From the NCBI RefSeq assembly GCF_020510705.1, contig NZ_CP075184.1, forward strand, positions 4,798,501 through 4,862,500: DNA of 64,000 bases, written 5' to 3'. Shown piece by piece: positions 1 to 64,000 of this stretch. This DNA is from Acidovorax radicis. GTDB lineage: Bacteria; Pseudomonadota; Gammaproteobacteria; Burkholderiales; Burkholderiaceae_C. The notes beneath the pieces are model-generated. The model ran no database searches. It saw only the letters and a program-made list of their open reading frames with translations, and was not told the origin of the DNA. The position numbers were made by a program, and so were the translations under genes. Each line of letters begins with the position of its first letter. The stretch's first letter is position 1.

Positions 1-127
1 GCGCCAGCGTTTCTGGCAGCATCTCAATACGTCCGCAAGCAATGGCAATACGATGGGTGGCGGGTTTTGCCGCCACATCGACCATGTGGGCTTGGCCTTG
101 GGCATCAAAGTGGGTAAGTGCAGACAT
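1..127 (-). CDS. moaC: Cyclic pyranopterin monophosphate synthase MoaC (5' part only)
   Basis: The minus-strand reading frame starts at an ATG at 127 and runs off the window start. The visible 42 residues begin [18 protein letters not shown] and continue with a [14 protein letters not shown] stretch, which is the conserved N-terminus of MoaC. MoaC works with MoaA to convert GTP into cyclic pyranopterin monophosphate, the first step of molybdenum cofactor synthesis in the cytoplasm. The gene is divergent from the pilin accessory gene beginning at 194; the 66-bp gap must hold both promoters. The catalytic C-terminal part lies outside the window, so integrity cannot be judged. Confidence 0.85.
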
Positions 128-193
128 GCGGTAATTTCACGGTGGATGACCAGCGTGGGTTGAACAATCTTCAGACGAAAGCATCATACGACC

Positions 194-952
194 ATGCAGA
201 ATTGGAAAGGGCGCTTGCGTGCCAGTGGCATTCATCTGGGCATCAGCCTGTGTATTGCGGCGCTGGCCGCTGTGGTGGTGTTTGGCTGGTGGTATCCGTA
301 CCCCTACCGCGAAATCTCGGGCGGGCGGTCTCTTTTTATGCTGGTGGTGTGTGTGGATGTGGTCATGGGCCCTTTGATCACGCTGATCATCTTCAACCGC
401 GCCAAGCCGCGGCGTGAGTTGGTGACAGATTTCACGCTCGTGGGGCTGCTGCAGCTGGCGGCATTGAGTTATGGGCTGTGGACCGTGTTTGTGGCTCGGC
501 CAGTCCATCTGGTTTTTGAATACAGCCGCATGAGCGTGGTCCATGCAGTTGATGTGGACCCGACCTTGCTCGCCAGAGCACCGGCAGATCTGCAGAAGTT
601 ACCCCTCACCGGCCCGACCCCGATTGCACTGCGCCCGTTCAAAGACCAGGCGGAATCATTTGATGCGACCATGGCGGCTGTCGGTGGCGCGCCACTGTCT
701 GCACGCAGTGATCTCTGGCAACCTTATGCCAACAGCGTCGCAGACATCCTCAAAGAATCAAAACCTGCATCGGATCTGCCCACGCGGTTTGCCGAACAAA
801 CGGTACAAATCAACCAAGCCATCAAAGACTCGGGCAAAACGGTGGATCAGTTGCGTTATCTGCCTCTGGTGGGGAGAAACAATGCCTGGACCGTGCTGCT
901 GGATGCGCAAACTGCCGAACCCATGGGCTATATCCCGTTGGATTCGTTCTGA
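194..952 (+). CDS. TfpX/TfpZ family type IV pilin accessory protein
   Basis: A 252-residue inner-membrane protein with three hydrophobic segments near residues 12-32, 45-66 and 78-100, followed by a soluble domain. The pattern of WWYPYPYREISGG after the first segment, VDVVMGPLITLIIFN in the second, and a C-terminal domain ending in PLVGRNNAWTVLLD is that of the TfpX/TfpZ pilin accessory proteins (FimB-like), thought to help assembly or stability of particular type IV pilins. In related genomes the partner pilin gene sits nearby; none is visible in this window. The stop is 18 bp before the M48 protease start, so the two may be co-transcribed. Confidence 0.8.
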   Translation: MQNWKGRLRASGIHLGISLCIAALAAVVVFGWWYPYPYREISGGRSLFMLVVCVDVVMGPLITLIIFNRAKPRRELVTDFTLVGLLQLAALSYGLWTVFVARPVHLVFEYSRMSVVHAVDVDPTLLARAPADLQKLPLTGPTPIALRPFKDQAESFDATMAAVGGAPLSARSDLWQPYANSVADILKESKPASDLPTRFAEQTVQINQAIKDSGKTVDQLRYLPLVGRNNAWTVLLDAQTAEPMGYIPLDSF

Positions 953-967
953 TGGTAATTTTGACAA

Positions 968-1013
968 AATATGGCTCTATCGCTTATACATAAAGCGCTG
1001 ACAGCTCTTATTT
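968..1013 (+). repeat. Palindromic repeat copy 1 (inside the M48 signal peptide)
   Basis: Contains ATCGCTTATACATAAAGCGC followed by a GACAGCT segment and a TTATTTTG tail, the same layout as the other copies (AGCGCTT-central 4-7 nt-AAGCGCT, then AGCTAT and an AT-rich tail). It is read in frame as the N- and h-region of the protease signal peptide (MALSLIHKALTALILG). Confidence 0.7.
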
Positions 1014-2545
1014 TGGGAGCATATCTGGTCGCGTATTCTGCGCCAGCCATGGCCCAAACCAACCTCCCCACCCTCGGCGACGGCGGCGATCTCACGACCA
1101 GCGCAGAGCGCCGCCTGGGCGACCGCATCATTCGCGAGCTGTACCGCGACCCCGACTACATCGACGATCCGGTGATTGGCGACTATGTGCAGGGCATCTG
1201 GCAGCCGTTGCTGGCGGCATCCAGGGCGCGGGGGGAGCTTTCGCCCGAGCTGGACGAGCGGTTTGCCTGGGAGATCCTTCTGGGGCGCGACCGCACGGTC
1301 AACGCCTTTGCGTTGCCGGGCGGTTACCTGGGCTTGCATCTGGGCCTGATCGGCGTGGTGGCTACCCGTGATGAGCTGGCTTCCGTGCTGGCCCATGAGC
1401 TCAGCCACGTCACCCAGCGGCACATTTCGCGGCTCATCAGCCAGCAAGGCAAACAGACGCCACTTTTGCTGGGTGCCATGGTGCTCGCAGCGCTAGCGGC
1501 CAGCAAAAACCCCGGCGCCACACAGGCACTGATGGTGGGCGGACAGGCGCTTGCGATGCAAAACCAGCTCAACTTCTCGCGCGACATGGAGCGTGAGGCG
1601 GACCGCATCGGCTATGGGTTGATGGCGCCAGCGGGTTTTTCCTCCCTCGGGTTTGTCACCATGTTCGACAAACTGCAGCAGGCCAACCGGCTCAACGACA
1701 ACGGCTCGTGGCCTTACCTGCGCAGCCACCCCTCGACCACCGAACGGATGGCAGACATGCAGTCGCGGGTGCCGCCTGGCACAGCGGCTTCGTTGGCGGC
1801 AAAGCCCCCAACGCTGGAGCACGCCATGATTGCCGCACGTGCCCGCGTGCTCTCAAACCCCGGTGTAGACACGCTGCGCCAGTGGATCGCCGAACCGCAA
1901 GGCACAGGGTTTTCCACCCTGCCCGCCCCGCGCCGCGTCGCGGTGCTCTACGCCGCTGCACTGGCCAACAGCCAGTTGCGCGACCCGGCAGCTGCACGGG
2001 TCATGGCCAAAAAAGTGGACGATCTAGCCCGACAAGACCCTCGCGCAGAGCGGCTTTTGCGCCTGTTGAACGCCGAGATAGAACTGGCAGCAGGTGACGC
2101 GACGCAGGCTTTGGCTGCGCTGCCCCCATCGGTCTCTACACCAGATTCAGGGGGGGCCGCAGCCCAGTCTGCCCAGACGGACGGCCGCTACGGTCAAAGG
2201 GCTGAACTGATATTGCGCACACAGGCCCTGCTGAGGGCCGGGCGCGCCGTTGAAGTCACTGCGGCACTTCAGACCTGGGTGACCACCCATCCGAAAGACG
2301 CCACCGCCTGGCAACTGCTGGCGGCGGTATGGCAAGCCCAGGGGCAGTCTTTGCGCGGCATTCGGGCGGAAGCCGAAGCGCAAGCGGCGCGCTATGACTA
2401 TGCCGCTGCGGTGGATCGGTTCAAGGCGGGGCAGGACATGGCTCGCCGTGGGGGTGCGTCGGTGGACCACATCGAGGCGTCTATCATCGACACCCGGTTG
2501 CGCACCATGCAGTCACTTCTTAAAGAACAAGCCGCCGAGCGCTGA
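971..2545 (+). CDS. M48 family periplasmic metalloprotease with TPR region (BepA-like)
   Basis: A 524-residue exported zinc protease. A signal peptide (residues 1-28, cut after SAPAMA) precedes a peptidase M48 domain with the HELSH zinc motif at H142-E143-H146 and the third-ligand helix MEREAD around residue 209. The C-terminal half is alpha-helical and alanine-rich, consistent with the TPR repeats of BepA/YfgC, which degrade misassembled outer-membrane proteins such as LptD. The start has no strong Shine-Dalgarno, and translation may be coupled to the upstream pilin accessory gene. The first ~15 codons are a copy of the dispersed palindromic repeat, so the signal peptide is repeat-derived. 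The gene overlaps the convergent membrane-protein gene by 33 bp. Confidence 0.88.
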   Translation: MALSLIHKALTALILGAYLVAYSAPAMAQTNLPTLGDGGDLTTSAERRLGDRIIRELYRDPDYIDDPVIGDYVQGIWQPLLAASRARGELSPELDERFAWEILLGRDRTVNAFALPGGYLGLHLGLIGVVATRDELASVLAHELSHVTQRHISRLISQQGKQTPLLLGAMVLAALAASKNPGATQALMVGGQALAMQNQLNFSRDMEREADRIGYGLMAPAGFSSLGFVTMFDKLQQANRLNDNGSWPYLRSHPSTTERMADMQSRVPPGTAASLAAKPPTLEHAMIAARARVLSNPGVDTLRQWIAEPQGTGFSTLPAPRRVAVLYAAALANSQLRDPAAARVMAKKVDDLARQDPRAERLLRLLNAEIELAAGDATQALAALPPSVSTPDSGGAAAQSAQTDGRYGQRAELILRTQALLRAGRAVEVTAALQTWVTTHPKDATAWQLLAAVWQAQGQSLRGIRAEAEAQAARYDYAAAVDRFKAGQDMARRGGASVDHIEASIIDTRLRTMQSLLKEQAAER

Positions 2546-2866
2546 TTCGATCAGCAAGCCCAGCGCCGAATAGATCAGGGAGCCCAACAGCGCGGCGCCG
2601 AACCCCGTGACATGAAAGCCGTCCAGCACGCTGGCGGCGGCCCAGAACATCAGCGCGTTGATGACAAACAAGAACAGGCCGACGGTGACAATGGTCACCG
2701 GAAGCGTCAGCACCACCAGCACCGGGCGCAATACCACGTTGAACAGCCCGATGACAAAGGCCGCAATCAGCGCCGAGGTAAAGCTCTTCACCTCCACGCC
2801 GCTGTAGATATAGGCAACAAACAGCAGCGACGCAGCGCTGAGGAGCCATTTGAGAAGAATTTTCAT
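2513..2866 (-). CDS. Phage holin family IV / YvlD-like small membrane protein
   Basis: A 117-residue protein made of four hydrophobic segments (about residues 4-22, 28-50, 52-78 and 84-110) with the LFNVVLRPVLVVLTLPVT motif near residues 41-58. That pattern is typical of the PF04020 family (named after phage holins but widespread as chromosomal membrane proteins of unknown role). It is convergent with and overlaps the M48 protease 3' end by 33 bp. Nothing nearby is phage-like, so a holin function is unlikely. It starts with ATGAAAATTCTTCTC. Confidence 0.8.
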   Translation of the reverse strand: MKILLKWLLSAASLLFVAYIYSGVEVKSFTSALIAAFVIGLFNVVLRPVLVVLTLPVTIVTVGLFLFVINALMFWAAASVLDGFHVTGFGAALLGSLIYSALGLLIESALGGLFFKK

Positions 2867-3009
2867 GCAGCAAGAATAGCACTGGCTCCCGATGCTGCAA
2901 CCCCATCGTGGCGCATCCCGCCGCGTCCAGCGCCCACCGCGAAGGCCCCTGCATCACATCGCCACAGCCTGCGCGGCAGGTCTGCGCGTGGCGCGTTACG
3001 AGCGGCTTG

Positions 3010-3483
3010 TTATTCGAGCGCCAGCACCCAAAGCACCCCACACCCCGCCAGCACACTGCCCAGGGAGCCTGGCAATGGCGACGACCAGCGCCGCTCCGGC
3101 GGTATACCCACCGCCACGATAGTGGGCGGTGCGGGCGCATCGACCTTGGGTCGCCGGGCATCCACCACCGCTGCGGGTGTCTGGCCCTCGGCCTGCAACT
3201 GACTGGTCAGCTCGGCCAAAGGCCCCTTGGCCACCACCGTGGTCACCTGGGCGGCGGACATCTGCAAGGTGGGAACAATCTGGTCAAACAGTTTGTCCGC
3301 CCACTTGGCACGCCAGCTTTCTCGCGTGCTGTGGCTCACCCATTTGCTGATGCGGTGGGTCATGCGCGGAGCGCAGGCCACCAGCACCCAGTGGGTGCGG
3401 GCGCTGGCCTCACGGCCCAAAAGCGGGGCCAGCACCTGCTGCGCGTGGGCCGCGTCGTCCACATAAACGATGACTCTGTCCAT
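3010..3483 (-). CDS. Hypothetical protein with C-terminal membrane anchor
   Basis: The likely start is the ATG at 3483 (MDRVIVYVDDAAHAQQVLAP), giving 157 residues; an upstream in-frame extension lacks a ribosome site. The N-terminal ~110 residues look like a small alpha/beta domain (VIVYVDD, WVLVACAP), and a hydrophobic C-terminus (about 137-157, GSVLAGCGVLWVLALE) could anchor it in the membrane. It lies 63 bp downstream of terC on the same strand and may share its manganese-riboswitch transcript. No family was recognised. Confidence 0.6.
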   Translation of the reverse strand: MDRVIVYVDDAAHAQQVLAPLLGREASARTHWVLVACAPRMTHRISKWVSHSTRESWRAKWADKLFDQIVPTLQMSAAQVTTVVAKGPLAELTSQLQAEGQTPAAVVDARRPKVDAPAPPTIVAVGIPPERRWSSPLPGSLGSVLAGCGVLWVLALE

Positions 3484-3546
3484 ACCAACTCCCGGTGTGA
3501 GCGCATCGCCGCATGGCGATCGCATGTGCAATGCTGTTCGAGCGAA

Positions 3547-4302
3547 TCAGTGTCCTGGCGCAGCAGCACTGCCCGTTTTACGGCGCGCAAGAATGATCTT
3601 GCCTGCCGCCAACACCAGCAAGGCACCCGCCACACTGGCACCATACTTGACCAGATCGGTTACTTCACCGGAGGTCGCGTCCAGCGGCATCTTGAGCATC
3701 CACTGCCACTTGTCATGATTGGCCAGCGCGGGGTCGGTCACCAGCATGCCCCCTGCGATCCAGCCCAGCAGCATGCCACCCAGGGTGATGATGAGCGGGA
3801 ATCGCTCCATGAGCTTGATGACCAGCTGGCTGCCCCACACGATGATCGGGATCGAAATCACCAGCCCCAGCACGACCAGCAGGAACGAATGCTCGCCCGC
3901 GTTCTGCGCAGCGCCCGCAATGGCGATCACGTTGTCCACGCTCATCACCAGGTCGGCCACGATGATGGTCTTGATGGCCGCCAGCAGCTTGTCGCTGCCT
4001 TGCACATCGCCATGACCTTCTTCGTCAGGCGCCAGCAGTTTCACGCCGATCCACACCAGCAGCATGGCCCCCACAAACTTGAGGAAGGGCAGGGCCAGCA
4101 AGGTCATCGCGAAAGCGATCAGAACCACGCGCAGCACGATGGCCCCAGCGGTTCCCCAGAGAATGCCCTTGGTGCGCTGGGCGGGGGGCAGCTTGCGGCA
4201 GGCCAGGGCAATGACCACCGCGTTGTCGCCACCCAGCAGGATGTCGATGATGATGATCTGGCCGAGTGCGAGCCAGAATTCGGGCGAAGCCAAAAATTCC
4301 AT
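3547..4302 (-). CDS. TerC family integral membrane protein, probable manganese exporter
   Basis: The preferred start is the ATG at 4302 (MEFLASPEFWLALGQ), which has a GAGGAA ribosome site 6 nt upstream; it gives 251 residues. The protein has about seven membrane segments and the two TerC signatures: DILLGGDNAVVIALACRKLP near the first segments and ADLVMSVDNVIAIAGAA in the middle, with acidic/Asn residues that are thought to bind metal. TerC proteins under yybP-ykoY control (MeeF/MeeY in Bacillus, for example) are implicated in Mn(II) export, including to exoenzymes. The riboswitch found about 165 nt upstream makes Mn the best guess here. The C-terminal tail is short and basic. Confidence 0.88.
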   Translation of the reverse strand: MEFLASPEFWLALGQIIIIDILLGGDNAVVIALACRKLPPAQRTKGILWGTAGAIVLRVVLIAFAMTLLALPFLKFVGAMLLVWIGVKLLAPDEEGHGDVQGSDKLLAAIKTIIVADLVMSVDNVIAIAGAAQNAGEHSFLLVVLGLVISIPIIVWGSQLVIKLMERFPLIITLGGMLLGWIAGGMLVTDPALANHDKWQWMLKMPLDATSGEVTDLVKYGASVAGALLVLAAGKIILARRKTGSAAAPGH

Positions 4303-4467
4303 AAATTCCTCAATATCAAAGGCGCAAAAAGAGGAACCCACCGCCATGTGTCAGCGAAGAGTCCGCCCGTCAGAAAGAGGGCCTGCGGCAGGTTGATCGA
4401 GGCGGCTTGCCCGTGAGAAAAGGGGCATGGCAAGCGAAGGGACGGCCTTGATCAGCCCACACGGGGC

Positions 4468-4627
4468 CCATCAAAGGTCTTGCTCGGTTCTGCACACTGC
4501 ATGTGCCTGAACCCGGAACGCCGGAAGCAAAGCTTCGTATTGACGACATTTCCGATGCCTTGCGCCACCGTCGCAACCAAGGTTTGGTCCGCTGCAGCAC
4601 AAGTCGGGAGCTACTCCCCTTCGAGGC
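4468..4627 (-). ncRNA. yybP-ykoY manganese riboswitch upstream of terC
   Basis: Read on the minus strand, this leader contains the hallmarks of the yybP-ykoY aptamer in order: AAGGGGAGTAGCTCCCGAC (GGGGAGTAGC at 4619-4610), ATGTCGTCAATACGAAGC (about 4549-4532), and CCGAGCAAGACCTTTGATG (AGCAAGACCTTTGA at 4484-4471). The GGGGAGUAGC and AGCAAGACCUUUG strands are the near-invariant halves of the Mn-binding core and closing stem. It lies in the 450-bp gap before terC with no competing gene. Identification is by motif recognition; a covariance-model scan was not run. Mn(II) binding would be expected to turn on terC expression. Confidence 0.85.
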
Positions 4628-4754
4628 ACCGATTGGAACATCGCCAGCGCCCCGGCGCAAGTACAGCCCTGCGGTGGCTAAGATTTAAGGCGATAGCGCC
4701 GCACACCGCCGACTCGGGAGCTTATGATCCAGCCCCCCTCGACAGCCTCCCGCC

Positions 4755-5195
4755 ATGGCCGCCATCCACATCACCGACATCGAAGCAGCCGTCAACCACT
4801 GGCGCGCGCGGGCGCCTTCGCCCGACGGAGTGGCCCTGGCGCCCGAAACACGCGCGCTGGCCAAGGTGTATGCGCTGATGGCGTTCGAGCACACCGACCA
4901 CGTCGAGGACCACCAATTGCCCCCCGACGCCCTGGCCGCATGGTTGGCCTGGTACGACACCACGCCCGACACGCCGTGCATTGCCATCTGCTCCACCAGC
5001 CAGGGCGACGATTTGTGCAAGGGGTGTGGGCGCACGTTTGATGAGGTGCAGCTGTGGCCTGGCATGGGGCCCGCCGACAAACGCGCGGTGTGGCGCCGCA
5101 TCACGATGGAACATTCTGCGTGGCGTTTTAACCGCTATGCAGAGCGTGCTGCAGAAGGCGTCACAGCCCGGCCGGCACCCACCCCAGGCACCTGA
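4755..5195 (+). CDS. DUF3717-DUF1289 fusion, small zinc-binding-type protein
   Basis: A 146-residue protein. Residues 1-70 (ITDIEAAVNHWRARAP, then ALAKVYALMAFEH) match the DUF3717 type found in Burkholderiales. Residues ~73-130 carry the DUF1289 pattern CIAICSTSQGDDLCKGCGRT, whose four cysteines likely bind a metal, followed by a conserved WRRI segment. The function of both domains is unknown. The ATG at 4755 is chosen because DUF3717 begins directly after it. It is divergent from terC and its riboswitch. Confidence 0.75.
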   Translation: MAAIHITDIEAAVNHWRARAPSPDGVALAPETRALAKVYALMAFEHTDHVEDHQLPPDALAAWLAWYDTTPDTPCIAICSTSQGDDLCKGCGRTFDEVQLWPGMGPADKRAVWRRITMEHSAWRFNRYAERAAEGVTARPAPTPGT

Positions 5196-5263
5196 CCGGC
5201 GCCCAAAAACCAGCGCAGTGCGCAGGCCTATGCGCCAGCGCAGCAAACCGTTATGGTGGGCCC

Positions 5264-5569
5264 ATGCTGCGCCTGACCCAAGCCCCCAATATTGCCATTG
5301 CAACGCTGTGGGCAGACCTGTTGTGCGAGGCGGGCATGACGGCGTCCGTGCAGCGCCAATACCTGGGCGCCGCAGCGGGCCACCTGCCGCCCGATCAGTG
5401 CCTGCCGGAGATCTGGCTCGACCATGACGAACACGCCTACCGCGCGCGGACGCTGCTGCAGGAGCTGCAAAACCTGCCACAGCGCCAATGGACCTGCCGC
5501 TGTGGAGAGTTCGTGGAGGGCGGCTTTGAACAATGCTGGCAATGCGGTGCGCTCATGCCACGCACCTGA
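5264..5569 (+). CDS. DUF2007-like protein with C-terminal zinc ribbon
   Basis: A 101-residue protein starting MLRLTQAPNIAIATLWADLL. The N-terminal half (strand-helix with LLCEAGMTASVQRQYL) resembles the DUF2007 'putative signal transducing protein' fold. The C-terminus carries CRCGEFVEGGFEQCWQCG, a CxC...CxxC zinc-ribbon-like knuckle. It follows the DUF3717/DUF1289 gene by 68 bp on the same strand and may be co-transcribed. The family assignment is moderate and the role unknown. Confidence 0.65.
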   Translation: MLRLTQAPNIAIATLWADLLCEAGMTASVQRQYLGAAAGHLPPDQCLPEIWLDHDEHAYRARTLLQELQNLPQRQWTCRCGEFVEGGFEQCWQCGALMPRT

Positions 5570-5598
5570 TGCAGGCGTACGCCGCATCGAATTCACTA

Positions 5599-5649
5599 CT
5601 TATTTGATAGCTTTTAGCGCTTATGCATCAAGCGCTAGAAGCCAATTTC
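5599..5649 (+). repeat. Palindromic repeat copy 2
   Basis: TATTTGATAGCTTTTAGCGC-TTATGCATCA-AGCGCTAGAAGCC, the complete layout of the dispersed repeat (AT-rich tail, ATAGCT, AGCGCTT...AAGCGCT core at 5616-5636, then GAAGCC). It is intergenic, downstream of the DUF2007-like gene. Confidence 0.85.
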
Positions 5650-5764
5650 GGGCTCTTCTAGCGAATAGTAGTGATGGAACTCGCCGCACGTCTGAAGACG
5701 GCGATTTCGACGTACGACATTTATCGAGTGCATCACTAGCATTCGCTAGAAGAGCCCAATTTCG
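5634..5764. repeat. Nested inverted repeat, possible miniature element
   Basis: Two 26-bp arms at 5650-5675 (GGGCTCTTCTAGCGAATAGT...) and 5732-5757 are inverted copies with 24 of 26 positions matching. They are flanked by the directly repeated CCAATTTCG (5642-5650 and 5756-5764). The internal 56 bp has no ORF. The arrangement resembles a small non-autonomous element with target duplication, built next to palindromic repeat copy 2. The rest of the 334-bp gap (5570-5903) holds only copy 2 and the hairpin at 5795-5817. Confidence 0.5.
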
Positions 5765-5794
5765 CCCGAATACTTTCCTCAAATGGATCCCACT

Positions 5795-5817
5795 CCCTCT
5801 CCCCTTGCGGGAGAGGG
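5795..5817. terminator. GC-rich hairpin, possible bidirectional terminator
   Basis: CCCTCTCCC-CTTGC-GGGAGAGGG is a perfect 9-bp stem with a 5-nt loop, placed between the convergent DUF2007-like gene (+) and yaeQ (-). There is no U-tract on either side, so intrinsic termination is uncertain; it could equally be a REP-type hairpin. Confidence 0.4.
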
Positions 5818-5903
5818 GGCAATCCCAGTGCTGGTGCAGAGGCTGATGCCCCATCTGACCATCTGAGATAGCTACCTCATCATGCGATTTGACCAAAAAT
5901 CTT

Positions 5904-6464
5904 TCACTTCCAGCGCAACGGCTCCACATGCACGCTGCCCAAGTGGCTGCTCAGCGTCAGCGCGCCTTCCTGAAGGGTGGCCTGCAACTGCATGCTGCGC
6001 TCTGCCATCGCGGCCATGGCCTGTGCGGCCTCGGTGGGCACGCGCCAGACCTGCAGCTTGTCCAGCCGCGAGAGTTTGGTTTCGATGCCCTTCCACCACA
6101 CTTCGGCCGCATGGTTGAAGCAATAAACGATCACTGAATCGGCCTTGCTGCAGGCCTTGGTCAGCGGCTTGTCTTCGGGTTGCCCGACCTCGATCCACAC
6201 GCGCTTGCGGCCCGTGAAGTCGGTCAGCGAGGCGTCCGGGTCATCCGGGTCGGACAAACCAGCGCCAAAGCCCAGCGTTGCATCGCCATTGCACAGGTCA
6301 TTGAGCTGGTGCGCCTGAATGGCCAGTGCCGCCAGACGAACCATCATGCGTTCGTCGGTTTCGCTGGGGTGGCGGGCGAGCGTGAGCGCATGGTCGGCGT
6401 AGTAGCCGTGGTCAATGTCGGCGATTTGCAGGTTCGCCTTGAAGATGGTGGATTTGATGGCCAT
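5904..6464 (-). CDS. yaeQ: YaeQ family protein
   Basis: A 186-residue protein starting MAIKSTIFKANLQIADIDHG. The opening followed by ALTLARHPSETDERMMVRLA and a GLSDPDDPDA...WIEVGQPE segment is the YaeQ signature. YaeQ adopts a PD-(D/E)XK nuclease-like fold; the visible E of WIEVGQPEDK fits the third acidic/lysine position. Its biological role is not settled (early reports linked it to RfaH-like transcription effects). It stands alone on the minus strand, just downstream of the AT-rich GT-C gene (5-bp gap), so the two are probably co-transcribed despite very different base composition. Confidence 0.85.
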   Translation of the reverse strand: MAIKSTIFKANLQIADIDHGYYADHALTLARHPSETDERMMVRLAALAIQAHQLNDLCNGDATLGFGAGLSDPDDPDASLTDFTGRKRVWIEVGQPEDKPLTKACSKADSVIVYCFNHAAEVWWKGIETKLSRLDKLQVWRVPTEAAQAMAAMAERSMQLQATLQEGALTLSSHLGSVHVEPLRWK

Positions 6465-6469
6465 TAATG

Positions 6470-8164
6470 TTACCGAGCTTCTTCTAGCATTACTTCGACG
6501 TTCGCCGTCTTACTTCGGCGCTTACTTATGAAGTAGCGGGCTTGAAAACTACCAAGCCGCGCTGCCATCTGCAGTGCCTCTTCTGCTGCAGGATTTTTCA
6601 ACGCATAAAGAGCTCGAAATTTTTGATACCAGATTTTTTTTCCGTCATTTGGATTAATTCGATCAGCCACATCCAGATCCAACAGTGCGTCCCCAGCCCT
6701 GCCCATCTGAATGAGTGTCGTTGCACGCGCAACATAATAATCAGAATTTAAGGGATTTAATTCAATGGCATTATTAATATCCAACAAAGCGCCATCTACA
6801 TTACCATTGCGGAATCGCTCATTTCCACGATTAAAAAAAATACGGCTAGCTCCAGCTACTTCAGGTTTTTGAAGCTTGGCCCCAGCATCTTCCCAAAGCG
6901 CACTACGCGAAGAGAAGCTCTCCAAACGGTCACGTGCCTGTATAAAAATCAGAGGAAATGTAATTAAGAAGACTCCAAAAATCCAGTGTGCAGGCAATTT
7001 CCAGATCACGGCTGAAGCAACTACGGCATAACCTATTGCCCAAATATAGCTGCGATATAGAACATAAGGTTCCTGAAACCTAATAAGACTGAACTCAACC
7101 ATAAAAGACAAAGAGCAAAAAACAATGCCAAAAGCGATTAATCTATATTTTCCTCCAAAAAAAGCAACCGCAGAGGCTATGATGGGCACCGCAATAAACA
7201 CACCCAATTGACACACCCCCAAAATAGGGCTCCACGGCTGCATAAAATCAACACGCAAATCCACAGACATGCGTTCAGTAGATGGCATCAACCATTGCAT
7301 CCAATAGCTAAAATACAGTTTCGCCTGCATGGAGACCGAAAATAACCACTGCTCATTTCTACTGGAGAATATAGGCAGCCCATGAATTTCATTCTCAATA
7401 TTTTTCAACCCAGGCTCGTAAGGCTGCCCGACAAACCCTAGGCCCACCGCTACCACATGGGAAATGGCTGGAAGGCTTGCACCCATATAAATGGCCAAAA
7501 TCATTAACGCCGGGCGACCGGGCTTATCTACAAGAAGGATAAGAGAAAGCGCTGCGAAAGGTAGTGTTACCGAATGCTCTTTACAGAGAATTGCGAGCGA
7601 TGCTACCAGCGCAGCGCGCAGTGCATATGTATAATTATTTTCATCCAATGCTCTCAAAAGATACCGCAAGCTAAGCACGGCAAATAATGCGGCCATCACG
7701 GTTGTTCTTTGAATAAGATAGCCTGCACCATAAACTGCCGCCGGATGCGCCACAAACAAGATGGCAATCACAGTTGCAGTCAATCTTGCCTTTTGCATGG
7801 ACGGGGCCGGCTTTATGGCTTCGGATACGTTTCGTGTCAGCATTTGAAACAGTAGCAGATAAAGTTGCCATCCAACCATAGCGTGTAGCGCCAAGCCCAC
7901 CAGCCGATGCGCCGCCATACTACCTATTTGGGTTTGGACCCATCCCAGAGTGAAATAAGGTAACGATCTGGTTCCTAATTCCCAAGGAGCGATTGCAGCA
8001 GTCGTCAACCGCGATGTGAAGAAGAGATTCCCGTCATCGAATACAAATGGATTATCCAGGTATGGTCCGTAAAGTGCTACCGCAACGGCCAGGATGAGAA
8101 TCATAACCCCAATGGAGAGGGCCAGTTCCTTGGTCCATAGACGCAACTTGAAGAAGTGCATCAC
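6470..8164 (-). CDS. GT-C-type multi-spanning membrane protein with C-terminal TPR (TMTC-like)
   Basis: A 564-residue protein; a GTG at 8164 has a GGAGG 7 nt upstream, and an ATG follows at 8161. It has about ten hydrophobic segments, an extracytoplasmic loop after the first with NPFVFDDGNLFF (D43-D44), as in TMTC/PMT-like glycosyltransferases, and a C-terminal tail with two to three TPR units (about 430-540, for example RGNERFRNGNVDGALLDINN). This suggests transfer of a sugar from a polyprenyl donor to an exported protein. Base composition is visibly AT-rich next to its GC-rich neighbours yaeQ and purB, suggesting horizontal acquisition. The pilin accessory gene at 194-952 hints at pilin glycosylation, but that link is inference only. 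Confidence 0.65.
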   Translation of the reverse strand: MMHFFKLRLWTKELALSIGVMILILAVAVALYGPYLDNPFVFDDGNLFFTSRLTTAAIAPWELGTRSLPYFTLGWVQTQIGSMAAHRLVGLALHAMVGWQLYLLLFQMLTRNVSEAIKPAPSMQKARLTATVIAILFVAHPAAVYGAGYLIQRTTVMAALFAVLSLRYLLRALDENNYTYALRAALVASLAILCKEHSVTLPFAALSLILLVDKPGRPALMILAIYMGASLPAISHVVAVGLGFVGQPYEPGLKNIENEIHGLPIFSSRNEQWLFSVSMQAKLYFSYWMQWLMPSTERMSVDLRVDFMQPWSPILGVCQLGVFIAVPIIASAVAFFGGKYRLIAFGIVFCSLSFMVEFSLIRFQEPYVLYRSYIWAIGYAVVASAVIWKLPAHWIFGVFLITFPLIFIQARDRLESFSSRSALWEDAGAKLQKPEVAGASRIFFNRGNERFRNGNVDGALLDINNAIELNPLNSDYYVARATTLIQMGRAGDALLDLDVADRINPNDGKKIWYQKFRALYALKNPAAEEALQMAARLGSFQARYFISKRRSKTANVEVMLEEAR

Positions 8165-8215
8165 CCTAGTACCTCCAAACCATGGCGATGCGCAAATGAA
8201 TGCAGGCGGGTCTCA

Positions 8216-9631
<1,416 letters not shown>

Positions 9632-9718
9632 TCAGTCTCGGTAAGGGTCGCTGTCGATAGAATCAAAGTCACTGTGTTCAGCTCACCCCGCACCACCCCG
9701 CGCACTGGAAAACAAACC

Positions 9719-10333
9719 ATGAAATTGATCGGAGCCTCTGCCAGTCCTTACGTTCGCAAAGTGCGGATTGTCATGGCTGAAAAAAAGCTCGACTACCAGT
9801 TCGTACAAGAAAACGTTTGGGCAGACGACACCCATATCTCCCTGTCCAACCCGCTGGGCAAGGTGCCTTGCCTGGTGATGGAAGGCGGCGAAGCCGTCTT
9901 TGACTCGCGCGTGATCGTGGAATACCTCGACACCCTGTCGCCCGTGGGCAAGCTGATTCCCCCCCAGGGCCGCGAACGCGCCGAGGTCAAAACCTGGGAG
10001 GCGCTTGCCGACGGCGTGGTGGATGCGGGCATTCTGGCCCGCCTCGAAGCCACCTGGGCGCACCGCAAGGACAGCGAACGCAGCCAGGCCTGGATCGACC
10101 GCCAAATGCTCAAGGTCAACGATGGGCTCAAGTCCATGAGCCAGGGCCTGGGCGACAAACCGTTTTGCAGCGGCATCCACCTGAGCCTGTCCGATATCGC
10201 CGTGGGCTGCGCTTTGGGCTGGCTGGAGTTCCGCTTCCCCGACATCGCCTGGCGCGCCGAGCACCCCAACCTGGGCAAGCTGCTGGACAAGCTGATGCTG
10301 CGCCCGAGTTTCGCGGACACCTTGCCCTCGTAA
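9719..10333 (+). CDS. Glutathione S-transferase family protein
   Basis: A 204-residue protein. The ATG at 9719 (MKLIGASASPYVRKVRIV) is chosen because the thioredoxin-like N-domain starts there. S8-S... of the ASASPYVRKV segment supplies the glutathione-activating site, NPLGKVPCLV carries the cis-proline, and DSRVIVEYLD binds the gamma-glutamyl group. The C-terminal helical domain contains LSLSDIAVGCALGWLEFR. The substrate is unknown. A 13-bp stretch in its codons (9796-9808) is identical to part of the TetR operator at 11211, which may be chance. Confidence 0.88.
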   Translation: MKLIGASASPYVRKVRIVMAEKKLDYQFVQENVWADDTHISLSNPLGKVPCLVMEGGEAVFDSRVIVEYLDTLSPVGKLIPPQGRERAEVKTWEALADGVVDAGILARLEATWAHRKDSERSQAWIDRQMLKVNDGLKSMSQGLGDKPFCSGIHLSLSDIAVGCALGWLEFRFPDIAWRAEHPNLGKLLDKLMLRPSFADTLPS

Positions 10334-10437
10334 CCCGGCGCGGTCGGAGTGGCAGATGTGGCGGCCTGCCGACTCGCCATCGCGCCAGGCCCCATGCCGC
10401 TCATGGTTCAGTGGGCTTACCGTATGCTCGGCGGCTT

Positions 10438-11151
10438 ATGAACGAACTGGTTCAAGACACGTTGAAGACCCCTGAGTCACCGCCCCTCAAACGCGCGACT
10501 CGCGGCACGGCGGCCAAACCGGCGGCCGAGCGCGTGCGCACCAACGACCCTGACCGCACCATGGCCAACATCCTGCAGGTGGCCACGGCGGAGTTTGCCG
10601 ACAAGGGGCTGGCAGGCGCGCGCATTGACGAGATCGCCGCGCTGACGCGCACCAGCAAACGCATGATCTACTACTACTTCGGTAGCAAGGAAGGTCTGTA
10701 CGTGGCGGTGCTGGAGGAGGCGTACCGCCGCATCCGCCGCATTGAAACCGAACTGCACCTGCACGACCTGGCCCCTGAGCAAGCGTTGCGCACGCTGGTG
10801 GGCTTCACGGTGGACTACCAGCTGACCAACCCTGACTTCATTCGCCTGGTGATGAACGAAAACATCCACCGGGGTGAGTTCATCAACCGCTCCACCACCA
10901 TCCAGGAGCTGAACATTCCCGTCATCGATGCGGTGCGTGACGTGTATCAGCGGGGTTTGGCCGCCGGGGTGTTCCGTCCCGGCGTGGACCCGGTCGACCT
11001 GCACCGATCGATTTCGGCGCTGTGTTTCTTCAATGTGGCCAATGAGCACACCTTTGGCGCCATCTTCAAGCGCCCACTCAACACCCCTGCCGCTACGGCG
11101 CAGCGGCGCGAGTCGATCATTGAAATGATTGTTCGCTTTCTACGCCCCTGA
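10438..11151 (+). CDS. TetR family regulator of the adjacent TRAP/quinate-type operon
   Basis: A 237-residue regulator. The ATG at 10438 (MNELVQDTLKTPESPPLKRA) is followed by a basic extension and a TetR helix-turn-helix at about residues 38-84 (ILQVATAEFADKGLAGARID ... RMIYYYFGSKEGLYVAVLEE). The C-terminal ligand domain (LVMNENIHRGEF, SISALCFFNVANEHTFGAI) resembles the TetR_C regulators next to aromatic or quinate catabolism genes. It lies 102 bp upstream of the TRAP operon on the same strand. An operator-like sequence overlaps its own first codons (10442-10452), and a better palindrome lies before the TRAP genes, suggesting repression of both. Confidence 0.88.
   Translation: MNELVQDTLKTPESPPLKRATRGTAAKPAAERVRTNDPDRTMANILQVATAEFADKGLAGARIDEIAALTRTSKRMIYYYFGSKEGLYVAVLEEAYRRIRRIETELHLHDLAPEQALRTLVGFTVDYQLTNPDFIRLVMNENIHRGEFINRSTTIQELNIPVIDAVRDVYQRGLAAGVFRPGVDPVDLHRSISALCFFNVANEHTFGAIFKRPLNTPAATAQRRESIIEMIVRFLRP
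10442..10452. promoter_or_regulatory. Operator-like half palindrome over the tetR start codons
   Basis: ACGAACTGGTT is identical, in inverse orientation, to 11 bp of the palindrome at 11211-11226. It begins 4 bp after the first base of the ATG, so a repressor bound here would block its own transcription or elongation. Confidence 0.5.
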
Positions 11152-11210
11152 GCTTCGCCCCCCCGGATAGCAACCACAACGGCCGCCTACAGGGTTTGCC
11201 CCAGATTAAA

Positions 11211-11226
11211 TACTAACCAGTTCGTA
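11211..11226. promoter_or_regulatory. Probable TetR operator upstream of the TRAP operon
   Basis: TACTAACCAGTTCGTA is a 16-bp imperfect palindrome (TACTAAC-CA-GTTCGTA, one mismatch between arms). It lies 28 bp before the dctQ-like start, in the gap between the TetR gene and the TRAP operon, where the promoter must be. The spacing and the sister sequence at 10442 make it the likely binding site of the adjacent TetR protein. Confidence 0.65.
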
Positions 11227-11253
11227 CAAAATATCTTTCATTGCTGAGACTCA

Positions 11254-11889
11254 ATGGGAGACACCATGTTTGCACTGGCTGATCGCGCACTGCGGGGGTA
11301 CACGCGGGCGCTCGACATCCTGTCGGGGGTATGCCTTGCCATCATGGTGGTGCTGGTGTTTGGCAACGTGGTGCTGCGCTACACCATGAACTCCGGCATC
11401 ACGGTGTCTGAAGAACTTTCGCGCTGGTTGTTTGTGTGGCTGACCTTCATGGGCGCCGTGGTGGCACTTCGCGAGCATGGCCACCTGGGCACCGACGCAT
11501 TGGTGTCGCGGCTTCCCGCCACCGGCAAAAAAGCCTGCCTCGTGGTGGCGCAGGTGGCGATGATTTACGTGTCGTGGTTGCTGCTGTCAGGCAGTTGGGC
11601 GCAGATGCTCATCAACTGGGAGACCGAGGCGCCGGTCACCGGTGCGTCGGTCGGTATCTTCTATGCCAGCGGTGTGCTGATGGGCGGGTCGGGCATCGCC
11701 ATCTTGCTGCACGACCTGCTGCGCACTTTGTTCGTGCCCTTGGCCGAGCACGAACTTGTCATGGTGCGTGAAAGCGAAGAAACAGCGGCCCTTGAGCAAA
11801 TCGGTGTACCCCACGGCGGCCACACCGAGGTGTCTCACCGCGTCAGTGCAGGCCCACAGGCCACGACCTCCGATGGCCGCCGCCTTTGA
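11254..11889 (+). CDS. TRAP transporter small permease (DctQ type)
   Basis: A 211-residue protein with four membrane segments in its first ~165 residues (SGVCLAIMVVLVFGNVVLRY first), the DctQ signature VSEELSRWLFVWLTFMGAVV at about 44-63, and a hydrophilic C-terminal tail. In TRAP systems it pairs with the large permease to drive sodium-coupled uptake of the solute delivered by the periplasmic binding protein. It begins 28 bp after the TetR palindrome and is followed by the large permease after 39 bp, in an operon with a shikimate dehydrogenase and a dehydratase, so the solute is probably a quinate/shikimate-type hydroaromatic acid. Confidence 0.92.
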   Translation: MGDTMFALADRALRGYTRALDILSGVCLAIMVVLVFGNVVLRYTMNSGITVSEELSRWLFVWLTFMGAVVALREHGHLGTDALVSRLPATGKKACLVVAQVAMIYVSWLLLSGSWAQMLINWETEAPVTGASVGIFYASGVLMGGSGIAILLHDLLRTLFVPLAEHELVMVRESEETAALEQIGVPHGGHTEVSHRVSAGPQATTSDGRRL

Positions 11890-11928
11890 GGCCCGGCACC
11901 ACCACACTCCCTACGCAACGACTTCGCC

Positions 11929-13209
11929 ATGACCGTCACCATTTTCCTGGGCTCCCTGCTGATCGCCATGGCTGTCGGCATCCCCATCGCGTATGCACTG
12001 CTCATCAGCGGTGTGGCGCTGATGTGGCATCTGGACCTGTTCGACGCGCAGATCCTGGCACAGAACGTCATCAACGGCGCAGACAGCTTCCCGCTGCTTG
12101 CCGTGCCGTTTTTCATGCTGGCGGGCGAAATCATGAACGTGGGGGGGCTGTCCAAACGCATCGTGAAGCTGGCGCTCGCGGTGGTGGGCCACGTGCCCGG
12201 CGGCCTGGGTTATGTGGCCATCATGGCTGCGGTGATCCTGGCTGCGGTGTCGGGCTCGGCGGTGGCCGACGCTGCCGCGCTGGCGTCGCTGCTGCTGCCC
12301 ATGATGGTGGCCGCAGGCCACCACAAGGAGCGCTCGGCCGGGCTGATCGCAGCGGCCGGCATCATCGCCCCGGTCATCCCGCCATCGATCGGGTTCGTGA
12401 TCTTTGGCGTTGCGGCCAACGTGTCCATCAGCAAGCTGTTTCTCGCGGGCATTGTTCCCGGCGTGATGCTCGGGCTGGCGCTGGCGATGACCTGGTGGTG
12501 GCTCGTGCGGCGCGAAGACGTTAAACCGCCCGTGCGCGCCACGCGTTCCGAGCTGAAGTCTGCCCTGCGCGAAGCGGTGTGGGCGCTGGGCCTGCCAATC
12601 ATCATCCTGGTCGGTTTGCGCATGGGGGTTTTCACGCCCACCGAAGCCGCGGTGGTGGCTGCGGTGTATGCGTTGTTCGTGTCCATGGTGGTGTACCGCG
12701 AATTGAGTCTGCGCGATCTGGCCCACATCTTCCAGTCCGCCGCCCGAACGAGCGCCGTGGTGATGTTCCTGGTGGCGGCTGCCATGGTGTCGGCCTGGCT
12801 CATTACCGTGGCCGACCTGCCGTCCAAGGTCATCGACATGCTGCAGCCGTTCATGGGCAACCAGACACTTTTGCTCATCGCCATCATGGTGCTGGTGATG
12901 GTGGTGGGCACGGCCATGGACATGACGCCCACCATTCTCATCCTGACCCCTGTGCTGATGCCCGTGGTCAAGGCGGCAGGCATCGACCCGGTCTATTTCG
13001 GCGTGCTGTTCATCATCAACAACGCCATTGGCCTGATCACACCGCCCGTGGGCACCGTGCTCAACGTAGTGGCGGGGGTGGGGCGGATGTCCATGTCACA
13101 GGTCACGCGCGGCGTCGGCCCCTTTGTTCTGGCCCAGTTTGCGGTGATGTTCCTTCTAGTGTTTTTCCCTTCCATCGTCATGGTGCCGCTGCACTGGCTC
13201 GGTGGCTGA
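11929..13209 (+). CDS. TRAP transporter large permease (DctM type)
   Basis: A 426-residue membrane protein with about 12 hydrophobic segments and the usual DctM features: MTVTIFLGSLLIAMAVGIPI at the start, the PLLAVPFFMLAGEIMNVGGL stretch, GIIAPVIPPSIGFVIFG in the middle and NAIGLITPPVGTVLNVVAG near the end. It is the ion-coupled translocator of the TRAP system. It is located between the small permease and the binding protein in the usual order. Confidence 0.95.
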   Translation: MTVTIFLGSLLIAMAVGIPIAYALLISGVALMWHLDLFDAQILAQNVINGADSFPLLAVPFFMLAGEIMNVGGLSKRIVKLALAVVGHVPGGLGYVAIMAAVILAAVSGSAVADAAALASLLLPMMVAAGHHKERSAGLIAAAGIIAPVIPPSIGFVIFGVAANVSISKLFLAGIVPGVMLGLALAMTWWWLVRREDVKPPVRATRSELKSALREAVWALGLPIIILVGLRMGVFTPTEAAVVAAVYALFVSMVVYRELSLRDLAHIFQSAARTSAVVMFLVAAAMVSAWLITVADLPSKVIDMLQPFMGNQTLLLIAIMVLVMVVGTAMDMTPTILILTPVLMPVVKAAGIDPVYFGVLFIINNAIGLITPPVGTVLNVVAGVGRMSMSQVTRGVGPFVLAQFAVMFLLVFFPSIVMVPLHWLGG

Positions 13210-13282
13210 CCATCCACTGCGCGAACACCTGTCGCTCACACCCGTCCCATCCGTGCCTCACCCAAAAACCAAGGAGACTTCC

Positions 13283-14287
13283 ATGACATTGTTGAAAACC
13301 TTGCTCGCCGCCGCATTGGTTGCTGCCGCGCTGATCCCTGCCGCACAGGCACAGGAACGCACCATCAAGTTCGCCTTCCAGAACCAGAAGGAGCACCCGC
13401 AGGCCCAGGGCGCGCAAAAGTTCGCCGACCTCGTGGCGGCCAAAACCCATGGCCGCATCGCAGTCAAGCTCTTCCCAGGTGGCACGCTGGGCGGCGACTT
13501 GCAAACGGTGTCGGCCCTGCAGGGCGGCACCGTGGAGATGACCGTGCTCAATGCGGGCATCCTGTCCGCCCAGGCCAAGGAATTCGGCATCTACGACTTC
13601 CCTTTCCTGTTCGCGTCGCCGCAAGAGGCTGATGCCGTGACCGATGGCCCCTTTGGCAAGAAGCTGCTGGACAAGCTGCAGTCCAAAAATCTCGTGGGCC
13701 TGGCCTACTGGGAGCTCGGCTTTCGCAACGTGACCAATAGCAAGCAGCCCATCACCAAGGCCGAAGATCTCGCCGGTCTCAAGATCCGTGTGATCCAGTC
13801 GCCCATCTATATCGACATGTTCAACGCGCTGGGTGCCAACGCCGTCCCAATGCCTTTCCCCGAGCTCTACACCGCCATGGAACAAAAGGCCGTGGATGGG
13901 CAGGAGAACCCGTTCGCCACCATCCTGGCCTCCAAGTTTTCCGAAGTACAAAAGTACCTGACGATCACGCGCCACATGTACAACCCGCAGGCCGTCATCG
14001 CCAGCAAGAAGTTCTGGGACAGCCTCTCCCCCGCCGACCAGAAGGCCATCACCGAAGCGATGGCCGAAGCCACGGCGTTCCAGCGCAGCGTCTCGCGTTC
14101 GCAGGCCGATGTGGCGCTGGAAGACCTCAAGAAGGCGGGCATGCAGGTCAGCGAGTTCTCGCCTGCCGAAATCGACAAGCTGCGCGCCAAGGTCAAGCCC
14201 GTGGTGGAAAAACACAGCGAAAAGGTCGGAGCCGACACCGTCAAAGAGGTGTACGCCACGCTGGCCAAGCTGCGTGGCACCAAGTAA
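13283..14287 (+). CDS. TRAP transporter periplasmic solute-binding protein (DctP type)
   Basis: A 334-residue protein starting at the ATG at 13283, with AAGGAG upstream. Residues 1-23 are a Sec signal peptide (MTLLKTLLAAALVAAALIPA, cut after AQA). The mature DctP fold shows FAFQNQKEHPQAQGAQKFAD at the start, the carboxylate-binding arginine region GLKIRVIQSPIY and the helix QKAVDGQENPFATI. The conserved Arg implies an organic-acid ligand; the operon context suggests a quinate/shikimate-type acid or 3-dehydroshikimate. It lies 73 bp after the permease gene. Confidence 0.93.
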   Translation: MTLLKTLLAAALVAAALIPAAQAQERTIKFAFQNQKEHPQAQGAQKFADLVAAKTHGRIAVKLFPGGTLGGDLQTVSALQGGTVEMTVLNAGILSAQAKEFGIYDFPFLFASPQEADAVTDGPFGKKLLDKLQSKNLVGLAYWELGFRNVTNSKQPITKAEDLAGLKIRVIQSPIYIDMFNALGANAVPMPFPELYTAMEQKAVDGQENPFATILASKFSEVQKYLTITRHMYNPQAVIASKKFWDSLSPADQKAITEAMAEATAFQRSVSRSQADVALEDLKKAGMQVSEFSPAEIDKLRAKVKPVVEKHSEKVGADTVKEVYATLAKLRGTK

Positions 14288-14357
14288 CCCGCATTCCAAC
14301 CCCCGCGTCGCCGCGCCGTGCAACCCACCAGGCGGAGGCGCTCCCACCCATTTCCCC

Positions 14358-15266
14358 ATGAGCACACAGCTCCTTGATCCCGCGGTCACCCCCGCGGCGT
14401 CCACCACGCACTCCGCCAGTCCCCGCAAGGTGCTGATAGGGCTGATTGGCGCCGGCATCCAGCAGTCGCTATCGCCCGCACTGCACGAAGAAGAAGCCCG
14501 CCACCATGGCATGCGCCTGCACTACCAGCTGATCGACCTTGACCGCTCGGCCTCGACACCCGCACAGCTGCCCACCTTGCTGTCGGCGGTGCGCATCATG
14601 GGCTACGCAGGCTGCAACGTGACCTACCCCTGCAAGCAAGCGGTGATTCCCTATCTTGACGGGCTCTCCGAAGAGGCCCGCGCCATGGGCGCAGTCAATA
14701 CGGTGGTCGTGCAAGGCGGCCAACTCGTGGGGCACAACACCGACGGATCGGGCTGGGCCTGGGGCTTCACCCACAGCCTGCCCCACGCAGACCTGAGCCG
14801 TGTGGTGCTGCTGGGCGCAGGCGGCGCGGGTGCCGCCATTGCACACGCCGTTTTGCGCCTGGGCGCCCGACACCTGAGCATCGTGGACGCGCAGCCCGCG
14901 CGGGCCGCGCAACTGGCCCGCGACGTCAACGCACTGTATGGCCAGCGCGCCGAAGCCGCTGACATCCATGCCGCAATGGCGCAGGCCACGGGCCTCATTC
15001 ACGCGACCCCCACAGGGATGGACAAGCTGCCGGGGCTGCCGCTGGACGTGCACCTGCTGCACCCTGCGATGTGGGTGTCCGAGGTGGTGTATTTCCCTCT
15101 CGATACGGCCCTGCTCAAGGCGGCGCGCGGCATCGGCTGCAGCGTGTCGGACGGCGGTGGCATGGCCGTGGGCCAGGCCGTGGGTGCCTTTGAGCTGTTC
15201 AACGGCGTGACCCCTGACGCAAGCCGCATGGACGCCCACTTTCGCCGACTTGTCAGCGCCCGCTAG
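14358..15266 (+). CDS. Shikimate/quinate dehydrogenase family protein (AroE-like)
   Basis: A 302-residue NAD(P)-dependent dehydrogenase starting MSTQLLDPAVTPAAS. The substrate domain shows the SLSPALHEEEARHHGM serines and the catalytic lysine motif CNVTYPCKQAV (NVTxPxK). NTDGSGWAWG contributes the Asp of the Lys-Asp pair, and VVLLGAGGAGAAIAHAVL is the Rossmann glycine loop. It probably oxidises quinate or shikimate to the 3-dehydro acid rather than acting in aromatic synthesis, because it sits in a catabolic operon with an uptake system and a dehydratase. It lies 70 bp after the binding protein gene. Confidence 0.88.
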   Translation: MSTQLLDPAVTPAASTTHSASPRKVLIGLIGAGIQQSLSPALHEEEARHHGMRLHYQLIDLDRSASTPAQLPTLLSAVRIMGYAGCNVTYPCKQAVIPYLDGLSEEARAMGAVNTVVVQGGQLVGHNTDGSGWAWGFTHSLPHADLSRVVLLGAGGAGAAIAHAVLRLGARHLSIVDAQPARAAQLARDVNALYGQRAEAADIHAAMAQATGLIHATPTGMDKLPGLPLDVHLLHPAMWVSEVVYFPLDTALLKAARGIGCSVSDGGGMAVGQAVGAFELFNGVTPDASRMDAHFRRLVSAR

Positions 15267-15321
15267 GTCGCCGCTCCAATCTCCCCCTACCAACGTCACC
15301 CAGCCCCCAGGAGTTAAACCG

Positions 15322-16221
15322 ATGAGCACCCCAATGATGGCCACCCGTGAAGCGCTGGGCGACATGCCCAACCCCCTGGGCCTGCAAGGGGTGGAGTTCA
15401 TCGAATACGCCACCAGCCGCCCGCAGGTGCTGGGCCAGGCGCTGGAGCGCATGGGCTTTCAGCCCGTGGCGCGCCACCGCTCGCGCGAGGTGCTGCTGTA
15501 CCGCCAGGGCGACATGAACATCATCGTCAACGCCCACCAGGACAATGAGCGCACCAGCGTACAGGCGCCGCCCGCGCTCACCGAAGCGCCGGTGCTCGCC
15601 GCTGCTGCGTTCCGCGTCAACAACGCAGCCGCCGCCTACCGCCGGGTGCTCGAACTGGGCGCCTGGGCCGTGCACACCGAGGTCGAGGTGATGGAGCTGA
15701 ACATCCCCGCCATTCATGGCGTGGGGGCGAGCCGCATCTACTTTGTGGATCGGTACAAGGAGTTCTCGATCTACGACGTGGACTTTGTGCCCATCCCCAC
15801 CGTCAACCCGCGCCCGCCCGCGCTGCAGGGCCTGCACCTGTTTGGCGTGGTGCAGTACATCGGCCTGGGCCGCGCGCAGGACTGGATCCATTTCTACGCA
15901 GAGCTGTTCGGTTTTGCCGAGCTGTCGCCCGAGCTGTCGTTTGGTGTGCTCACACACGGCCGCATCCTGGCCAGCCCTTGCGGCACGCTGCACTGGCAGC
16001 TCATCGAGCCGCTGGTCGATGCGCTCGATGCCGACCCGGAGGAACTGCTGCAGCGCGTGGCCTTTGGCACACCCGACGTGCTGGCCACGGTGCAAGCGCT
16101 GCGTGCGCGCGGTGTGGACTTTGTCGAGTCCCCCACGGGCGTACACACCGGCACGCGCGGCGCCCTCACCCGCGCAGATGCAGGCGCACCCAGCTTCGAG
16201 CTGGTGCGGAGCGCCCGCTGA
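15322..16221 (+). CDS. 4-hydroxyphenylpyruvate-dioxygenase-like VOC protein
   Basis: A 299-residue protein starting MSTPMMATREALGDMPNPLG. The N-terminal half follows HPPD closely (GVEFIEYATSRP, MGFQPVARHRSREVLLYRQG, IYFVDRYKEFSIYDVDFVPI). The C-terminal catalytic half is shorter than in HPPD, and the metal-ligand histidines appear replaced: the first falls in LFGVVQYIG, the second in LLQRVAFGTPD where HPPD has QHVAF. In Pseudomonas QuiC1 an HPPD-like domain is fused behind the 3-dehydroshikimate dehydratase domain; here the two are separate adjacent genes. It is 55 bp after the dehydrogenase and 16 bp before the dehydratase-like gene. Confidence 0.78.
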   Translation: MSTPMMATREALGDMPNPLGLQGVEFIEYATSRPQVLGQALERMGFQPVARHRSREVLLYRQGDMNIIVNAHQDNERTSVQAPPALTEAPVLAAAAFRVNNAAAAYRRVLELGAWAVHTEVEVMELNIPAIHGVGASRIYFVDRYKEFSIYDVDFVPIPTVNPRPPALQGLHLFGVVQYIGLGRAQDWIHFYAELFGFAELSPELSFGVLTHGRILASPCGTLHWQLIEPLVDALDADPEELLQRVAFGTPDVLATVQALRARGVDFVESPTGVHTGTRGALTRADAGAPSFELVRSAR

Positions 16222-16237
16222 GCCTGGAGACTGCCCC

Positions 16238-17143
16238 ATGCGCACATCCACCATGCAACGCAACGTCGCCGACTTCGGCATGGACACCATCAGCCTGGCC
16301 GGCCCGCTGGAGGCCAAGCTCGCCGCCGTCAAGGCGGCAGGCTTTGGCCAGATCATGCTGGCCGCGCGCGACATCGTGGGCCACCCACAGGGCATTGAGG
16401 CCGCCGTGCACGCCGTGCGCAACAGCGGCCTGCGGGTGACGGGCTTTCAGGTGCTGCGCGATTTTGAAGGCCTGTCGGGCCATCTGCACAGCTACAAGGT
16501 GGACATTGCCAAGCAGATGATCCTGATGGCGCGCGACCTGGGCGCGCCCGTGCTGCTGGCCTGCAGCTCCACGTCATCGCACGCCACGGCGGATGCCGAA
16601 GCCGTTGCGCGTGACCTGCGCAAGCTGGCCCTGCTGGCGTTGCCACACGGCATTCGCGTGGCGTTTGAAGGCCTCTCGTGGGGCCGCCACATCAACGAAG
16701 TGCACCAGGCCTGGGCAGCCGTGGAGCAGGCTGATTGCCCCAACCTCGGGCTGGCCATTGATTCGTACCACCAGTTCGCCACCAGCACGCCGCTCTCGGC
16801 GCTCACGGACGTGGACCCCGCCAGGATCTACCTTGTGCAGTTGTCGGACTTCATGTGGCAGGAAACGCGCACGGTGCAGGAGCGCATCGAGACCGCGCGG
16901 CACTTTCGCGTGTTCCCGGGTGAGGGCGTGCACAGCCGGGCGCTGGCCGAGCTGGTGCGCACGCTCGATGGCATGGGTTATCAGGGCAACTACAGTTTTG
17001 AGGTCTTCAACGACGACTACCAGCAGCTGCCCCTGCCCTATGTGGCGCAGCGCGCGTGGAACAGTGCGCTGTGGCTGGCCGAAGGGGTACTGCAACGCGC
17101 CGTGCCCTTGCCCGGGCATTCGCGCATCCGGGCTGTCGGCTGA
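16238..17143 (+). CDS. Xylose-isomerase-like TIM barrel, probable 3-dehydroshikimate dehydratase
   Basis: A 301-residue protein of the sugar phosphate isomerase/epimerase (AP endonuclease family 2) fold. The start MRTSTMQRNVADFGMDTISL leads into AVKAAGFGQIML and GLRVTGFQVLRDFEGLSG; the last closely resembles the QuiC1 dehydratase domain (FQ..RDFEG). Later motifs include RVAFEGLSWGRHI, LAIDSYHQFA and the C-terminal YSFEVFNDDY, supplying the metal-binding Glu/Asp/His set. The likely reaction is 3-dehydroshikimate to protocatechuate, completing a quinate route. It is the last gene of the operon and convergent with the NTF2-like gene 9 bp away. Confidence 0.82.
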   Translation: MRTSTMQRNVADFGMDTISLAGPLEAKLAAVKAAGFGQIMLAARDIVGHPQGIEAAVHAVRNSGLRVTGFQVLRDFEGLSGHLHSYKVDIAKQMILMARDLGAPVLLACSSTSSHATADAEAVARDLRKLALLALPHGIRVAFEGLSWGRHINEVHQAWAAVEQADCPNLGLAIDSYHQFATSTPLSALTDVDPARIYLVQLSDFMWQETRTVQERIETARHFRVFPGEGVHSRALAELVRTLDGMGYQGNYSFEVFNDDYQQLPLPYVAQRAWNSALWLAEGVLQRAVPLPGHSRIRAVG

Positions 17144-17152
17144 AGAGCATCC

Positions 17153-17608
17153 CTAGCTGTTGGCGCGCTTCTTGAGCCAGCGCATCAGTGCGCCCACCAC
17201 GGGCAGCTTTTCGTACAGCTCTTCGGCCGCATCCCAGTAGTCGCGGTGCAGCGTCACCAGGCCTTGTTCGTCCAGCACCAGGTGCGAGGCACCACGCACC
17301 GTCTGCGTCACACCCTTGTGAAAGTCCTTGAACGCGAACAGGAAGTCCCAGGTCAAAAAGCACTGTGAGCCCTGCACCACGCGGCCCGTGACCACAAAAC
17401 GCGGTTGCTCCAGTGCCTCGAACATGTGGGCAAAGATGCCCTGGATGGCAGGCACGCCCTGCACCTCGTTGAACGGGTCCTTGAAGCGCGCCTGGGGCGC
17501 ATAGAACTGGCCGATGGTCGCCACATCGGCGGGCGACAGGTTTTCAAAGAACGCAATGACGCGCGTGACGGCTTCTTCCGTGGCGGGTGCTGTGTAAAGG
17601 GGCTGCAT
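17153..17608 (-). CDS. NTF2-like / SnoaL-type protein
   Basis: A 151-residue protein starting MQPLYTAPATEEAVTRVIAF. The cone-shaped NTF2 fold is suggested by FFENLSPADVATIGQFYAPQ, ARFKDPFNEVQG and the C-terminal HRDYWDAAEELYEKLP. A D in RFKDPF and the HRDYWD segment are in positions where ketosteroid-isomerase-like members bind ligands. It is the last gene of the eight-gene minus-strand lipid-modification operon, 6 bp after the SDR gene. Related clusters elsewhere often end with such a protein, whose role is unknown. Confidence 0.8.
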   Translation of the reverse strand: MQPLYTAPATEEAVTRVIAFFENLSPADVATIGQFYAPQARFKDPFNEVQGVPAIQGIFAHMFEALEQPRFVVTGRVVQGSQCFLTWDFLFAFKDFHKGVTQTVRGASHLVLDEQGLVTLHRDYWDAAEELYEKLPVVGALMRWLKKRANS

Positions 17609-17614
17609 AGAAGA

Positions 17615-18397
17615 TCAGAGTCCCGTGAACTTGCGGACGGCCGGAAAGTACCACCGATACGGCAACACGCGCAGCAGTTTCATGACCCGGGTGAAGCGCT
17701 TGGGAAAGTGGATGTCGAAATGCCCCCGCTCCCAGCCCTGCACGATGGCCGCCGCCGCTGCCTCGGGTGAGATGAGGGCCGGCATGGTGAAGTCGTTGCC
17801 CGCCGTGAGCGGCGTGGCCACAAAGCCCGGGTTGATCACGCTCACGCCCATGCCCAGGTCATGCATGTCCAGGTAGAGCGCCTCGGCCAGGTTGATGAGG
17901 GCCGCCTTGGTGGGGCCATAGGCCAGGCTCTTGGGCAGCCCCCGAAAGCCCGCCACGCTGCTGATCAGGCTCACATGGCCCGGGCGCCCGGCCTGCGCTG
18001 CGGTCAGCATGGCGGGCAACACACCAGCCAGCACATGCAGCACGCCGTTGTAGTTGATCTGCTCGTGGCGCAGCATCACGTCCAGGTCGAAGTCGGTGGC
18101 GCGCATGTCGCGGTAGTAGCCCGCGCAATAGCACACCATGTCGGGCACACCACCCGCCAGCACCTGCGCGGCGGCGGCCTGCACCTGTGCCGGTTCGGCG
18201 GTGTCAAAAGCCAGCGCCGTGCTGTCGGGGTGCTGCACAACAAAGGCGTTCAGCGCATCGCCGCTGCGGGCCGACACGATGACCTGCGCGCCGCGCGCAT
18301 GCAGCGCAGCCGCTGTGGCCCGGCCAATGCCGCTGCTGGCCCCGATGAGCCAGGCCCGGCAGCCATGCCAGTCGCGCAGGGGAGGATTGAGGCTCAT
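17615..18397 (-). CDS. Short-chain dehydrogenase/reductase
   Basis: A 260-residue classical SDR. The cofactor loop is GASSGIGRATAAALHARGA (TGxxxGxG type), the catalytic serine sits in ISSVAGFRGLPKS, and YGPTKAALINLAEALY carries the YxxxK pair. The start codon overlaps the stop of the DUF3833 lipoprotein gene (ATGA at 18397-18394), showing translational coupling. The substrate is unknown; in this operon it would act on a fatty acyl or lipid-derived intermediate. Confidence 0.9.
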   Translation of the reverse strand: MSLNPPLRDWHGCRAWLIGASSGIGRATAAALHARGAQVIVSARSGDALNAFVVQHPDSTALAFDTAEPAQVQAAAAQVLAGGVPDMVCYCAGYYRDMRATDFDLDVMLRHEQINYNGVLHVLAGVLPAMLTAAQAGRPGHVSLISSVAGFRGLPKSLAYGPTKAALINLAEALYLDMHDLGMGVSVINPGFVATPLTAGNDFTMPALISPEAAAAAIVQGWERGHFDIHFPKRFTRVMKLLRVLPYRWYFPAVRKFTGL

Positions 18398-18936
18398 GGT
18401 GCGCGTTTGGTGAAGGACAGGGTGATCTCGCCCAGGCGGAATCCGAACTTGCTCATGGTGGCGCGGTTGAGCATCACGCGGTCGTCAATGAGGTACATCC
18501 AGTCGTCCAGGTCCACGTTGTAGACCTTCCCTTCCACGGGCAGCGCCAGCGTGTAGTTCCAGCGGAAGGCATTGCCCCGCGTCTGGCCGTTGGCCGTGCC
18601 CACCACATCGTCGGCGGTGCCGGTGTAGCGGCCGTCGGCATGCTTCGTCAGCCGCCAGATGCGGCGTTGCGTGGTGCCGTCGGAGTAGGTGAAGGCTTCG
18701 TCGAGCACGCCCTCGTTGCCTTTCCATGTGCAGTCCATGACCACGGTGAAGCGCTTGACGATCTGGCCGCTGCGGTCCTGGAAGATGCCGTAGGCGTCGA
18801 TCTTGCCGTTGAAATACTGGGCCAGGTCCAGCACCGGTTTTTCGCTGGCGTAGCCATCGAGGTTCTGGCTGGCGCAGCCAGACAGCACCACGGGTGCGGC
18901 CACAGCGGCCGAAAGGAGGAGACGTCTTTGCATCAT
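18394..18936 (-). CDS. DUF3833 family lipoprotein
   Basis: A 180-residue lipoprotein starting at 18936 (MMQRRLLLSAAVAAPVVLSG). The lipobox LSGC predicts lipidation. The mature part has the DUF3833 features LAQYFNGKIDAYGIFQDRSG, VDCTWKG-like MDCTWKGNEGVLDE and DWMYLIDDRVMLNRATMSKF. An upstream in-frame TTG at 18966 is less likely. DUF3833 genes sit in the same FAD-oxidase/DUF1365/CFA cluster in many proteobacteria, implying a shared envelope-lipid role. Confidence 0.85.
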   Translation of the reverse strand: MMQRRLLLSAAVAAPVVLSGCASQNLDGYASEKPVLDLAQYFNGKIDAYGIFQDRSGQIVKRFTVVMDCTWKGNEGVLDEAFTYSDGTTQRRIWRLTKHADGRYTGTADDVVGTANGQTRGNAFRWNYTLALPVEGKVYNVDLDDWMYLIDDRVMLNRATMSKFGFRLGEITLSFTKRAP

Positions 18937-18962
18937 GGTGGTGGGCCTTGGTCGGTTCGAAT

Positions 18963-20255
18963 TCAAACAATCGCCGCGCCACGCGGGCGCCGCAGAATGA
19001 GGAGATAGAGCGCGGCCGCAGCGGTGAACTTGAGTACGCAGGGCAGCACCGCATAGGCCAGGCCGAGGGTCTGCAAACCGTCATCGCTGCGCGTTCCGGG
19101 GCTGTAGCCCAGCCATCCCAGCAGGGGCAGCGCCAGGCCTGCCGCCAGTGCCAAGTTGAGCTTGGTGGCAAAGTTCCACCAGCCAAAGTACGCGCCCTCG
19201 TGCTGGCCGCTGTCGCCCTCGGCGGCAATCACGCCAGCCAGCAGGGCGCTGGGCAGGGCCAAGTCGGTGCCCAGGGCCACGCCGGACAGCGCACAGACGA
19301 CGAGGAACGGCACCACATCACCCGCGCCCAGAAACGCAGTCCACACAAACACGGCAATCGCCAGCAGCATGCCCGCCAACCAGGTGCGCGCCAGGCCCCA
19401 GCGCGCCACGGCACGCAGCCACAGCGGGATGGACAGCGCAGCGCACACGAAATAGGCCGCGAGGAACATGGGCTCCTGCGCGGGCGGGGCCTGCAGCCGG
19501 TCCTGAATAAAAAACAGCACCAGCGTGGCCGGTATGGCGCTGGCAATGCCGTTGAGCATGAACACCGCCAGCAGGCGGCGGAAGGCAGGGCGGCCCCAGG
19601 GCCGCCACAGGCTGGCGCGCTGCGGGGGGCGGTACACCCCCGCCATCTCATCCGCATGGTTTGCGGGGCGCGGGGCTCGGGTCCACGCCCACCAGCCGAG
19701 CAGCAGGGTGATGGCAAACACGCTGAGCATCACCGGCAGGCCCAGCAGCGCGGGCAGCACCGATGCCAGCACCACGCCGACCAGTGCAGCACCCTCGCGC
19801 CAGGCCACGATGCGGCCACGCTGCAGCTCGTCGCCGCCCAGGCGTGCGCCCCAGGACTGGTGTGCAATGCTGAGCTGGCTGTAGGCGGTGTAAGTGATGA
19901 GCAATGCCACCAGCGCCCAGGCGACCAGCGCATCGGCCCCGCGCACCAGGGGAAAGAACAGGCTGGTCAGCCCCCGTGCCAGCACCCCCGCCGACACCGC
20001 GCCCACCGCCAGCACGGCGCGCACCGAGCGGCCGAACAGGTAGTCGGACAGGCGGCCCAGCAGCGGGTCGGACACCGCATCAAACAGCCGCGCCACCAGC
20101 AGCACCGAGCCCAGCGTGGCCAGTGGCATGCCGAACTCGCGCGCATAGTGGTTGGGCAGCAGCACATACAGCGGTAGCGCCACAAACGCCAACGGCAGGC
20201 CCAGCAGCCCATAGGCCAGGCCGTCGCTGGCGCGGATGGGCTGCATGGAGGTCAT
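18963..20255 (-). CDS. MFS transporter (GPH/MFS_2-like)
   Basis: A 430-residue protein with 12 predicted membrane segments. It starts MTSMQPIRASDGLAYGLLGL, with PLYVLLPNHYAREFGM and the LVARLFDAVSDPLLGRLSD motif after the second segment, which is characteristic of the glycoside-pentoside-hexuronide/MFS_2 type rather than drug-efflux MFS. Its start overlaps the stop of the chalcone-isomerase-like gene by 4 bp (ATGA). In this operon it may move a lipid-related solute; the substrate is not predictable. Confidence 0.88.
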   Translation of the reverse strand: MTSMQPIRASDGLAYGLLGLPLAFVALPLYVLLPNHYAREFGMPLATLGSVLLVARLFDAVSDPLLGRLSDYLFGRSVRAVLAVGAVSAGVLARGLTSLFFPLVRGADALVAWALVALLITYTAYSQLSIAHQSWGARLGGDELQRGRIVAWREGAALVGVVLASVLPALLGLPVMLSVFAITLLLGWWAWTRAPRPANHADEMAGVYRPPQRASLWRPWGRPAFRRLLAVFMLNGIASAIPATLVLFFIQDRLQAPPAQEPMFLAAYFVCAALSIPLWLRAVARWGLARTWLAGMLLAIAVFVWTAFLGAGDVVPFLVVCALSGVALGTDLALPSALLAGVIAAEGDSGQHEGAYFGWWNFATKLNLALAAGLALPLLGWLGYSPGTRSDDGLQTLGLAYAVLPCVLKFTAAAALYLLILRRPRGAAIV

Positions 20256-20833
20256 GGTTGGCCTGCAGTGCGGGTGGCGGCCAGCAGCTCCTGGCGCAGC
20301 CCGGGTTCGGAGGTCTGCGGCGAGAGCCAGATGCCGAAGAACAGGCGCGAGAACTCGGCGTCCGGCACCTCACCGACGACACGCCCCGCCATCTTGAACA
20401 CCGCACCCACGCCCGGCTGGTGAATGCCCAGCAGGCGGTCGCCCGACTTCACATCCGGCAGCGCGGCCTGCAGCGCCTGCTGCCAGCGGGCAGCCTGCTC
20501 GGGCGTGAAGCGGCCCACGCGCCGCATCTCTTCGAGCGAGCGTTTGGCAATGGCCTGCGCCGTGAAATCGCGGTGGTAGGTCAGCTCCAGCGCAAGCGGC
20601 TGGGCGGCGTAGTGGTCGGCATCAAAACCGGGTGAAACCCACAGGCGTGCGCGGTAGATCTCGAAACCCACAAACCGCAGCACGCCCTGGCCCGCCAGGC
20701 GCACGTCCGACAGCGGCGCGGCCGTGGCCTGCTCTGCCGCCTGGGCCATCGGCACGGCCTGTGCGATAGCGGAATTTGAATAAAAAAAGGCTCCAGCGCT
20801 TATCCATAAAGCGGTAACAGCTATGTTTTTCAT
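20252..20833 (-). CDS. Exported chalcone-isomerase-like protein
   Basis: A 193-residue protein starting at the ATG at 20833 (MKNIAVTALWISAGAFFYSN), with GAAGGA about 10 nt upstream; a TTG three codons earlier is a poorer choice. A signal peptide (cut near SAIAQA) precedes a chalcone-isomerase-like domain: VRLAGQGVLRFVGFEIYRAR, LELTYHRDFTAQAIAKRSLE and SGDRLLGIHQPGVGAVFK. Bacterial members are not flavonoid enzymes; they bind fatty acids or are of unknown activity. The signal peptide is encoded by a copy of the palindromic repeat. It follows the CFA gene directly (stop at 20839). Confidence 0.82.
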   Translation of the reverse strand: MKNIAVTALWISAGAFFYSNSAIAQAVPMAQAAEQATAAPLSDVRLAGQGVLRFVGFEIYRARLWVSPGFDADHYAAQPLALELTYHRDFTAQAIAKRSLEEMRRVGRFTPEQAARWQQALQAALPDVKSGDRLLGIHQPGVGAVFKMAGRVVGEVPDAEFSRLFFGIWLSPQTSEPGLRQELLAATRTAGQP

Positions 20834-20838
20834 AGCAA
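20772..20838 (-). repeat. Palindromic repeat copy 3 (inside a signal-peptide coding region)
   Basis: On the minus strand: CATAGCTGTTACCGCTTTAT-GGATAAGCGCTGGAGCC followed by an AT-rich TTTTTTTATTC tail. The layout matches intergenic copies (ATAGCT, core, GAGGCC-like, TTTTT). It starts at codon 3 of the chalcone-isomerase-like gene and encodes its hydrophobic signal sequence. Confidence 0.75.
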
Positions 20839-22080
20839 TCAATCCTTCGCCAGCGTGTACTGCACCAGGTTGATGTTGCTCATCGCAAATGCCGCTTCGC
20901 AGTACGCCAAGTAGAACTCCCAGATGTGCATGAAGCGCTCGTCAAACCCCAGCTGCAGGATCTGCGTGCGCTGCGCGAGGAAGCGCTCGCGCCAGCGCTT
21001 GAGGGTTTCGGCGTAGTCCTGGCCAAACGCAAACTCGTCCACCACACGCAGCCCTGCCGCCGCGGCCTCGCGGCGGAACTCCCGGGGGCAAGGCAGGCAA
21101 CCGCCGGGGAAGATGTACTGCTGGATGAAGTCGGTGGAGCTGATGTAGCGGTCGAACAGGCTGTCGTCGATGACGATGCTCTGGATGCACGCCTTGCCGC
21201 CGGGCTTGAGCAGGCGGTTCACCGACTGAAAGTAGGTGGGCCAGTACTCGCTGCCCACGGCCTCGACCATCTCGATGGAGCAGATCGCGTCGTACGGGCC
21301 GTCGTGGATGTCGCGGTAGTCCTGCAGGCGCAAGTCCGCCTTGGCTTGCACCCCATGCGCCGCCATGCGCTTCTGGGCAAACGCGAGCTGCTCGGTGGAC
21401 AGCGTGACGCCAGTGAGGGATGCGCCAAATTCCGTGGTCGCCATCTCGGCCAGCGCGCCCCAGCCGCAGCCAATCTCCAGCACCCGGGAGTTTGGCTGTA
21501 CACCGGCCATGCGCAACGCGCGCCGCACCTTGGCGTGCTGGGCAGCGCGCATGTCGCCGCCTGCATCGCCCTCGAACCAGGCGGACGAGTAGTTCATCGT
21601 GTCGTCCAGCCAGAGTTCGTAGAACGCATTGCCCAGGTCGTAGTGGGCGTGGATGTTCTTCTGGCTGTTGGCCCGCGTGTTGCGGTTGAGCAGGTGCTTG
21701 ATGCGGTACAGCAGGCGGCCGGCCCAGGTGCCATAGATCACGCCTTCCACGTGCTGGCGGTTGGCGACAAAGAGCCTGAGCAGGTCGGTGAGGTGGGGGG
21801 TGGTCCAGTCGCCCGCGATGTAGCTCTCGGCAAAGCCGATGTCGCCCGATCGGAGCGCGGCGCTGCACACGTTCCAGTTCTTGAGCGTGATGGCCGCCGA
21901 CGGGCCATCGCCGTGCCCGAAGTGCTGCAGGGTGCCGTCGGGCAGCTGCACCGTGAGGTGGCCGTGCTGCAGGCGCTGCAACAGCTTGAGCGCGGTGCGG
22001 GCTGCGGCCGGGGTGCCCGCAGGCAGGGTCTGGGCAGAGCGGGGGGCGGTGGTGGAGTTCATGGCGTTCTCGTTCGTCAT
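20839..22080 (-). CDS. cfa: Cyclopropane-fatty-acyl-phospholipid synthase family methyltransferase
   Basis: A 413-residue SAM-dependent methyltransferase. The N-terminal lipid-binding domain ends with NIHAHYDLGNAFYELWLDDT; the SAM loop VLEIGCGWGALAEMA lies at about 200-214; SIEMVEAVGSEYWPTYFQ and FIQQYIFPGGCLP are CFA-synthase signatures. It methylates or cyclopropanates unsaturated acyl chains of membrane phospholipids. The start at 22080 (MTNENAMNSTTA) is 5 nt after the DUF1365 stop; an ATG at 22062 is possible. It sits between DUF1365 and the chalcone-isomerase-like gene in the operon. Confidence 0.93.
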   Translation of the reverse strand: MTNENAMNSTTAPRSAQTLPAGTPAAARTALKLLQRLQHGHLTVQLPDGTLQHFGHGDGPSAAITLKNWNVCSAALRSGDIGFAESYIAGDWTTPHLTDLLRLFVANRQHVEGVIYGTWAGRLLYRIKHLLNRNTRANSQKNIHAHYDLGNAFYELWLDDTMNYSSAWFEGDAGGDMRAAQHAKVRRALRMAGVQPNSRVLEIGCGWGALAEMATTEFGASLTGVTLSTEQLAFAQKRMAAHGVQAKADLRLQDYRDIHDGPYDAICSIEMVEAVGSEYWPTYFQSVNRLLKPGGKACIQSIVIDDSLFDRYISSTDFIQQYIFPGGCLPCPREFRREAAAAGLRVVDEFAFGQDYAETLKRWRERFLAQRTQILQLGFDERFMHIWEFYLAYCEAAFAMSNINLVQYTLAKD

Positions 22081-22085
22081 GGAAA

Positions 22086-22877
22086 TCAACGGGTCACGGC
22101 GGCGGCGGGCGCCTCGGGCTTGCGATGGAAACGCACGCGCTTGCGCCACAGCTGCAGTGCGTGCCAGTGGATGCGGGCCATGATGGCCAGTGTCATGGCG
22201 GGGTAGCCCCAGAGCGCCTGGCGCAGCGTCTGTGCAGTGATGGCGTGCAGGGTGCCGCTCACGCTGGTCTGGATGAGCGGCCCGGTGTCGTCGTCGTGGT
22301 CGATGCGCACCACGGTGCGGCCAGCATCCTGCGCCCCCGCCTCGGTGCGCATGAAGCGGAAGCGGTAGCCGCCGTTCACCTCGCAAAACGGCGACACATG
22401 GAACACCTTGCGCGCCTGCTGTTCCACGCCGTAGTGCGGGGCATCGAGCAAGTAGCAGTGGCGCTCGCCAAAGGTGTTGTTCACCTCCACCACGATGGCG
22501 CGCAGGCTGCCGTCGGCACGGTGGCAGTACCAGAAGCTCACGGGCTTGAAGGTGTAGCCCAGCACACGCGGGTAGCAGTGCAGCCAGACCTCGCCCGTGG
22601 CGTCGGGGATGCCTTCGGTGCGCAGCAGCTCATCGAGCCACGCCAGCGCACCGCCCTGCGCAGCGCCGCGGCCGTCGCCGTGGTCCACGTCATGAAAGCT
22701 GATGGCGCCGCGCCGGTTCACGGCCAGCGCGCTGCGCAGGCCGGGCAGGCTGCGCATGGGCAGCATCAGGAAAAACGTCGGGTACGCGAACGCATGCCGC
22801 CGGGGCCGCAGCCGCGTGTGGCGCACCTGGCCAAAGCCGATGAGGGGCGCTGCGGGCGTGGCTGGGGCGTGGCTCAC
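22086..22877 (-). CDS. DUF1365 family protein
   Basis: A 263-residue protein. The start is a GTG at 22877 whose GTGA overlaps the TGA of the FAD oxidase gene, a typical coupled start; the first residues are MSHAPATPAAPLIGFGQVRH. DUF1365 motifs are visible: HAFAYPTFFLML, LHCYPRVLGYTFKPVSFWYC, VVEVNNTFGERHCYLL and KVFHVSPFCEVNGGYRF. The family is almost always beside a CFA-type methyltransferase and an FAD-dependent oxidase, and is thought to act in the same acyl-lipid modification; biochemical activity is unproven. Confidence 0.9.
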   Translation of the reverse strand: MSHAPATPAAPLIGFGQVRHTRLRPRRHAFAYPTFFLMLPMRSLPGLRSALAVNRRGAISFHDVDHGDGRGAAQGGALAWLDELLRTEGIPDATGEVWLHCYPRVLGYTFKPVSFWYCHRADGSLRAIVVEVNNTFGERHCYLLDAPHYGVEQQARKVFHVSPFCEVNGGYRFRFMRTEAGAQDAGRTVVRIDHDDDTGPLIQTSVSGTLHAITAQTLRQALWGYPAMTLAIMARIHWHALQLWRKRVRFHRKPEAPAAAVTR

Positions 22878-24193
22878 GCAGCCTCCGCCAGGGGCCCTGG
22901 CAGGGCTGCCAGCAGTTGCTCCGCCACGGCCAGGCCCGATTTGAGGCCGTCCTCGTGGAAGCCATAGCCCGTCCAGGCGCCGCAGAACCAGGTGTGCTGC
23001 TGCCCCTGCAGCTTGCCCACCTGCTGCTGCGCGCGGATGGCAGCCATGTCGAACACCGGGTGGGCGTATTCGTAGCTGCCGATCACATGTTCGGGTGCAA
23101 TGTCGCGCACCGGGTTGAGCGACACCACCACGGGCTGCGCAAAAGGCACGGGCTGCAACTGGTTGATGAGGTAGTGCAGGCACACGCGGGCCGACTCGCG
23201 GCTGCGCTGCGGGGCACGTTCGTAGTTCCACGCGGCCCAGGCGGCGCGGCGCTCGGGCAGCACGGAGGTATCGGTATGCAGCACGGCGCGGTTGGCCTGG
23301 TAGCGAATGGAACCCAGCACCGCGCGCTCGTGCGGCGTGGGCTGGGCCAGCAGGGCGAGCGACTGGTCCGAATGGGTGGCCAGCACCACCTTGTCAAAAT
23401 GTTCGGTGTGGCCTGCGGTCACCACGCGCACACCGGCGGCATCGCGCTCGATGCGGCGCACGGGGGTGTTCAGGCGCTTGTCGGCAATGCCCGCCACGAT
23501 CTTTTCCACGTAGTGGCGTGCGCCACCAGCCACCGTCCACCACTGGGGGCGGTGGCTCACCTGGATCAGGCCATGGTTGTGGCAGAACCGGATCATGGTG
23601 GCCACGGGGAATTTCAGCATCTGGTCGGTGGGACAGCTCCAGATGCAGCCCAGCATGGGCAGGAAGTACCAGTCGCGGAACGCATCGCCAAAGCGGTGCT
23701 CGCGCAAAAAGTCCGAGAGCGGCTGCATCAGCGCGGCGTCGGCCTGTTTTTCTGCCATGCGCGTGCACAGCTTGTTGAAGCGCAACAGGTCGCGCAGCAT
23801 GCCCAGAAAACGGGGGGTGACCAGGTTGGAGCGCTGGGCAAACACGGTGCTGAGGTTGGTGCCGCTCCACTCCAGGGTGCGGCCACGGCTTGGGCCACCG
23901 AGGGCGCCCGGCACCTGCACCGAGAACGACATGTCGGATTGGGCCGTCTCCACGCCCAGCTCGGCCAGCAGGCGGATGAGATGGGGGTAGGTGCGCTCGT
24001 TAAACACCAGAAAGCCAGTGTCCACGCCATGGGTGACCGTGGTGCCTGACGCATCGGGTAGGGTGACATCAACGGTGTGGGTGTGGCCGCCGAAGTAGTC
24101 GCCCGCCTCAAACAGCGTGATGTCCGCCTGGCCGCGCAGCTGGTGCGCGACGGAGAGCCCGGAGATGCCAGAGCCGATGATGGCGATTTTCAT
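22874..24193 (-). CDS. FAD-dependent amine-oxidase-fold oxidoreductase
   Basis: A 439-residue flavoprotein. It begins MKIAIIGSGISGLSVAHQLR, the dinucleotide-binding GxGxxG motif, then FEAGDYFGGHTHTVDVTLPD, the second FAD-contact stretch of the NAD(P)-binding/amine-oxidase family. The C-terminal FCGAWTGYGFHEDGLKSGL completes the FAD site. It is the first gene of an eight-gene, mostly overlapping minus-strand operon. Members of this family beside CFA/DUF1365 include the fatty-acid desaturase UfaD of furan fatty-acid synthesis, so lipid desaturation is a plausible role. The 244-bp upstream gap should hold the operon promoter. Confidence 0.9.
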   Translation of the reverse strand: MKIAIIGSGISGLSVAHQLRGQADITLFEAGDYFGGHTHTVDVTLPDASGTTVTHGVDTGFLVFNERTYPHLIRLLAELGVETAQSDMSFSVQVPGALGGPSRGRTLEWSGTNLSTVFAQRSNLVTPRFLGMLRDLLRFNKLCTRMAEKQADAALMQPLSDFLREHRFGDAFRDWYFLPMLGCIWSCPTDQMLKFPVATMIRFCHNHGLIQVSHRPQWWTVAGGARHYVEKIVAGIADKRLNTPVRRIERDAAGVRVVTAGHTEHFDKVVLATHSDQSLALLAQPTPHERAVLGSIRYQANRAVLHTDTSVLPERRAAWAAWNYERAPQRSRESARVCLHYLINQLQPVPFAQPVVVSLNPVRDIAPEHVIGSYEYAHPVFDMAAIRAQQQVGKLQGQQHTWFCGAWTGYGFHEDGLKSGLAVAEQLLAALPGPLAEAA

Positions 24194-24229
24194 GACCGGC
24201 TCCCTCTGGCCGGTGCACGGAATAAAAAG

Positions 24230-24322
24230 GTTGCGAAGCGTCCCGAAACGAATAAGAGAGGGAGGGAGGAGAAGCGCTCCAGGAGGTCAGTCGAAACCCG
24301 AGGGTTCGAAAGGCTTCGCAAC
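24230..24322 (-). promoter_or_regulatory. Leader of the lipid-modification operon with inverted repeats
   Basis: The leader upstream of the FAD oxidase contains a perfect 10-bp inverted pair, GTTGCGAAGC (24230-24239) and GCTTCGCAAC (24313-24322), enclosing 73 bp. Farther upstream there is a direct TGCGCAAT pair at 24338-24345 and 24351-24358 (13-bp period). The first pair could form an mRNA leader stem and the second could be an activator or repressor site. No sigma or regulator gene is adjacent. Confidence 0.4.
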
Positions 24323-24437
24323 GTTAAAACTGTACGCTGCGCAATCGTCTTGCGCAATGGATAGAGTGGCTCCATCACAGCGAAGTTCCAGAGCCCCACT
24401 GTATTTTTTTTAAAGAAACGTAAAGAAGTCATCACAC

Positions 24438-25049
24438 TCACCGGGGGACGGGCCGGGCCAGCTGCTGTTCAATGGCCCGCACCAGGCCCTTGTTGTCAGG
24501 CCCGGTCAGGCTCGAATAGCTGTCCACCAGCGTGCCGTCGCGGGCCAGCAGGTATTTGTGGAAGTTCCAGCGCGGCGCAGTGCCTGACAGCTGGGCCAGC
24601 TGCCGGTACAGCGGCGAGGCCCTGGGGCCTTTCACGCTGCTCTTGGCAAACATCGGAAATTTCACGCCGAAGGTGTTTTCGCAGAAGTCGGCGATCTCCT
24701 GGTTGCTACCTTTTTCCTGGGCAAAGTCGTTGGACGGGAAGCCCAGCACCACCAAGCCCTTGTCCTTGTCCTTGTAGCGGGCATACAGCTCTTCCAGCCC
24801 CTTGTACTGGCCAGTAAAGCCACAGAAGCTGGCCGTGTTGACCACCAGCACCACGCGGCCAGCGTATTGGCATAGCGACTGGGGCTTTTCGTCCTGAAGG
24901 CGTGGGAAGGTGTGCTGCAGCGTAGCGGGGCACGTCTGCGTGGCTTCAGCCGCCTGTGCAAGCGGCGCCAACGGCGTAAACAGTGCCAACGGCATCCACA
25001 ACGTGGCCATCAAAGTTGCGATCAGAAAGCGGCGTGAGGGATTTTTCAT
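24438..25049 (-). CDS. Periplasmic glutathione peroxidase (thiol peroxidase type)
   Basis: A 203-residue protein starting at 25049 (MKNPSRRFLIATLMATLWMP), with a signal peptide cut near AQAAEA. The catalytic cysteine C76 lies in NTASFCGFTGQYKGLEELY; the rest of the tetrad is Q111 (FAQEKGSNQE) and W161-N162 (APRWNFHKYL). Cysteine rather than selenocysteine indicates the thioredoxin/glutathione-dependent bacterial type that reduces lipid and organic hydroperoxides. Its position next to the lipid-modification operon, on the same strand, fits oxidative or lipid stress defence, but a 244-bp gap separates them. Confidence 0.92.
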   Translation of the reverse strand: MKNPSRRFLIATLMATLWMPLALFTPLAPLAQAAEATQTCPATLQHTFPRLQDEKPQSLCQYAGRVVLVVNTASFCGFTGQYKGLEELYARYKDKDKGLVVLGFPSNDFAQEKGSNQEIADFCENTFGVKFPMFAKSSVKGPRASPLYRQLAQLSGTAPRWNFHKYLLARDGTLVDSYSSLTGPDNKGLVRAIEQQLARPVPR

Positions 25050-25318
25050 AGGGCTTTGGGTGGGGTTGCAAGCCCAATTTAACCGTTTCATTATTTTATG
25101 TCCACATGAGTTTTTATTTGTACTCATTGGTATACACGCATGCAAGGGCTTTGGATTCAGATTTCCGACGCGCGCGCAGGCAGTGGTCTGCTGCCAGCGG
25201 GAATGGCCAAAATGAGGCGGGTTGTAAGGGATGTGCAGTGCCAGAACTGCCATGGTTCAAGGCACGAATACCTGCGCGCGGCGCCAGCCGTGCCGCCAGG
25301 CAGCCCGGTCAGGCCTTG

Positions 25319-26521
25319 TCAGACCAGTTGCAGCAGCCGGTCGAGCGGGAGTGAGACCCGGATGTCCTTGAAGGCCACGACACCGGTGATCTTCCAGGGG
25401 GGCATGCCGGTGTCGCGAGGTATGGGCTCGCCCGTGGGCATGCCGTCGCGGTTGGTCACCACCGCCACGCGCGGGGTGGTGGCTGTGGTGCCCCGGCGGA
25501 TGACCACGCCCACCTCATGGCTCGCCAGCCGCACAAAGGCGCCGGGCGGGTACACGCCCAGCGTCTTGACCAGCGCTGCGCCGGCCTCGTCCACCTTGTG
25601 CTCTTCGTCGTAATAGCTGGCCTGCATGGCTGCAGTCACCGGCATCGGCCAGCGCGATGCACGCGGGGCAAGCCGCGCGCCAAACACATCGGCGCGCTGT
25701 ATGAGGCGGGCGATCTGCTGGGCGACGGACTTCTTGGCCAACGGCCCGGGCGCGCGATGGTGGTGGGCCCCCACGGCCTCGAGCCACACCGGGTCGGCAA
25801 CGCCCAATTGGCGCAGCAGGGACTGCGAATGCGCTCCATGCTCTTGCACCGCCGTGATCTGTGCCGAGGTCAAGGGCTGCGTCTGCCGGGCCAGATGATC
25901 TTGCAGCTCGGTCATGGCTATGTTCATGCTGAGTGCAGCCTGCCCGGTTTGCCGCACCTGCGCGACGGGCCAGAGCAGCATCTCGCGTGCAACCACCATG
26001 CACACGCAGCTGACCAGCATCGCGTGGGTCGCGCTGTACATGCGTGTTTCCTGCGCCGACAGGTAGATCAGCGCCAGCAAGGTGGCATCGGGCGTTTGTT
26101 CACAGTGGCGGGCCAACTCGTCGTGCAGGGCCTGAAACCGGCCGCCAAAATCGCTGGCGGTGGGAGAACGCAGCAGTTGTGTGGCCCGCAGCTGCAGCTC
26201 GGCCCAGGCGGGCAGGGTTTTGCCTGCACGGGTGCCGGCGGTCTGTTCACCCGCCGTCATCTTCATCGCGGCAATCTCGCCCAGCGAGGTGTCGGCGATC
26301 AACATGCGTTGCAGCTGCGCAAGGTAGGCCCGATGGCTGTCGCCCGACTCATCCGTGTCCACACACAGCTCGCGCCCACGCAGCACCAGTTTGGCCAGCT
26401 CTTCGCGATTGCGGATCACAAACCCTTTGTGCGCCAGCAACGCGCCATCCGCCCCCCGCAGCACAAAAGGCAGCGGCTGGCCAATCTGGATGGACTCAAT
26501 GCTGAGGCTGACGAGGTTCAT
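25319..26521 (-). CDS. Degenerate HD/HD-GYP-like domain protein
   Basis: A 400-residue protein starting at 26521 (MNLVSLSIESIQIGQPLPFV). The N-terminal ~90 residues match the small domain often preceding HD-GYP phosphodiesterases (FVLRGADGALLAHKGFVIRN). The middle aligns with HD-GYP domains by helix pattern (THAMLVSCVC, LTSAQITAVQEHGAHSQSLL) but the HD dyad is missing (AALSMNIAM at ~195-203) and the HHE/GYP motif reads AHHHRAPGPLAK (~252-263). It is therefore probably inactive on cyclic-di-GMP and may act as a sensor or scaffold. The C-terminus (PPGAFVRLASHEVGVVIRRG) is the usual HD-GYP tail. Confidence 0.72.
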   Translation of the reverse strand: MNLVSLSIESIQIGQPLPFVLRGADGALLAHKGFVIRNREELAKLVLRGRELCVDTDESGDSHRAYLAQLQRMLIADTSLGEIAAMKMTAGEQTAGTRAGKTLPAWAELQLRATQLLRSPTASDFGGRFQALHDELARHCEQTPDATLLALIYLSAQETRMYSATHAMLVSCVCMVVAREMLLWPVAQVRQTGQAALSMNIAMTELQDHLARQTQPLTSAQITAVQEHGAHSQSLLRQLGVADPVWLEAVGAHHHRAPGPLAKKSVAQQIARLIQRADVFGARLAPRASRWPMPVTAAMQASYYDEEHKVDEAGAALVKTLGVYPPGAFVRLASHEVGVVIRRGTTATTPRVAVVTNRDGMPTGEPIPRDTGMPPWKITGVVAFKDIRVSLPLDRLLQLV

Positions 26522-26621
26522 GGTGTTCGTTACATTATCTAACAACTACCGTGCATTGAAAGGGGGACGACCCGGGTGTTTGGCCCGTATTTCAACGGGT
26601 TGCCCGCAGTCTGAGAGGCAT

Positions 26622-29600
26622 TCAATGCTCCCCCGGTAGCGCTGGTTGTGACGGTTGCGACTGCGGTGAAGCAGCCCGCCCCCCACGCAGGCGCCGCACC
26701 CCGCGTCCAAATGCTTGGCCCAGGTCATCCACGCCGGTAAATACCGCCGGTATGACCAGCAAGCTCAACAGGGTGGAGGTGATGAGCCCGCCAATCACCG
26801 CCACAGCCATGGGCGAGCGAAAGCTGGCGTCGGCGGCGCCCAGCCCCACGGCAATGGGCAGCATGCCGGCCCCCATGGCGAGGGTGGTCATGATGATGGG
26901 GCGCGCACGCTTGTGGCAGGCGTCGATCAGCGCCTCAAAGCGCGTCATGCCATGCTCGCGCCGCGCCAGGATGGCGTACTCCACCAACAGGATCGAATTC
27001 TTGGTGGCGATGCCCATGAGCATGATCAGCCCGATGAGCGACGGCATCGAAAAGCTCTTTTGTGCAATCAGCAGCCCCACAAAGGCCCCGCCCAACGACA
27101 GCGGCAGTGCCGCCAGGATGGTCACCGGGTGCAGGAAGTCCTTGAACAGCAGCACCAGCACGATGTAGATACACACCACCCCCGTGAGCATGGCCAGGCC
27201 AAAGCTGGCGAACAGCTCGCCCATGACCTCGGCATCACCCACCGTGGCCTGGCGCACCCCTGGCGGCAGGTTTCTGATGGCCGGCAGCGCCTGGACGGCT
27301 TTGGTGACGTCGCCCAGCGGCAATCCCGACAGTTCGATTTCGAAGTTGACATTGCGTGCGCGGTCATACCGGTCCACCACGGCCGGGCCGCCGCTGTATT
27401 CCAGTGTGGCCACCTGGCCCAGCATCACGGGGCCCTTGCTGCCAGGCACGGCCAGCCGCTCGAGCAGCGACAGGTCTTTGCGCGCTTGGTCTTCCAACTT
27501 GACCACGATCGGCACCTGGCGCGAGGCGAGGTTGAGCTTGGGCAACGACACGTCGTAGTCGCCCACGGTGGCAATGCGCAAGGTTTCGGCGATGGCGCTG
27601 CTGGTCACGCCCAGATCGGCGGCGCGGGCAAAGTCGGGGCGCACGGCGATTTCGGTGCGTACCAGGCTGGCTGTGGACGAAACGCTGCCCAGGCCAGGAA
27701 TGGTGCGCAGGTCCTTCTCAACGGCCAGCGCCGCACTGGCCAGCGCCTGCGGGTCGTCGCCCGTGAGCACCAGCACGTATTTTTCGCCCGAGCCCCCCAG
27801 GCCCACCTTGCTGCGCACGCCCGGCAGGCTTTCGAGCACGGCGCGGATCTGGTTCTCGATACCCTGCTTGCGCGGCCGGTCGCCGCGCTCGGCCAACAAG
27901 ATGGTGAGCGTGGCCTTGCGTGTCTCGGCGTTGGCACTGCCCATGAACGGGTCTCCCCCGGCCGTGCCGCCGCCAATGGTGGTGTACACGCTCAGCACGT
28001 GTTCCACCCCGGCGATGCGCTGGCGTGCGTCTTCAGCGACAACACGGGTCTGCGCCAGCGTGGCGCCTGGCGGCAGTTCCAGATAAACTTGGGTCTGCGA
28101 GTTGTCGTCGGGCGGAATGAAGCCCGTGGGCAGCAGCGGTATCAGCGCCAGCGAGCCAATGAAGAACGCCGCCGTGGCGGCAAACGTGATCCAGCGGTGC
28201 CTGACGCACCACGCGGCCCAGCGCAGGTACACCGTCATCCAGCGCGGATCGCGGTGCTCGCCCACCACGGGTTTCAGGATATAGGCCGCCATCATGGGCG
28301 TGAGCACCCGCGCCACCACCAGGCTGGCGAACACCGCCAGCGCAGCCGTCCAGCCAAACTGCTTGAAGAACTTGCCCGCGATGCCGCTCATGAATGCCGT
28401 GGGCAAAAACACCGCGATCAGCGTGAACGTGGTGGCCACCACCGCCAGCCCGATCTCGTCGGCCGCCTCCATCGCCGCCTGGTAGGGCGTCTTGCCCATG
28501 CGCAGGTGGCGCACGATGTTCTCCACCTCCACGATGGCATCGTCCACCAGGATGCCCACCACCAGCGACAGCGCCAGCAGCGTGATCACGTTGATCGAAA
28601 AGCCCAGCAGGTGCATGCCAATGAAGGCCGGGATCACCGACAGCGGCAGCGCCACGGCCGACACAAACGTCGCGCGCCAGTCGCGCAAGAAGAGCCACAC
28701 CACCAGCACGGCCAGCAGCGCGCCCTCGTACAGCAGGTGCATGGAGCCGTCGTATTCCTCCTGCACCGGTTGCACAAAGTTGAAGGCCTCGGTCACCTGC
28801 AGATCAGGGTGCTGCGCGCTCAACTCCTTGAGGGCTGCCTGCACGGCAGCGCCCACCTCGATTTCACTCGCCCCCTTGCTGCGCGCCACCTCGAAGCCCA
28901 CCACGGGTTTGCCGTTGAGCAGTGCGAGCGCGCGCGGCTCGGCGACGGTGTCCGACACCGTCGCCACCTGGTCAAGACGCACATGGCGCCCGTCCGAGAG
29001 CGCCAGCGTGAGGCCCGCCAGCTCTTGTGCGGACTGCACCGTGGCCAGTGTGCGCACGGGCTGCTCGCTGCCCCCCAGATCAGTGCGCCCGCCCGCACTT
29101 TCGGTTTGCACCAGCCGCAGCTGGCGCGACACATCGGCCGCCGTGGCCGACAGCGCCTGCAGCTTGACGGGGTCGAGCGCCACCTGCACCTGCCGGTCCA
29201 CGCCGCCCACGCGGGTGACCGCGCCCACACCCCGCACGGTGAGGAGCTTTTTGGCCACGGCATCGTCCACAAACCACGACAGGGCTTCGTCGTCCATGCG
29301 GCTGGAGGCTATGGTGAACGCCAGCACAGGCTGCGCGGCCAGGTCCATCTTGGTGACGATGGGGTCGCGCACATCGCCGGGCAGATCGCCCCGCACGCGC
29401 GCCACGGCCGAGCGCACGTCGTCCAGCGCCTCTTGCGTGGGCTTCTCCAGCCGGAACTCGGCCGTGATGGTCGCGCCACCGTCCTGCACCTTGGAATAGA
29501 TGTGCTTCAAGTCCTGCAGCGTGGCGATGCTGTTCTCGATCTTGCGGGCGACATCGTTCTCCAGCTGCGCGGGGGACGCGCCGGGCAGCGACACCGACAC

Positions 29601-29738
29601 CGAGATGGTGGGCAGGTCGATGTCCGGAAAGTTCTGCACCTTCATGGCGTTGAACGACAGCAGGCCGCCGAAGGTCAGCAGCACGAACAGCATCAGTGCC
29701 GGGATCGGGTTCTTGATGGACCAAGTGGATACATTCAT
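26622..29738 (-). CDS. RND efflux transporter permease (HAE1/MdtB type)
   Basis: A 1038-residue inner-membrane proton antiporter starting MNVSTWSIKNPIPALMLFVL. It shows the RND architecture: TM1, a large periplasmic loop, the TM4 proton-relay aspartates in LVVGILVDDAIVEVENIVRH, EIGLAVVATTFTLIAVFLPT, a second large loop and a C-terminal bundle ending RSPMAVAVIGGLITSTLLSL. It pumps drugs or other toxic compounds with the adaptor and outer-membrane channel encoded directly upstream. It is the last gene of the tetR-OMF-MFP-RND operon, 12 bp after the adaptor. Confidence 0.95.
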   Translation of the reverse strand: MNVSTWSIKNPIPALMLFVLLTFGGLLSFNAMKVQNFPDIDLPTISVSVSLPGASPAQLENDVARKIENSIATLQDLKHIYSKVQDGGATITAEFRLEKPTQEALDDVRSAVARVRGDLPGDVRDPIVTKMDLAAQPVLAFTIASSRMDDEALSWFVDDAVAKKLLTVRGVGAVTRVGGVDRQVQVALDPVKLQALSATAADVSRQLRLVQTESAGGRTDLGGSEQPVRTLATVQSAQELAGLTLALSDGRHVRLDQVATVSDTVAEPRALALLNGKPVVGFEVARSKGASEIEVGAAVQAALKELSAQHPDLQVTEAFNFVQPVQEEYDGSMHLLYEGALLAVLVVWLFLRDWRATFVSAVALPLSVIPAFIGMHLLGFSINVITLLALSLVVGILVDDAIVEVENIVRHLRMGKTPYQAAMEAADEIGLAVVATTFTLIAVFLPTAFMSGIAGKFFKQFGWTAALAVFASLVVARVLTPMMAAYILKPVVGEHRDPRWMTVYLRWAAWCVRHRWITFAATAAFFIGSLALIPLLPTGFIPPDDNSQTQVYLELPPGATLAQTRVVAEDARQRIAGVEHVLSVYTTIGGGTAGGDPFMGSANAETRKATLTILLAERGDRPRKQGIENQIRAVLESLPGVRSKVGLGGSGEKYVLVLTGDDPQALASAALAVEKDLRTIPGLGSVSSTASLVRTEIAVRPDFARAADLGVTSSAIAETLRIATVGDYDVSLPKLNLASRQVPIVVKLEDQARKDLSLLERLAVPGSKGPVMLGQVATLEYSGGPAVVDRYDRARNVNFEIELSGLPLGDVTKAVQALPAIRNLPPGVRQATVGDAEVMGELFASFGLAMLTGVVCIYIVLVLLFKDFLHPVTILAALPLSLGGAFVGLLIAQKSFSMPSLIGLIMLMGIATKNSILLVEYAILARREHGMTRFEALIDACHKRARPIIMTTLAMGAGMLPIAVGLGAADASFRSPMAVAVIGGLITSTLLSLLVIPAVFTGVDDLGQAFGRGVRRLRGGRAASPQSQPSQPALPGEH

Positions 29739-29750
29739 GGAGAATGCTCC

Positions 29751-29800
29751 TTATTTAATAGCTACTTGCGCTTGATGCATAAGCGCTACAACCACTTTTT
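29751..29800 (-). repeat. Palindromic repeat copy 4 (C-terminus of the RND adaptor)
   Basis: Plus strand: TTATTTAATAGCTACTTGCG-CTTGATGCATAAGCGCTACAACCAC, with the core GCGCTTGATGCATAAGCGC at 29768-29786. It is read in frame on the minus strand as the last residues and stop of the adaptor gene. Confidence 0.85.
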
Positions 29801-30944
29801 CACCAAAATCGCTTGCCGATGAGGTCGCACCGGTGGGCGCCTTGTTGACCACCCGCACCAGATCCCCGTCGTTCAGAAACCCCGCGCCGCGCACAGCGAT
29901 AGCCGCTTGGGCGTCCAGGCCCGAAAGCACCTCGACCCGGTCGGCCACGCGGCGCCCGGTCAACACCTTGCGCATCTGCACCCGTTGCTCCGCGCCCACC
30001 ACAAACACGTACGAGAAGCCGTCGCGCACCACCAGTGCTTCCTGGGGCACGGTGAGCGCCTCGCTGGTGCCCAGCGCGAATTCGCCGCGCGCAAACATCC
30101 CCGCGCGCAAACTGCTGTTCAGCGGCAGATCCACATAGACCAGTGCATTGCGTGTTTGGGGGTCCACGGTGGGCGCCACGACGCGAACGGTGCCTTCCGC
30201 CACCGCGCCACCGGCTGCCGTGACCTGCGCCTTGACGCCGGGGCGAATGCGCGCCAGCTCGGTCGAGGTGACTTCAGCGCGCCATTCGAGCCGGCCTTTG
30301 CGCACCATGCGAAACAACTCGGTGCCCGAGCTCACCACTGCGCCCACGGTGGCCGTGCGGGCCGAGATCACGCCACTGTCCGGCGCCACCACCTGGGTGT
30401 ATTTCAGCCGCAGTTGCTGCGCGTTGAGCGTGGCCTTTGCGGCCTGGACGCGGGCCTGCGCCGTCTTCTCGGCCGTGGTGTATTGCTGAATCTGCTGCTG
30501 GCTCAAGGCGCCCGTGGCCTGCAGCGACAGTGCCCGTTCGGCGTTGGCCGCCGCCTCGGCCGCATTGGCCTGGGCCTCCAGCAAGCTGGCGCGCACCTGC
30601 GCCACATCGGCCAACACGGTATCGGCCGAGAAGGTGGCCAGCACCTGGCCGGCCTTGACGACATCACCCACATTCACCCGCACGTCGGTCAATCGCAGCC
30701 CATTGCTGTCGGCGCCAATGCTGGCATCTTGCCACGCGGCAACGTTGCCGTTGGCGGCCAGGCGCAGGGGCACCGGGGTGCGCTCCGGCGGCGCGGTGGT
30801 CACCGTCAGCGCGGGGCGGGGCTGGCCCGCCTTGGGTTCATCAGCGGCACGCGATGTGTCCGAAAAAACCAGCGCGCCACCGGTCGCCAGCGCCAGGGCA
30901 CTGATGACGGCAAAAGCAGAGGGAGAGAACTTGAAGGCGGGCAT
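29751..30944 (-). CDS. RND periplasmic adaptor (membrane fusion protein)
   Basis: A 397-residue protein with an N-terminal hydrophobic segment (SAFAVISALALATGGALVFS), the lipoyl/hairpin region (LAANGNVAAWQDASIGADSN ... AALEAQANAAEAAANAERAL-like helices) and beta-barrel TATVGAVVSSGTELFRMVRK. It links the RND pump to the outer-membrane channel. The last ~13 codons (VVALMHQAQVAIK) and the stop are encoded by a copy of the palindromic repeat, so the C-terminus is a repeat-derived extension. It begins 82 bp after the channel gene. Confidence 0.94.
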   Translation of the reverse strand: MPAFKFSPSAFAVISALALATGGALVFSDTSRAADEPKAGQPRPALTVTTAPPERTPVPLRLAANGNVAAWQDASIGADSNGLRLTDVRVNVGDVVKAGQVLATFSADTVLADVAQVRASLLEAQANAAEAAANAERALSLQATGALSQQQIQQYTTAEKTAQARVQAAKATLNAQQLRLKYTQVVAPDSGVISARTATVGAVVSSGTELFRMVRKGRLEWRAEVTSTELARIRPGVKAQVTAAGGAVAEGTVRVVAPTVDPQTRNALVYVDLPLNSSLRAGMFARGEFALGTSEALTVPQEALVVRDGFSYVFVVGAEQRVQMRKVLTGRRVADRVEVLSGLDAQAAIAVRGAGFLNDGDLVRVVNKAPTGATSSASDFGEKVVVALMHQAQVAIK

Positions 30945-31026
30945 AAAAGATATCCGTTTTTCAAAAATAAGTGCTTGAGAGGGTGCCTCGACAAGCGTTC
31001 AGCGGTGCATGCGCCAGTGGCGCCTA

Positions 31027-32484
31027 TCAGGGCGTTGCACTTGATGGCGCGGCCACGGGCGTGTCAGCAGCAGGGCCGGACGCCGTGGCATCCCAGCCAC
31101 CTCCGGCTGAGCGATACAGCGACACCCAGGCCGACTGGCGCTCGTGCTGCAATGCCACCAGCGTGGTTTGTGCGGCCAGCAGGGTGCGGCGGGCGTCTTC
31201 GAGTTCGACCAGGCTGGCCATGCCTGCCCGCCAGCGGGCTTCGGTGGCGTCGAACGACGTACGGTAGCCCTGCACCGCTGCGCGGGCGCTGCCGGCGCGT
31301 TCGGCGGTGCTGTGCAGGCGGACCAGGGCTTGTTCGACCTCGCTCACCGCCTGGCGCACGCGGCCCTGGTACACGGCAACGGCTTCGTCGTAACGGGCGC
31401 GGGCAGCATCCACCTGCGCGGCGCGGCGCCCCCCGTCAAACAGAGGCAGGGTCAGCGCCAAGGGGCCCAAAGACCAGGTGCTCAGATCGGTGGTGGCGCC
31501 TGCCGCGCGGTTCCACGCCGAGCCCACGGTGCCCGTGAGCGACAGCCGGGGATACCGCTGCGCCTGGGCGCTGCCCACCTCGGCGCTGGCCGCGGCCACC
31601 TCACGCTCGGCGTTGTACACATCGGGCCGCTGCGACAGCACCTGCACGGGCAATGCGGCGATGGTGAAGAGGGCCTCGTTGCTGGCTGCATGGGTGACAG
31701 CGGCCGAAGCGGCCGTGATCTGCTCGCGCAGGCGGCCTTCTTCTTGCCCCGTCAGGGCCACCAGGCTTTTGAAGTCCACATCACACAACATGCGCTGCTG
31801 CGCCATGCGGCCCATGGCCTCGGCCGCACTCGCATAGGCCAGCGCCGCCGTGGCGGGGGCCGTGAAACCCACGCGCTCGCTGTCTTGCGACAGGCGGGCC
31901 GTGGCGGTGCGCGACTGCGCATCGCGCTCCGCTACCTCCAGCTGCTGCAGGCAGGTGCGCAGGCTGCTGACCTGCAAGGCCACTTCGGCAGCGACGCTGA
32001 CACGGGCTTCGTGCCACAACGCCCGGGCTCCTGCCAACCGCTCGGTGGCGGCGTCACGCGTGGCGCTGTTGGCGCCGAACACGTCCATCTCCCAGCCCGC
32101 CTGCAAACCCGCCTGCGCCGTGGTGGCCGGGGTGGTGAGAGGGGCCGTGATGCCCCGGCTGGCGCTGGCCTGGGCGTCCAACGTGGGCCACAAGGCGGCC
32201 CGGCTGGCCACCTGCGTGGCCCGGGCCTGCTCCACGCGGCTGCGCGCCTGTACCAGGGTAGGGCTGACGTTTTGGGCCGATTCGATGAGCGAAACCAGCA
32301 CGGGGTCATTGGTGCGGGTCCACCACTGGGCCAGTTGCTCCACCTGCCCGCCGTGGGGCAAGGGTGCTTTCCATGCAGGGGGCATGGCTGCTGCCGCCTG
32401 CTTTGGCGGTGGCGTGGTCGTGCAAGCGCCCAGGCCCAGGGTGAGGGCCAGGACCACGAAAGGTTTGAAAACGGTGCGTTGCAT
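31027..32484 (-). CDS. RND outer-membrane channel lipoprotein (NodT family)
   Basis: A 485-residue TolC-like lipoprotein starting at the ATG at 32484 (MQRTVFKPFVVLALTLGLGA), with lipobox LGAC. Two repeats of the OEP domain are visible: QNVSPTLVQARSRVEQARAT and LTLPLFDGGRRAAQVDAARA, plus the conserved LSQRPDVYNAEREVAAASAE. It forms the outer-membrane duct of the tripartite pump. It starts 10 bp after the TetR stop, so the regulator is the first gene of the operon; an in-frame TTG at 32490 is unlikely. Confidence 0.93.
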   Translation of the reverse strand: MQRTVFKPFVVLALTLGLGACTTTPPPKQAAAAMPPAWKAPLPHGGQVEQLAQWWTRTNDPVLVSLIESAQNVSPTLVQARSRVEQARATQVASRAALWPTLDAQASASRGITAPLTTPATTAQAGLQAGWEMDVFGANSATRDAATERLAGARALWHEARVSVAAEVALQVSSLRTCLQQLEVAERDAQSRTATARLSQDSERVGFTAPATAALAYASAAEAMGRMAQQRMLCDVDFKSLVALTGQEEGRLREQITAASAAVTHAASNEALFTIAALPVQVLSQRPDVYNAEREVAAASAEVGSAQAQRYPRLSLTGTVGSAWNRAAGATTDLSTWSLGPLALTLPLFDGGRRAAQVDAARARYDEAVAVYQGRVRQAVSEVEQALVRLHSTAERAGSARAAVQGYRTSFDATEARWRAGMASLVELEDARRTLLAAQTTLVALQHERQSAWVSLYRSAGGGWDATASGPAADTPVAAPSSATP

Positions 32485-32493
32485 AACCAAAGG

Positions 32494-33183
32494 TCACCCA
32501 AGGGTTGGAGGTGAGGAAGAAGCACCCCGGCTGGTAGCCGGGGCTGCGCTGCGGCGGCGCTTGCGTTCGCCGGCGACCATGGAGCCGGCGAAGTCAATCA
32601 GGCGTGAGGTGGTTTGCGCGAGGCCTTCGGCGGTGTCCGACAGCCCAGGGCAAACGGCCTGCACGACGTCGCGGCCGACGTAGTAGTGCAAGGCCAGTGA
32701 CGGGATGGCCAGGGCCAGCCGATGGACGTCTTCATCAGGCCCGGCAAGCCCCAGCTCCTTGCACAGCAGCTGCACCAGCGCGGCATGGGCGGGCTTGATC
32801 TCGCACTCCAGCTCATGCTCCCAAAGCCCTGTGGGGTCCAGCATTTCGCGAAAGTGCAGGCGCATGCACAACTCTACCTGAGCGCCCTGCAGCAGGGGCT
32901 GCATGAAACCGCGGACCAACACCTCGATGAAGGCATCCAACGTGGTCGGCCAGGCATCGACCGCCATCGGGCTGCCCATGGGCTCGGTGAAAGTGGCGCG
33001 GTACAGGCCTTTCTTGTCCCCAAAGTAATAGCTGATCAGCGCCGTGTTGACCGACGCTGCTTCGGCGATCTGGCGGATGGAAGTCTTGGCGAAACCGTGC
33101 TCCGCAAAGAGCCGCAGCGCGGCATCGAGCAGGCGCGCACGCGAATCCGAGGCATCGTGGGGCGCATCTGGAGGGGAAATCAT
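32494..33183 (-). CDS. TetR regulator of the RND operon (CerR/DUF1956-like)
   Basis: A 229-residue protein starting at 33183 (MISPPDAPHDASDSRARLLD). The helix-turn-helix lies at ~20-65 (LFAEHGFAKTSIRQIAEAAS, ALISYYFGDKKGLYRATF), and the C-terminal domain (MQPLLQGAQVELCMRLHFRE, LGLAGPDEDVHRLALAIPSL) resembles the CerR/DUF1956 ligand domain. It is the first gene of its operon and most likely represses itself and the pump through the palindrome at 33203-33222, 20 bp upstream. Confidence 0.92.
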   Translation of the reverse strand: MISPPDAPHDASDSRARLLDAALRLFAEHGFAKTSIRQIAEAASVNTALISYYFGDKKGLYRATFTEPMGSPMAVDAWPTTLDAFIEVLVRGFMQPLLQGAQVELCMRLHFREMLDPTGLWEHELECEIKPAHAALVQLLCKELGLAGPDEDVHRLALAIPSLALHYYVGRDVVQAVCPGLSDTAEGLAQTTSRLIDFAGSMVAGERKRRRSAAPATSRGASSSPPTLG

Positions 33184-33202
33184 CGGTAAATTAAAACACG
33201 CA

Positions 33203-33222
33203 TTAATCAATCAGTTGATTAA
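33203..33222. promoter_or_regulatory. Perfect palindromic operator upstream of the tetR-RND operon
   Basis: TTAATCAA-TCAG-TTGATTAA is a perfect palindrome with 8-bp arms and a 4-bp spacer, 20 bp before the TetR ATG, in an AT-rich promoter-like stretch. Position and symmetry are those of an autoregulatory TetR operator. The rest of the 270-bp gap to glnE (33223-33453) holds one hairpin, CCCGCTGTGGGGCAGCGGG near 33269-33287, and no gene. Confidence 0.7.
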
Positions 33223-33453
33223 CTTTTGTTTCAAATGTTGGGCAGTGGCTAGGGGGTGCGCTTCCCGCTGTGGGGCAGCGGGACAGTGAATGCCATGGCG
33301 CCTTCGTACGGTGTCAAACCGGCGTCAGACCGGGTGATTCAAGCCGCCCGAGAACCCGGAGCAAGGAAACGGAGGCCATGCGGACCGGTCGGTCTGCCCC
33401 CCGCCACGGGAGTCCCCGCGTGCGCGCGGCGGCGTCAATCCACCGCGCCATGG

Positions 33454-36204
33454 TCAACGACCAAACACGGCGCCCCACAGGGCCAGCACCGCATCCCGTT
33501 CGGCTTGCAACGCGGGCGGAGCGACTTGTGTCGGGGCTTCGTCCAGCCTGGCCCGGTGCTGCACACGGCGCAATTCGCGATAGGCATTCGCGGCCGCATG
33601 GCCGACGCCCGGCGGCAACAGGCCGACCTGCTCCGCTCGCTCCAGCAAAGCGATATTGCCCAGGTTGGCGCGCAACTCGGGGTGGGCCGCAGACTGCGAC
33701 AGCACCAGGTACTGCAAGGCAAACTCGGCATCCACCATGCCGCCGGGACTGTGTTTGACCTCGAACATTCCACTTTGCACGGGGTGCGCGGACCGCACGC
33801 GCTCGCGCATCGTGACGATTTCTTCACGCAGGGCCTGCGGATCACGCTCGGAGGTGATCACGGCCTCGCGCACCGTATCAAAGCGGGCCCGCAGGGCCTC
33901 GGTGCCCATCACAAATCGTGCGCGTGTCATGGCCTGGTGCTCCCAGGTCCAGGCGGTGTTGCTGCCGCGCCGCTGCTGGTAGTTGGCGTAGGCGTCGAAA
34001 CTGGTCACCAGCAAGCCGGAGCTGCCGTTGGGCCGTAGCGCGGTGTCGATCTCGTAGAGATCGCCTTCGCCGGTCTTGACCGTGAGCCAGTTGATCAGCT
34101 TGCGCACAAAAGCGGCATACACCTCGGGGGCGCGCTCGTCGTCGTCATCAAAAACGAAGACGATGTCCAGATCGCTGCCGTAGCCAAGCTCTTTGCCACC
34201 GAGCTTGCCGTACCCGATGATGGCGAACTGGGGGCTGTCGCGGTGGCGCGTCTTGAGTCGGCTCCAGCACCACTGGGCGGTGATGCGCAGCACGCTGTCG
34301 GCCAGCGCCGATAGGTCATCGGCCACCTGCTCGACGGTGATGCGCCGCTCTACGTCACGCGCCAGCGTGCGAAAGGTCTCGGCATGTTGCGCCCGGCGCA
34401 GCAAATTGAGCAGCGTTTCGTCGTCGTCTTCGCCCGTGGATTGCAGCGAGGCCAGGCGCACGGTGAGCTCGCGCTCAAAATCAGCCACCTCAAAACGCTC
34501 TGCCAAAAGGGAGTCGCCCACCAGCTCGTCGATCACACCGGGATGCTGCAACAAGTACCGCGCTGGCCACCGCGCCGCGCCCAGCAGGTGCAACAGCTGC
34601 TCGTGCACGGAAGGGCGCTCCAGCAGCAGCGCCAGATAGCTTTCGCGGCGCATCAACGGCTCCAGCCAGTTGACGAGGCGCAGTGTGGCTTCTTCGGTCA
34701 CCCGGCCTTCCTTGAGCCACAACGCGGTGCGCTGCACCAGGCGGAAAAGGCGCGCGCGGGCCTCATCGCGCAGGCCCTCCACGCGCGGGTTTTTGCGCCA
34801 CTCGGCCACGCGTTCGCGAAAACCCGGCGGCAGCTGTTCGAGCAGCGCCTCCAGCTCAGGAGGCGGTTGCGTCACGGCGCGGGGGCCACCACAGCCGCCC
34901 CCATTGCACTGCTTCTTCTCCGGGCCACCCAGCAGGGTGTCGAACTCTTGCGCGACCAGTTCGCGGTGCGCATCCAGCTGGTGCAGGAAGGCGCAGCAAT
35001 CGGCGTAGCCCATGGTGTGGGCAATCCAGGCCAGATCATCATCGCGCGTGGGCAGCACATGGGTTTGCTGGTCGTCGAGGTATTGGATACGGTGCTCAAC
35101 CCGCCGCAAGAAAATATAGGCCTGCGCCAGCGCATCGGCCGTTTCCTGAGGCATCAGGCCCGCACGCGCGAGACGCTGCAGAGCATCCAGCGTAGGCCGG
35201 CGCCGCAGTTCCGGAAACTGCCCACCGCGCACCACTTGCAACAATTGCACGGTGAATTCGATTTCACGAATACCGCCGCGCGACAGCTTCACATCATTGG
35301 CACGCTCCGGGTGTCCGGCACTGCGTTTGGCGGCATGGTCGCGAATCTGGCGGTGCAGGGAGCGCAAAGCGTCGAACACGCTGTAGTCAAGGTAACGCCG
35401 AAACACAAACGGCAACACCACGCCCCGCAGGGCCTGCACCCCTGGGCTGCCAATGCTGTCGCTGGGGGCCACGACCCGGCTCTTGAGCCAGGCAAAACGC
35501 TCCCATTCGCGGCCCTGCACCTGAAGGTATTCCTCCAGCGCCGACAACGACACCGCCGACGGCCCCGAATTGCCGTTAGGCCTCAAGGCCAGATCCACAC
35601 GGAAGACAAAACCGTGTTCGGTGGTGTCCCCCACCAGGCTGTAGATGGCTTTGACGGCGCGCGCAAAGTACTCGTGGTTGGAGATGCGGCCGCGACCATC
35701 GGGCGCGCCGGTGGTGTCGCCGTCGTGTTCATACACGTAGATCAGGTCGATGTCGCTCGACACATTGAGCTCGCGCGCCCCGAGTTTGCCCATGCCGATG
35801 ATCCACAACGACACAGGCTGCCCCTCGGACCCGCGCGGGGCGCCGTGGCGCTCGTCGAGCTCGTGGCGTGCATGACTGCATGCGCGGTCCAGCGCCAGTT
35901 CGGCCAGCTCGGTAACGGCACGGGTGATGTCACCGAGCGGGGCGTGGGCGTCGCAATCGAGCTCAATGAGCCGCTCCATCACCAATTGCCGCAACACCCG
36001 CAGCGCCGTGCCAGTGTCGCAGCCCCGGGCACGCAGCGCGTCATAAGCCTGCACCATGGTCGCCAACACAGGCGCACCCGGTGGCAGCAACACCAGGTCG
36101 CTGGCGTAACGGCGTTGCAGGCGCTGGTAAAAGCGTGAGTGTTCAGCCAGGGGCCCGGCAGGCGGGGGCTGGTTGCACAGGGGGCTAGAGCCAGGCGTCT
36201 GCAT
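33454..36204 (-). CDS. glnE: Bifunctional glutamine synthetase adenylyltransferase/adenylyl-removing enzyme
   Basis: A 916-residue enzyme that adenylylates and deadenylylates glutamine synthetase in response to PII. Two nucleotidyltransferase domains are present: GKLGARELNVSSDIDLIYVY in the N-terminal half and GKLGGKELGYGSDLDIVFVF in the C-terminal half, both with the GSDxD metal-binding acidic motif. Start at 36204 (MQTPGSSPLCNQPPPAGPLA); a longer in-frame extension is possible. It is divergent from yhdP, with a 98-bp shared promoter region. Confidence 0.96.
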   Translation of the reverse strand: MQTPGSSPLCNQPPPAGPLAEHSRFYQRLQRRYASDLVLLPPGAPVLATMVQAYDALRARGCDTGTALRVLRQLVMERLIELDCDAHAPLGDITRAVTELAELALDRACSHARHELDERHGAPRGSEGQPVSLWIIGMGKLGARELNVSSDIDLIYVYEHDGDTTGAPDGRGRISNHEYFARAVKAIYSLVGDTTEHGFVFRVDLALRPNGNSGPSAVSLSALEEYLQVQGREWERFAWLKSRVVAPSDSIGSPGVQALRGVVLPFVFRRYLDYSVFDALRSLHRQIRDHAAKRSAGHPERANDVKLSRGGIREIEFTVQLLQVVRGGQFPELRRRPTLDALQRLARAGLMPQETADALAQAYIFLRRVEHRIQYLDDQQTHVLPTRDDDLAWIAHTMGYADCCAFLHQLDAHRELVAQEFDTLLGGPEKKQCNGGGCGGPRAVTQPPPELEALLEQLPPGFRERVAEWRKNPRVEGLRDEARARLFRLVQRTALWLKEGRVTEEATLRLVNWLEPLMRRESYLALLLERPSVHEQLLHLLGAARWPARYLLQHPGVIDELVGDSLLAERFEVADFERELTVRLASLQSTGEDDDETLLNLLRRAQHAETFRTLARDVERRITVEQVADDLSALADSVLRITAQWCWSRLKTRHRDSPQFAIIGYGKLGGKELGYGSDLDIVFVFDDDDERAPEVYAAFVRKLINWLTVKTGEGDLYEIDTALRPNGSSGLLVTSFDAYANYQQRRGSNTAWTWEHQAMTRARFVMGTEALRARFDTVREAVITSERDPQALREEIVTMRERVRSAHPVQSGMFEVKHSPGGMVDAEFALQYLVLSQSAAHPELRANLGNIALLERAEQVGLLPPGVGHAAANAYRELRRVQHRARLDEAPTQVAPPALQAERDAVLALWGAVFGR

Positions 36205-36302
36205 GGCAGTCACGGCAAGGCGCAGCACACATAGGGGCACTCGTTTGGTGTGAACCCAAGCCGATGCCCCGGGTCATAATTCCTGCCACATTCAATCCCA
36301 AC

Positions 36303-39300
36303 ATGATCGATCCCACTACGCACCCCTCACGCCTGCTCAAAACAATGGCAGGTCTTGCGCGGTGGTTGCTGGGGTTGCTGCTGGCTTTCTGGCTGCTGCT
36401 GACCATCGCGTGGGGCGGACTTCATGGCTGGATTGTGCCGCGAATCGGTGATTTCCGCCCGCAACTGGAGGCCCATGCCACACGGGCTCTGGGGGTTCCC
36501 GTGAAGATCGGCGCCATTGCCGCGCATACCGAAGGCCTGATCCCCTCGATCGAGCTGTCGGACGTTGCGCTGCTCGACGCAACCGGTCGCACCGCGTTGC
36601 ACCTGCCCCGGGTGGTGGTGGCTCTGTCGCCGCGCTCACTGCTCAACGGAGGGTTCGAGCAACTCTACATTGAAGGGCCTGACCTTGATATCAGGCGCAC
36701 CGCAGACGGGCGTATCTATGTGGCGGGCCTTGCGTTTGCGCAGACCGAAGGCGACAGCAGCGCTGCGGCGGACTGGCTTTTCTCGCAAGGCGAGGTGTTC
36801 ATCCGCGGCGGCACCGTCCGGTGGACGGACGAGCAACGCGGCGCCCCCGAGCTGGCCCTGCAGAAGGTAGACCTTGTGCTGCGAAACGGCAATTGGCACC
36901 ACCATATGCGGCTTGATGCCACCCCTCCTGCGGCCTGGGGCGACCGGTTCACCGTGGTGGGCCTGTTCCGTGCCCCCCTGCTTCGTGCGCGGGACGGCAA
37001 CTGGAAGCACTGGAATGGCCAGGTCTTCGCCGACTTTTCGCGCGTGGATGTCTCGCAGCTGCGCCACCATGCCGACGTGGGCATTGAGGTGACACAGGGC
37101 CATGGCGCACTGCGCGCCTGGGCCGATGTGCGCAGCGGCGAAGTAGTTGGCGGCACGGCAGATCTGGCGCTTGCCGAGGTGAACACCACCCTGGGCGCGG
37201 GCTTGCAAGCGCTGACGCTGCGCTCCATCGAAGGGCGCCTGGGCGCGCGGCGACTGAGCGGCGGCTTCGAGTTCTCTACCCAGGGCTTGCAGTTCCAGAC
37301 CGATGATGGTCTGACCTGGCCCGGCGGCAACCTGCGGCTGGTGCATAGCGCGGCGACGGGCAAGGCCCCCGAGCAGGGAGAGTTTCGCGCAGACCGGCTG
37401 GACCTGGCCGCACTCGCTCAAATTGCAAGCCGTCTGCCGCTCGGGCCCACCGTCCACACGGCCCTGCAGACCTACACCCCCCAAGGGCTGGTGGACGAGA
37501 TACAGGCTACCTGGCGAGGCCCCCTTGATCGCCTTGTGCAATACCAGGTCAAAAGCAAGATACGCGACCTTGCACTGGCGGGCGAGATCACCGATGCGAC
37601 AGCCGCTCACCTGGGGCTGCGCGGGGCCAGCGTAGACATCGACATGACACAGGGCGGTGGGAAGGCCACGGTGGCGATCAGCGCTGGCGCGCTCTTCCTG
37701 CCCGGCGTTTTTGACGACCCGGTGCTGCCACTTGACCGGCTCAGCGCCGATGTGCGCTGGCAGATCGACGGCGACCGCATCGCGGTGCAAACCGGTGATG
37801 TGTTGTTTGCCAACGCAGATGCTCAAGGGCAGGCACGTGCCAGCTGGCACACCAGCGATGCGGCCAAAGTGCCCCACCAATCGCGGTTCCCGGGGGTGCT
37901 GGATTTAACGGGCCACCTGAGCCGCGCCGATGGCACGCGGGTGCACCGCTACCTGCCTCTGACGATTCCGGAGGACTCACGCCACTATGTGCGCGACGCC
38001 GTGGTGGCGGGCACCGCCAGCAATGTGCAGTTCCAGGTCAAGGGTGATCTGCACAACCTGCCGTTCAACGACCCCAAGCTGGGTGAGTTCCGCATCGCCG
38101 CGCGCGTCAAGGATGTGACCTATGCCTACGTGCCGCCCAGCCTGCAGCCCGCGGGGGCCCTGCCATGGCCGGCCCTGACGGAACTGGGCGGCGAATTGAT
38201 CTTCGAACGGTCGTCCATGCAGGTGCGCGGCGCCAGCGGCGGGTTTGCGGGAAGCAAGAGCCTTCGGGTGTCCAAGGTGGAAGCAAAGATTCCCGACCTC
38301 GCCCATACCGTGGTGGGCGTGACGGCCGATGCGCGCGGGCCGCTGACCGAGCTGCTGGCCTTGATGGCCACCTCTCCGCTCGGGGGCATGACCAGCAACG
38401 CACTGGGCCAGGCCACAGGCACCGGCAATGCCGACGTCCAGCTGCGCCTGAGCCTGCCCATCAGCGATATCAACAAATCCAAGGTGCAAGGCAACGTCAC
38501 CCTGGCAGGCAACGAGCTGCGCATCACCCCGGACACCCCCACGCTCAGCCGTGTGCGCGGCGCCGTGCAATTCAGCGACACGGGGTTCACGCTCAACAAC
38601 GTGCAGGCGCAGGCGCTGGGTGGGGCGGTCAAGCTGGACGGCGGCATGCGGGCACTGGCCCCCAATACCCCGGCAACCGAGTCGGCCATTCAGGTGCGCG
38701 CGCAGGGCACGGCCACCGCCGAAGGCCTGCAACAAACGCCGCAGCTGGGCATGGTTTCGCAGCTGGCAAGCCGCGCAACGGGCAGCACCGCTTACACCCT
38801 GAATCTGGCATTTCGCGGCGGGGTGCCCGAATTGCAGGTCGCAACCACCTTGCAAGGACTGGCGTTGGCACTGCCAGCGCCGCTGGGCAAACCGGCGGAT
38901 GCCACGCTGCCGATACGCTTTGAAAACCAGGTGACGCGCGAGTCTCTCGCTGGTCTGGCCAGTGCTGCGGGCAGTGCAGGTGCCTCGGCCTTGCGCGATC
39001 AGGCCACGCTGGATATGGGCGAACTGGGTTTTGCGACGTATGCGCGCGCACTGGACGGGCCCCAGCCGCGGGTACTCAGGGGCGCCATTGGCATCGGGCT
39101 GGCAAGTGGCGAGTCGGCTCCGATGCCTGCACAGGGCGTGGCTGCCAACATCAACCAGAACAAGGTCGACGTCGATGCCTGGGAGGATGTTCTGGCGCAG
39201 GCCACAGGCACGCCGCCAGCGCCCCCACGCAAGACACCGGGGCCTGCCGCGTCCACAACCATAGCCCCGGCGACGCTGGACTACCTGCCCAGCACGTTGG

Positions 39301-40460
39301 CATTGCGCGCCCGAGAGATCACATTGCAAGGCCGCACGCTGCACAACGTCGTCGCCGGCGTGTTGCGCGACGGCACCACGTGGCGCGCCAACCTGGATGC
39401 CGCGGAGCTCAATGGTTACCTGGAATACCGCCAGCCCGGCGCGCAGGATTTCACCAACGGCCGCATTTTTGCGCGCTTGTCGCGCATGAAGATGCCCGAG
39501 AGCGAGGTCACCCAGGTCGAGGAGATGCTCAACGAACAGCCGGGCAATCTGCCAGAGCTTGATGTGGTGATTGACGACTTCGAGTTGCGCGGAAAGCGGC
39601 TCGGACGCCTCGAAATGGAGGCCCAGAACCGCGGCGGCGACGGCGCACTCAGTGAATGGCGCCTGAGCAAATTCAACATCCTCGCCCCCGAGGCGAGTTT
39701 CACCGCCAGCGGCAACTGGGCACTGCTGAATGCGGCCGGTGCAGGCCCCAAGCCGACCGCGCGGCGCACCGTGCTCAACTTCAAACTCGACATTCGCGAC
39801 TCGGGTGACATGCTGAGTCGCCTGGGCATGCCCAGCGTGGTCAAGCGTGGCAAAGGGCGCATGGAAGGCCAGATCGCCTGGCTGGGGGCACCGTTCAGCC
39901 CCGATTACCTCACCATGACCGGGCAGGTCAACCTGAATGTCGAGTCGGGCCAGTTTCTCAAGGCCGACGCGGGCCTGGCCAAGCTCCTGGGGGTTTTGAG
40001 CCTGCAATCGCTGCCCCGCCGCCTCACGCTGGACTTTCGCGACGTGTTCAGCGAAGGCTTTGCTTTTGACTTCGTGCGTGGCGACATGCGCATCAACCAG
40101 GGGGTGGCCACCACCAACAACCTGCAAATGAAGGGCATCAACGCCGCCGTACTGATGGAAGGCAGCGCCAACATCGACCACGAGACACAGGATCTGCGGG
40201 TGGTGGTGGTGCCCGAGATCAATGCCATGACCGCGTCGCTGGTGGCCACCGCCATCAACCCCGTGGTGGGCCTGGGCAGCTTCCTCGCGCAGGTTTTCCT
40301 GCGTGGCCCCCTCATTGAGGCGGCCACGCAAGAGTTCCATATCGACGGCACCTGGGCCGATCCCCGCGTTGTGCGGGTGCCCCGCCGTGGCCGGGAGGCG
40401 GGGTCGGCCACCGATGACGCCTCCTCCGTCAGCCCCCCCAAAGCTGGAGACACGCCATGA
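36303..40460 (+). CDS. yhdP: YhdP family AsmA-like envelope protein
   Basis: A 1385-residue protein. An N-terminal signal-anchor (TMAGLARWLLGLLLAFWLLL) is followed by DUF3971 and AsmA-like C-terminal domains made of repeating beta structure (ARVKDVTYAYVPPSLQPAGA, FDFVRGDMRINQGVATTNNL, ATAINPVVGLGSFLAQVFLR). YhdP proteins form long periplasmic bridges carrying phospholipids to the outer membrane. The start at 36303 follows a CATAAT -10-like element; an in-frame ATG at 36264 exists. It overlaps the nitrilase gene by 4 bp (ATGA). Confidence 0.92.
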   Translation: MIDPTTHPSRLLKTMAGLARWLLGLLLAFWLLLTIAWGGLHGWIVPRIGDFRPQLEAHATRALGVPVKIGAIAAHTEGLIPSIELSDVALLDATGRTALHLPRVVVALSPRSLLNGGFEQLYIEGPDLDIRRTADGRIYVAGLAFAQTEGDSSAAADWLFSQGEVFIRGGTVRWTDEQRGAPELALQKVDLVLRNGNWHHHMRLDATPPAAWGDRFTVVGLFRAPLLRARDGNWKHWNGQVFADFSRVDVSQLRHHADVGIEVTQGHGALRAWADVRSGEVVGGTADLALAEVNTTLGAGLQALTLRSIEGRLGARRLSGGFEFSTQGLQFQTDDGLTWPGGNLRLVHSAATGKAPEQGEFRADRLDLAALAQIASRLPLGPTVHTALQTYTPQGLVDEIQATWRGPLDRLVQYQVKSKIRDLALAGEITDATAAHLGLRGASVDIDMTQGGGKATVAISAGALFLPGVFDDPVLPLDRLSADVRWQIDGDRIAVQTGDVLFANADAQGQARASWHTSDAAKVPHQSRFPGVLDLTGHLSRADGTRVHRYLPLTIPEDSRHYVRDAVVAGTASNVQFQVKGDLHNLPFNDPKLGEFRIAARVKDVTYAYVPPSLQPAGALPWPALTELGGELIFERSSMQVRGASGGFAGSKSLRVSKVEAKIPDLAHTVVGVTADARGPLTELLALMATSPLGGMTSNALGQATGTGNADVQLRLSLPISDINKSKVQGNVTLAGNELRITPDTPTLSRVRGAVQFSDTGFTLNNVQAQALGGAVKLDGGMRALAPNTPATESAIQVRAQGTATAEGLQQTPQLGMVSQLASRATGSTAYTLNLAFRGGVPELQVATTLQGLALALPAPLGKPADATLPIRFENQVTRESLAGLASAAGSAGASALRDQATLDMGELGFATYARALDGPQPRVLRGAIGIGLASGESAPMPAQGVAANINQNKVDVDAWEDVLAQATGTPPAPPRKTPGPAASTTIAPATLDYLPSTLALRAREITLQGRTLHNVVAGVLRDGTTWRANLDAAELNGYLEYRQPGAQDFTNGRIFARLSRMKMPESEVTQVEEMLNEQPGNLPELDVVIDDFELRGKRLGRLEMEAQNRGGDGALSEWRLSKFNILAPEASFTASGNWALLNAAGAGPKPTARRTVLNFKLDIRDSGDMLSRLGMPSVVKRGKGRMEGQIAWLGAPFSPDYLTMTGQVNLNVESGQFLKADAGLAKLLGVLSLQSLPRRLTLDFRDVFSEGFAFDFVRGDMRINQGVATTNNLQMKGINAAVLMEGSANIDHETQDLRVVVVPEINAMTASLVATAINPVVGLGSFLAQVFLRGPLIEAATQEFHIDGTWADPRVVRVPRRGREAGSATDDASSVSPPKAGDTP

Positions 40461-41272
40461 AAGTTGCCGCCATACAGATGGTGTCCGGCACACAGCGCGA
40501 CGACAACCTGCGTGCCGCCCGCATCCTGCTTGAGCAGGCGGCACGCAGCGGCGCCGAACTGGCCGTTCTGCCCGAATATTTCTGCATGATGGGCCACAGG
40601 GATACCGACAAGCTGGCCTGGCGCGAGCCCGAAGGCGATGGCGTGATCCAGCGTTTCCTGGCCGATGCCGCACGGTCACTACAGATCTGGATCGTGGGCG
40701 GCACCCTGCCGATGCAAACCACGGCGCCAGACCGCGTGCGCAACACCACGCTGGTGTTCGACCCCGCAGGCACCTGCGTTGCACGCTACGACAAGATCCA
40801 CCTTTTTTGTTTCGACAATGGCCAGGAGAGCTACCACGAAGGCCGGATCATCGAAGCTGGCCACCTTCCCGTGCAGTTTGACCTGACGGCCCGCGATGGC
40901 CACCGGTGGCGCGTGGGGCTGAGCGTGTGCTACGACCTGCGGTTCCCCGAGCTCTACCGGGCACACGCCCGCGCGGGTGCAGACCTGCTGCTCGTTCCGA
41001 GCGCTTTCACACACACCACCGGCGAAGCCCACTGGGAAGTGCTGTTGCGCGCCCGGGCGGTGGAAAACCTGGCCTATGTGCTGGCACCCGCACAAGGCGG
41101 CCACCACGAAAATGGGCGCCGCACCTGGGGCCACAGCATGCTCGTCGACCCGTGGGGCACGGTGCTGGCGCAGCAGGGCGAAGGTGCCGGGGTGGTGACC
41201 GGTGATCTCAGTGCCGAGCACTTGCGCAACGTGCGCACGCAATTGCCCGCCCTGGCGCACCGCGTGTTGTGA
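40457..41272 (+). CDS. Carbon-nitrogen hydrolase (Nit/omega-amidase type)
   Basis: A 271-residue nitrilase-superfamily enzyme. The catalytic triad is visible: Glu in AVLPEYFCMMG, Lys in ARYDKIHLFCFD, and Cys in LSVCYDLRFPELYR. Members of this NIT1/NIT2-like group hydrolyse omega-amides or deaminated glutathione (dGSH amidase), a metabolite-repair reaction. The start overlaps the yhdP stop and its stop overlaps the GTG of the next gene, so it forms one transcript with yhdP and the two-component system, a grouping common in Comamonadaceae. Confidence 0.92.
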   Translation: MKVAAIQMVSGTQRDDNLRAARILLEQAARSGAELAVLPEYFCMMGHRDTDKLAWREPEGDGVIQRFLADAARSLQIWIVGGTLPMQTTAPDRVRNTTLVFDPAGTCVARYDKIHLFCFDNGQESYHEGRIIEAGHLPVQFDLTARDGHRWRVGLSVCYDLRFPELYRAHARAGADLLLVPSAFTHTTGEAHWEVLLRARAVENLAYVLAPAQGGHHENGRRTWGHSMLVDPWGTVLAQQGEGAGVVTGDLSAEHLRNVRTQLPALAHRVL

Positions 41273-43326
41273 CCACCGCACGCCCCAAACGCCCCCTGCT
41301 GCAGCGCTGGCGCGGTGCATGGCGACGTTGGTCGCTCTGGACCGCGCTGGTGCTCTTGGTGGTGTCCATGCTCACCACCCTGGTCTGGCTGGCGGGGCGG
41401 TATGAAACCAGCCAGGTGCAATCGCGCCTGGAGCGCGACACGGTCGATGCCGTCTCCGACATTCGCACCGCACTCACTCACAACCTGCAAACCCTGCAAG
41501 CACTTCCCACCGACAGCCCGGGTCAGCTGGCATGGGAGATCGAGGCCGCCGAACTGCTCAAAAACCGCCGCGAGCTGGTGCGCATCGAACTTCGCGAGCC
41601 GAATCTGAAGACCCGCACCCACGCGCAGTCTCCGTATCGGCCCGTGGCGTGGGACATGCGGTGGCGCAACAGCGGCCATTCGGAGCTCACCATCGCCTGC
41701 GCCAACGCACGCCGCCTGAGCAGCCCGGCGTATTCGAGCAGCTACTTTCAGCCCCATGGAGACGGCCTCGGCTCGGAGATGATGGAGCTGTGTGTGCCCC
41801 TGGCCGCTGGTGGCCGCACCACCGGGTTTCTGGTGGCCACCTACTCCTTGCAGGACATGCTCATCAACCTGGTGGCACACAACCTCACCCGCAGCCAGGA
41901 GGCTTCGTTCACCGAGGCCGATGGCACGCGCCTGGCCGTGTTGGGGGCAGCGCGCAGGGGCACACGTGTGTTCACGGCGCAGCACCTGTTGAATCTGCCG
42001 GGCAGCACCTTGGTGCTGCGCATGGACGGATGGCACAGCGCGCCCAACCTGTTCCCCAACGTGCTCACGGCCCTGGTCACGGCCATGTCGATCGCCCTCG
42101 TGACCGTGGTGGTGGTGCTGGTGCGCGACAACCGCCGCCGCCTGCGCGCTGAACGCGACCTGGCCGATGCGCTGGCGTTCCGCAAGGCCATGGAAGACTC
42201 ACTGGTCACGGGCCTGCGCGCCCGCGACCTGCAGGGGCGCATCACCTACGTGAACCCGGCTTTTTGTGCCATGGTGGGCTTTAGTGCCCCGGAGCTGCTG
42301 GGTCAGAGCGTGTCGGCGCCCTATTGGCCGCCCGAGCTGGTGGACGAATACCGCGAGCGCCAGCAGGTGCGGCTGTCGGGCCAGCTGGTGCCTCCGCGCG
42401 AAGGGTTCGAGTCAATTTTCATGCGCAAGGACGGTACGCGGTTTCCGGTACTCATCATCGAGGCACCGCTCATCAATGCACAGGGCCTGCACACCGGCTG
42501 GATGAGCGCGTTTCTGGACATCAGCGAGCAGCGGCGGGTGGAGGAAATCTCACGCGCCTCGCAAGAGCGCCTGCAGGCCACGGCACGGCTGGCCACAGTG
42601 GGCGAGATGGCGTCGCTGCTCAGCCATGAACTGAACCAGCCCCTGGCAGCGATCTCCAGCTACGCCAACGGCTCGCTGAACCTGCTGGAACACGCCGAGG
42701 CCGATGGGGCCAAGGGGATCGCCGAGCCCGAAGCCCTGCAGGACGTGCGCATGGCCATGCAGCAGATCGCCCGGCAGGCCGAGCGCGCCGGGCGCGTGAT
42801 CAAAAGCGTGCATGATTTTGTGCGCCGACGTGACCGTGTCCGTGAGTCCGTGCAAGCGCAGCAGTTGCTCGACGCCATCTTGCCGCTCATCAAGCTTCAG
42901 GCCCGCAAGCTGGGCGTGCGCGTGCTCACCAGCGTCGAGCCCGGCCTGGCCCCGGTGTTGTGCGATCGCACCATGGTCGAGCAGGTGTTGCTGAACCTCG
43001 CTCGCAACGCCATGCAAGCCATGGACGACCCGAGCGTGCGCTCGCGGGTGCTGGATATCCGGGTACGGCGCGCCGCGTCCAACCAACAAAGTGGCTGGAT
43101 CGAGTTCACAGTGACCGACATGGGCACCGGCATCGCCCCCGAGGTCGCAGAAAAGCTGTTCACACCCTTTTTCACCACCCGCACCGAGGGCATGGGCCTG
43201 GGGTTGAGCATGTGCCGCACGGTCATTGAGCAGCACGGCGGCTTCCTGGGCTACGCGCCCAACGTGCCGCGTGGTACGGTATTGACCTTCACGCTGCCCG
43301 TGTCCCTCCCTGATTCCGAACCCTGA
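41269..43326 (+). CDS. PAS-domain sensor histidine kinase (DctS-like)
   Basis: A 685-residue membrane kinase with a GTG start overlapping the nitrilase stop. Two membrane segments (about 22-42 and 262-284) flank a periplasmic sensor; a PAS domain follows (RDLQGRITYVNPAFCAMVGF), then HisKA with H453 in LLSHELNQPLAAISSYANG and HATPase_c (LLNLARNAMQAM, DMGTGIAPEVAEKLFTPFFT). The order and the LNQPLAAI H-box match DctS/FixL-type kinases that sense C4-dicarboxylates or redox signals. It overlaps the response-regulator gene by one base (TGATG). Confidence 0.92.
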   Translation: MTTARPKRPLLQRWRGAWRRWSLWTALVLLVVSMLTTLVWLAGRYETSQVQSRLERDTVDAVSDIRTALTHNLQTLQALPTDSPGQLAWEIEAAELLKNRRELVRIELREPNLKTRTHAQSPYRPVAWDMRWRNSGHSELTIACANARRLSSPAYSSSYFQPHGDGLGSEMMELCVPLAAGGRTTGFLVATYSLQDMLINLVAHNLTRSQEASFTEADGTRLAVLGAARRGTRVFTAQHLLNLPGSTLVLRMDGWHSAPNLFPNVLTALVTAMSIALVTVVVVLVRDNRRRLRAERDLADALAFRKAMEDSLVTGLRARDLQGRITYVNPAFCAMVGFSAPELLGQSVSAPYWPPELVDEYRERQQVRLSGQLVPPREGFESIFMRKDGTRFPVLIIEAPLINAQGLHTGWMSAFLDISEQRRVEEISRASQERLQATARLATVGEMASLLSHELNQPLAAISSYANGSLNLLEHAEADGAKGIAEPEALQDVRMAMQQIARQAERAGRVIKSVHDFVRRRDRVRESVQAQQLLDAILPLIKLQARKLGVRVLTSVEPGLAPVLCDRTMVEQVLLNLARNAMQAMDDPSVRSRVLDIRVRRAASNQQSGWIEFTVTDMGTGIAPEVAEKLFTPFFTTRTEGMGLGLSMCRTVIEQHGGFLGYAPNVPRGTVLTFTLPVSLPDSEP

Positions 43327-43955
43327 TGGAACCTGTACCCAACGCCACCGTGTTCATCGTCGACGACGACGCCAGCGTGCGCGAGGCGCTCGCGTGGTTG
43401 CTGCGCTCGCGCCGCCTGCCCAGCGAGTCTTTTGAAAGCGCCGAGGCGTTTGATGCCATGCTGCAACACCGCCCCGCACAACGCCAGCCCTGTTGCCTGC
43501 TGTTGGACGTGCGCATGCCGGGCATGAACGGACTGGCCTTGTTCGACCTGCTGGCTGCCCGTGGAGACCTGGCCACCATGCCGGTGATCTTTCTCACCGG
43601 TCATGCCGACGTGCCCACGGCCGTCGACACCGTCAAGCGCGGGGCTTTTGATTTTTGCGAAAAACCGTTCTCCGACAATGCACTGGTGGACCGCATCGAA
43701 CAAGCGCTGGCGTTGTCGGCCCAACACCTGTCTGAACTGCGCGAGCGCAGCGACGTGCAGGTCCGCCTGGGTGAACTCACCGAGCGTGAGCGCGATGTGA
43801 TGGATCTGGTGGTGGCGGGCTTGCCGAACAAACTGATTGCGGATCAGCTGGACATCAGCGTGCGCACCGTGGAGGTACACCGCTCCCGGGTGTTCGACAA
43901 GATGCAGGTCAAGTCCGCCGTGGAACTGGCCAACCTGCTGCGCACCGGGCATTGA
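43326..43955 (+). CDS. FixJ/DctR-family response regulator
   Basis: A 209-residue regulator. The receiver domain has the acidic pocket D13-D15 (IVDDDASVREALAWLL), the phosphorylation site D61 (LLLDVRMPGMNG) and K113 (FCEKPFSDNA). The C-terminal LuxR-type helix-turn-helix reads LTERERDVMDLVVAGLPNKL ... RTVEVHRSRVFDKM. Partner of the DctS-like kinase. No C4-dicarboxylate transporter is encoded beside it; the only TRAP system in the window is at 11-14 kb with its own TetR. Convergent with the OmpA-like gene. Confidence 0.93.
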   Translation: MEPVPNATVFIVDDDASVREALAWLLRSRRLPSESFESAEAFDAMLQHRPAQRQPCCLLLDVRMPGMNGLALFDLLAARGDLATMPVIFLTGHADVPTAVDTVKRGAFDFCEKPFSDNALVDRIEQALALSAQHLSELRERSDVQVRLGELTERERDVMDLVVAGLPNKLIADQLDISVRTVEVHRSRVFDKMQVKSAVELANLLRTGH

Positions 43956-44050
43956 AGCGTCGAGCTGGCGAATGAATGCGCCCGCCGTCCGCCCAGCCTA
44001 CAGGCCCGGAGTGTGACAACCCTGTTGCGCCACCCCCGGGCCAACGCGGC

Positions 44051-44695
44051 TTAACGAGGGCGTTCGCCCACAAAGATCTCGACGCGGCGATTGCGTGCGC
44101 GGCCTTCGCTGGTGTCGTTGGAGGCAATGGGATAACGCTCGCCCATGCCTTCAATCATGATGCGGCGGCTGTCCACGCCGCGCGCTGCCAGGTAGCTGCG
44201 GGTGCTGGCGGCACGGTCCATCGACAACGGGTTGTTGATGGCTTCGCTGCCGGTGCTGTCGGTGTGGCCCACGATGCGCACGTCGGTGTTCGGGTTGTTG
44301 CGCAAGCTCGTGGCAAACTGGTCAAGCACCGGTGCAAAGTTGGGCTGAATGTCCGAACGTCCCACGGCAAACGAAATGTCGCTCGGGATGTTCAGCATGA
44401 GCTGGTTGTCTGCCGTCTGGGACACGGCAATGCCGGTGCCGCGCGTGGCTTGCTCCATGTCGCGCTTTTGGCGCTCCATGTTTTGTGACCAGATATAGGT
44501 GCCCAAGGCACCCACACCGGCACCCAGCACCGCCCCCGTGCCGGCGTGGCCTCCGGTGGCCGAACCGATCACCGCACCCGCCAAGGCTCCGACGCCTGCC
44601 CCTGTGGCGGTGCGCCGCTGGGTATCGTCCATGCTGGCGCAGCCGGTGGCCAGAACCACGACGGCGGTCAGGCCGAGAAGAATGTGTTTGCGCAT
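44051..44695 (-). CDS. OmpA-family lipoprotein with glycine zipper (YiaD-like)
   Basis: A 214-residue outer-membrane lipoprotein starting at 44695 (MRKHILLGLTAVVVLATGCA, lipobox ATGC). A glycine-rich zipper (GAGVGALAGAVIGSATGG) follows, then an OmpA C-terminal peptidoglycan-binding domain: SDISFAVGRSDIQPNFAPVL, VRIVGHTDSTGSEAINNPLS and RRIMIEGMGERYPIASNDTS. It tethers the outer membrane to peptidoglycan. The 234-bp gap up to 44929 contains no credible gene. Confidence 0.9.
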   Translation of the reverse strand: MRKHILLGLTAVVVLATGCASMDDTQRRTATGAGVGALAGAVIGSATGGHAGTGAVLGAGVGALGTYIWSQNMERQKRDMEQATRGTGIAVSQTADNQLMLNIPSDISFAVGRSDIQPNFAPVLDQFATSLRNNPNTDVRIVGHTDSTGSEAINNPLSMDRAASTRSYLAARGVDSRRIMIEGMGERYPIASNDTSEGRARNRRVEIFVGERPR

Positions 44696-44929
44696 GTGTG
44701 TGCTCCTTGAAAAATCAGTGGCGCTGGGCAGGTGGAGCCAAGGCCACCCCCGGCGCAGACGCGATGCGGTGCGGTGCATACCGCCTTGGCCGAACCCTGC
44801 CCCGCCCCCCAGTGGTGTCCATCGTGGCACAGCCCAGCCCCGCCGTCACCAGCGCGATCGCCTGCGCCTTTGTAGGACAACGCCGCATATGCCGACACGG
44901 CCGACACGGACCACACGAAAAGGTGAAAG

Positions 44930-45073
44930 TCACGGCGCTGGCGGGGGTTGCCCATCATCACCTCCCGGTGGGGGCTTGAGCTCTCCGCGCTTGCGGCCCG
45001 CAAACATGGTCCACCACACGATGGCCACGAGCACCACCAGCGCCAGCAGCGCTTCAAGCAAAATCAGCCCCAT
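44930..45073 (-). CDS. Small membrane protein of unknown function
   Basis: A 47-residue frame starting at 45073 (MGLILLEALLALVVLVAIVW), with one membrane segment (about 3-23) and a basic-acidic tail WTMFAGRKRGELKPPPGGDD. Its ATG overlaps that of mltA on the opposite strand (CATG at 45071-45074), so the two genes are divergent and their start codons share two bases. The pattern is typical of short annotated membrane proteins in this bacterial family. Expression is not proven. Confidence 0.5.
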   Translation of the reverse strand: MGLILLEALLALVVLVAIVWWTMFAGRKRGELKPPPGGDDGQPPPAP

Positions 45074-46229
45074 GAAATTGACACTCCTGCGCCTTGTATC
45101 GACGGCGCTGATTGTAGGAACGCTGGCCGCCTGCTCCACCGCCCCCGCCCCAAGCCCCTCGCGGCCCGGTGCCATTGCCGCGCCGTTTCCCTCCAGTGCG
45201 GCCCCGCTCCCGGGCGACTCGGGCCCCTTGCCCTCGCCCATGGCGCAGGCCAAAAGCCGGTGGATTCCCGTGCGCTGGGCAGAGTTGCCTGGTTTCACCG
45301 ACGACGCGCTGTATGAAGCCTGGAATGCCTGGATCAAAAGCTGCGAACGCCCCCAGCCGCCCTTCACGGCGCTGTGCAGCGAGGTCCGCCAGCTGAGCAT
45401 CGCCACCACCGACGAGCAGCGCGCATGGTTGATCGCCCGGTTTCAGCCCTACCGCATCGAGGGCATGGATGGCAACTCCGAAGGCCTGCTGACCGCCTAC
45501 TACGAACCCATGATGGATGCGGCCCGCCAGCCGGGCAACGGCTACACGGTGCCGATCTACCGCACGCCCGCCAGCTTTGGCAGCCGCAGGCCCTGGTACA
45601 CGCGCCAGCAGATCGACACCCTGCCTGAGGCGCAGGCCGCGCTGCAGGGCCGTGCCATTGCGTGGCTGCGCGACCCCATCGAATCCATGGTGCTGCACAT
45701 CCAGGGCTCGGGCCGACTGCGCATTGCCGAGGCCGATGGCTCCGTGTCGGTGGTGCGTGTGGCCTATGCCGGCACCAACGACCAGCCCTACCAAAGCGTG
45801 GGCCGCTGGCTGCTCGACCAAGGCGCCACACGCGACGCCACCTGGCCGGGCATCCGCGCCTGGCTGGCGAACAACCCGCAGCGCACCAACGAGCTGCTGT
45901 GGAGCAACCCGCGCTATGTGTTCTTTCGCGAAGAGGCCCTGAGCCCGCTCGACGCCGGTTTTGGCCCCCGGGGCGCCCAGGGCGTGCCACTGACCCCCGG
46001 CCGCTCGATTGCGGTAGACCGCCAGAGCATTCCGTATGGCACGCCGGTGTGGCTGGCTTCTTCCGGCCCCCAGGTACAGCTCAACCGGTTGGTGATGGCC
46101 CAAGACACGGGCAGCGCGATTTTGGGTGCCGTGCGGGCTGACTTTTTCACAGGCTGGGGGCCCGAGGCCGGCGACATTGCAGGGCGGCTCAAGCAGAACC
46201 TGCGGCTGTGGGCGTTGTGGCCGAAGTGA
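45072..46229 (+). CDS. mltA: Membrane-bound lytic murein transglycosylase A
   Basis: A 385-residue lipoprotein. The start at 45072 (MKLTLLRLVSTALIVGTLAA) gives a signal with lipobox LAAC. The MltA and 3D domains are clear: GMDGNSEGLLTAYYEPMM, DPIESMVLHIQGSGRLRIAE and the C-terminal double-psi barrel AQDTGSAILGAVRADFFTGW, whose Asp residues form the catalytic site. It cleaves peptidoglycan glycan strands to 1,6-anhydromuropeptides. An IS1595-family element begins about 14 bp after its stop. Confidence 0.95.
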   Translation: MKLTLLRLVSTALIVGTLAACSTAPAPSPSRPGAIAAPFPSSAAPLPGDSGPLPSPMAQAKSRWIPVRWAELPGFTDDALYEAWNAWIKSCERPQPPFTALCSEVRQLSIATTDEQRAWLIARFQPYRIEGMDGNSEGLLTAYYEPMMDAARQPGNGYTVPIYRTPASFGSRRPWYTRQQIDTLPEAQAALQGRAIAWLRDPIESMVLHIQGSGRLRIAEADGSVSVVRVAYAGTNDQPYQSVGRWLLDQGATRDATWPGIRAWLANNPQRTNELLWSNPRYVFFREEALSPLDAGFGPRGAQGVPLTPGRSIAVDRQSIPYGTPVWLASSGPQVQLNRLVMAQDTGSAILGAVRADFFTGWGPEAGDIAGRLKQNLRLWALWPK

Positions 46230-46242
46230 GGGTTTGAAGTGT

Positions 46243-47313
46243 TTTTGCCTGATTAGCGACATACCTCAGATTGCGCAGAACAAAGCCCAGCCAGAGGACT
46301 CCAACGGACATGCCGAGTTCTCGGCGCCAAGGAGCAAGCGATGTCCATCAACACCATCCAGTTCCAGCGCGGGCTGTCGCTGCCACAATTTCAGTCTCAG
46401 TACGGCAGCGATCAGCAGTGCGAGCAGGCCCTGGTGGCCGCCCGCTGGCCCGATGGCTGGCAGTGCGCGCATTGCGGCTGCAAGCGCTTTTTTCACCCCC
46501 GCAATGGCACGGGCCGTCTGCTGTGGGAGTGCTTGCTTTGTGGCTACCAAAGCTCATCCATCGTGGGCACTGTGATGGAACACACCCATGTGCCCCTAAA
46601 GCTGTGGTTTCTTGCCATGTACCTGCTGACGCAGAACAAGAACGCCATCAGCGCCCTGGCGCTCAAGCGCCAGTTGGGCGTGTCCTACAAAACGGCATGG
46701 CTGATGAAGCACAAACTGATGCAGGCCATGGCCCAGCGCGATGCGCGCTACCTGCTGCAAGGGCGGGTGGAGATTGACGATGCCTACCTTGGGGGCGAGC
46801 GGGCAGGCCACATCAACGGCGGGCGCCGCGCAGCCAACAAGACGGCCTTCGTCGCCGCAGTGCAGACCAGCGTCGATGGCCGGCCCCTGTACATGCACTT
46901 GACGCCTGTGCAGGACTTTACCAACCAGCACATGCGGCAATGGGCACAGGGCCACCTGGCGGCGGGCTGCCACGTGGTCAGCGACGGCACGCGTGCCTTT
47001 GCGCAGGTGCAGCAGGCGCAGGCCACGCATGAGCGCCACGTGACTGGAGGTGGGCGCCAGGGGGCGCAGACACCTCAGCTGCGTTGGGTGAACACCTTGC
47101 TGGGCAACCTCAAGACCAGCATGGCAGGAACCTATCACTCGTTTGACCACACCAGGTATGCCCAGCGCTACTTGGCCGAGTTCTGCTGGCGATTCAACCG
47201 CCGCTTTGATCTGCCTGCCATGCTGCCCAGACTGTTGAAGGCCTTGGTGACTACTGGCCCACTGCCTTTGAAGCTGCTGCAGGTATCTGAGGTAAGTAGC
47301 TAATCAGGTAAAA
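46243..47313 (+). mobile_element. IS1595-family (ISXO2-like) insertion sequence
   Basis: The transposase gene is bounded by 29-bp imperfect terminal inverted repeats: left 46243-46271 (TTTTGCCTGATTAGCGACAT...) and right 47285-47313, whose reverse complement is TTTTACCTGATTAGCTACTT...; 26 of 29 positions match. No clear 8-bp target duplication could be found. The right end abuts palindromic repeat copy 5. The left end is 14 bp after mltA, which looks intact. Confidence 0.82.
46341..47303 (+). CDS. IS1595 family transposase
   Basis: A 320-residue DDE-type transposase. It has an N-terminal zinc finger (CAHCGCKRFFHPRNGTGR ... CLLCGYQSS), a helix-turn-helix-like region (ISALALKRQLGVSYKTAWLM) and the ISXO2-like DDE domain starting VEIDDAYLGGERAG, then VSDGTRAFAQV and NTLLGNLKTSMAGTYHSF. 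Full length with no frameshift, so the element may still be active. Its stop lies inside the right terminal repeat. Confidence 0.92.
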   Translation: MSINTIQFQRGLSLPQFQSQYGSDQQCEQALVAARWPDGWQCAHCGCKRFFHPRNGTGRLLWECLLCGYQSSSIVGTVMEHTHVPLKLWFLAMYLLTQNKNAISALALKRQLGVSYKTAWLMKHKLMQAMAQRDARYLLQGRVEIDDAYLGGERAGHINGGRRAANKTAFVAAVQTSVDGRPLYMHLTPVQDFTNQHMRQWAQGHLAAGCHVVSDGTRAFAQVQQAQATHERHVTGGGRQGAQTPQLRWVNTLLGNLKTSMAGTYHSFDHTRYAQRYLAEFCWRFNRRFDLPAMLPRLLKALVTTGPLPLKLLQVSEVSS

Positions 47314-47362
47314 GTGGCTGCTAGCGCTTATCTATCAAGCGCTAGCAGCTATCTATTTAATA
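47311..47362 (+). repeat. Palindromic repeat copy 5 (overlaps the esterase stop)
   Basis: GTGGCTGCTAGCGCTTATCT-ATCAAGCGCTAGCAGCTAT followed by the TATTTAATAGC tail. The arms GCTGCTAGCGCTT / AAGCGCTAGCAGC form a near-perfect palindrome. The tail includes the TAA stop of the esterase gene on the minus strand, and the left edge touches the IS1595 right end. Confidence 0.9.
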
Positions 47363-48358
47363 GCAAACTGCCGCTCCACACTGCAACCGCCGCGCCACCT
47401 CGGTGTCCAGCGATCCCATGAAGGCCTCCACGGCGCGTGTGTAGTCGCTGTCCAGGCCGAGCTGGGCGTTGATTTCACCATGGTCCAGGTCCTGCGGCAG
47501 CACCTCGGCGCGGCCGCCCTGGTTGCGTACGTGGCGGGCCATGGCGTCGGCCTGGGTGCAGGGCTGGTCGGCCCGCTCGGTGGAGCACACCATCTGCATG
47601 GGTGGCGCGCCCACCGTCCACTGGTGCAAGGGCGACAGCGCCAGCCAGTAGGCGGGGTCGCTGCCAAAGGCATCGTCGTACAGCGGCATGTGCGGTGCGC
47701 GCATAGTGGCGGGGACATTCATCACGGCACTGTCGAGCGACACCGTGCCCAGCCAAGGCCAGGCCCCTTCGCGTAGGGCCTGCGGCGCGCGGGCGTTGAG
47801 CAGGGCCACCAGATGAGCCCCGGCCGAGTGGCCCATGAGGATGAAGCGGTTCGGGTCCCCACCCCAGGTGGACACGCGCTGCTGTGCGGCCATGAGGGCG
47901 GTTAGCACATCGCGCTCCTGCTGCGCCACGGGGGCATCCGGCAAGAGCCGATAGTTGATGGAGATGAAGATGAAGCCCTTGGGCACCCAGCGGCTCACCT
48001 TCTCCTGCACCACGCGGCCCACGGCCTTGTCGCCGATGCGCCAGGCGCCGCCGTGCACCATGAAGATGACCGGCGCCCGCACAGCGCTGGCCACCAGGCT
48101 GTTGGTGCCCGTGCCAGCGCCCGTGGGGCTGGTGGGCACGTACACGTCCATGCGCTGCGCCGGGTCCATGCCGTAGGGCACGTCGGCAATGCGCTGCACG
48201 CCTGCGGACAGCGCGGCCGGTGCGGCGGCGGCCTGCCTTTGCGCGATGAGGGCCCGCAGGCGGCCGCCGCTCTGCGCGGTAGTCTGGGCCTGCACGCTGG
48301 CAGTGGCCAGCGTGAGTGCGGCGAGGGTGGTCAAGGTGAGGATGCGGCGCAGGGACAT
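47357..48358 (-). CDS. Exported alpha/beta hydrolase (esterase/lipase, HSL-like)
   Basis: A 333-residue protein starting at 48358 (MSLRRILTLTTLAALTLATA), with a signal peptide cut after VQA. The HGGAWRIGD oxyanion-hole motif and the nucleophile elbow GHSAGAHLVAL place it in the hormone-sensitive-lipase-like/BD-FAE group. The catalytic Asp and His are probably in the C-terminal AEVLPQDLDHGEINAQLG. Two late cysteine pairs (CSTERADQPC, QCGAAVC) suggest a periplasmic disulfide. The stop and last residues lie in the tail of repeat copy 5. Confidence 0.85.
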   Translation of the reverse strand: MSLRRILTLTTLAALTLATASVQAQTTAQSGGRLRALIAQRQAAAAPAALSAGVQRIADVPYGMDPAQRMDVYVPTSPTGAGTGTNSLVASAVRAPVIFMVHGGAWRIGDKAVGRVVQEKVSRWVPKGFIFISINYRLLPDAPVAQQERDVLTALMAAQQRVSTWGGDPNRFILMGHSAGAHLVALLNARAPQALREGAWPWLGTVSLDSAVMNVPATMRAPHMPLYDDAFGSDPAYWLALSPLHQWTVGAPPMQMVCSTERADQPCTQADAMARHVRNQGGRAEVLPQDLDHGEINAQLGLDSDYTRAVEAFMGSLDTEVARRLQCGAAVCY

Positions 48359-48432
48359 GGCAAGGCTCCTGGAATGGGGAGGAGGGAAGTCAGAGGAAGT
48401 CATTGGGGTGGGTACCTTTGAACCTGAAATAT

Positions 48433-48493
48433 CCGTTCGGGCTGAGCCCGTCGAAGTCTTGTGCGGCGCCTTCGACAGGCTCAGCGTGAGCGG
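48433..48493. repeat. REP-like repeat pair (GTTCGGGCTGAGCC...GTCGAAG family)
   Basis: CCGTTCGGGCTGAGCCCGTC-GAAG at 48433-48456 and its inverse, ending CTCAGCGTGAGCGG, at 48470-48493, with a short linker. This is the paired (BIME-like) arrangement of a second repeat family that recurs at 51443, 55187 and 55532 in this window. It is located between the esterase gene and the 198-residue exported protein. Confidence 0.8.
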
Positions 48494-48508
48494 TTCAAGT
48501 GCGTGAAC

Positions 48509-49105
48509 TCAAGGCCGGGTGGGGCAGGCCATGGCGGTGCCGCTCGCGTCGTAGCAGGTGGCGCTGCGGCTCAAGCCGCTGTCCTTGCTGTAGCTGCTTT
48601 GCGCCTGCACGCTGTTGCCAGGGGCCGCGCTGGTGGCGGTGGTGCTGCGGGCCTGCGTCACGGTGCCGTCGGCGTTGCGGGTCGCTGCGCCGCTGCTTTG
48701 CAGGTTGCCCTGGGCGTTCTGGGCCGACACCGTGCCGGTGCGGCTGGCGCTGCCGTCCGCGTTGCGCGTGGTGCTGCCCTGGCGCACGGCCATGCCGCCC
48801 TGTGCCCCTACGGCGACACCGCGGCTCGTCACGCTGGCATTGCCCTGCCCATCGGTAGTGGCGGTGCGGCCACGCAGCACCGCACCGTTGGCGCCGCTGC
48901 GGGCCACGCCGGTGTGGGCCGTGGTGCTGCCATCGGCGTTGTGCTCCACACTGCGGCGGGTGCGGGCGTTGGCGTCTGCCGGGGCGGCCAACGCCATCAA
49001 GGCGGCCAGCAGCACGGCCGTGAGGGCCGAGAACATAAAAACGCCCACAGCCAGCGCAGGGCGTTGCAACAGGTCGTGCACGGTGGGGCGGTTCAGGGGG
49101 GTCAT
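48509..49105 (-). CDS. Exported or membrane-anchored repetitive protein, unknown function
   Basis: A 198-residue protein starting at 49105 (MTPLNRPTVHDLLQRPALAV). A hydrophobic segment (about 18-43) is followed by a low-complexity, Ala/Gly/Ser/Thr-rich exported part with recurring units: EHNADGSTTAHTG, TRNADGSASRTG and TRNADGTVTQAR (NADG(S/T) motif). The final ATCYDASGTAMACPTRP holds two cysteines. It is divergent from the OmpR-type regulator gene, with a 209-bp gap, so may be controlled by it. No family recognised. Confidence 0.65.
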   Translation of the reverse strand: MTPLNRPTVHDLLQRPALAVGVFMFSALTAVLLAALMALAAPADANARTRRSVEHNADGSTTAHTGVARSGANGAVLRGRTATTDGQGNASVTSRGVAVGAQGGMAVRQGSTTRNADGSASRTGTVSAQNAQGNLQSSGAATRNADGTVTQARSTTATSAAPGNSVQAQSSYSKDSGLSRSATCYDASGTAMACPTRP

Positions 49106-49314
49106 GGGGCAGCTCCTTGGTAAGGCGTTGAACAGGTACCGACTTTGGCGAGCAGGTGTGAGCCAGTGATGGCAAACGCGCGCGCAGGTATGACAAACCA
49201 TGACAAACGCCTGCGGCCACGTCACGCCTTGTCATGACCGGAGGCGCATGCGCGCGGCAACCGCCTACCATTGGCAAACGCTGCCGCCCTTGCCAACATG
49301 CCCCTTTGGTACCC

Positions 49315-50070
49315 ATGACCGACACCCTGGCCAAGATCCTGGTCGCCGATGACGAGCCCGACCTGCGCGCGCTGCTGCAGCGCTACCTGAGCGACCAGGG
49401 CTACACCGTGCGCACGGTCGATGGCGCAGGCCCGCTCGATGTGCTGCTGCAGCGCGAGCGCTTTGATGTGCTGGTGCTCGACGTGATGATGCCGGGCGAG
49501 GACGGCCTGGCCATCTGCCGCCGCCTGCGTGCGCAGGGCGAAACCATTCCCATCCTGATGCTCACGGCCAGGGGCGACCCGGTGGACCGCATCGTGGGCC
49601 TGGAGATGGGCGCGGACGACTACCTGCCCAAGCCCTTCAACCCGCGCGAGCTGCTGGCCCGCATCCAGGCCATGGTGCGCCGCCAGCGCCTGCTGGGCGC
49701 ACACACCGGGCCGCGCCAGGCGGGCGGGCGCATTGCGTTTGGTGCCTTCACGCTGTGGCTGGATGAGCGTCGGCTGGAGCGCAACGACGGACACGGTGCG
49801 CAGGACGTGCCCCTGACCACCGGCGAGTTCGCGTTGCTGCAGACGCTGGCCCAGCAGCCACACCGACCGCTCGGGCGCGACCGGCTCATCGCGCTGGCCT
49901 ATGGCCCCGACCACACCGCCACCGACCGCAGCATCGACGTGCAGGTGATGCGCCTGCGCAAGCTCATCGAGGCCGACCCGGCCCAGCCGCGCCATATCCG
50001 CACCGTGTGGGGTGTGGGCTATGTGTTTGTGCCCGATGGCGCAGCGCCGGGCGGCGGAGGCAAGCCATGA
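49315..50070 (+). CDS. OmpR-family response regulator
   Basis: A 251-residue regulator starting MTDTLAKILVADDEPDLRAL. The receiver pocket has D12-D13, phosphoacceptor D56 (VLVLDVMMPGEDG) and K104-region PKPFNPRELLARI; a winged-helix output domain ends with IDVQVMRLRKLIEADPAQPR and VWGVGYVFVPDG. It is paired with the histidine kinase, whose start overlaps its stop (ATGA). Divergent from the repetitive exported protein gene, a candidate target. Confidence 0.94.
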   Translation: MTDTLAKILVADDEPDLRALLQRYLSDQGYTVRTVDGAGPLDVLLQRERFDVLVLDVMMPGEDGLAICRRLRAQGETIPILMLTARGDPVDRIVGLEMGADDYLPKPFNPRELLARIQAMVRRQRLLGAHTGPRQAGGRIAFGAFTLWLDERRLERNDGHGAQDVPLTTGEFALLQTLAQQPHRPLGRDRLIALAYGPDHTATDRSIDVQVMRLRKLIEADPAQPRHIRTVWGVGYVFVPDGAAPGGGGKP

Positions 50071-51455
50071 CACCCTCCGCCACGCCCACCCGCCAACGGA
50101 GCTGGTGGCCGCGCAGCCTGCTCGGGCGCAACCTGCTGCTGATGGCGGCGCTCATCGTGCTGGGCCAGCTGTGCGCGGCCGTGCTGGTGCGGCACATGAT
50201 CTTGAAGCCCCGCGTGGCGCAGGTGGCCGATGGCGTGGCGCGCAATGTGGCCGCCATCCGTGCGGGGCTGCAGGCGCTGCCGCCCGGGCAGCGGCAAGCG
50301 TTTGTGCAGGCCTTCAACGACCAGGCCGCGCAAACACAGGCATCCGCACTGACGGCTGCGCCGGGCAGTTGGCGCGCCGTGCTCTCGCCCATGGAACGGC
50401 AGTTTGTGCGCGCCGTGACGCAGCGGCTGGACGAGGCACAGGGCACGCCTCCCTCAGGCGAGCCGGTCTGGCGGCGCGACAGCAGCGGCGTGCTGTCGCT
50501 GCGCGTGGTGCATGAGGGCGCGCAGGGGCCGGAAACCTACTGGCTCAACCTGCCCAGTGTGTTCCCCACGCGCGAGTTCACCGGCGCCTGGCTGGCCGCC
50601 ACGCTGGCCAGCATGCTGCTGGCGCTGCTGGGCGCGTGGTGGCTGCAGCGCCACATCAACCGCCCGCTGGCCCAGGTGGTGACAGCGGCCCGGCAACTGG
50701 CGCAGGGCCAGGCGCCTGCCCCGCTGCCCGAGGACGGTCCCGAAGAAATCGCTACCGTGGGCCGCAGCTTCAACCACATGGCGCACAGCCTGGCCGCTGC
50801 CGACCAGGAGCGCGCGTTGATGCTGGCCGGTGTGTCGCACGACCTGCGCACGCCACTGACCAAGCTGCGCCTCTCGGTAGAGATTGCCGGGCCGCAGATC
50901 GAGCCCGAACTGGCCACGGGCATGGTGCGCAGCATGGACGAGATGGAGGCCATCCTCGGCCAGTTCTTGCACTTTGCGCGCATGCAGGAGGCCGAGCCCC
51001 CGCAGCCCGCCGCGCTGGACGACCTGGCCCAGGCCATCGCCCAGGCGCAGGCCGACCATGGCCGCAGCGTGGCGCTGGAGCTAGGCGCACCGCCGCCCAC
51101 CCCCGTGCAGGCCCAGGCCCTGCGCCGCGCGGTGGACAACCTGGTAGAGAACGCCTGGCGCCACGGCGCAGCGCCCGTGGTGCTGCGCACGGGCAGTGCG
51201 GTAGATGAAGTCTGGATAGAAGTGCAGGACCACGGCCCCGGCCTGCCCGCTGCCGAGCTGGAGCGCGTGCGCCAGCCCTTTGCGCGCGGCGAGGCTGCCC
51301 GCAGCGGCCGCCCCGGCGCCGGGCTGGGCCTGGCCATTGCCGACCGCGTGGCCCGTGCCCACAACGGGCGGCTGGAGCTGCAAAGCGCCCCAGGCCAGGG
51401 GCTGCGGGCGCGGCTGGTGCTGCCAGCGGTAGACCCGGCTACCCGTTCGGGCTGA
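50067..51455 (+). CDS. EnvZ-like sensor histidine kinase
   Basis: A 462-residue membrane kinase with two membrane segments (~22-42 and ~174-194), a periplasmic sensor between, a HAMP linker (WLQRHINRPLAQVVTAARQL), HisKA with H258 (LAGVSHDLRTPLTKLRLSVE) and HATPase_c motifs NLVENAWRHGAAP, DHGPGLP and GAGLGLAIADRVA. The arrangement resembles EnvZ/RstB-type kinases. The stop codon falls inside a copy of the REP-like repeat (CCGTTCGGGCTGAGCC), so its last codons are repeat-derived. Confidence 0.93.
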   Translation: MTPSATPTRQRSWWPRSLLGRNLLLMAALIVLGQLCAAVLVRHMILKPRVAQVADGVARNVAAIRAGLQALPPGQRQAFVQAFNDQAAQTQASALTAAPGSWRAVLSPMERQFVRAVTQRLDEAQGTPPSGEPVWRRDSSGVLSLRVVHEGAQGPETYWLNLPSVFPTREFTGAWLAATLASMLLALLGAWWLQRHINRPLAQVVTAARQLAQGQAPAPLPEDGPEEIATVGRSFNHMAHSLAAADQERALMLAGVSHDLRTPLTKLRLSVEIAGPQIEPELATGMVRSMDEMEAILGQFLHFARMQEAEPPQPAALDDLAQAIAQAQADHGRSVALELGAPPPTPVQAQALRRAVDNLVENAWRHGAAPVVLRTGSAVDEVWIEVQDHGPGLPAAELERVRQPFARGEAARSGRPGAGLGLAIADRVARAHNGRLELQSAPGQGLRARLVLPAVDPATRSG

Positions 51456-51470
51456 GCCTGTCGAAGCCTG
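51443..51470 (+). repeat. REP-like repeat, single copy over the kinase stop codon
   Basis: CCGTTCGGGCTGAGCCTGTC-GAAGCCTG, the second repeat family. The TGA in GGGCTGAGCC is the stop codon of the EnvZ-like kinase. Confidence 0.8.
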
Positions 51471-51484
51471 GGCAAGGAATTTGA

Positions 51485-51500
51485 TAAAAAATGCCTCTAG
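51485..51500 (+). repeat. Palindromic repeat copy 6, left fragment interrupted by IS5
   Basis: TAAAAAATGCCTCTAG is the left part (AT-rich tail, GCCTCTAG) of the AGCGCTT repeat; the right part resumes at 52688 with CTAGCGCTTTATGAACAGGC and ends with CAGCTACACAAAATATAGC. Joining the two pieces across the IS with one CTAG removed restores a complete repeat. Confidence 0.8.
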
Positions 51501-52687
51501 GGAAGCTCTTCACGAATCGGTTCTGGCTATGTCACAGCGATGCCTGAACTAAAACAGCACTCGCTTTGAGTAATGAGGCGTGCGCAGCGCACCCAGCAGG
51601 CGTTTGGCGAGGGCCATTGCCCCTATATCGGAGGCTTTACGCCCCCTGCACGCGCACCTGCCCCATGCAGGCCAGCAACTTGTGCCTTGCCATCCACAGA
51701 TTGCCCAGCGCAAACAGCGTGACGATCTGCGCCGTGTTCTTCATGAGCCCCCGGTAGCGCACCTTCACGTACCCGAACTGCTGCTTGAGCACCCGAAACG
51801 GGTGCTCCACCTTGGCCCGGATGCTGGCCTTGGTGCGTTCAAGTTGGTCGATCAGCGCATCCACAGGCTTGTTTTTGTCCAAAGCCCGGCGCAACCCCGG
51901 GCGCATGGCTACATGCCAGCGCACGTTCTTGTTGGCATCGGGCCGCTTGTCCACTCCTTGGTAGCCCGCATCGCCAAAGGCATCCGTTTCTTGCCCGTGC
52001 AGCAGGCTGTTGGCTTCTATCACGTCGTTCACATTGCCACTGGTGCCGCGCACGCTGTGCACCAGGCCTGAATCCGCATCCACGCCAATGTGAGCCTTCA
52101 TGCCAAAGTACCACTCGTTGCCCTTCTTGCTTTGATGCATCTCGGGGTCTCGTGCCTTGCCTTCATTCTTGGTGGACGTCGGCGCCGCAATCAGCGTGGC
52201 ATCCACCACCGTGCCTGCTTTGAGTTGCAGCCCTTTGGCTTGCAGCAGGGCATTGACCGTAGCGAGGATCTGATCGGCCAGTTTGTGGCGCTCCAGCAGA
52301 TGCCGAAAACGCAGGATGCTCGATTCACTGGGAATGTGTTCGTCCCAGTGAGACAGGCCGGCAAAGTCCCGAAAGGCTGGCACGTCGTGCAGTGCCTCTT
52401 CCATGGCTGGGTCGCTAAGCTTGAACCACTGCTGCATGAAATGGATACGCAGCAGGGTCTGCACCGCAAAGGGCTGCTGGCCCCGGCGTCCGATCTCTGG
52501 GGCGTAGGGCTCAATGAGCGAGACCAACTCGGCCCAGGGCACCACCAACTCCATCGCATCAAGGAACTCGCGCTTGCGTGTGCGCTTGGTGGTATTGCTC
52601 AGGCCCAGGCTGCTTTGCTTCATGGCCTTATTGTCTCGGCTTCAAGCCTTCGTAAGCACATTACGCAGGGATTTGTGCAGAGGGTCC
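51501..52687 (-). mobile_element. IS5-family insertion sequence with CTAG target duplication
   Basis: The 1187-bp element is bounded by imperfect inverted ends (left GGAAGCTCTTCACGAATCGG; right, reverse-complemented, GGACCCTCTGCACAAATCCC) and flanked by a directly repeated CTAG at 51497-51500 and 52688-52691, a target duplication of the YTAR type expected for IS5. It sits in the centre of palindromic repeat copy 6. The single transposase gene reads on the minus strand. Confidence 0.88.
51637..52623 (-). CDS. IS5 family transposase
   Basis: A 328-residue DDE transposase starting MKQSSLGLSNTTKRTRKREF. The N-terminal DUF772-type domain (YAPEIGRRGQQPFAVQTLLR) is followed by the catalytic core: VVDATLIAAPTSTKNEGKAR with the first Asp, VNDVIEANSLLHGQETDAFG then DAGYQGVDKR with the second, and ASIRAKVEHPFRVLKQQFGY with the final Glu. 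Full length and uninterrupted, so probably functional. Confidence 0.93.
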   Translation of the reverse strand: MKQSSLGLSNTTKRTRKREFLDAMELVVPWAELVSLIEPYAPEIGRRGQQPFAVQTLLRIHFMQQWFKLSDPAMEEALHDVPAFRDFAGLSHWDEHIPSESSILRFRHLLERHKLADQILATVNALLQAKGLQLKAGTVVDATLIAAPTSTKNEGKARDPEMHQSKKGNEWYFGMKAHIGVDADSGLVHSVRGTSGNVNDVIEANSLLHGQETDAFGDAGYQGVDKRPDANKNVRWHVAMRPGLRRALDKNKPVDALIDQLERTKASIRAKVEHPFRVLKQQFGYVKVRYRGLMKNTAQIVTLFALGNLWMARHKLLACMGQVRVQGA

Positions 52688-52732
52688 CTAGCGCTTTATG
52701 AACAGGCGCAAGCAGCTACACAAAATATAGCA
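52688..52732 (+). repeat. Palindromic repeat copy 6, right fragment
   Basis: CTAGCGCTTTATGAACAGGC-GCAAGCAGCTACACAAAATATAGC, the right part of the repeat split by the IS5 element; it has one deviating base in the right arm (GGCGC for AAGCGC context). Confidence 0.8.
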
Positions 52733-52829
52733 ATTATTGCGATTTACCCCACGCTCAAAAGAACCTATCTGGGGTCAAGGCCCTGCACCATAATCGTTTT
52801 TCAGCCCCATCACACCGCTCCTTCCCCCT

Positions 52830-53720
52830 ATGCCGAACTACCCGATCATCAGCATTCCGCTTGAAGCGCGGGAAGACACGGAACAACTGGGAAGCAAACC
52901 CAAGTTTTGGGTGCTGCTGGATGGGCAGCGGTGGCTTTTCAAAGAGGCCCGTCCCAACACTGGTGAAGACTGGGCAGAAAAGGCGGCTGCAGAGATTGCA
53001 CATGCACTCCACATCAACGCAGCCAAGGTCGAACTGGCCGAATACAACGGCAAGGTGGGCTGTATCTCCTGCAATTTTGTGGATGTGGACGCAGGCGAGG
53101 CGCTGGTGCACGGCAATGAAATCATGGCCTGGAGCGTCACCGGCTACGACAAGGAAAAAATCTTCCGGCAGGCAGACCACACGCTGGAGAACATCCAGCT
53201 GGCCATTCGTGCACTGGCTGGGTTTGCAGACACCGATGCCGTACTCACCGAGCTTGCTGGCTACATGGTGCTCGATGCGCTCATTGGCAATACCGACCGC
53301 CACCACGAAAACTGGGGCTTGCGCGCGCACAGCCCGGTGGTGCACCAAACCCGCGTGCTCAGTGCGGCCCCCAGCTTTGACCATGCATCATCGCTGGGCA
53401 GAGAGTTGCTGGACGCCAAGCGAGCCGAGCTACTGAAAAACCAGCAAGTGGCGCGCTACATCAGCAAGGGCCGAGGGGGCATCTTTCGCGACCCCGATCA
53501 GCCCCACGGCGAAAACCCCCTGCGGTTGGTGCAAGTAGCAGCACGGGCGTATCCTTCGTACTTCAGTTCCGCCATTGCGCGGGTGGCTGCGTTGGATGTT
53601 CAGATGCTGCACCGCATATTTCAACGCCTGCCGGCTGAACGCGCTTCAGACACCGCCAAGCGGTTCGCAGAAGCCATGGTGCTGGATGCGCGCACCACGT
53701 TGTTAGATTTGTTGAAGTGA
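52830..53720 (+). CDS. HipA-like serine/threonine kinase core protein
   Basis: A 296-residue protein starting MPNYPIISIPLEAREDTEQL. It has the HipA C-domain kinase layout without a HipA N-terminal subdomain: an ATP-site lysine K38 (WLFKEARPN), the catalytic loop LIGNTDRHHENWGL (D156, N161) and the DFG-equivalent PSFDHASSLG (D184). This is the pattern of HipT-type kinases of split HipBST systems. The next gene starts at its stop codon (GTGA) and encodes a HipA_N-like plus HIRAN protein. No HipB-like DNA-binding protein is seen on either side. It lies 98 bp after the repeat interrupted by IS5. Confidence 0.72.
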   Translation: MPNYPIISIPLEAREDTEQLGSKPKFWVLLDGQRWLFKEARPNTGEDWAEKAAAEIAHALHINAAKVELAEYNGKVGCISCNFVDVDAGEALVHGNEIMAWSVTGYDKEKIFRQADHTLENIQLAIRALAGFADTDAVLTELAGYMVLDALIGNTDRHHENWGLRAHSPVVHQTRVLSAAPSFDHASSLGRELLDAKRAELLKNQQVARYISKGRGGIFRDPDQPHGENPLRLVQVAARAYPSYFSSAIARVAALDVQMLHRIFQRLPAERASDTAKRFAEAMVLDARTTLLDLLK

Positions 53721-54481
53721 ATGAGTACCCCGACATGAGCACCCTCTTCGTAGCATGGCAAGCGCCCGGCCCATCGAGAGCCTGGTTCCCCATTGGCCGC
53801 CTGGATGCTTCGGTGGAACACCACGACTACGTGTTTCAGTACACCCGTGGTGCACTGCAGGCGCAAGAGCGTGCAGGCTTCTCCCCCTTGCTGGCATTCC
53901 CAGAGTTTGAGCGGCGCTACGAAGCCAGCGAATTGTTCCCGCTGTTCAAAAACCGGATTCTGGAGCCCAACCGCAAAGACTTTGCCGAGTATCTGGGCTG
54001 GCTGAACCTGGACCCTGCCCATGCAGACCCTATTGAAATCCTCAGCCTCACGGGCGGCGAACGTCAGACAGACAGCCTGGAAGTGTTTCCGCAAATTCGC
54101 AAGATGGCCGATGGCACGGTGACCTTCCGCTTCTTTTTGCATGGACTGCGGCATGTTTTGCCTGCCGCGCAAGCCCGGGCGAACGCCCTGGAAGAAGGCG
54201 ACACGCTGCAAGTCGCTATAGAGGTCAACAACCCCGCCACGGGCTACGCCGTGCAACTGCAAACACGAGACGGGCACCTGCTTGGCTGGGCACCGCGCTA
54301 CTTGGTCAGCGACCTGCGCGCCGCACTGCTGGAGCACGCCACCATCACGGCCACGGTGCGCCGCATCAACCGCATGGGCGCACCTTTTGCTCGCCGGGTC
54401 ATGGTGGAGCTACAAGGCGGCGTGCCAGCCAACTTTGAGCCCATGACCTCCGAGGAATACCGCGTACTGGCGGCAGCCTGA
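53717..54481 (+). CDS. HipA_N-like plus HIRAN-domain protein, partner of the kinase
   Basis: A 254-residue protein with a GTG start overlapping the kinase stop by 4 bp (an ATG at 53735 is possible). Residues ~22-95 (FPIGRLDASVEHHDYVFQYT ... ELFPLFKNRILEPN) resemble the small N-terminal subdomain of HipA or free HipS (GRL, F-Y, pLsl, FFxNlLPe pattern). Residues ~135-235 look like a HIRAN domain (EVNNPATGYAVQLQTRDGHL, LGWAPRYLV), a DNA-end/single-strand-binding fold from chromatin and repair proteins. Together they suggest an antitoxin or DNA-damage sensor attached to the kinase. Both assignments are by sequence pattern. Confidence 0.65.
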   Translation: MNEYPDMSTLFVAWQAPGPSRAWFPIGRLDASVEHHDYVFQYTRGALQAQERAGFSPLLAFPEFERRYEASELFPLFKNRILEPNRKDFAEYLGWLNLDPAHADPIEILSLTGGERQTDSLEVFPQIRKMADGTVTFRFFLHGLRHVLPAAQARANALEEGDTLQVAIEVNNPATGYAVQLQTRDGHLLGWAPRYLVSDLRAALLEHATITATVRRINRMGAPFARRVMVELQGGVPANFEPMTSEEYRVLAAA

Positions 54482-54599
54482 ACGATTGATTCCGGGGTGC
54501 GTCCAGAAAGAAATGCCCATCCATTCGGGTTGGATGTGAATGCACTCAACACGAACCAGAGTAGGCCAATCCCTCGTCTACCCGCACCAGCCCAGCACA

Positions 54600-55121
54600 T
54601 CACCCCGGCCCCAGGCTGAACCCGCCCGCCTTGCGCAGGGCCGTGTAGCTCTCGGTGTAGCTGCGCTTGTAGTTGGGGCCCAGCCAGATGGGCTCTTGAA
54701 TCAACCCGTCGCACACCCAGCGGCCATTCAACGGCACCAACGCGGCCTGCATGACCAGGCCGCTGCCCATGACGTAGCCCTCGCCCGCGTCGATGGTGCG
54801 CAGCGGCTGCGTGAGGCCCAGCACGCCATAGGCGCGGGTGGCGTCTTCGTCCAGCAGCACCGAATAACCCCGCGTGTCCTTCAGGTGCACCCAGCGGCCA
54901 AACTGGCTTTGGGCAATGGCGTCCAACATCTCGGCGTCGGCCTCGGGGTGTTTTTGGCGGTAGTGGGTCAGCAGCGTGCGGTCGGCCACAAAGCGGTCGC
55001 GGCCCTTGGCCAGCACTTGCATTACGGTCAGGCCCTTGGTTTCTTTGGGCTGCAGCAGGCTGTTTAAAAAATGCATGTAGGCAGCAATAAAGCGCTGCGC
55101 GGTGGGTTCGTCAATCACCAT
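54600..55121 (-). CDS. Conserved hypothetical protein
   Basis: A 173-residue cytoplasmic-type protein starting at 55121 (MVIDEPTAQRFIAAYMHFLN), with AGAGA upstream. The alpha/beta pattern (LTVMQVLAKGRDRFVADRTL, KHPEADAEMLDAIAQSQFGR, WVCDGLIQEPIWLGPNYKRS) is well balanced in composition and clearly coding, but no family was recognised. It stands convergent with the HIRAN gene (119-bp gap) and ends 119 bp after it. No signal peptide or membrane segment. Confidence 0.65.
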   Translation of the reverse strand: MVIDEPTAQRFIAAYMHFLNSLLQPKETKGLTVMQVLAKGRDRFVADRTLLTHYRQKHPEADAEMLDAIAQSQFGRWVHLKDTRGYSVLLDEDATRAYGVLGLTQPLRTIDAGEGYVMGSGLVMQAALVPLNGRWVCDGLIQEPIWLGPNYKRSYTESYTALRKAGGFSLGPG

Positions 55122-55186
55122 GGCTATCTCTTCGGGGCTTATCTGTTCAGGGCCTTTGGGACCGGGCGTCTTTGAACTTCCACCCA

Positions 55187-55211
55187 CCGTTCGGGCTGAC
55201 CTGTCGAAGCC
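55187..55211 (+). repeat. REP-like repeat, copy upstream of the hypothetical gene
   Basis: CCGTTCGGGCTGACCTGTCG-AAGCC, a copy of the second repeat family lacking two bases (GACC for GAGCC). A degenerate inverse partner (CATCGACAAGCGCGAATGG) follows at 55221-55240. Confidence 0.7.
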
Positions 55212-55278
55212 TTGCGCGGCGCATCGACAAGCGCGAATGGCTTCAAGTGGGTTGGTGCCGACTTCATATTTTGCGTGT

Positions 55279-55503
55279 CTACACACCCAGCACATGCTGA
55301 CAGGGCGCAAAAACCTCGCGCACGCACTGGGCCAACCGCCGCACTTGCCAGTCATTTAGGAAGCCACTCACAACCCCCTTCACCAACCCCAGCTTCGCCA
55401 GATACGCATTATTTGAACTGTAGCGTTCCACCCGAAACGGAAGAGAGCTCCGAAAATTGGCCTCAGCGCTTATGGATGGAGCGTAGGTAGCTATGAATTT
55501 CAT
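55279..55503 (-). CDS. Small hypothetical protein whose N-terminus is repeat-derived
   Basis: A 74-residue frame starting at 55503 (MKFIATYAPSISAEANFRSS). The first ~15 codons come from palindromic repeat copy 7; the rest (LPFRVERYSSNNAYLAKLGL, VSGFLNDWQVRRLAQCVREV) has protein-like composition. It may be a real short gene or a fragment of a lost gene given a new start by the repeat. No neighbour supports a function. Confidence 0.3.
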   Translation of the reverse strand: MKFIATYAPSISAEANFRSSLPFRVERYSSNNAYLAKLGLVKGVVSGFLNDWQVRRLAQCVREVFAPCQHVLGV

Positions 55504-55505
55504 AG
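55450..55505 (-). repeat. Palindromic repeat copy 7
   Basis: Minus strand: CATAGCTACCTACGCTCCAT-CCATAAGCGCTGAGGCCAATTTT, with the usual order (ATAGCT, degenerate core, GAGGCC, T-rich). The right arm is diverged (ACGCTCCATCC). It begins near the start codon of the small frame at 55503. Confidence 0.7.
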
Positions 55506-55531
55506 CTTGCTTTTTGAGGGGCGTGCCCTGA

Positions 55532-55555
55532 CTTCGACAGGCCCAGCCCGAACGG
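55532..55555 (-). repeat. REP-like repeat, inverse copy
   Basis: On the minus strand CCGTTCGGGCTGGGCCTGTC-GAAG, the second repeat family, located between the small frame and the degenerate palindromic repeat at 55588. Confidence 0.75.
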
Positions 55556-55587
55556 GGAAGATTTCCTGGAGTTTGTATCAAAACAGG

Positions 55588-55635
55588 TTGCAACGGCTTA
55601 GAAATCAGCGCACACAGCTACTCTATTGATAGCAA
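55588..55635 (+). repeat. Palindromic repeat copy 8 (degenerate)
   Basis: CAACGGCTTAGAAATCAGCG-CACACAGCTACTCTATTGATAGC keeps the AGCTA...TATTGATAGC tail and part of the core but one arm has decayed. It lies 3 bp beyond the stop of the sigma-54 activator gene. Confidence 0.6.
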
Positions 55636-55637
55636 AT

Positions 55638-57596
55638 CTAGGTTTTCTGAGCCGCGAGCTTGCGGTACAGCGTCTGCCGGCTGATGCCCAGCTGGCGCGC
55701 TGCCTGCGACATGTTGCCGCGTGCGGCCTGCAGCGCCTGGTCGATGGCGGCCTGGGACAGTTGCTGCAGGCTCAAGCTGGCGGGTAGGCTGTCCACACCA
55801 GGGCCCGCTGCGGCTTCGCTGCGCGGGCTGGCGGGCGCCGCTGTGAGCGCCTGCACCAGGTCGTCGGGCATGTGCTCCCAGCCCAGGGTGTCTTCGCCCT
55901 CGGCCAGCATGGCGCAGGCGGTGCGCAGCACGTTGGCCAGCTGGCGCAGGTTGCCGGGCCAGGGGTAGGCGGCCAGGCGGGCCAGCAGGTCGGGGGCCAC
56001 CAACACGTCAAAGCCCAGGCCCTGCTCGGTGGCCAGGTCAGCCAGCAGGCGCTGCAGCAGCGCCACGAAGTCGCTGCGCTCGCGCAGTGCGGGCAGCTGC
56101 ACCGTGAGGCCGTTGATGCGGTAGTACAAATCTTGCCGAAAGCGCCCCTGCTCTGCGGCCTGCATGAGCTGGTTGTGCGTGGCGCAGATCACTGCAAAGT
56201 CCACGGGCACGGCCTTGCTGGCGCCCACGGGCGTCACGCTGCGCTCTTGCAGCACGCGCAGCAGGCGGGTTTGCAGGGCCAGCGGCATGTCACCGATTTC
56301 GTCGAGGAACAGCGTGCCGCCATGGGCCTCGCGCAGGCGGCCCAGGTGGCCTTCCTTGCGGGCGCCGGTGAAGGCGCCGGCCACGTGGCCGAACAGTTCC
56401 GATTCAATCAGGTGCTCGGGGATGGCTGCGCAGTTGATGGCCACAAACGGTGCGTCGCGGCGCGGGCCGCTGGCGTGCAGGGCGCGTGCAAACACTTCCT
56501 TGCCCACACCCGATTCGCCCTGCATCAGCACTGCAATCGGCTTGCCCACCACGCGGCGGGCTTTGTCGGCGGCGGCGCGCCAGCGGGCGTCGCCGGTGTC
56601 CAGCAGCGCCAATGCGTCCTGCGTGGGGGCTGCGCGGGCCGCCGTGGCGGGCTGCGACGGGGCGACCCACGCGGCGGCATCCATCTGCACCTGGGCAAAC
56701 AGCAGGCCGCCGTGGGGTGTGCGCAAAGCCTGCGGCTGCTGGGGGCGGCGCTTGTGGTGCGAGAGCAGGTCGTCCAGCCGCACGTCCAGCACGCGCTCCA
56801 GCAAGCTGGCGCCCACGTCGCCCGCGTGCAGGCCCAGCTGCGCCAGGCCCGCGCGGTTGGCGCCCACGATCCAGCCGTCGGCCGACACGGCCACGATGCC
56901 CTCGGCCACGCTGCCAATGCCCTCGGGCGCACTGTGCAGGTGCAGGCGGATGTCGCGTTTGCAGGTGGCAGCCAGCAGGCGGTTTTCGATCATGCGCGCT
57001 GCGGTGCTGACCAGCCCCAGCGTGTGGGCGTGGCCGTTGCGGTAGTCGCCCGAGATGTCGAGGATGCCCAGCAGCTCGCCGGTGGCCGACAGGATGGGCG
57101 AGGCCGCGCAGGTGAGAAAGCTGTTGCGCTCCAGAAAATGCTCGCCGCCGTGCACCTCCACCGCGCAGGCTTCGGCCAGGGCCGTGCCGATGGCGTTGGT
57201 GCCGCGGTGGGCCTCGTGCCAGGAGGCACCGCTGGTCAGCGCCACGCGCTCGGCCTTGTCCACAAAGTACGGATCACCCAGCGTGTGCATGAGCATGCCG
57301 CGCCGGTCGGCCAGCACCACCACGCTCTGGCTGTGGCGCACCTGCTCAAACAGGTACTCCATCACGGGCCGCGAATGCGCGAGCAGCTCGGGGTTGCTGG
57401 CCAGCACCTGGCGCAGCGTGCCGCTGCTGGGGTGGTCAATGGCCGGGGGGCGCCCGGTGGGCGCCAGGCCGGCCGCCATGCTGCGCGACCAGGAGCGCGC
57501 TAGGCGCTCGTCCACCAGGCCGCTGGGGCACTGGCCAGAGTCCAGCAAGTGCTGGCGGGCCTGTCGCAGGGCGACGGGAGAAGTGTTGGGGCGCAC
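55638..57596 (-). CDS. AcoR-like sigma-54-dependent transcriptional activator
   Basis: A 652-residue activator with a GTG start at 57596 preceded by AGGAGA. The N-terminal GAF-type sensor ([40 protein letters not shown]) matches AcoR-family regulators of acetoin, alcohol and aldehyde catabolism. The AAA+ domain has Walker [15 protein letters not shown] (~360-373), the sigma-54 contact loop GAFTGA (~405) and Walker [14 protein letters not shown]; a Fis-type HTH closes it ([20 protein letters not shown]). It is divergent from the aldehyde dehydrogenase operon, which it likely activates from the 311-bp intergenic region. Confidence 0.93.
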
Positions 57597-57677
57597 GCTT
57601 TGTCTCCTGCAGGCTCAGGACGGCCTGCTTGTAGGGTTGCGATGAGTATGGCGGGCGGCAACGCCGGGGGCAAGGGC

Positions 57678-57700
57678 GTTGGCGCAAGGTCTGCGCCAAC
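57678..57700. promoter_or_regulatory. Perfect palindrome in the AcoR-like/aldehyde dehydrogenase gap
   Basis: GTTGGCGCA-AGGTC-TGCGCCAAC has perfect 9-bp arms and a 5-bp centre. It lies 208 bp upstream of the aldehyde dehydrogenase start, within the range of an upstream activating sequence, or it may be the operator of the activator's own promoter. Confidence 0.45.
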
Positions 57701-57711
57701 TGTTCCATTTC

Positions 57712-57767
57712 GTGACAGGTGTCGCGGCCCGGTACAGCACGGCGAGGCCTGCTGCGACAGGTGTACC
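57712..57767. promoter_or_regulatory. Paired UAS-like sites for the AcoR-type activator
   Basis: GTGACAGGTGTCGC (57712-57725) and GCGACAGGTGTACC (57754-57767) are two similar, partly palindromic 14-mers 42 bp apart, sharing GACAGGTGT. They lie 56-111 bp upstream of the sigma-54-like promoter at 57823, as expected for dimer sites of an enhancer-binding protein. Confidence 0.5.
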
Positions 57768-57822
57768 CCCTGGGCAGAGGAAAAATCCCAATGAAATCAA
57801 CGCGCTGCGCGCCTCGGCCCGC

Positions 57823-57838
57823 TGGCATGGGTTTTGAG
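57823..57838 (+). promoter_or_regulatory. Candidate sigma-54 promoter of the aldehyde/alcohol dehydrogenase operon
   Basis: TGGCATGGGTTTTGAG matches the -24/-12 consensus TGGCACG-N4-TTGCW in most positions (TGGCAYG, 4-nt spacer, TTG) with A replacing the usual C of the -12 GC. It is about 70 bp before the aldehyde dehydrogenase ATG and beside a sigma-54 activator gene. A second -24/-12-like match, TGGCGCAAGGTCTGCG at 57680, is weaker. Confidence 0.5.
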
Positions 57839-57907
57839 TAGGGGGTTGGTATCGGACAGGCCCCTGGGGCCCGCCCGATGCATACAACCATCGCAGGAGA
57901 CAACACC

Positions 57908-59431
57908 ATGACCGTTTACGCAGCCCCCGGCGCCGCTGGCGCCAAGATCGCCTACAAGCCCCAGTACAACAACTTCATCGGCGGCAAATTCGTGCCCCCG
58001 GTCAAGGGCCAGTACTTTGATGTGATCTCGCCCGTCAACGGCAAGATCTACACCCAGGCCGCCCGCTCCACCGCCGAAGACATCGAACTGGCGCTGGACG
58101 CCGCGCACGCCGCCGCCGACGCGTGGGGCAAGACCGACGCCGCCACGCGCGGCAACATCTTGCTCAAAATTGCCGACCGCATCGAGCAAAACCTGGAACT
58201 GCTGGCCTACGCCGAAACCGTGGACAACGGCAAGGCCATCCGCGAAACACTGAACGCCGACATCCCGCTCACCGTGGACCACTTCCGCTACTTTGCGGGC
58301 TGCGTGCGCGCGCAAGAAGGCGCGCTGTCGAACATCGACGAGAACACCGTGGCGTACCACATCCAGGAGCCGCTGGGCGTGGTGGGCCAGATCATTCCGT
58401 GGAACTTCCCCATCCTGATGGCTGCGTGGAAGCTGGCCCCTGCGATTGGTGCGGGCAACTGCGTGGTGCTCAAGCCTGCAGAGTCCACCCCCATCTCCAT
58501 TCTCATCCTGGCCGAGCTGATTGCCGACCTGCTGCCGCCCGGCGTGCTCAACATCGTCAACGGCTTTGGGCGCGAAGCAGGCATGCCGCTGGCGACATCC
58601 AAGCGCATTGCCAAGATCGCGTTCACCGGCTCCACCAGCACGGGCCGCGTGATTGCGCAGGCCGCCGCCAACAACCTCATCCCCGCCACGCTGGAGCTGG
58701 GCGGCAAGAGCCCCAATGTGTTCTTTGCCGACATCATGGACAAGGACGATGCGTTTCTGGACAAGGCCATCGAAGGCCTGGTGCTGTTTGCCTTCAACCA
58801 GGGCGAGGTCTGCACCTGCCCATCGCGTGCGCTGATCCAGGAATCGATCTACGACAAGTTCATGGAACGCGTCCTGAAGCGCGTGGCCGCCATCAAGCAC
58901 CAGAACCCGCTGGACACCGACAGCATGATGGGCGCGCAGGCATCGAAAGAGCAGCTCACCAAGATCCTGTCGTACCTGGAGCTGGGCAAGCAAGAAGGCG
59001 CCGAAGTGCTGGCCGGTGGCGGCCAGGCCCACCTGGGCGGCGACCTCGAAGGCGGCTACTACGTGCAGCCCACGCTGTTCAAGGGCCACAACAAAATGCG
59101 CATCTTTCAGGAAGAAATCTTCGGCCCCGTGCTGGCCGTGACCACCTTCAAGGACGAAGCCGAGGCGCTGGAAATTGCCAACGACACGCTGTATGGCCTG
59201 GGCGCGGGCGTGTGGAGCCGCAATGGCAATGTGGCCTACCGCATGGGCCGCGCCATCAAGGCCGGACGGGTGTGGACCAACTGCTACCACGCCTACCCAG
59301 CGCACGCGGCGTTTGGTGGCTACAAGGAATCGGGCATTGGGCGTGAGACGCACAAGATGATGCTGGACCATTACCAGCAAACGAAGAACCTGCTCGTCAG
59401 CTACAGCGAAAACAAGCTCGGCTTCTTCTGA
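57908..59431 (+). CDS. exaC: NAD-dependent (acet)aldehyde dehydrogenase
   Basis: A 507-residue enzyme oxidising aldehydes (probably acetaldehyde) to acids. Start at 57908 with AGGAGA upstream ([20 protein letters not shown]). Catalytic Glu E263 ([10 protein letters not shown]) and Cys C302 ([11 protein letters not shown]) are present, with PWNFPIL and [14 protein letters not shown] contacts. The sequence is of the ExaC/AldB/AcoD group, which depends on AcoR-like sigma-54 control in Pseudomonas and Ralstonia. It begins a unit with an iron alcohol dehydrogenase and DUF779. Confidence 0.93.
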
Positions 59432-59440
59432 TTGGGGGTG

Positions 59441-59541
59441 GCGGTCCAAAACCCGTCCCTGGCGTCGTTGCTCCGTCTTGCCGTGGCGCTGCCACTGTCT
59501 GCGACGGAGACGCCTAGCCAGGGACGGTTTGTGAACCGCTG
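59441..59541. repeat. Large palindrome, copy 1, between aldehyde and alcohol dehydrogenase genes
   Basis: The inner arms CCCGTCCCTGGCGTCG and CGCCTAGCCAGGGACGG, with GCTCCGTC / GACGGAG inside and GCGGT(TC) / (GAA)CCGC outside, form a long imperfect stem of roughly 35 bp per arm. A related copy lies at 61277-61390. It occupies the start of the 285-bp gap; the rest (59542-59716) holds no gene except the ribosome site AGAGGT before the next ATG. Confidence 0.7.
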
Positions 59542-59716
59542 GATACGCTGTTGAGGATGGTGGCTCGTTGCTCCAACTTGCCACGGGGCTCCTCTGGCGG
59601 TTGCCAGGGCTGGGCTCATGGGCGGCTGCGCGCCGCCACCTGCCGCGCGGGCTGCGCGCCACGCATGGGCTTCCATGCGCATCTGTTCTCCCTTATTCAT
59701 CCAAAGAGGTTTCACG

Positions 59717-60871
59717 ATGGCTACAACATTCTTCATGCCCAGTGTCAACATCATGGGCGCAGGCTGCCTGCAAGAGGCCATGGTGGCCCTGAAAGGCCAT
59801 GGCTTTCGCAAGGCACTGATCGTGACCGACCATGTGCTGAGCAAACTGGGTGTGGCGGCACGCATCCAGGCCCAGCTGGCGGCGCAGCAGATCGACTCGG
59901 TGGTGTTCGATGGCACGCAGCCCAACCCCACGGTGGGCAATGTGCGCGCGGGGCTGGCGCAGCTGAAGGCCGAGCAGTGCGACTTCGTGATTTCTTTGGG
60001 CGGCGGCTCGCCGCACGACTGCGCCAAGGGCATTGCCCTGTGTGCGACCAACGGCGGCGAGATTGCCGACTACGAAGGCGTGGACCGCTCGGCCAAGCCC
60101 CAGCTGCCACTGGTGTCGATCAACACCACGGCGGGTACGGCCAGCGAAATGACGCGGTTTTGCATCATCACCGACGAAACGCGCCACATCAAGATGGCCA
60201 TCGTGGACCGCAATGTCACGCCGCTCACGTCGGTCAACGACCCCGAACTGATGCTGGCCAAGCCCAAGGGCCTGACGGCCGCCACGGGCATGGATGCACT
60301 GACCCATGCGGTGGAGGCCTATGTGTCCACCGCTGCCACGCCCATCACAGACGCTTGCGCGCTCAAGGCCGTGGAGCTGATTGCCCGCAACCTGCGCACG
60401 GCTGTGGCCCACGGTGACAACCTGCCAGCACGCGAGCAGATGGCGTATGCGCAATTTCTGGCGGGCATGGCGTTCAACAATGCATCGCTGGGCTACGTGC
60501 ATGCCATGGCCCACCAGCTGGGCGGTTTCTATGACCTGCCCCACGGTGTGTGCAACGCGCTGCTGCTGCCCCATGTCGAAGCCTTCAACGTGCCCACCTC
60601 GGCGGCACGCCTGCGCGACGTGGCCCATGCGATGGGCGTGGATGTGTCGGGGCTCGGCGCCGAAGCGGGCGCACAGGCGTGCCTGACCGCCATCCGTCAG
60701 CTGGCGCTGGATGTGGGCATCCCCAAATGCCTCGCGGACCTGGGCGTGAAGGAGGCCGACATCCCCATGCTGGCCACCAATGCGCTCAAGGACGCCTGCG
60801 GGCTGACCAACCCGCGCACGGCCACGCAGGCCGATATCGAAGGCATCTTCCGTGGGGCCATGGCGGCCTGA
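59717..60871 (+). CDS. Iron-containing alcohol dehydrogenase
   Basis: A 384-residue group III alcohol dehydrogenase starting [20 protein letters not shown]. The NAD loop [11 protein letters not shown] and the metal-binding region [20 protein letters not shown], with conserved His residues and Asp in [17 protein letters not shown], are intact. It oxidises primary alcohols to aldehydes, feeding the dehydrogenase encoded upstream; ErcA-like members in exa systems have regulatory roles instead. A 285-bp palindrome-bearing gap precedes it. Confidence 0.93.
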
Positions 60872-60875
60872 CGCC

Positions 60876-61277
60876 ATGGACTCCGCGCAGAGACCTGGCG
60901 CCCCACCACCGCGTGTGGTGGCGACCCCCGCCGCCCTGCAGCTGGTGGCCCGGCTGCAGGCCCAACATGGGCCAGAGCTCATGTTCCACCAGAGTGGCGG
61001 CTGCTGCGACAACAGCGCCGCCAACTGCTACCTGCCCGGTGAAATCACCATGGGCGCGGGCGACGTGTACCTGGGTGACATCGGCGGCTGCCCGTTCTAT
61101 ATCGGGCGCGCGCAGTACGAGACCTGGAAACACACGCAGCTCATCATCGATGTGATCGAGGGCACGGGCGGCACCTTCTCGCTCGAAGGGCCGGAAGGCA
61201 AGGCCTTCCACACCCGCTCGCGCGTGTTCACCGACGCGGAGCTGGCCGCGCTGGGCATTGAGCGACCTCGGGGCTAA
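60876..61277 (+). CDS. DUF779 family protein
   Basis: A 133-residue protein starting MDSAQRPGAPPPRVVATPAA. The conserved cysteine-rich HQSGGCCDNSAANCYLPGEI and DVYLGDIGGCPFYIGRAQYE are the DUF779 signatures; the cysteines and His could bind a metal. The gene is regularly found beside acetaldehyde dehydrogenase of the ExaC type, as here, 4 bp after the alcohol dehydrogenase stop, implying a helper role in aldehyde or alcohol oxidation. Its TAA stop is the first base set of palindrome copy 2. Confidence 0.9.
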   Translation: MDSAQRPGAPPPRVVATPAALQLVARLQAQHGPELMFHQSGGCCDNSAANCYLPGEITMGAGDVYLGDIGGCPFYIGRAQYETWKHTQLIIDVIEGTGGTFSLEGPEGKAFHTRSRVFTDAELAALGIERPRG

Positions 61278-61390
61278 GAGCGGCGAACAAAACTCCCCTG
61301 GCGTCGTTGTTCCGTCTTGTCGTACCGCTTGTACTGCCTGCGACGGAACGCCTAGCCAGGGCCGCTGCGCTGAGTTTTGTTCGCCGCTCT
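61277..61390. repeat. Large palindrome, copy 2, after the DUF779 gene
   Basis: Outer arms AGAGCGGCGAACAAAACTC (61277-61295) and GAGTTTTGTTCGCCGCTCT (61372-61390) are a perfect 19-bp inverted repeat. Inside lie CCCTGGCGTCGTTGTTCCGTC and GACGGAACGCCTAGCCAGGG, related to palindrome copy 1 at 59441. It could act as a terminator for the dehydrogenase operon; the outer arms are unique to this copy. Confidence 0.75.
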
Positions 61391-61400
61391 AATGGCAACG

Positions 61401-61420
61401 CCCCACCAGGAATGGTGGGG
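61401..61420. terminator. Hairpin between DUF779 and the chemotaxis receptor gene
   Basis: CCCCACC-AGGAAT-GGTGGGG is a 7-bp GC stem with a 6-nt loop between convergent genes. On the minus strand it follows a T-rich CTTTTTTC, not precedes one, so intrinsic termination is likely weak or bidirectional. Confidence 0.45.
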
Positions 61421-61434
61421 CAGTTTCAAGAAAA

Positions 61435-61475
61435 AAGGCTTGTAGCGCTTTATCTATAAGCGCTAGCTGCTATTG
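61435..61475 (-). repeat. Palindromic repeat copy 9 (contains the chemotaxis receptor stop)
   Basis: Minus strand: CAATAGCAGCTAGCGCTTAT-AGATAAAGCGCTACAAGCCTTTTTT, a complete copy (core 61444-61464). The TAG of CAATAGC is the stop codon of the methyl-accepting protein. Confidence 0.9.
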
Positions 61476-63431
61476 AAGTCGTAGCGTCTCGCTGTGACCG
61501 TGCTCATCGCCCAGGCGGAACACCGACACCACCTGCACCAGGTCTTCGGCCTGGCTCTTGAGGCTGCTGGCGGCAGCGGCCATCTCCTCGACCAGCGCGG
61601 CGTTTTGCTGCGTGACCTGGTCCATCTGCGTCACCGCCTCGCCCACCTGGGCCACGCCCAGCGACTGCTCGTGGCTGGCCGCGCTGATCTCGCCGACGAT
61701 GTCGGTCACGCGGCGGATGGCGCCCACCACCTCGTTCATGGTGGCACCTGCGCGGTCCACCAGCGCGCTGCCCTGTTCCACGCGCTCCACGCTGGCGCTG
61801 ATGAGCGACTTGATCTCGCGGGCGGCCTCGGCGCTGCGCCCGGCCAGCGAGCGCACTTCAGACGCCACCACGGCAAAGCCCCGGCCCTGCTCGCCCGCGC
61901 GGGCGGCTTCGACCGCCGCGTTGAGCGCCAGGATGTTGGTCTGAAACGCAATCGAGTCGATCACGCCAATGATGTCGGCGATCTTGCGCGACGCGTCGTT
62001 GATGCCGTGCATGGTGTCCACCACCTGGGCGACCACCTCGCCGCCCTGCACGGCCACGGTGCTGGCGCTGGCGGCCAGCTGGCTGGCCTGCTGGGCGCTG
62101 TCGGCGTTTTGGCGCACGGTGGCGTTGAGCTGCTCCATCGACGCGGCGGTTTCTTCGAGCGCGCTGGCCTGGCTTTCGGTGCGGGCCGACAGGTCGGTGT
62201 TGCCCTGGGCGATCTGGACGCTGGCGGAGGCCACGCTTTCCGATCCGCCCCGCACATTGCGGACCACGTCGGTGAGTTGCGTGCGCATCTGCAGCAGCGC
62301 TTGCAGCAACTGGCCGACCTCATTGGTGCCATGGGCGATGGGCGCGCCACTCAGGTCGCCCTGCGCCACGGCGCGGGACAAGGCAACAGCCTGCGACAGC
62401 GGGCCGGTCATGGACCGCACAAACACCAGTGCCACGGCGCTGGTGGCCGACAGCGTGACCACCAGGGCCAAGGCGATCCACATCAGGCCACGCTGCAGGT
62501 CAGACACGCGGGCCTGCAAGGCCTGGTCGAGGCTGTCCATGGATTGGCTGTTGAGCGCGTTCAACGCGTCGATGGTGCGAGTGAAGGTGTCGAAATAGTC
62601 TTTGGAGGCCAGCGTGAGCTCGGTGGCATTGATCACATCGCGCTCCGCCATCTGCAGCGTTTGCTGGATCTGGCCCTGCACCGCCTGTGCGCTGCTGCCC
62701 AAGGCGCGCTGGAGTTGCGCGTTGCCCTGCAGGGCGCGGTCCAGCCCACGGAAGGTGTCGGCCTGCAGCTCGGCCACCCGCTGCTGCAGCACCAGCAGCT
62801 GGCCTTTGCCCTGCGGCGTGAGCTCGTGCTTGCCCAGTGCGCTGGCGCCTTGCGCGCGCAGCATGCCGAGCTTTTCGCCCAGCATCGGGGCTTGTGCCAG
62901 AGAGGCCTGGATCAGCGCATGGGTGTCGGCGTCGGGGTCGAGCTGCAAGCCGTAGGCGTGCACCAGTGCTTCGTTGAGCTGCAGCAGATCGGCGATGAGC
63001 TGGGTGTGCTGGGCCGTGCTCTGGGCCTGCTCGATGCTGCGTGCGGCCACTGCCTGCTCCAGCGTGCGCCAGGTCTGTTGGGCCTGGGTCCATGCCGTCA
63101 TCTGGGCAGCGGGCACCTTGGCGGCGGCAAATCGGGCGCTCACGTCGCCCAGCGCGGTATTGACCGCATCGCGCGCGGCAGGGCGGCGTGCCGCGAGGCC
63201 CTCGTCGCCGCCGAGCATGCCCGCGGACAGGCCCCGGTGCACCTGCACCACTTGCACCAGGCGGGTCAGTGCCTGTGCGGGCGCCGCGCCCTGTGCCTCC
63301 TGGCGCGCATGTCCGATGGCGTGCAGCGAATCGCTCACTGTCAGATAGGTGGGCAGTGCGCTCATCATGAGCCCGATGGTCCCGAGGATGAGGAATTTTT
63401 CGAGCAGGTTCAACCGGTGAAGAAGTGACAT
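61470..63431 (-). CDS. Methyl-accepting chemotaxis protein
   Basis: A 653-residue receptor starting at 63431 ([20 protein letters not shown]). Two membrane segments (~12-32 and ~316-340) flank a large, mostly helical periplasmic sensor (~35-315). A HAMP linker ([20 protein letters not shown]) and a cytoplasmic signalling domain follow with the invariant hairpin tip [20 protein letters not shown] and [20 protein letters not shown]. The ligand is unknown. The last codons (LRLQ) and stop run into repeat copy 9. Divergent from the thioesterase. Confidence 0.95.
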
Positions 63432-63573
63432 GGCAGTAGGCACACGACCAGCGTGTGCGAGAGAAGGGAAACCGCTCAGCGGGCGGGGGTGTCGGCAGCC
63501 GCCGATGGGGGGTGGCCCTCGATCAGGGCGCACGGGATGTAACGCAATGTAGGTATCTATCTGTAGTAAGGTT

Positions 63574-63587
63574 TTGACTCAGGTCAA
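63574..63587. promoter_or_regulatory. FNR/CRP-type palindrome between receptor and thioesterase genes
   Basis: TTGAC-TCAG-GTCAA is a perfect palindrome matching the FNR/ANR layout TTGAY-N4-RTCAA. It lies in the 283-bp divergent gap, 143 bp from the receptor start and 128 bp from the thioesterase start. The rest of the gap holds a GGAGA-like stretch near 63673 and no gene. Confidence 0.4.
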
Positions 63588-63714
63588 GTGAGCAGCGTGG
63601 CACACGGTGTGTCGCTGGGCTGCCAGAGGCGCCCGCTGGTCGGCCGCGCGGCGGGGGCGGGAGGCACGGGCTGGAGAATAATGGGCTTCTTCCACCCCAT
63701 CTGGAGCACCCGGC

Positions 63715-64000
63715 ATGCACTCAATCACCCTGCGCTTTCTGGCGTCTGAAAGCAGCCTGCTGCAAGGGGGGCGTGTCCCCGGTGGCACCGTGCTGCGCTG
63801 GGTTGACGAAGCCGGGTATGCCTGCGCCAGCGCATGGGCCAAAGGAGCCTGCATTACCGAGTTTGTGGGGGGCGCTGATTTTGTGCACCCCATTCGCCCG
63901 GGCGACCTGGTGGAGGTGCATGCGCGGCTGACCCACACCTGCGAGAGCAGCATGAACCTGGCGGTGGAGGTGCGCAGCGGTGCCATCAACGGCGCGCCGC
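63715..64000 (+). CDS. Acyl-CoA thioesterase, hotdog fold (5' part only)
   Basis: A frame starting at 63715 (MHSITLRFLASESSLLQGGR) runs off the window end after 95 residues. VPGGTVLRWVDEAGYACASA and GADFVHPIRPGDLVEVHARL are the conserved first half of a bacterial YciA-type hotdog thioesterase, with the Asp of VLRWVDEAGYAC at the catalytic position. It would hydrolyse acyl-CoA to free acid and CoA. The downstream half is outside the window. Confidence 0.82.
   Translation, partial: MHSITLRFLASESSLLQGGRVPGGTVLRWVDEAGYACASAWAKGACITEFVGGADFVHPIRPGDLVEVHARLTHTCESSMNLAVEVRSGAINGAP

Follow-up and report, generated by a model that had tools for sequence, protein, structure and literature searches.

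The 64,000-nucleotide stretch of Acidovorax radicis DNA analysed here (the window) carries, at positions 52830 to 54481 of the forward strand, two adjacent genes that an initial annotation had read as a split HipA-type kinase and a partner with HipS-like and HIRAN domains, lacking HipB. Their architecture had been taken as new, and inhibition of the kinase had been suggested to depend on the state of DNA. The locus therefore raises the question whether the pair is a conserved unit, whether it is novel, and how the partner would act on the kinase. The pair is an intact, conserved hipIN module, of the kind (HipI kinase plus HipN) predicted by Gerdes, Baerentsen and Brodersen in 2021 (PMC8262856). 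Novelty was consequently rejected for the architecture as well as for the DNA-end hypothesis, both being already in that paper, and the pair also corresponds to PADLOC PDC-M03. What is new here is the evidence for the defence context of hipIN and for the exchange of the effector of HipN.

The first gene (52830..53720, forward strand) encodes a hipI-like core kinase of 296 aa. In a Pfam profile search it matches HipA_C (PF07804) with 41.5 bits, the cut-off being 30.5, and it matches PDC-M03A of PADLOC-DB 2.0.0 with an E-value of 5.7e-83. The AlphaFold2 model of the protein (pLDDT 93.3) finds CtkA, HipT and HipA as fold matches; the N-terminal subdomain of HipA is absent, N-subdomain-1 not being fused to the kinase, unlike in hipBA. 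Residues K38, D156, N161 and D184 are invariant in 22 out of 22 aligned kinases and, in a second alignment, in 55 out of 55; both the catalytic motif D156-R-H-H-E-N161 (53295..53312) and the metal-binding motif D184-H-A-S (53379..53390) are invariant throughout the 22. Within the region of the Gly-rich loop (E18-K25, 52881..52904), residues E18, Q19, G21, K23 and K25 are kept in all 22 sequences, and residue 22 is Ser in 20 and Thr in 2 of them; by analogy with HipA and HipT, S22 is a candidate autophosphorylation site. The profile match, the invariant motifs and the fold matches bear out the assignment as a split kinase core, and dN/dS values of 0.065/0.088 for the pair indicate strong purifying selection. 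Elsewhere in the same genome, four further HipA_C genes were found, with one HipN only; a HipA_C protein at C1:2972108-2972707 (L004) has an N-terminal stretch that looks HTH-like by eye, as in HipH/YjjJ.

The second gene had been described as starting at the stop codon of the kinase. A GTG at 53717 does overlap this stop, defining a hipN-like frame at 53717..54481 (forward strand), but homology puts the start at ATG 53735, 14 bases past the stop. HipN was taken as 248 aa because this ATG coincides with the first residue of the 15 database proteins in alignment A1. Counting from it, a HipS-like domain spans residues 1-121 (53735..54097) and a HIRAN domain residues 124-242 (54104..54460), both on the forward strand. 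The presence of the two folds was confirmed by a confident AlphaFold2 model, with structural matches to HipS and to the HIRAN domain of HLTF, and by the match to PDC-M03B of PADLOC-DB 2.0.0 (E 1.6e-82). Pfam scores of the HipN domains alone stayed under the cut-off; PDB sequence searches with HipN returned nothing useful, and the NCBIfam search gave no informative match. A chance domain assignment from the weak Pfam scores is ruled out by the fold matches.

Inhibition of HipT in HipBST is brought about by Trp65 of HipS, which is inserted close to the Gly-rich loop; this plug is present in many, not all, HipS proteins (PMC10627512). Its counterpart in HipN, placed at residue 79 by the shared F-x-N motif and thus in a putative register, is Trp in none of 72 sequences, being mostly G, N, K, S, R, A or Q, and a HipS-style plug was rejected on this ground. 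R74 and R80 are invariant in all 72. Since Trp65 has no HipN equivalent, inhibition, if any, would differ in detail; the modelled fold of HipN supports docking on the kinase, not a plug of the HipS type. At the putative counterpart of HLTF Phe142, Pro is found in 66 of the 72 HipNs and Phe in none. The HLTF Phe is required for duplex binding (PMC8262856), and its replacement by Pro would be in line with the single-stranded DNA suggestion made in the same paper.

The hipIN proposal in PMC8262856 predicts that HipI is toxic and HipN neutralising, and that HIRAN recognises the DNA ends of invading phages, leading to activation of the kinase; the small kinases reported there measure 279-321 aa, and HipI is assigned to a subclade of clade XI within a set of 1,239 kinases. 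The likeness of the window pair to hipIN covers both the core kinase without N-subdomain-1 and the HipS-like/HIRAN partner, and no architectural difference was found. PDC-M03, matched by both window proteins, is a phage-defence candidate model and thus a candidate label only. Among open-licence PMC papers, neither PDC-M03 as a literal term nor an experimental test of hipIN was found; a 2025 paper (PMC11706625) describes HIRAN-HipA gene pairs adjoining diDNase genes. A split HipA, made of a kinase core and a separate HipS-fold protein, is common to the pair and to hipBST, whereas gene order differs and the window pair has no HipB, has a HIRAN domain and lacks the Trp65 equivalent. In HipL (PMC8262856), kinase, HipS and HIRAN follow in identical order on one chain, while the window has two ORFs in different frames. 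CtkA (3akj/3akk/3akl) is a fold match with 19-20% identity to the window kinase, and hipBA has N-subdomain-1 fused to the kinase as well as an HTH partner, neither feature being present at the window. One relative (P0241) joins kinase and HipN in a single ORF of 552 aa, with 43% identity over 99% of the joined query; its kinase-HipN junction looks frameshifted.

The reported absence of HipB beside the pair was substantiated: by eye, the ORF list holds no HTH ORF between 52623 and 52830 or directly past 54481, and the flanking gene at 54600-55355 (reverse strand) has no HTH profile match. Among hipIN neighbours, HTH_3 was seen in 2 of 67 downstream genes and is absent from the best 25 of 88 upstream families (65 neighbours). 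A HipBST system that has lost HipB is disfavoured by the HipN-type partner and by a linkage conserved without an HTH gene. Some phage copies do have HTH genes of the phage-repressor type nearby, as upstream of the kinases of L119 and L225; these genes are probably phage regulators.

The linkage of the two genes was evaluated by neighbourhood surveys anchored on either of them. In the first 86 loci (80 genome contigs, one viral contig, two Vibrio phages, one Clostridioides phage and two plasmids), a kinase match is located directly upstream of HipN in 76. The 179 HipN records, from which L009, L010 and L175 were excluded as repeats, represent 155 different sequences of HipN DNA, with six loci, from genomes or viruses, entered twice. 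The upstream kinase match is intact for 120 of these, split or partial for 16 (split, partial or weak-edge profile matches, which may include sequencing errors), at the contig edge for 1 and absent for 15, with too little upstream sequence for the remaining 3; being anchored on HipN, such counts are biased toward intact HipN. Within IMG/VR contigs the kinase lies beside HipN in 49 out of 49 loci (25 distinct HipN proteins). A kinase-anchored scan of the same resource found HipN downstream at 63 out of 63 loci, 58 of them new and 5 contained in the 49, many being on the same contigs as the 49; the adjacency rule holds for 57 of the 58, and in L295 the kinase match is shortened and HipN follows at a distance of 332 bp.

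In 300 genomes of the window's order, full-length HipN occurs in 5, the window's included, and the kinase in the same 5, although in one of them (G069) it is matched from position 25 on and contains one stop; the other 20 matches of the HipN search cover the HIRAN part only. In the phylum of locus L092 (titled Latescibacteria), HipN is present in 16 of 64 genomes, and 14 of these 16, but no other genome, have a strong kinase match; the two HipN genomes left are those with the Fic (L092) and DUF2326 partners described below. Four weak kinase matches (60-72 bits; G727, G728, G730 and G740) were discounted as probable members of other HipA families; G740, which has no HipN and a kinase-profile match of 60.8 bits, counts against linkage. 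At strong-match level, the two kinase-anchored surveys contain no kinase without HipN. Linkage of the gene pair is thus upheld by the survey, although HipN alone does occur: members of the same HipN family also follow non-kinase genes or stand alone, so that HipN is not always a kinase partner.

Exchange of the HipN kinase for another enzyme is unreported in the abstract, Results and Discussion of PMC8262856, and is the surprising part of the present findings. In 4 of the 15 kinase-less loci, a non-kinase gene overlaps the start of HipN by 4 bp, on start codons chosen by a mechanical ORF rule, and each non-kinase pairing was seen at one locus. The partner is a GmrSD_N plus SLFN_AlbA_2 protein in L057 (PADLOC HEC-05, 120 bits), a Fic protein in L092 (PF02661, 67.4 bits; PADLOC SoFic, 131.7 bits), a PIN protein in L065 (28.7 bits) and, in L153, a DUF2326 protein (133 bits) with a sub-threshold ABC-3C CTD10 match. 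In L065 the PIN gene is preceded by an overlapping ORF of no known family, encoding a 257-aa protein without Pfam or PADLOC match (whole region 2259-3514); a three-gene system next to an hsdS gene is possible there. A further PIN gene lies about 200 bp upstream of HipN in L099. L092 and L099 come from chromosome records, L057 and L065 are MAG contigs, and misassembly may have created the junctions of L057, L065 and L153.

Solo HipNs were found in L081, L110, L114, L176, L177 and L167. Those of L110 and L114 are full-length and belong to Acidobacteria MAGs, those of L176 and L177, also full-length, to genomes of the phylum of G312; the HipN of L167 is diverged and lies just downstream of a gene which is ubiE-like by eye, without an effector. 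An IS is found upstream of HipN in L120 and L126, both plasmid loci: in the former a transposase-like ORF (by eye, 7008-7865) directly precedes HipN and the kinase match is absent upstream, in the latter an annotated IS110 transposase (4415-5614) separates the kinase match from HipN. L061 and L174 are broken HipN loci.

Comparison with kinase-linked sisters locates the boundary of the exchange. In the best case, L065 and the Azonexus locus L060 have in common a methyltransferase-like region (by eye) and hsdS; past it the two differ, with the kinase in L060 and the PIN pair in L065, until identity of 94% resumes at the HipN start codon, over 792 bp. The two HipN proteins are 99% identical. L153 and L148 are alike only from about the fifth codon to the end of HipN (88.8%), and the homology of L092 with L115 begins about 20 bp before HipN. 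A tree of 130 rows requires 10 changes between kinase and any non-kinase state. Under a single label for every partner, four changes are required for the four overlapping cases and five once L099 is added, and therefore these cases do not derive by spread from one exchange. This is a quick tree in which branch support is limited to SH-aLRT and some branches are long. After thinning, 11 of its rows are viral loci; L156, L161, L061, L174, L126 and L125 were omitted, as were duplicate rows and those containing stops or shorter than 191 aa.

It may tentatively be proposed that HipN is a portable DNA-end sensor, fitted by evolution to unrelated toxic effectors, of which the HipI kinase would be the usual one and the SoFic-type Fic, the PIN protein, the GmrSD-Schlafen fusion and the DUF2326 protein of the ABC-3C kind substitutes whose genes overlap that of HipN; often located beside type I restriction genes, it could read the ends made by restriction. 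Panacea is a promiscuous antitoxin domain, and HipN would be its DNA-sensing counterpart.

The genomic surroundings of the pair were analyzed as well. A mobile element had been noted beside it, and the transposase is real: a DDE_Tnp_1 plus DUF772 gene (51637..52623, reverse strand; PF01609 103.6 bits, PF05598 64.7 bits) lies outside the module, so that the immediate upstream neighbour is an IS and no defence gene. Rhodoferax bucti has the downstream chromosomal flank in common with the window (80.7% over 3.9 kb), but the IS region is unmatched there, and the gene upstream of its hipIN encodes the HsdR subunit of a type I restriction system. Around the 80 genome loci, Methylase_S (type I specificity) was found in 8 of 65 upstream and 3 of 67 downstream nearest ORFs, and HSDR_N in 6 of 67 downstream ones, near-identical loci such as L060 and L062 being entered separately; 132 of 143 neighbours were scanned, the 11 left out being from loci without a usable kinase. 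In control ORFs, taken at a distance of over 4.5 kb from those of the loci that have a long enough flank, either family reached at most 1 per 100, among 25 of 111 families that include all two-member ones. A type I restriction neighbour is therefore frequent, yet far from universal.

Carriage on phages and plasmids is documented by several loci. One near-identical allele, of an IMG/VR pair, is present in 21 of 5,426 E. coli genomes, its HipN being 36% identical to that of the window. The two E. coli copies inspected (GmM062 and CFSAN061772) are each part of a P2-like prophage, where the pair is flanked by replication endonuclease/DinI-like genes on one side and by the portal gene on the other. 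This position is the gpA-gpQ hotspot, occupied in P2 by old and tin, where defence systems were found by Rousset et al. 2022 (PMC9122126); the words HipA and HIRAN are absent from the main text of that paper. In the GmM062 prophage (L306, 5506-10652), SIR2, HerA and hipIN stand side by side at the hotspot. By PHROGs, a P2-type portal gene is located at most 600 bp downstream of the pair in 33 of the 49 IMG/VR loci, with none there in 15 and no room in 1. Two of four Vibrio cyclitrophicus phage records were inspected (L117, 10953-12646, and L118, 11590-13304); both are Vinavirales with a PM2-like capsid gene, and hipIN is placed between structural genes and integrase. The pair adjoins the integrase in Clostridioides phage phiCDKH02, lies inside a type I restriction operon on a Rhodococcus plasmid, and stands beside DUF499/DUF1156 genes on a Nostoc plasmid; in the other plasmids inspected, no restriction or DUF499/DUF1156 neighbour is annotated beside it.

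The reading which we favour, at a probability of about 60%, is that of a hipIN module whose kinase is restrained by HipN and released by contact of HIRAN with DNA, aborting phage production. For hipIN we infer kinase activity, toxicity, neutralisation, DNA binding, a trigger, a target and an anti-phage effect, arranged as follows. HipN would restrain the HipI kinase, while its HIRAN domain would recognise free DNA ends or single-stranded DNA produced by damage, restriction or the replication of phages. Once bound to DNA, HipN would be loosened or re-oriented, and the active kinase would phosphorylate an essential target, so that growth stops and phage production is aborted; the target of HipA and HipT is an aminoacyl-tRNA synthetase. 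Siting beside type I restriction genes would let the module act when restriction has cut or failed.

HipN could instead be a general DNA-end sensor or adaptor, recruiting or licensing any effector encoded upstream, with HipI one of several and the HipS-like domain serving for docking and not as a kinase-specific plug. The four full-length HipNs overlapping a non-kinase gene, three of them 50-54% identical to the window HipN, speak for this, together with their four separate places in the tree (five with L099), the start of homology at or near the HipN start and the missing Trp plug (0/72). No structural precedent is known to us for Fic, PIN or GmrSD proteins being acted on by a HipS-like fold, and a kinase match adjoins HipN in 137 of the 155 distinct loci; with single sightings, two of them on MAG contigs, and overlaps that hinge on mechanically chosen start codons, this account appears rather unlikely. 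A SoFic from elsewhere is followed by the antitoxin gene AS1 (PMC12249575), so that the pairing of SoFic with a downstream gene has a parallel.

The same linkage data are relevant to a plain addiction module, in which HipN is the antitoxin of HipI, the HIRAN domain is used for autoregulation or for tethering to DNA and not for sensing, and the pair spreads by post-segregational stabilisation of prophages and islands. HipN at every kinase of the viral scan, with HipN lacking the kinase in 15 of 155 loci, is what would be seen for a toxin and its antitoxin, and carriage on prophages and plasmids fits as well; yet anchoring on HipN skews the counts toward intact HipN, the HIRAN domains that have been characterised recognise DNA ends and not operators (PMC8262856), and the P2 defence hotspot and the type I restriction neighbours suggest more than addiction, leaving this explanation doubtful. 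A host role of the pair as a regulatory or DNA-repair kinase, and not as a toxin, would agree with the repair association of HIRAN, with the strong purifying selection and with the downstream synteny in Rhodoferax bucti. Such a function is very improbable in view of the patchy distribution in the order (5 of 300 genomes), of phage and plasmid carriage, and of 16 distinct loci where HipN is intact but the kinase next to it is split or partial, in some maybe through sequencing errors.

The hipIN module, in the favoured reading of a HipN-restrained kinase, bears on what triggers HipA-type kinases: if HipN couples DNA ends to the release of the kinase, growth arrest would be linked directly to phage DNA or to the products of restriction. 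Its presence in P2-like prophages of E. coli brings the 2021 hypothesis within reach of tests in laboratory strains, and the natural exchanges of the effector allow asking what HipN does independently of the kinase.
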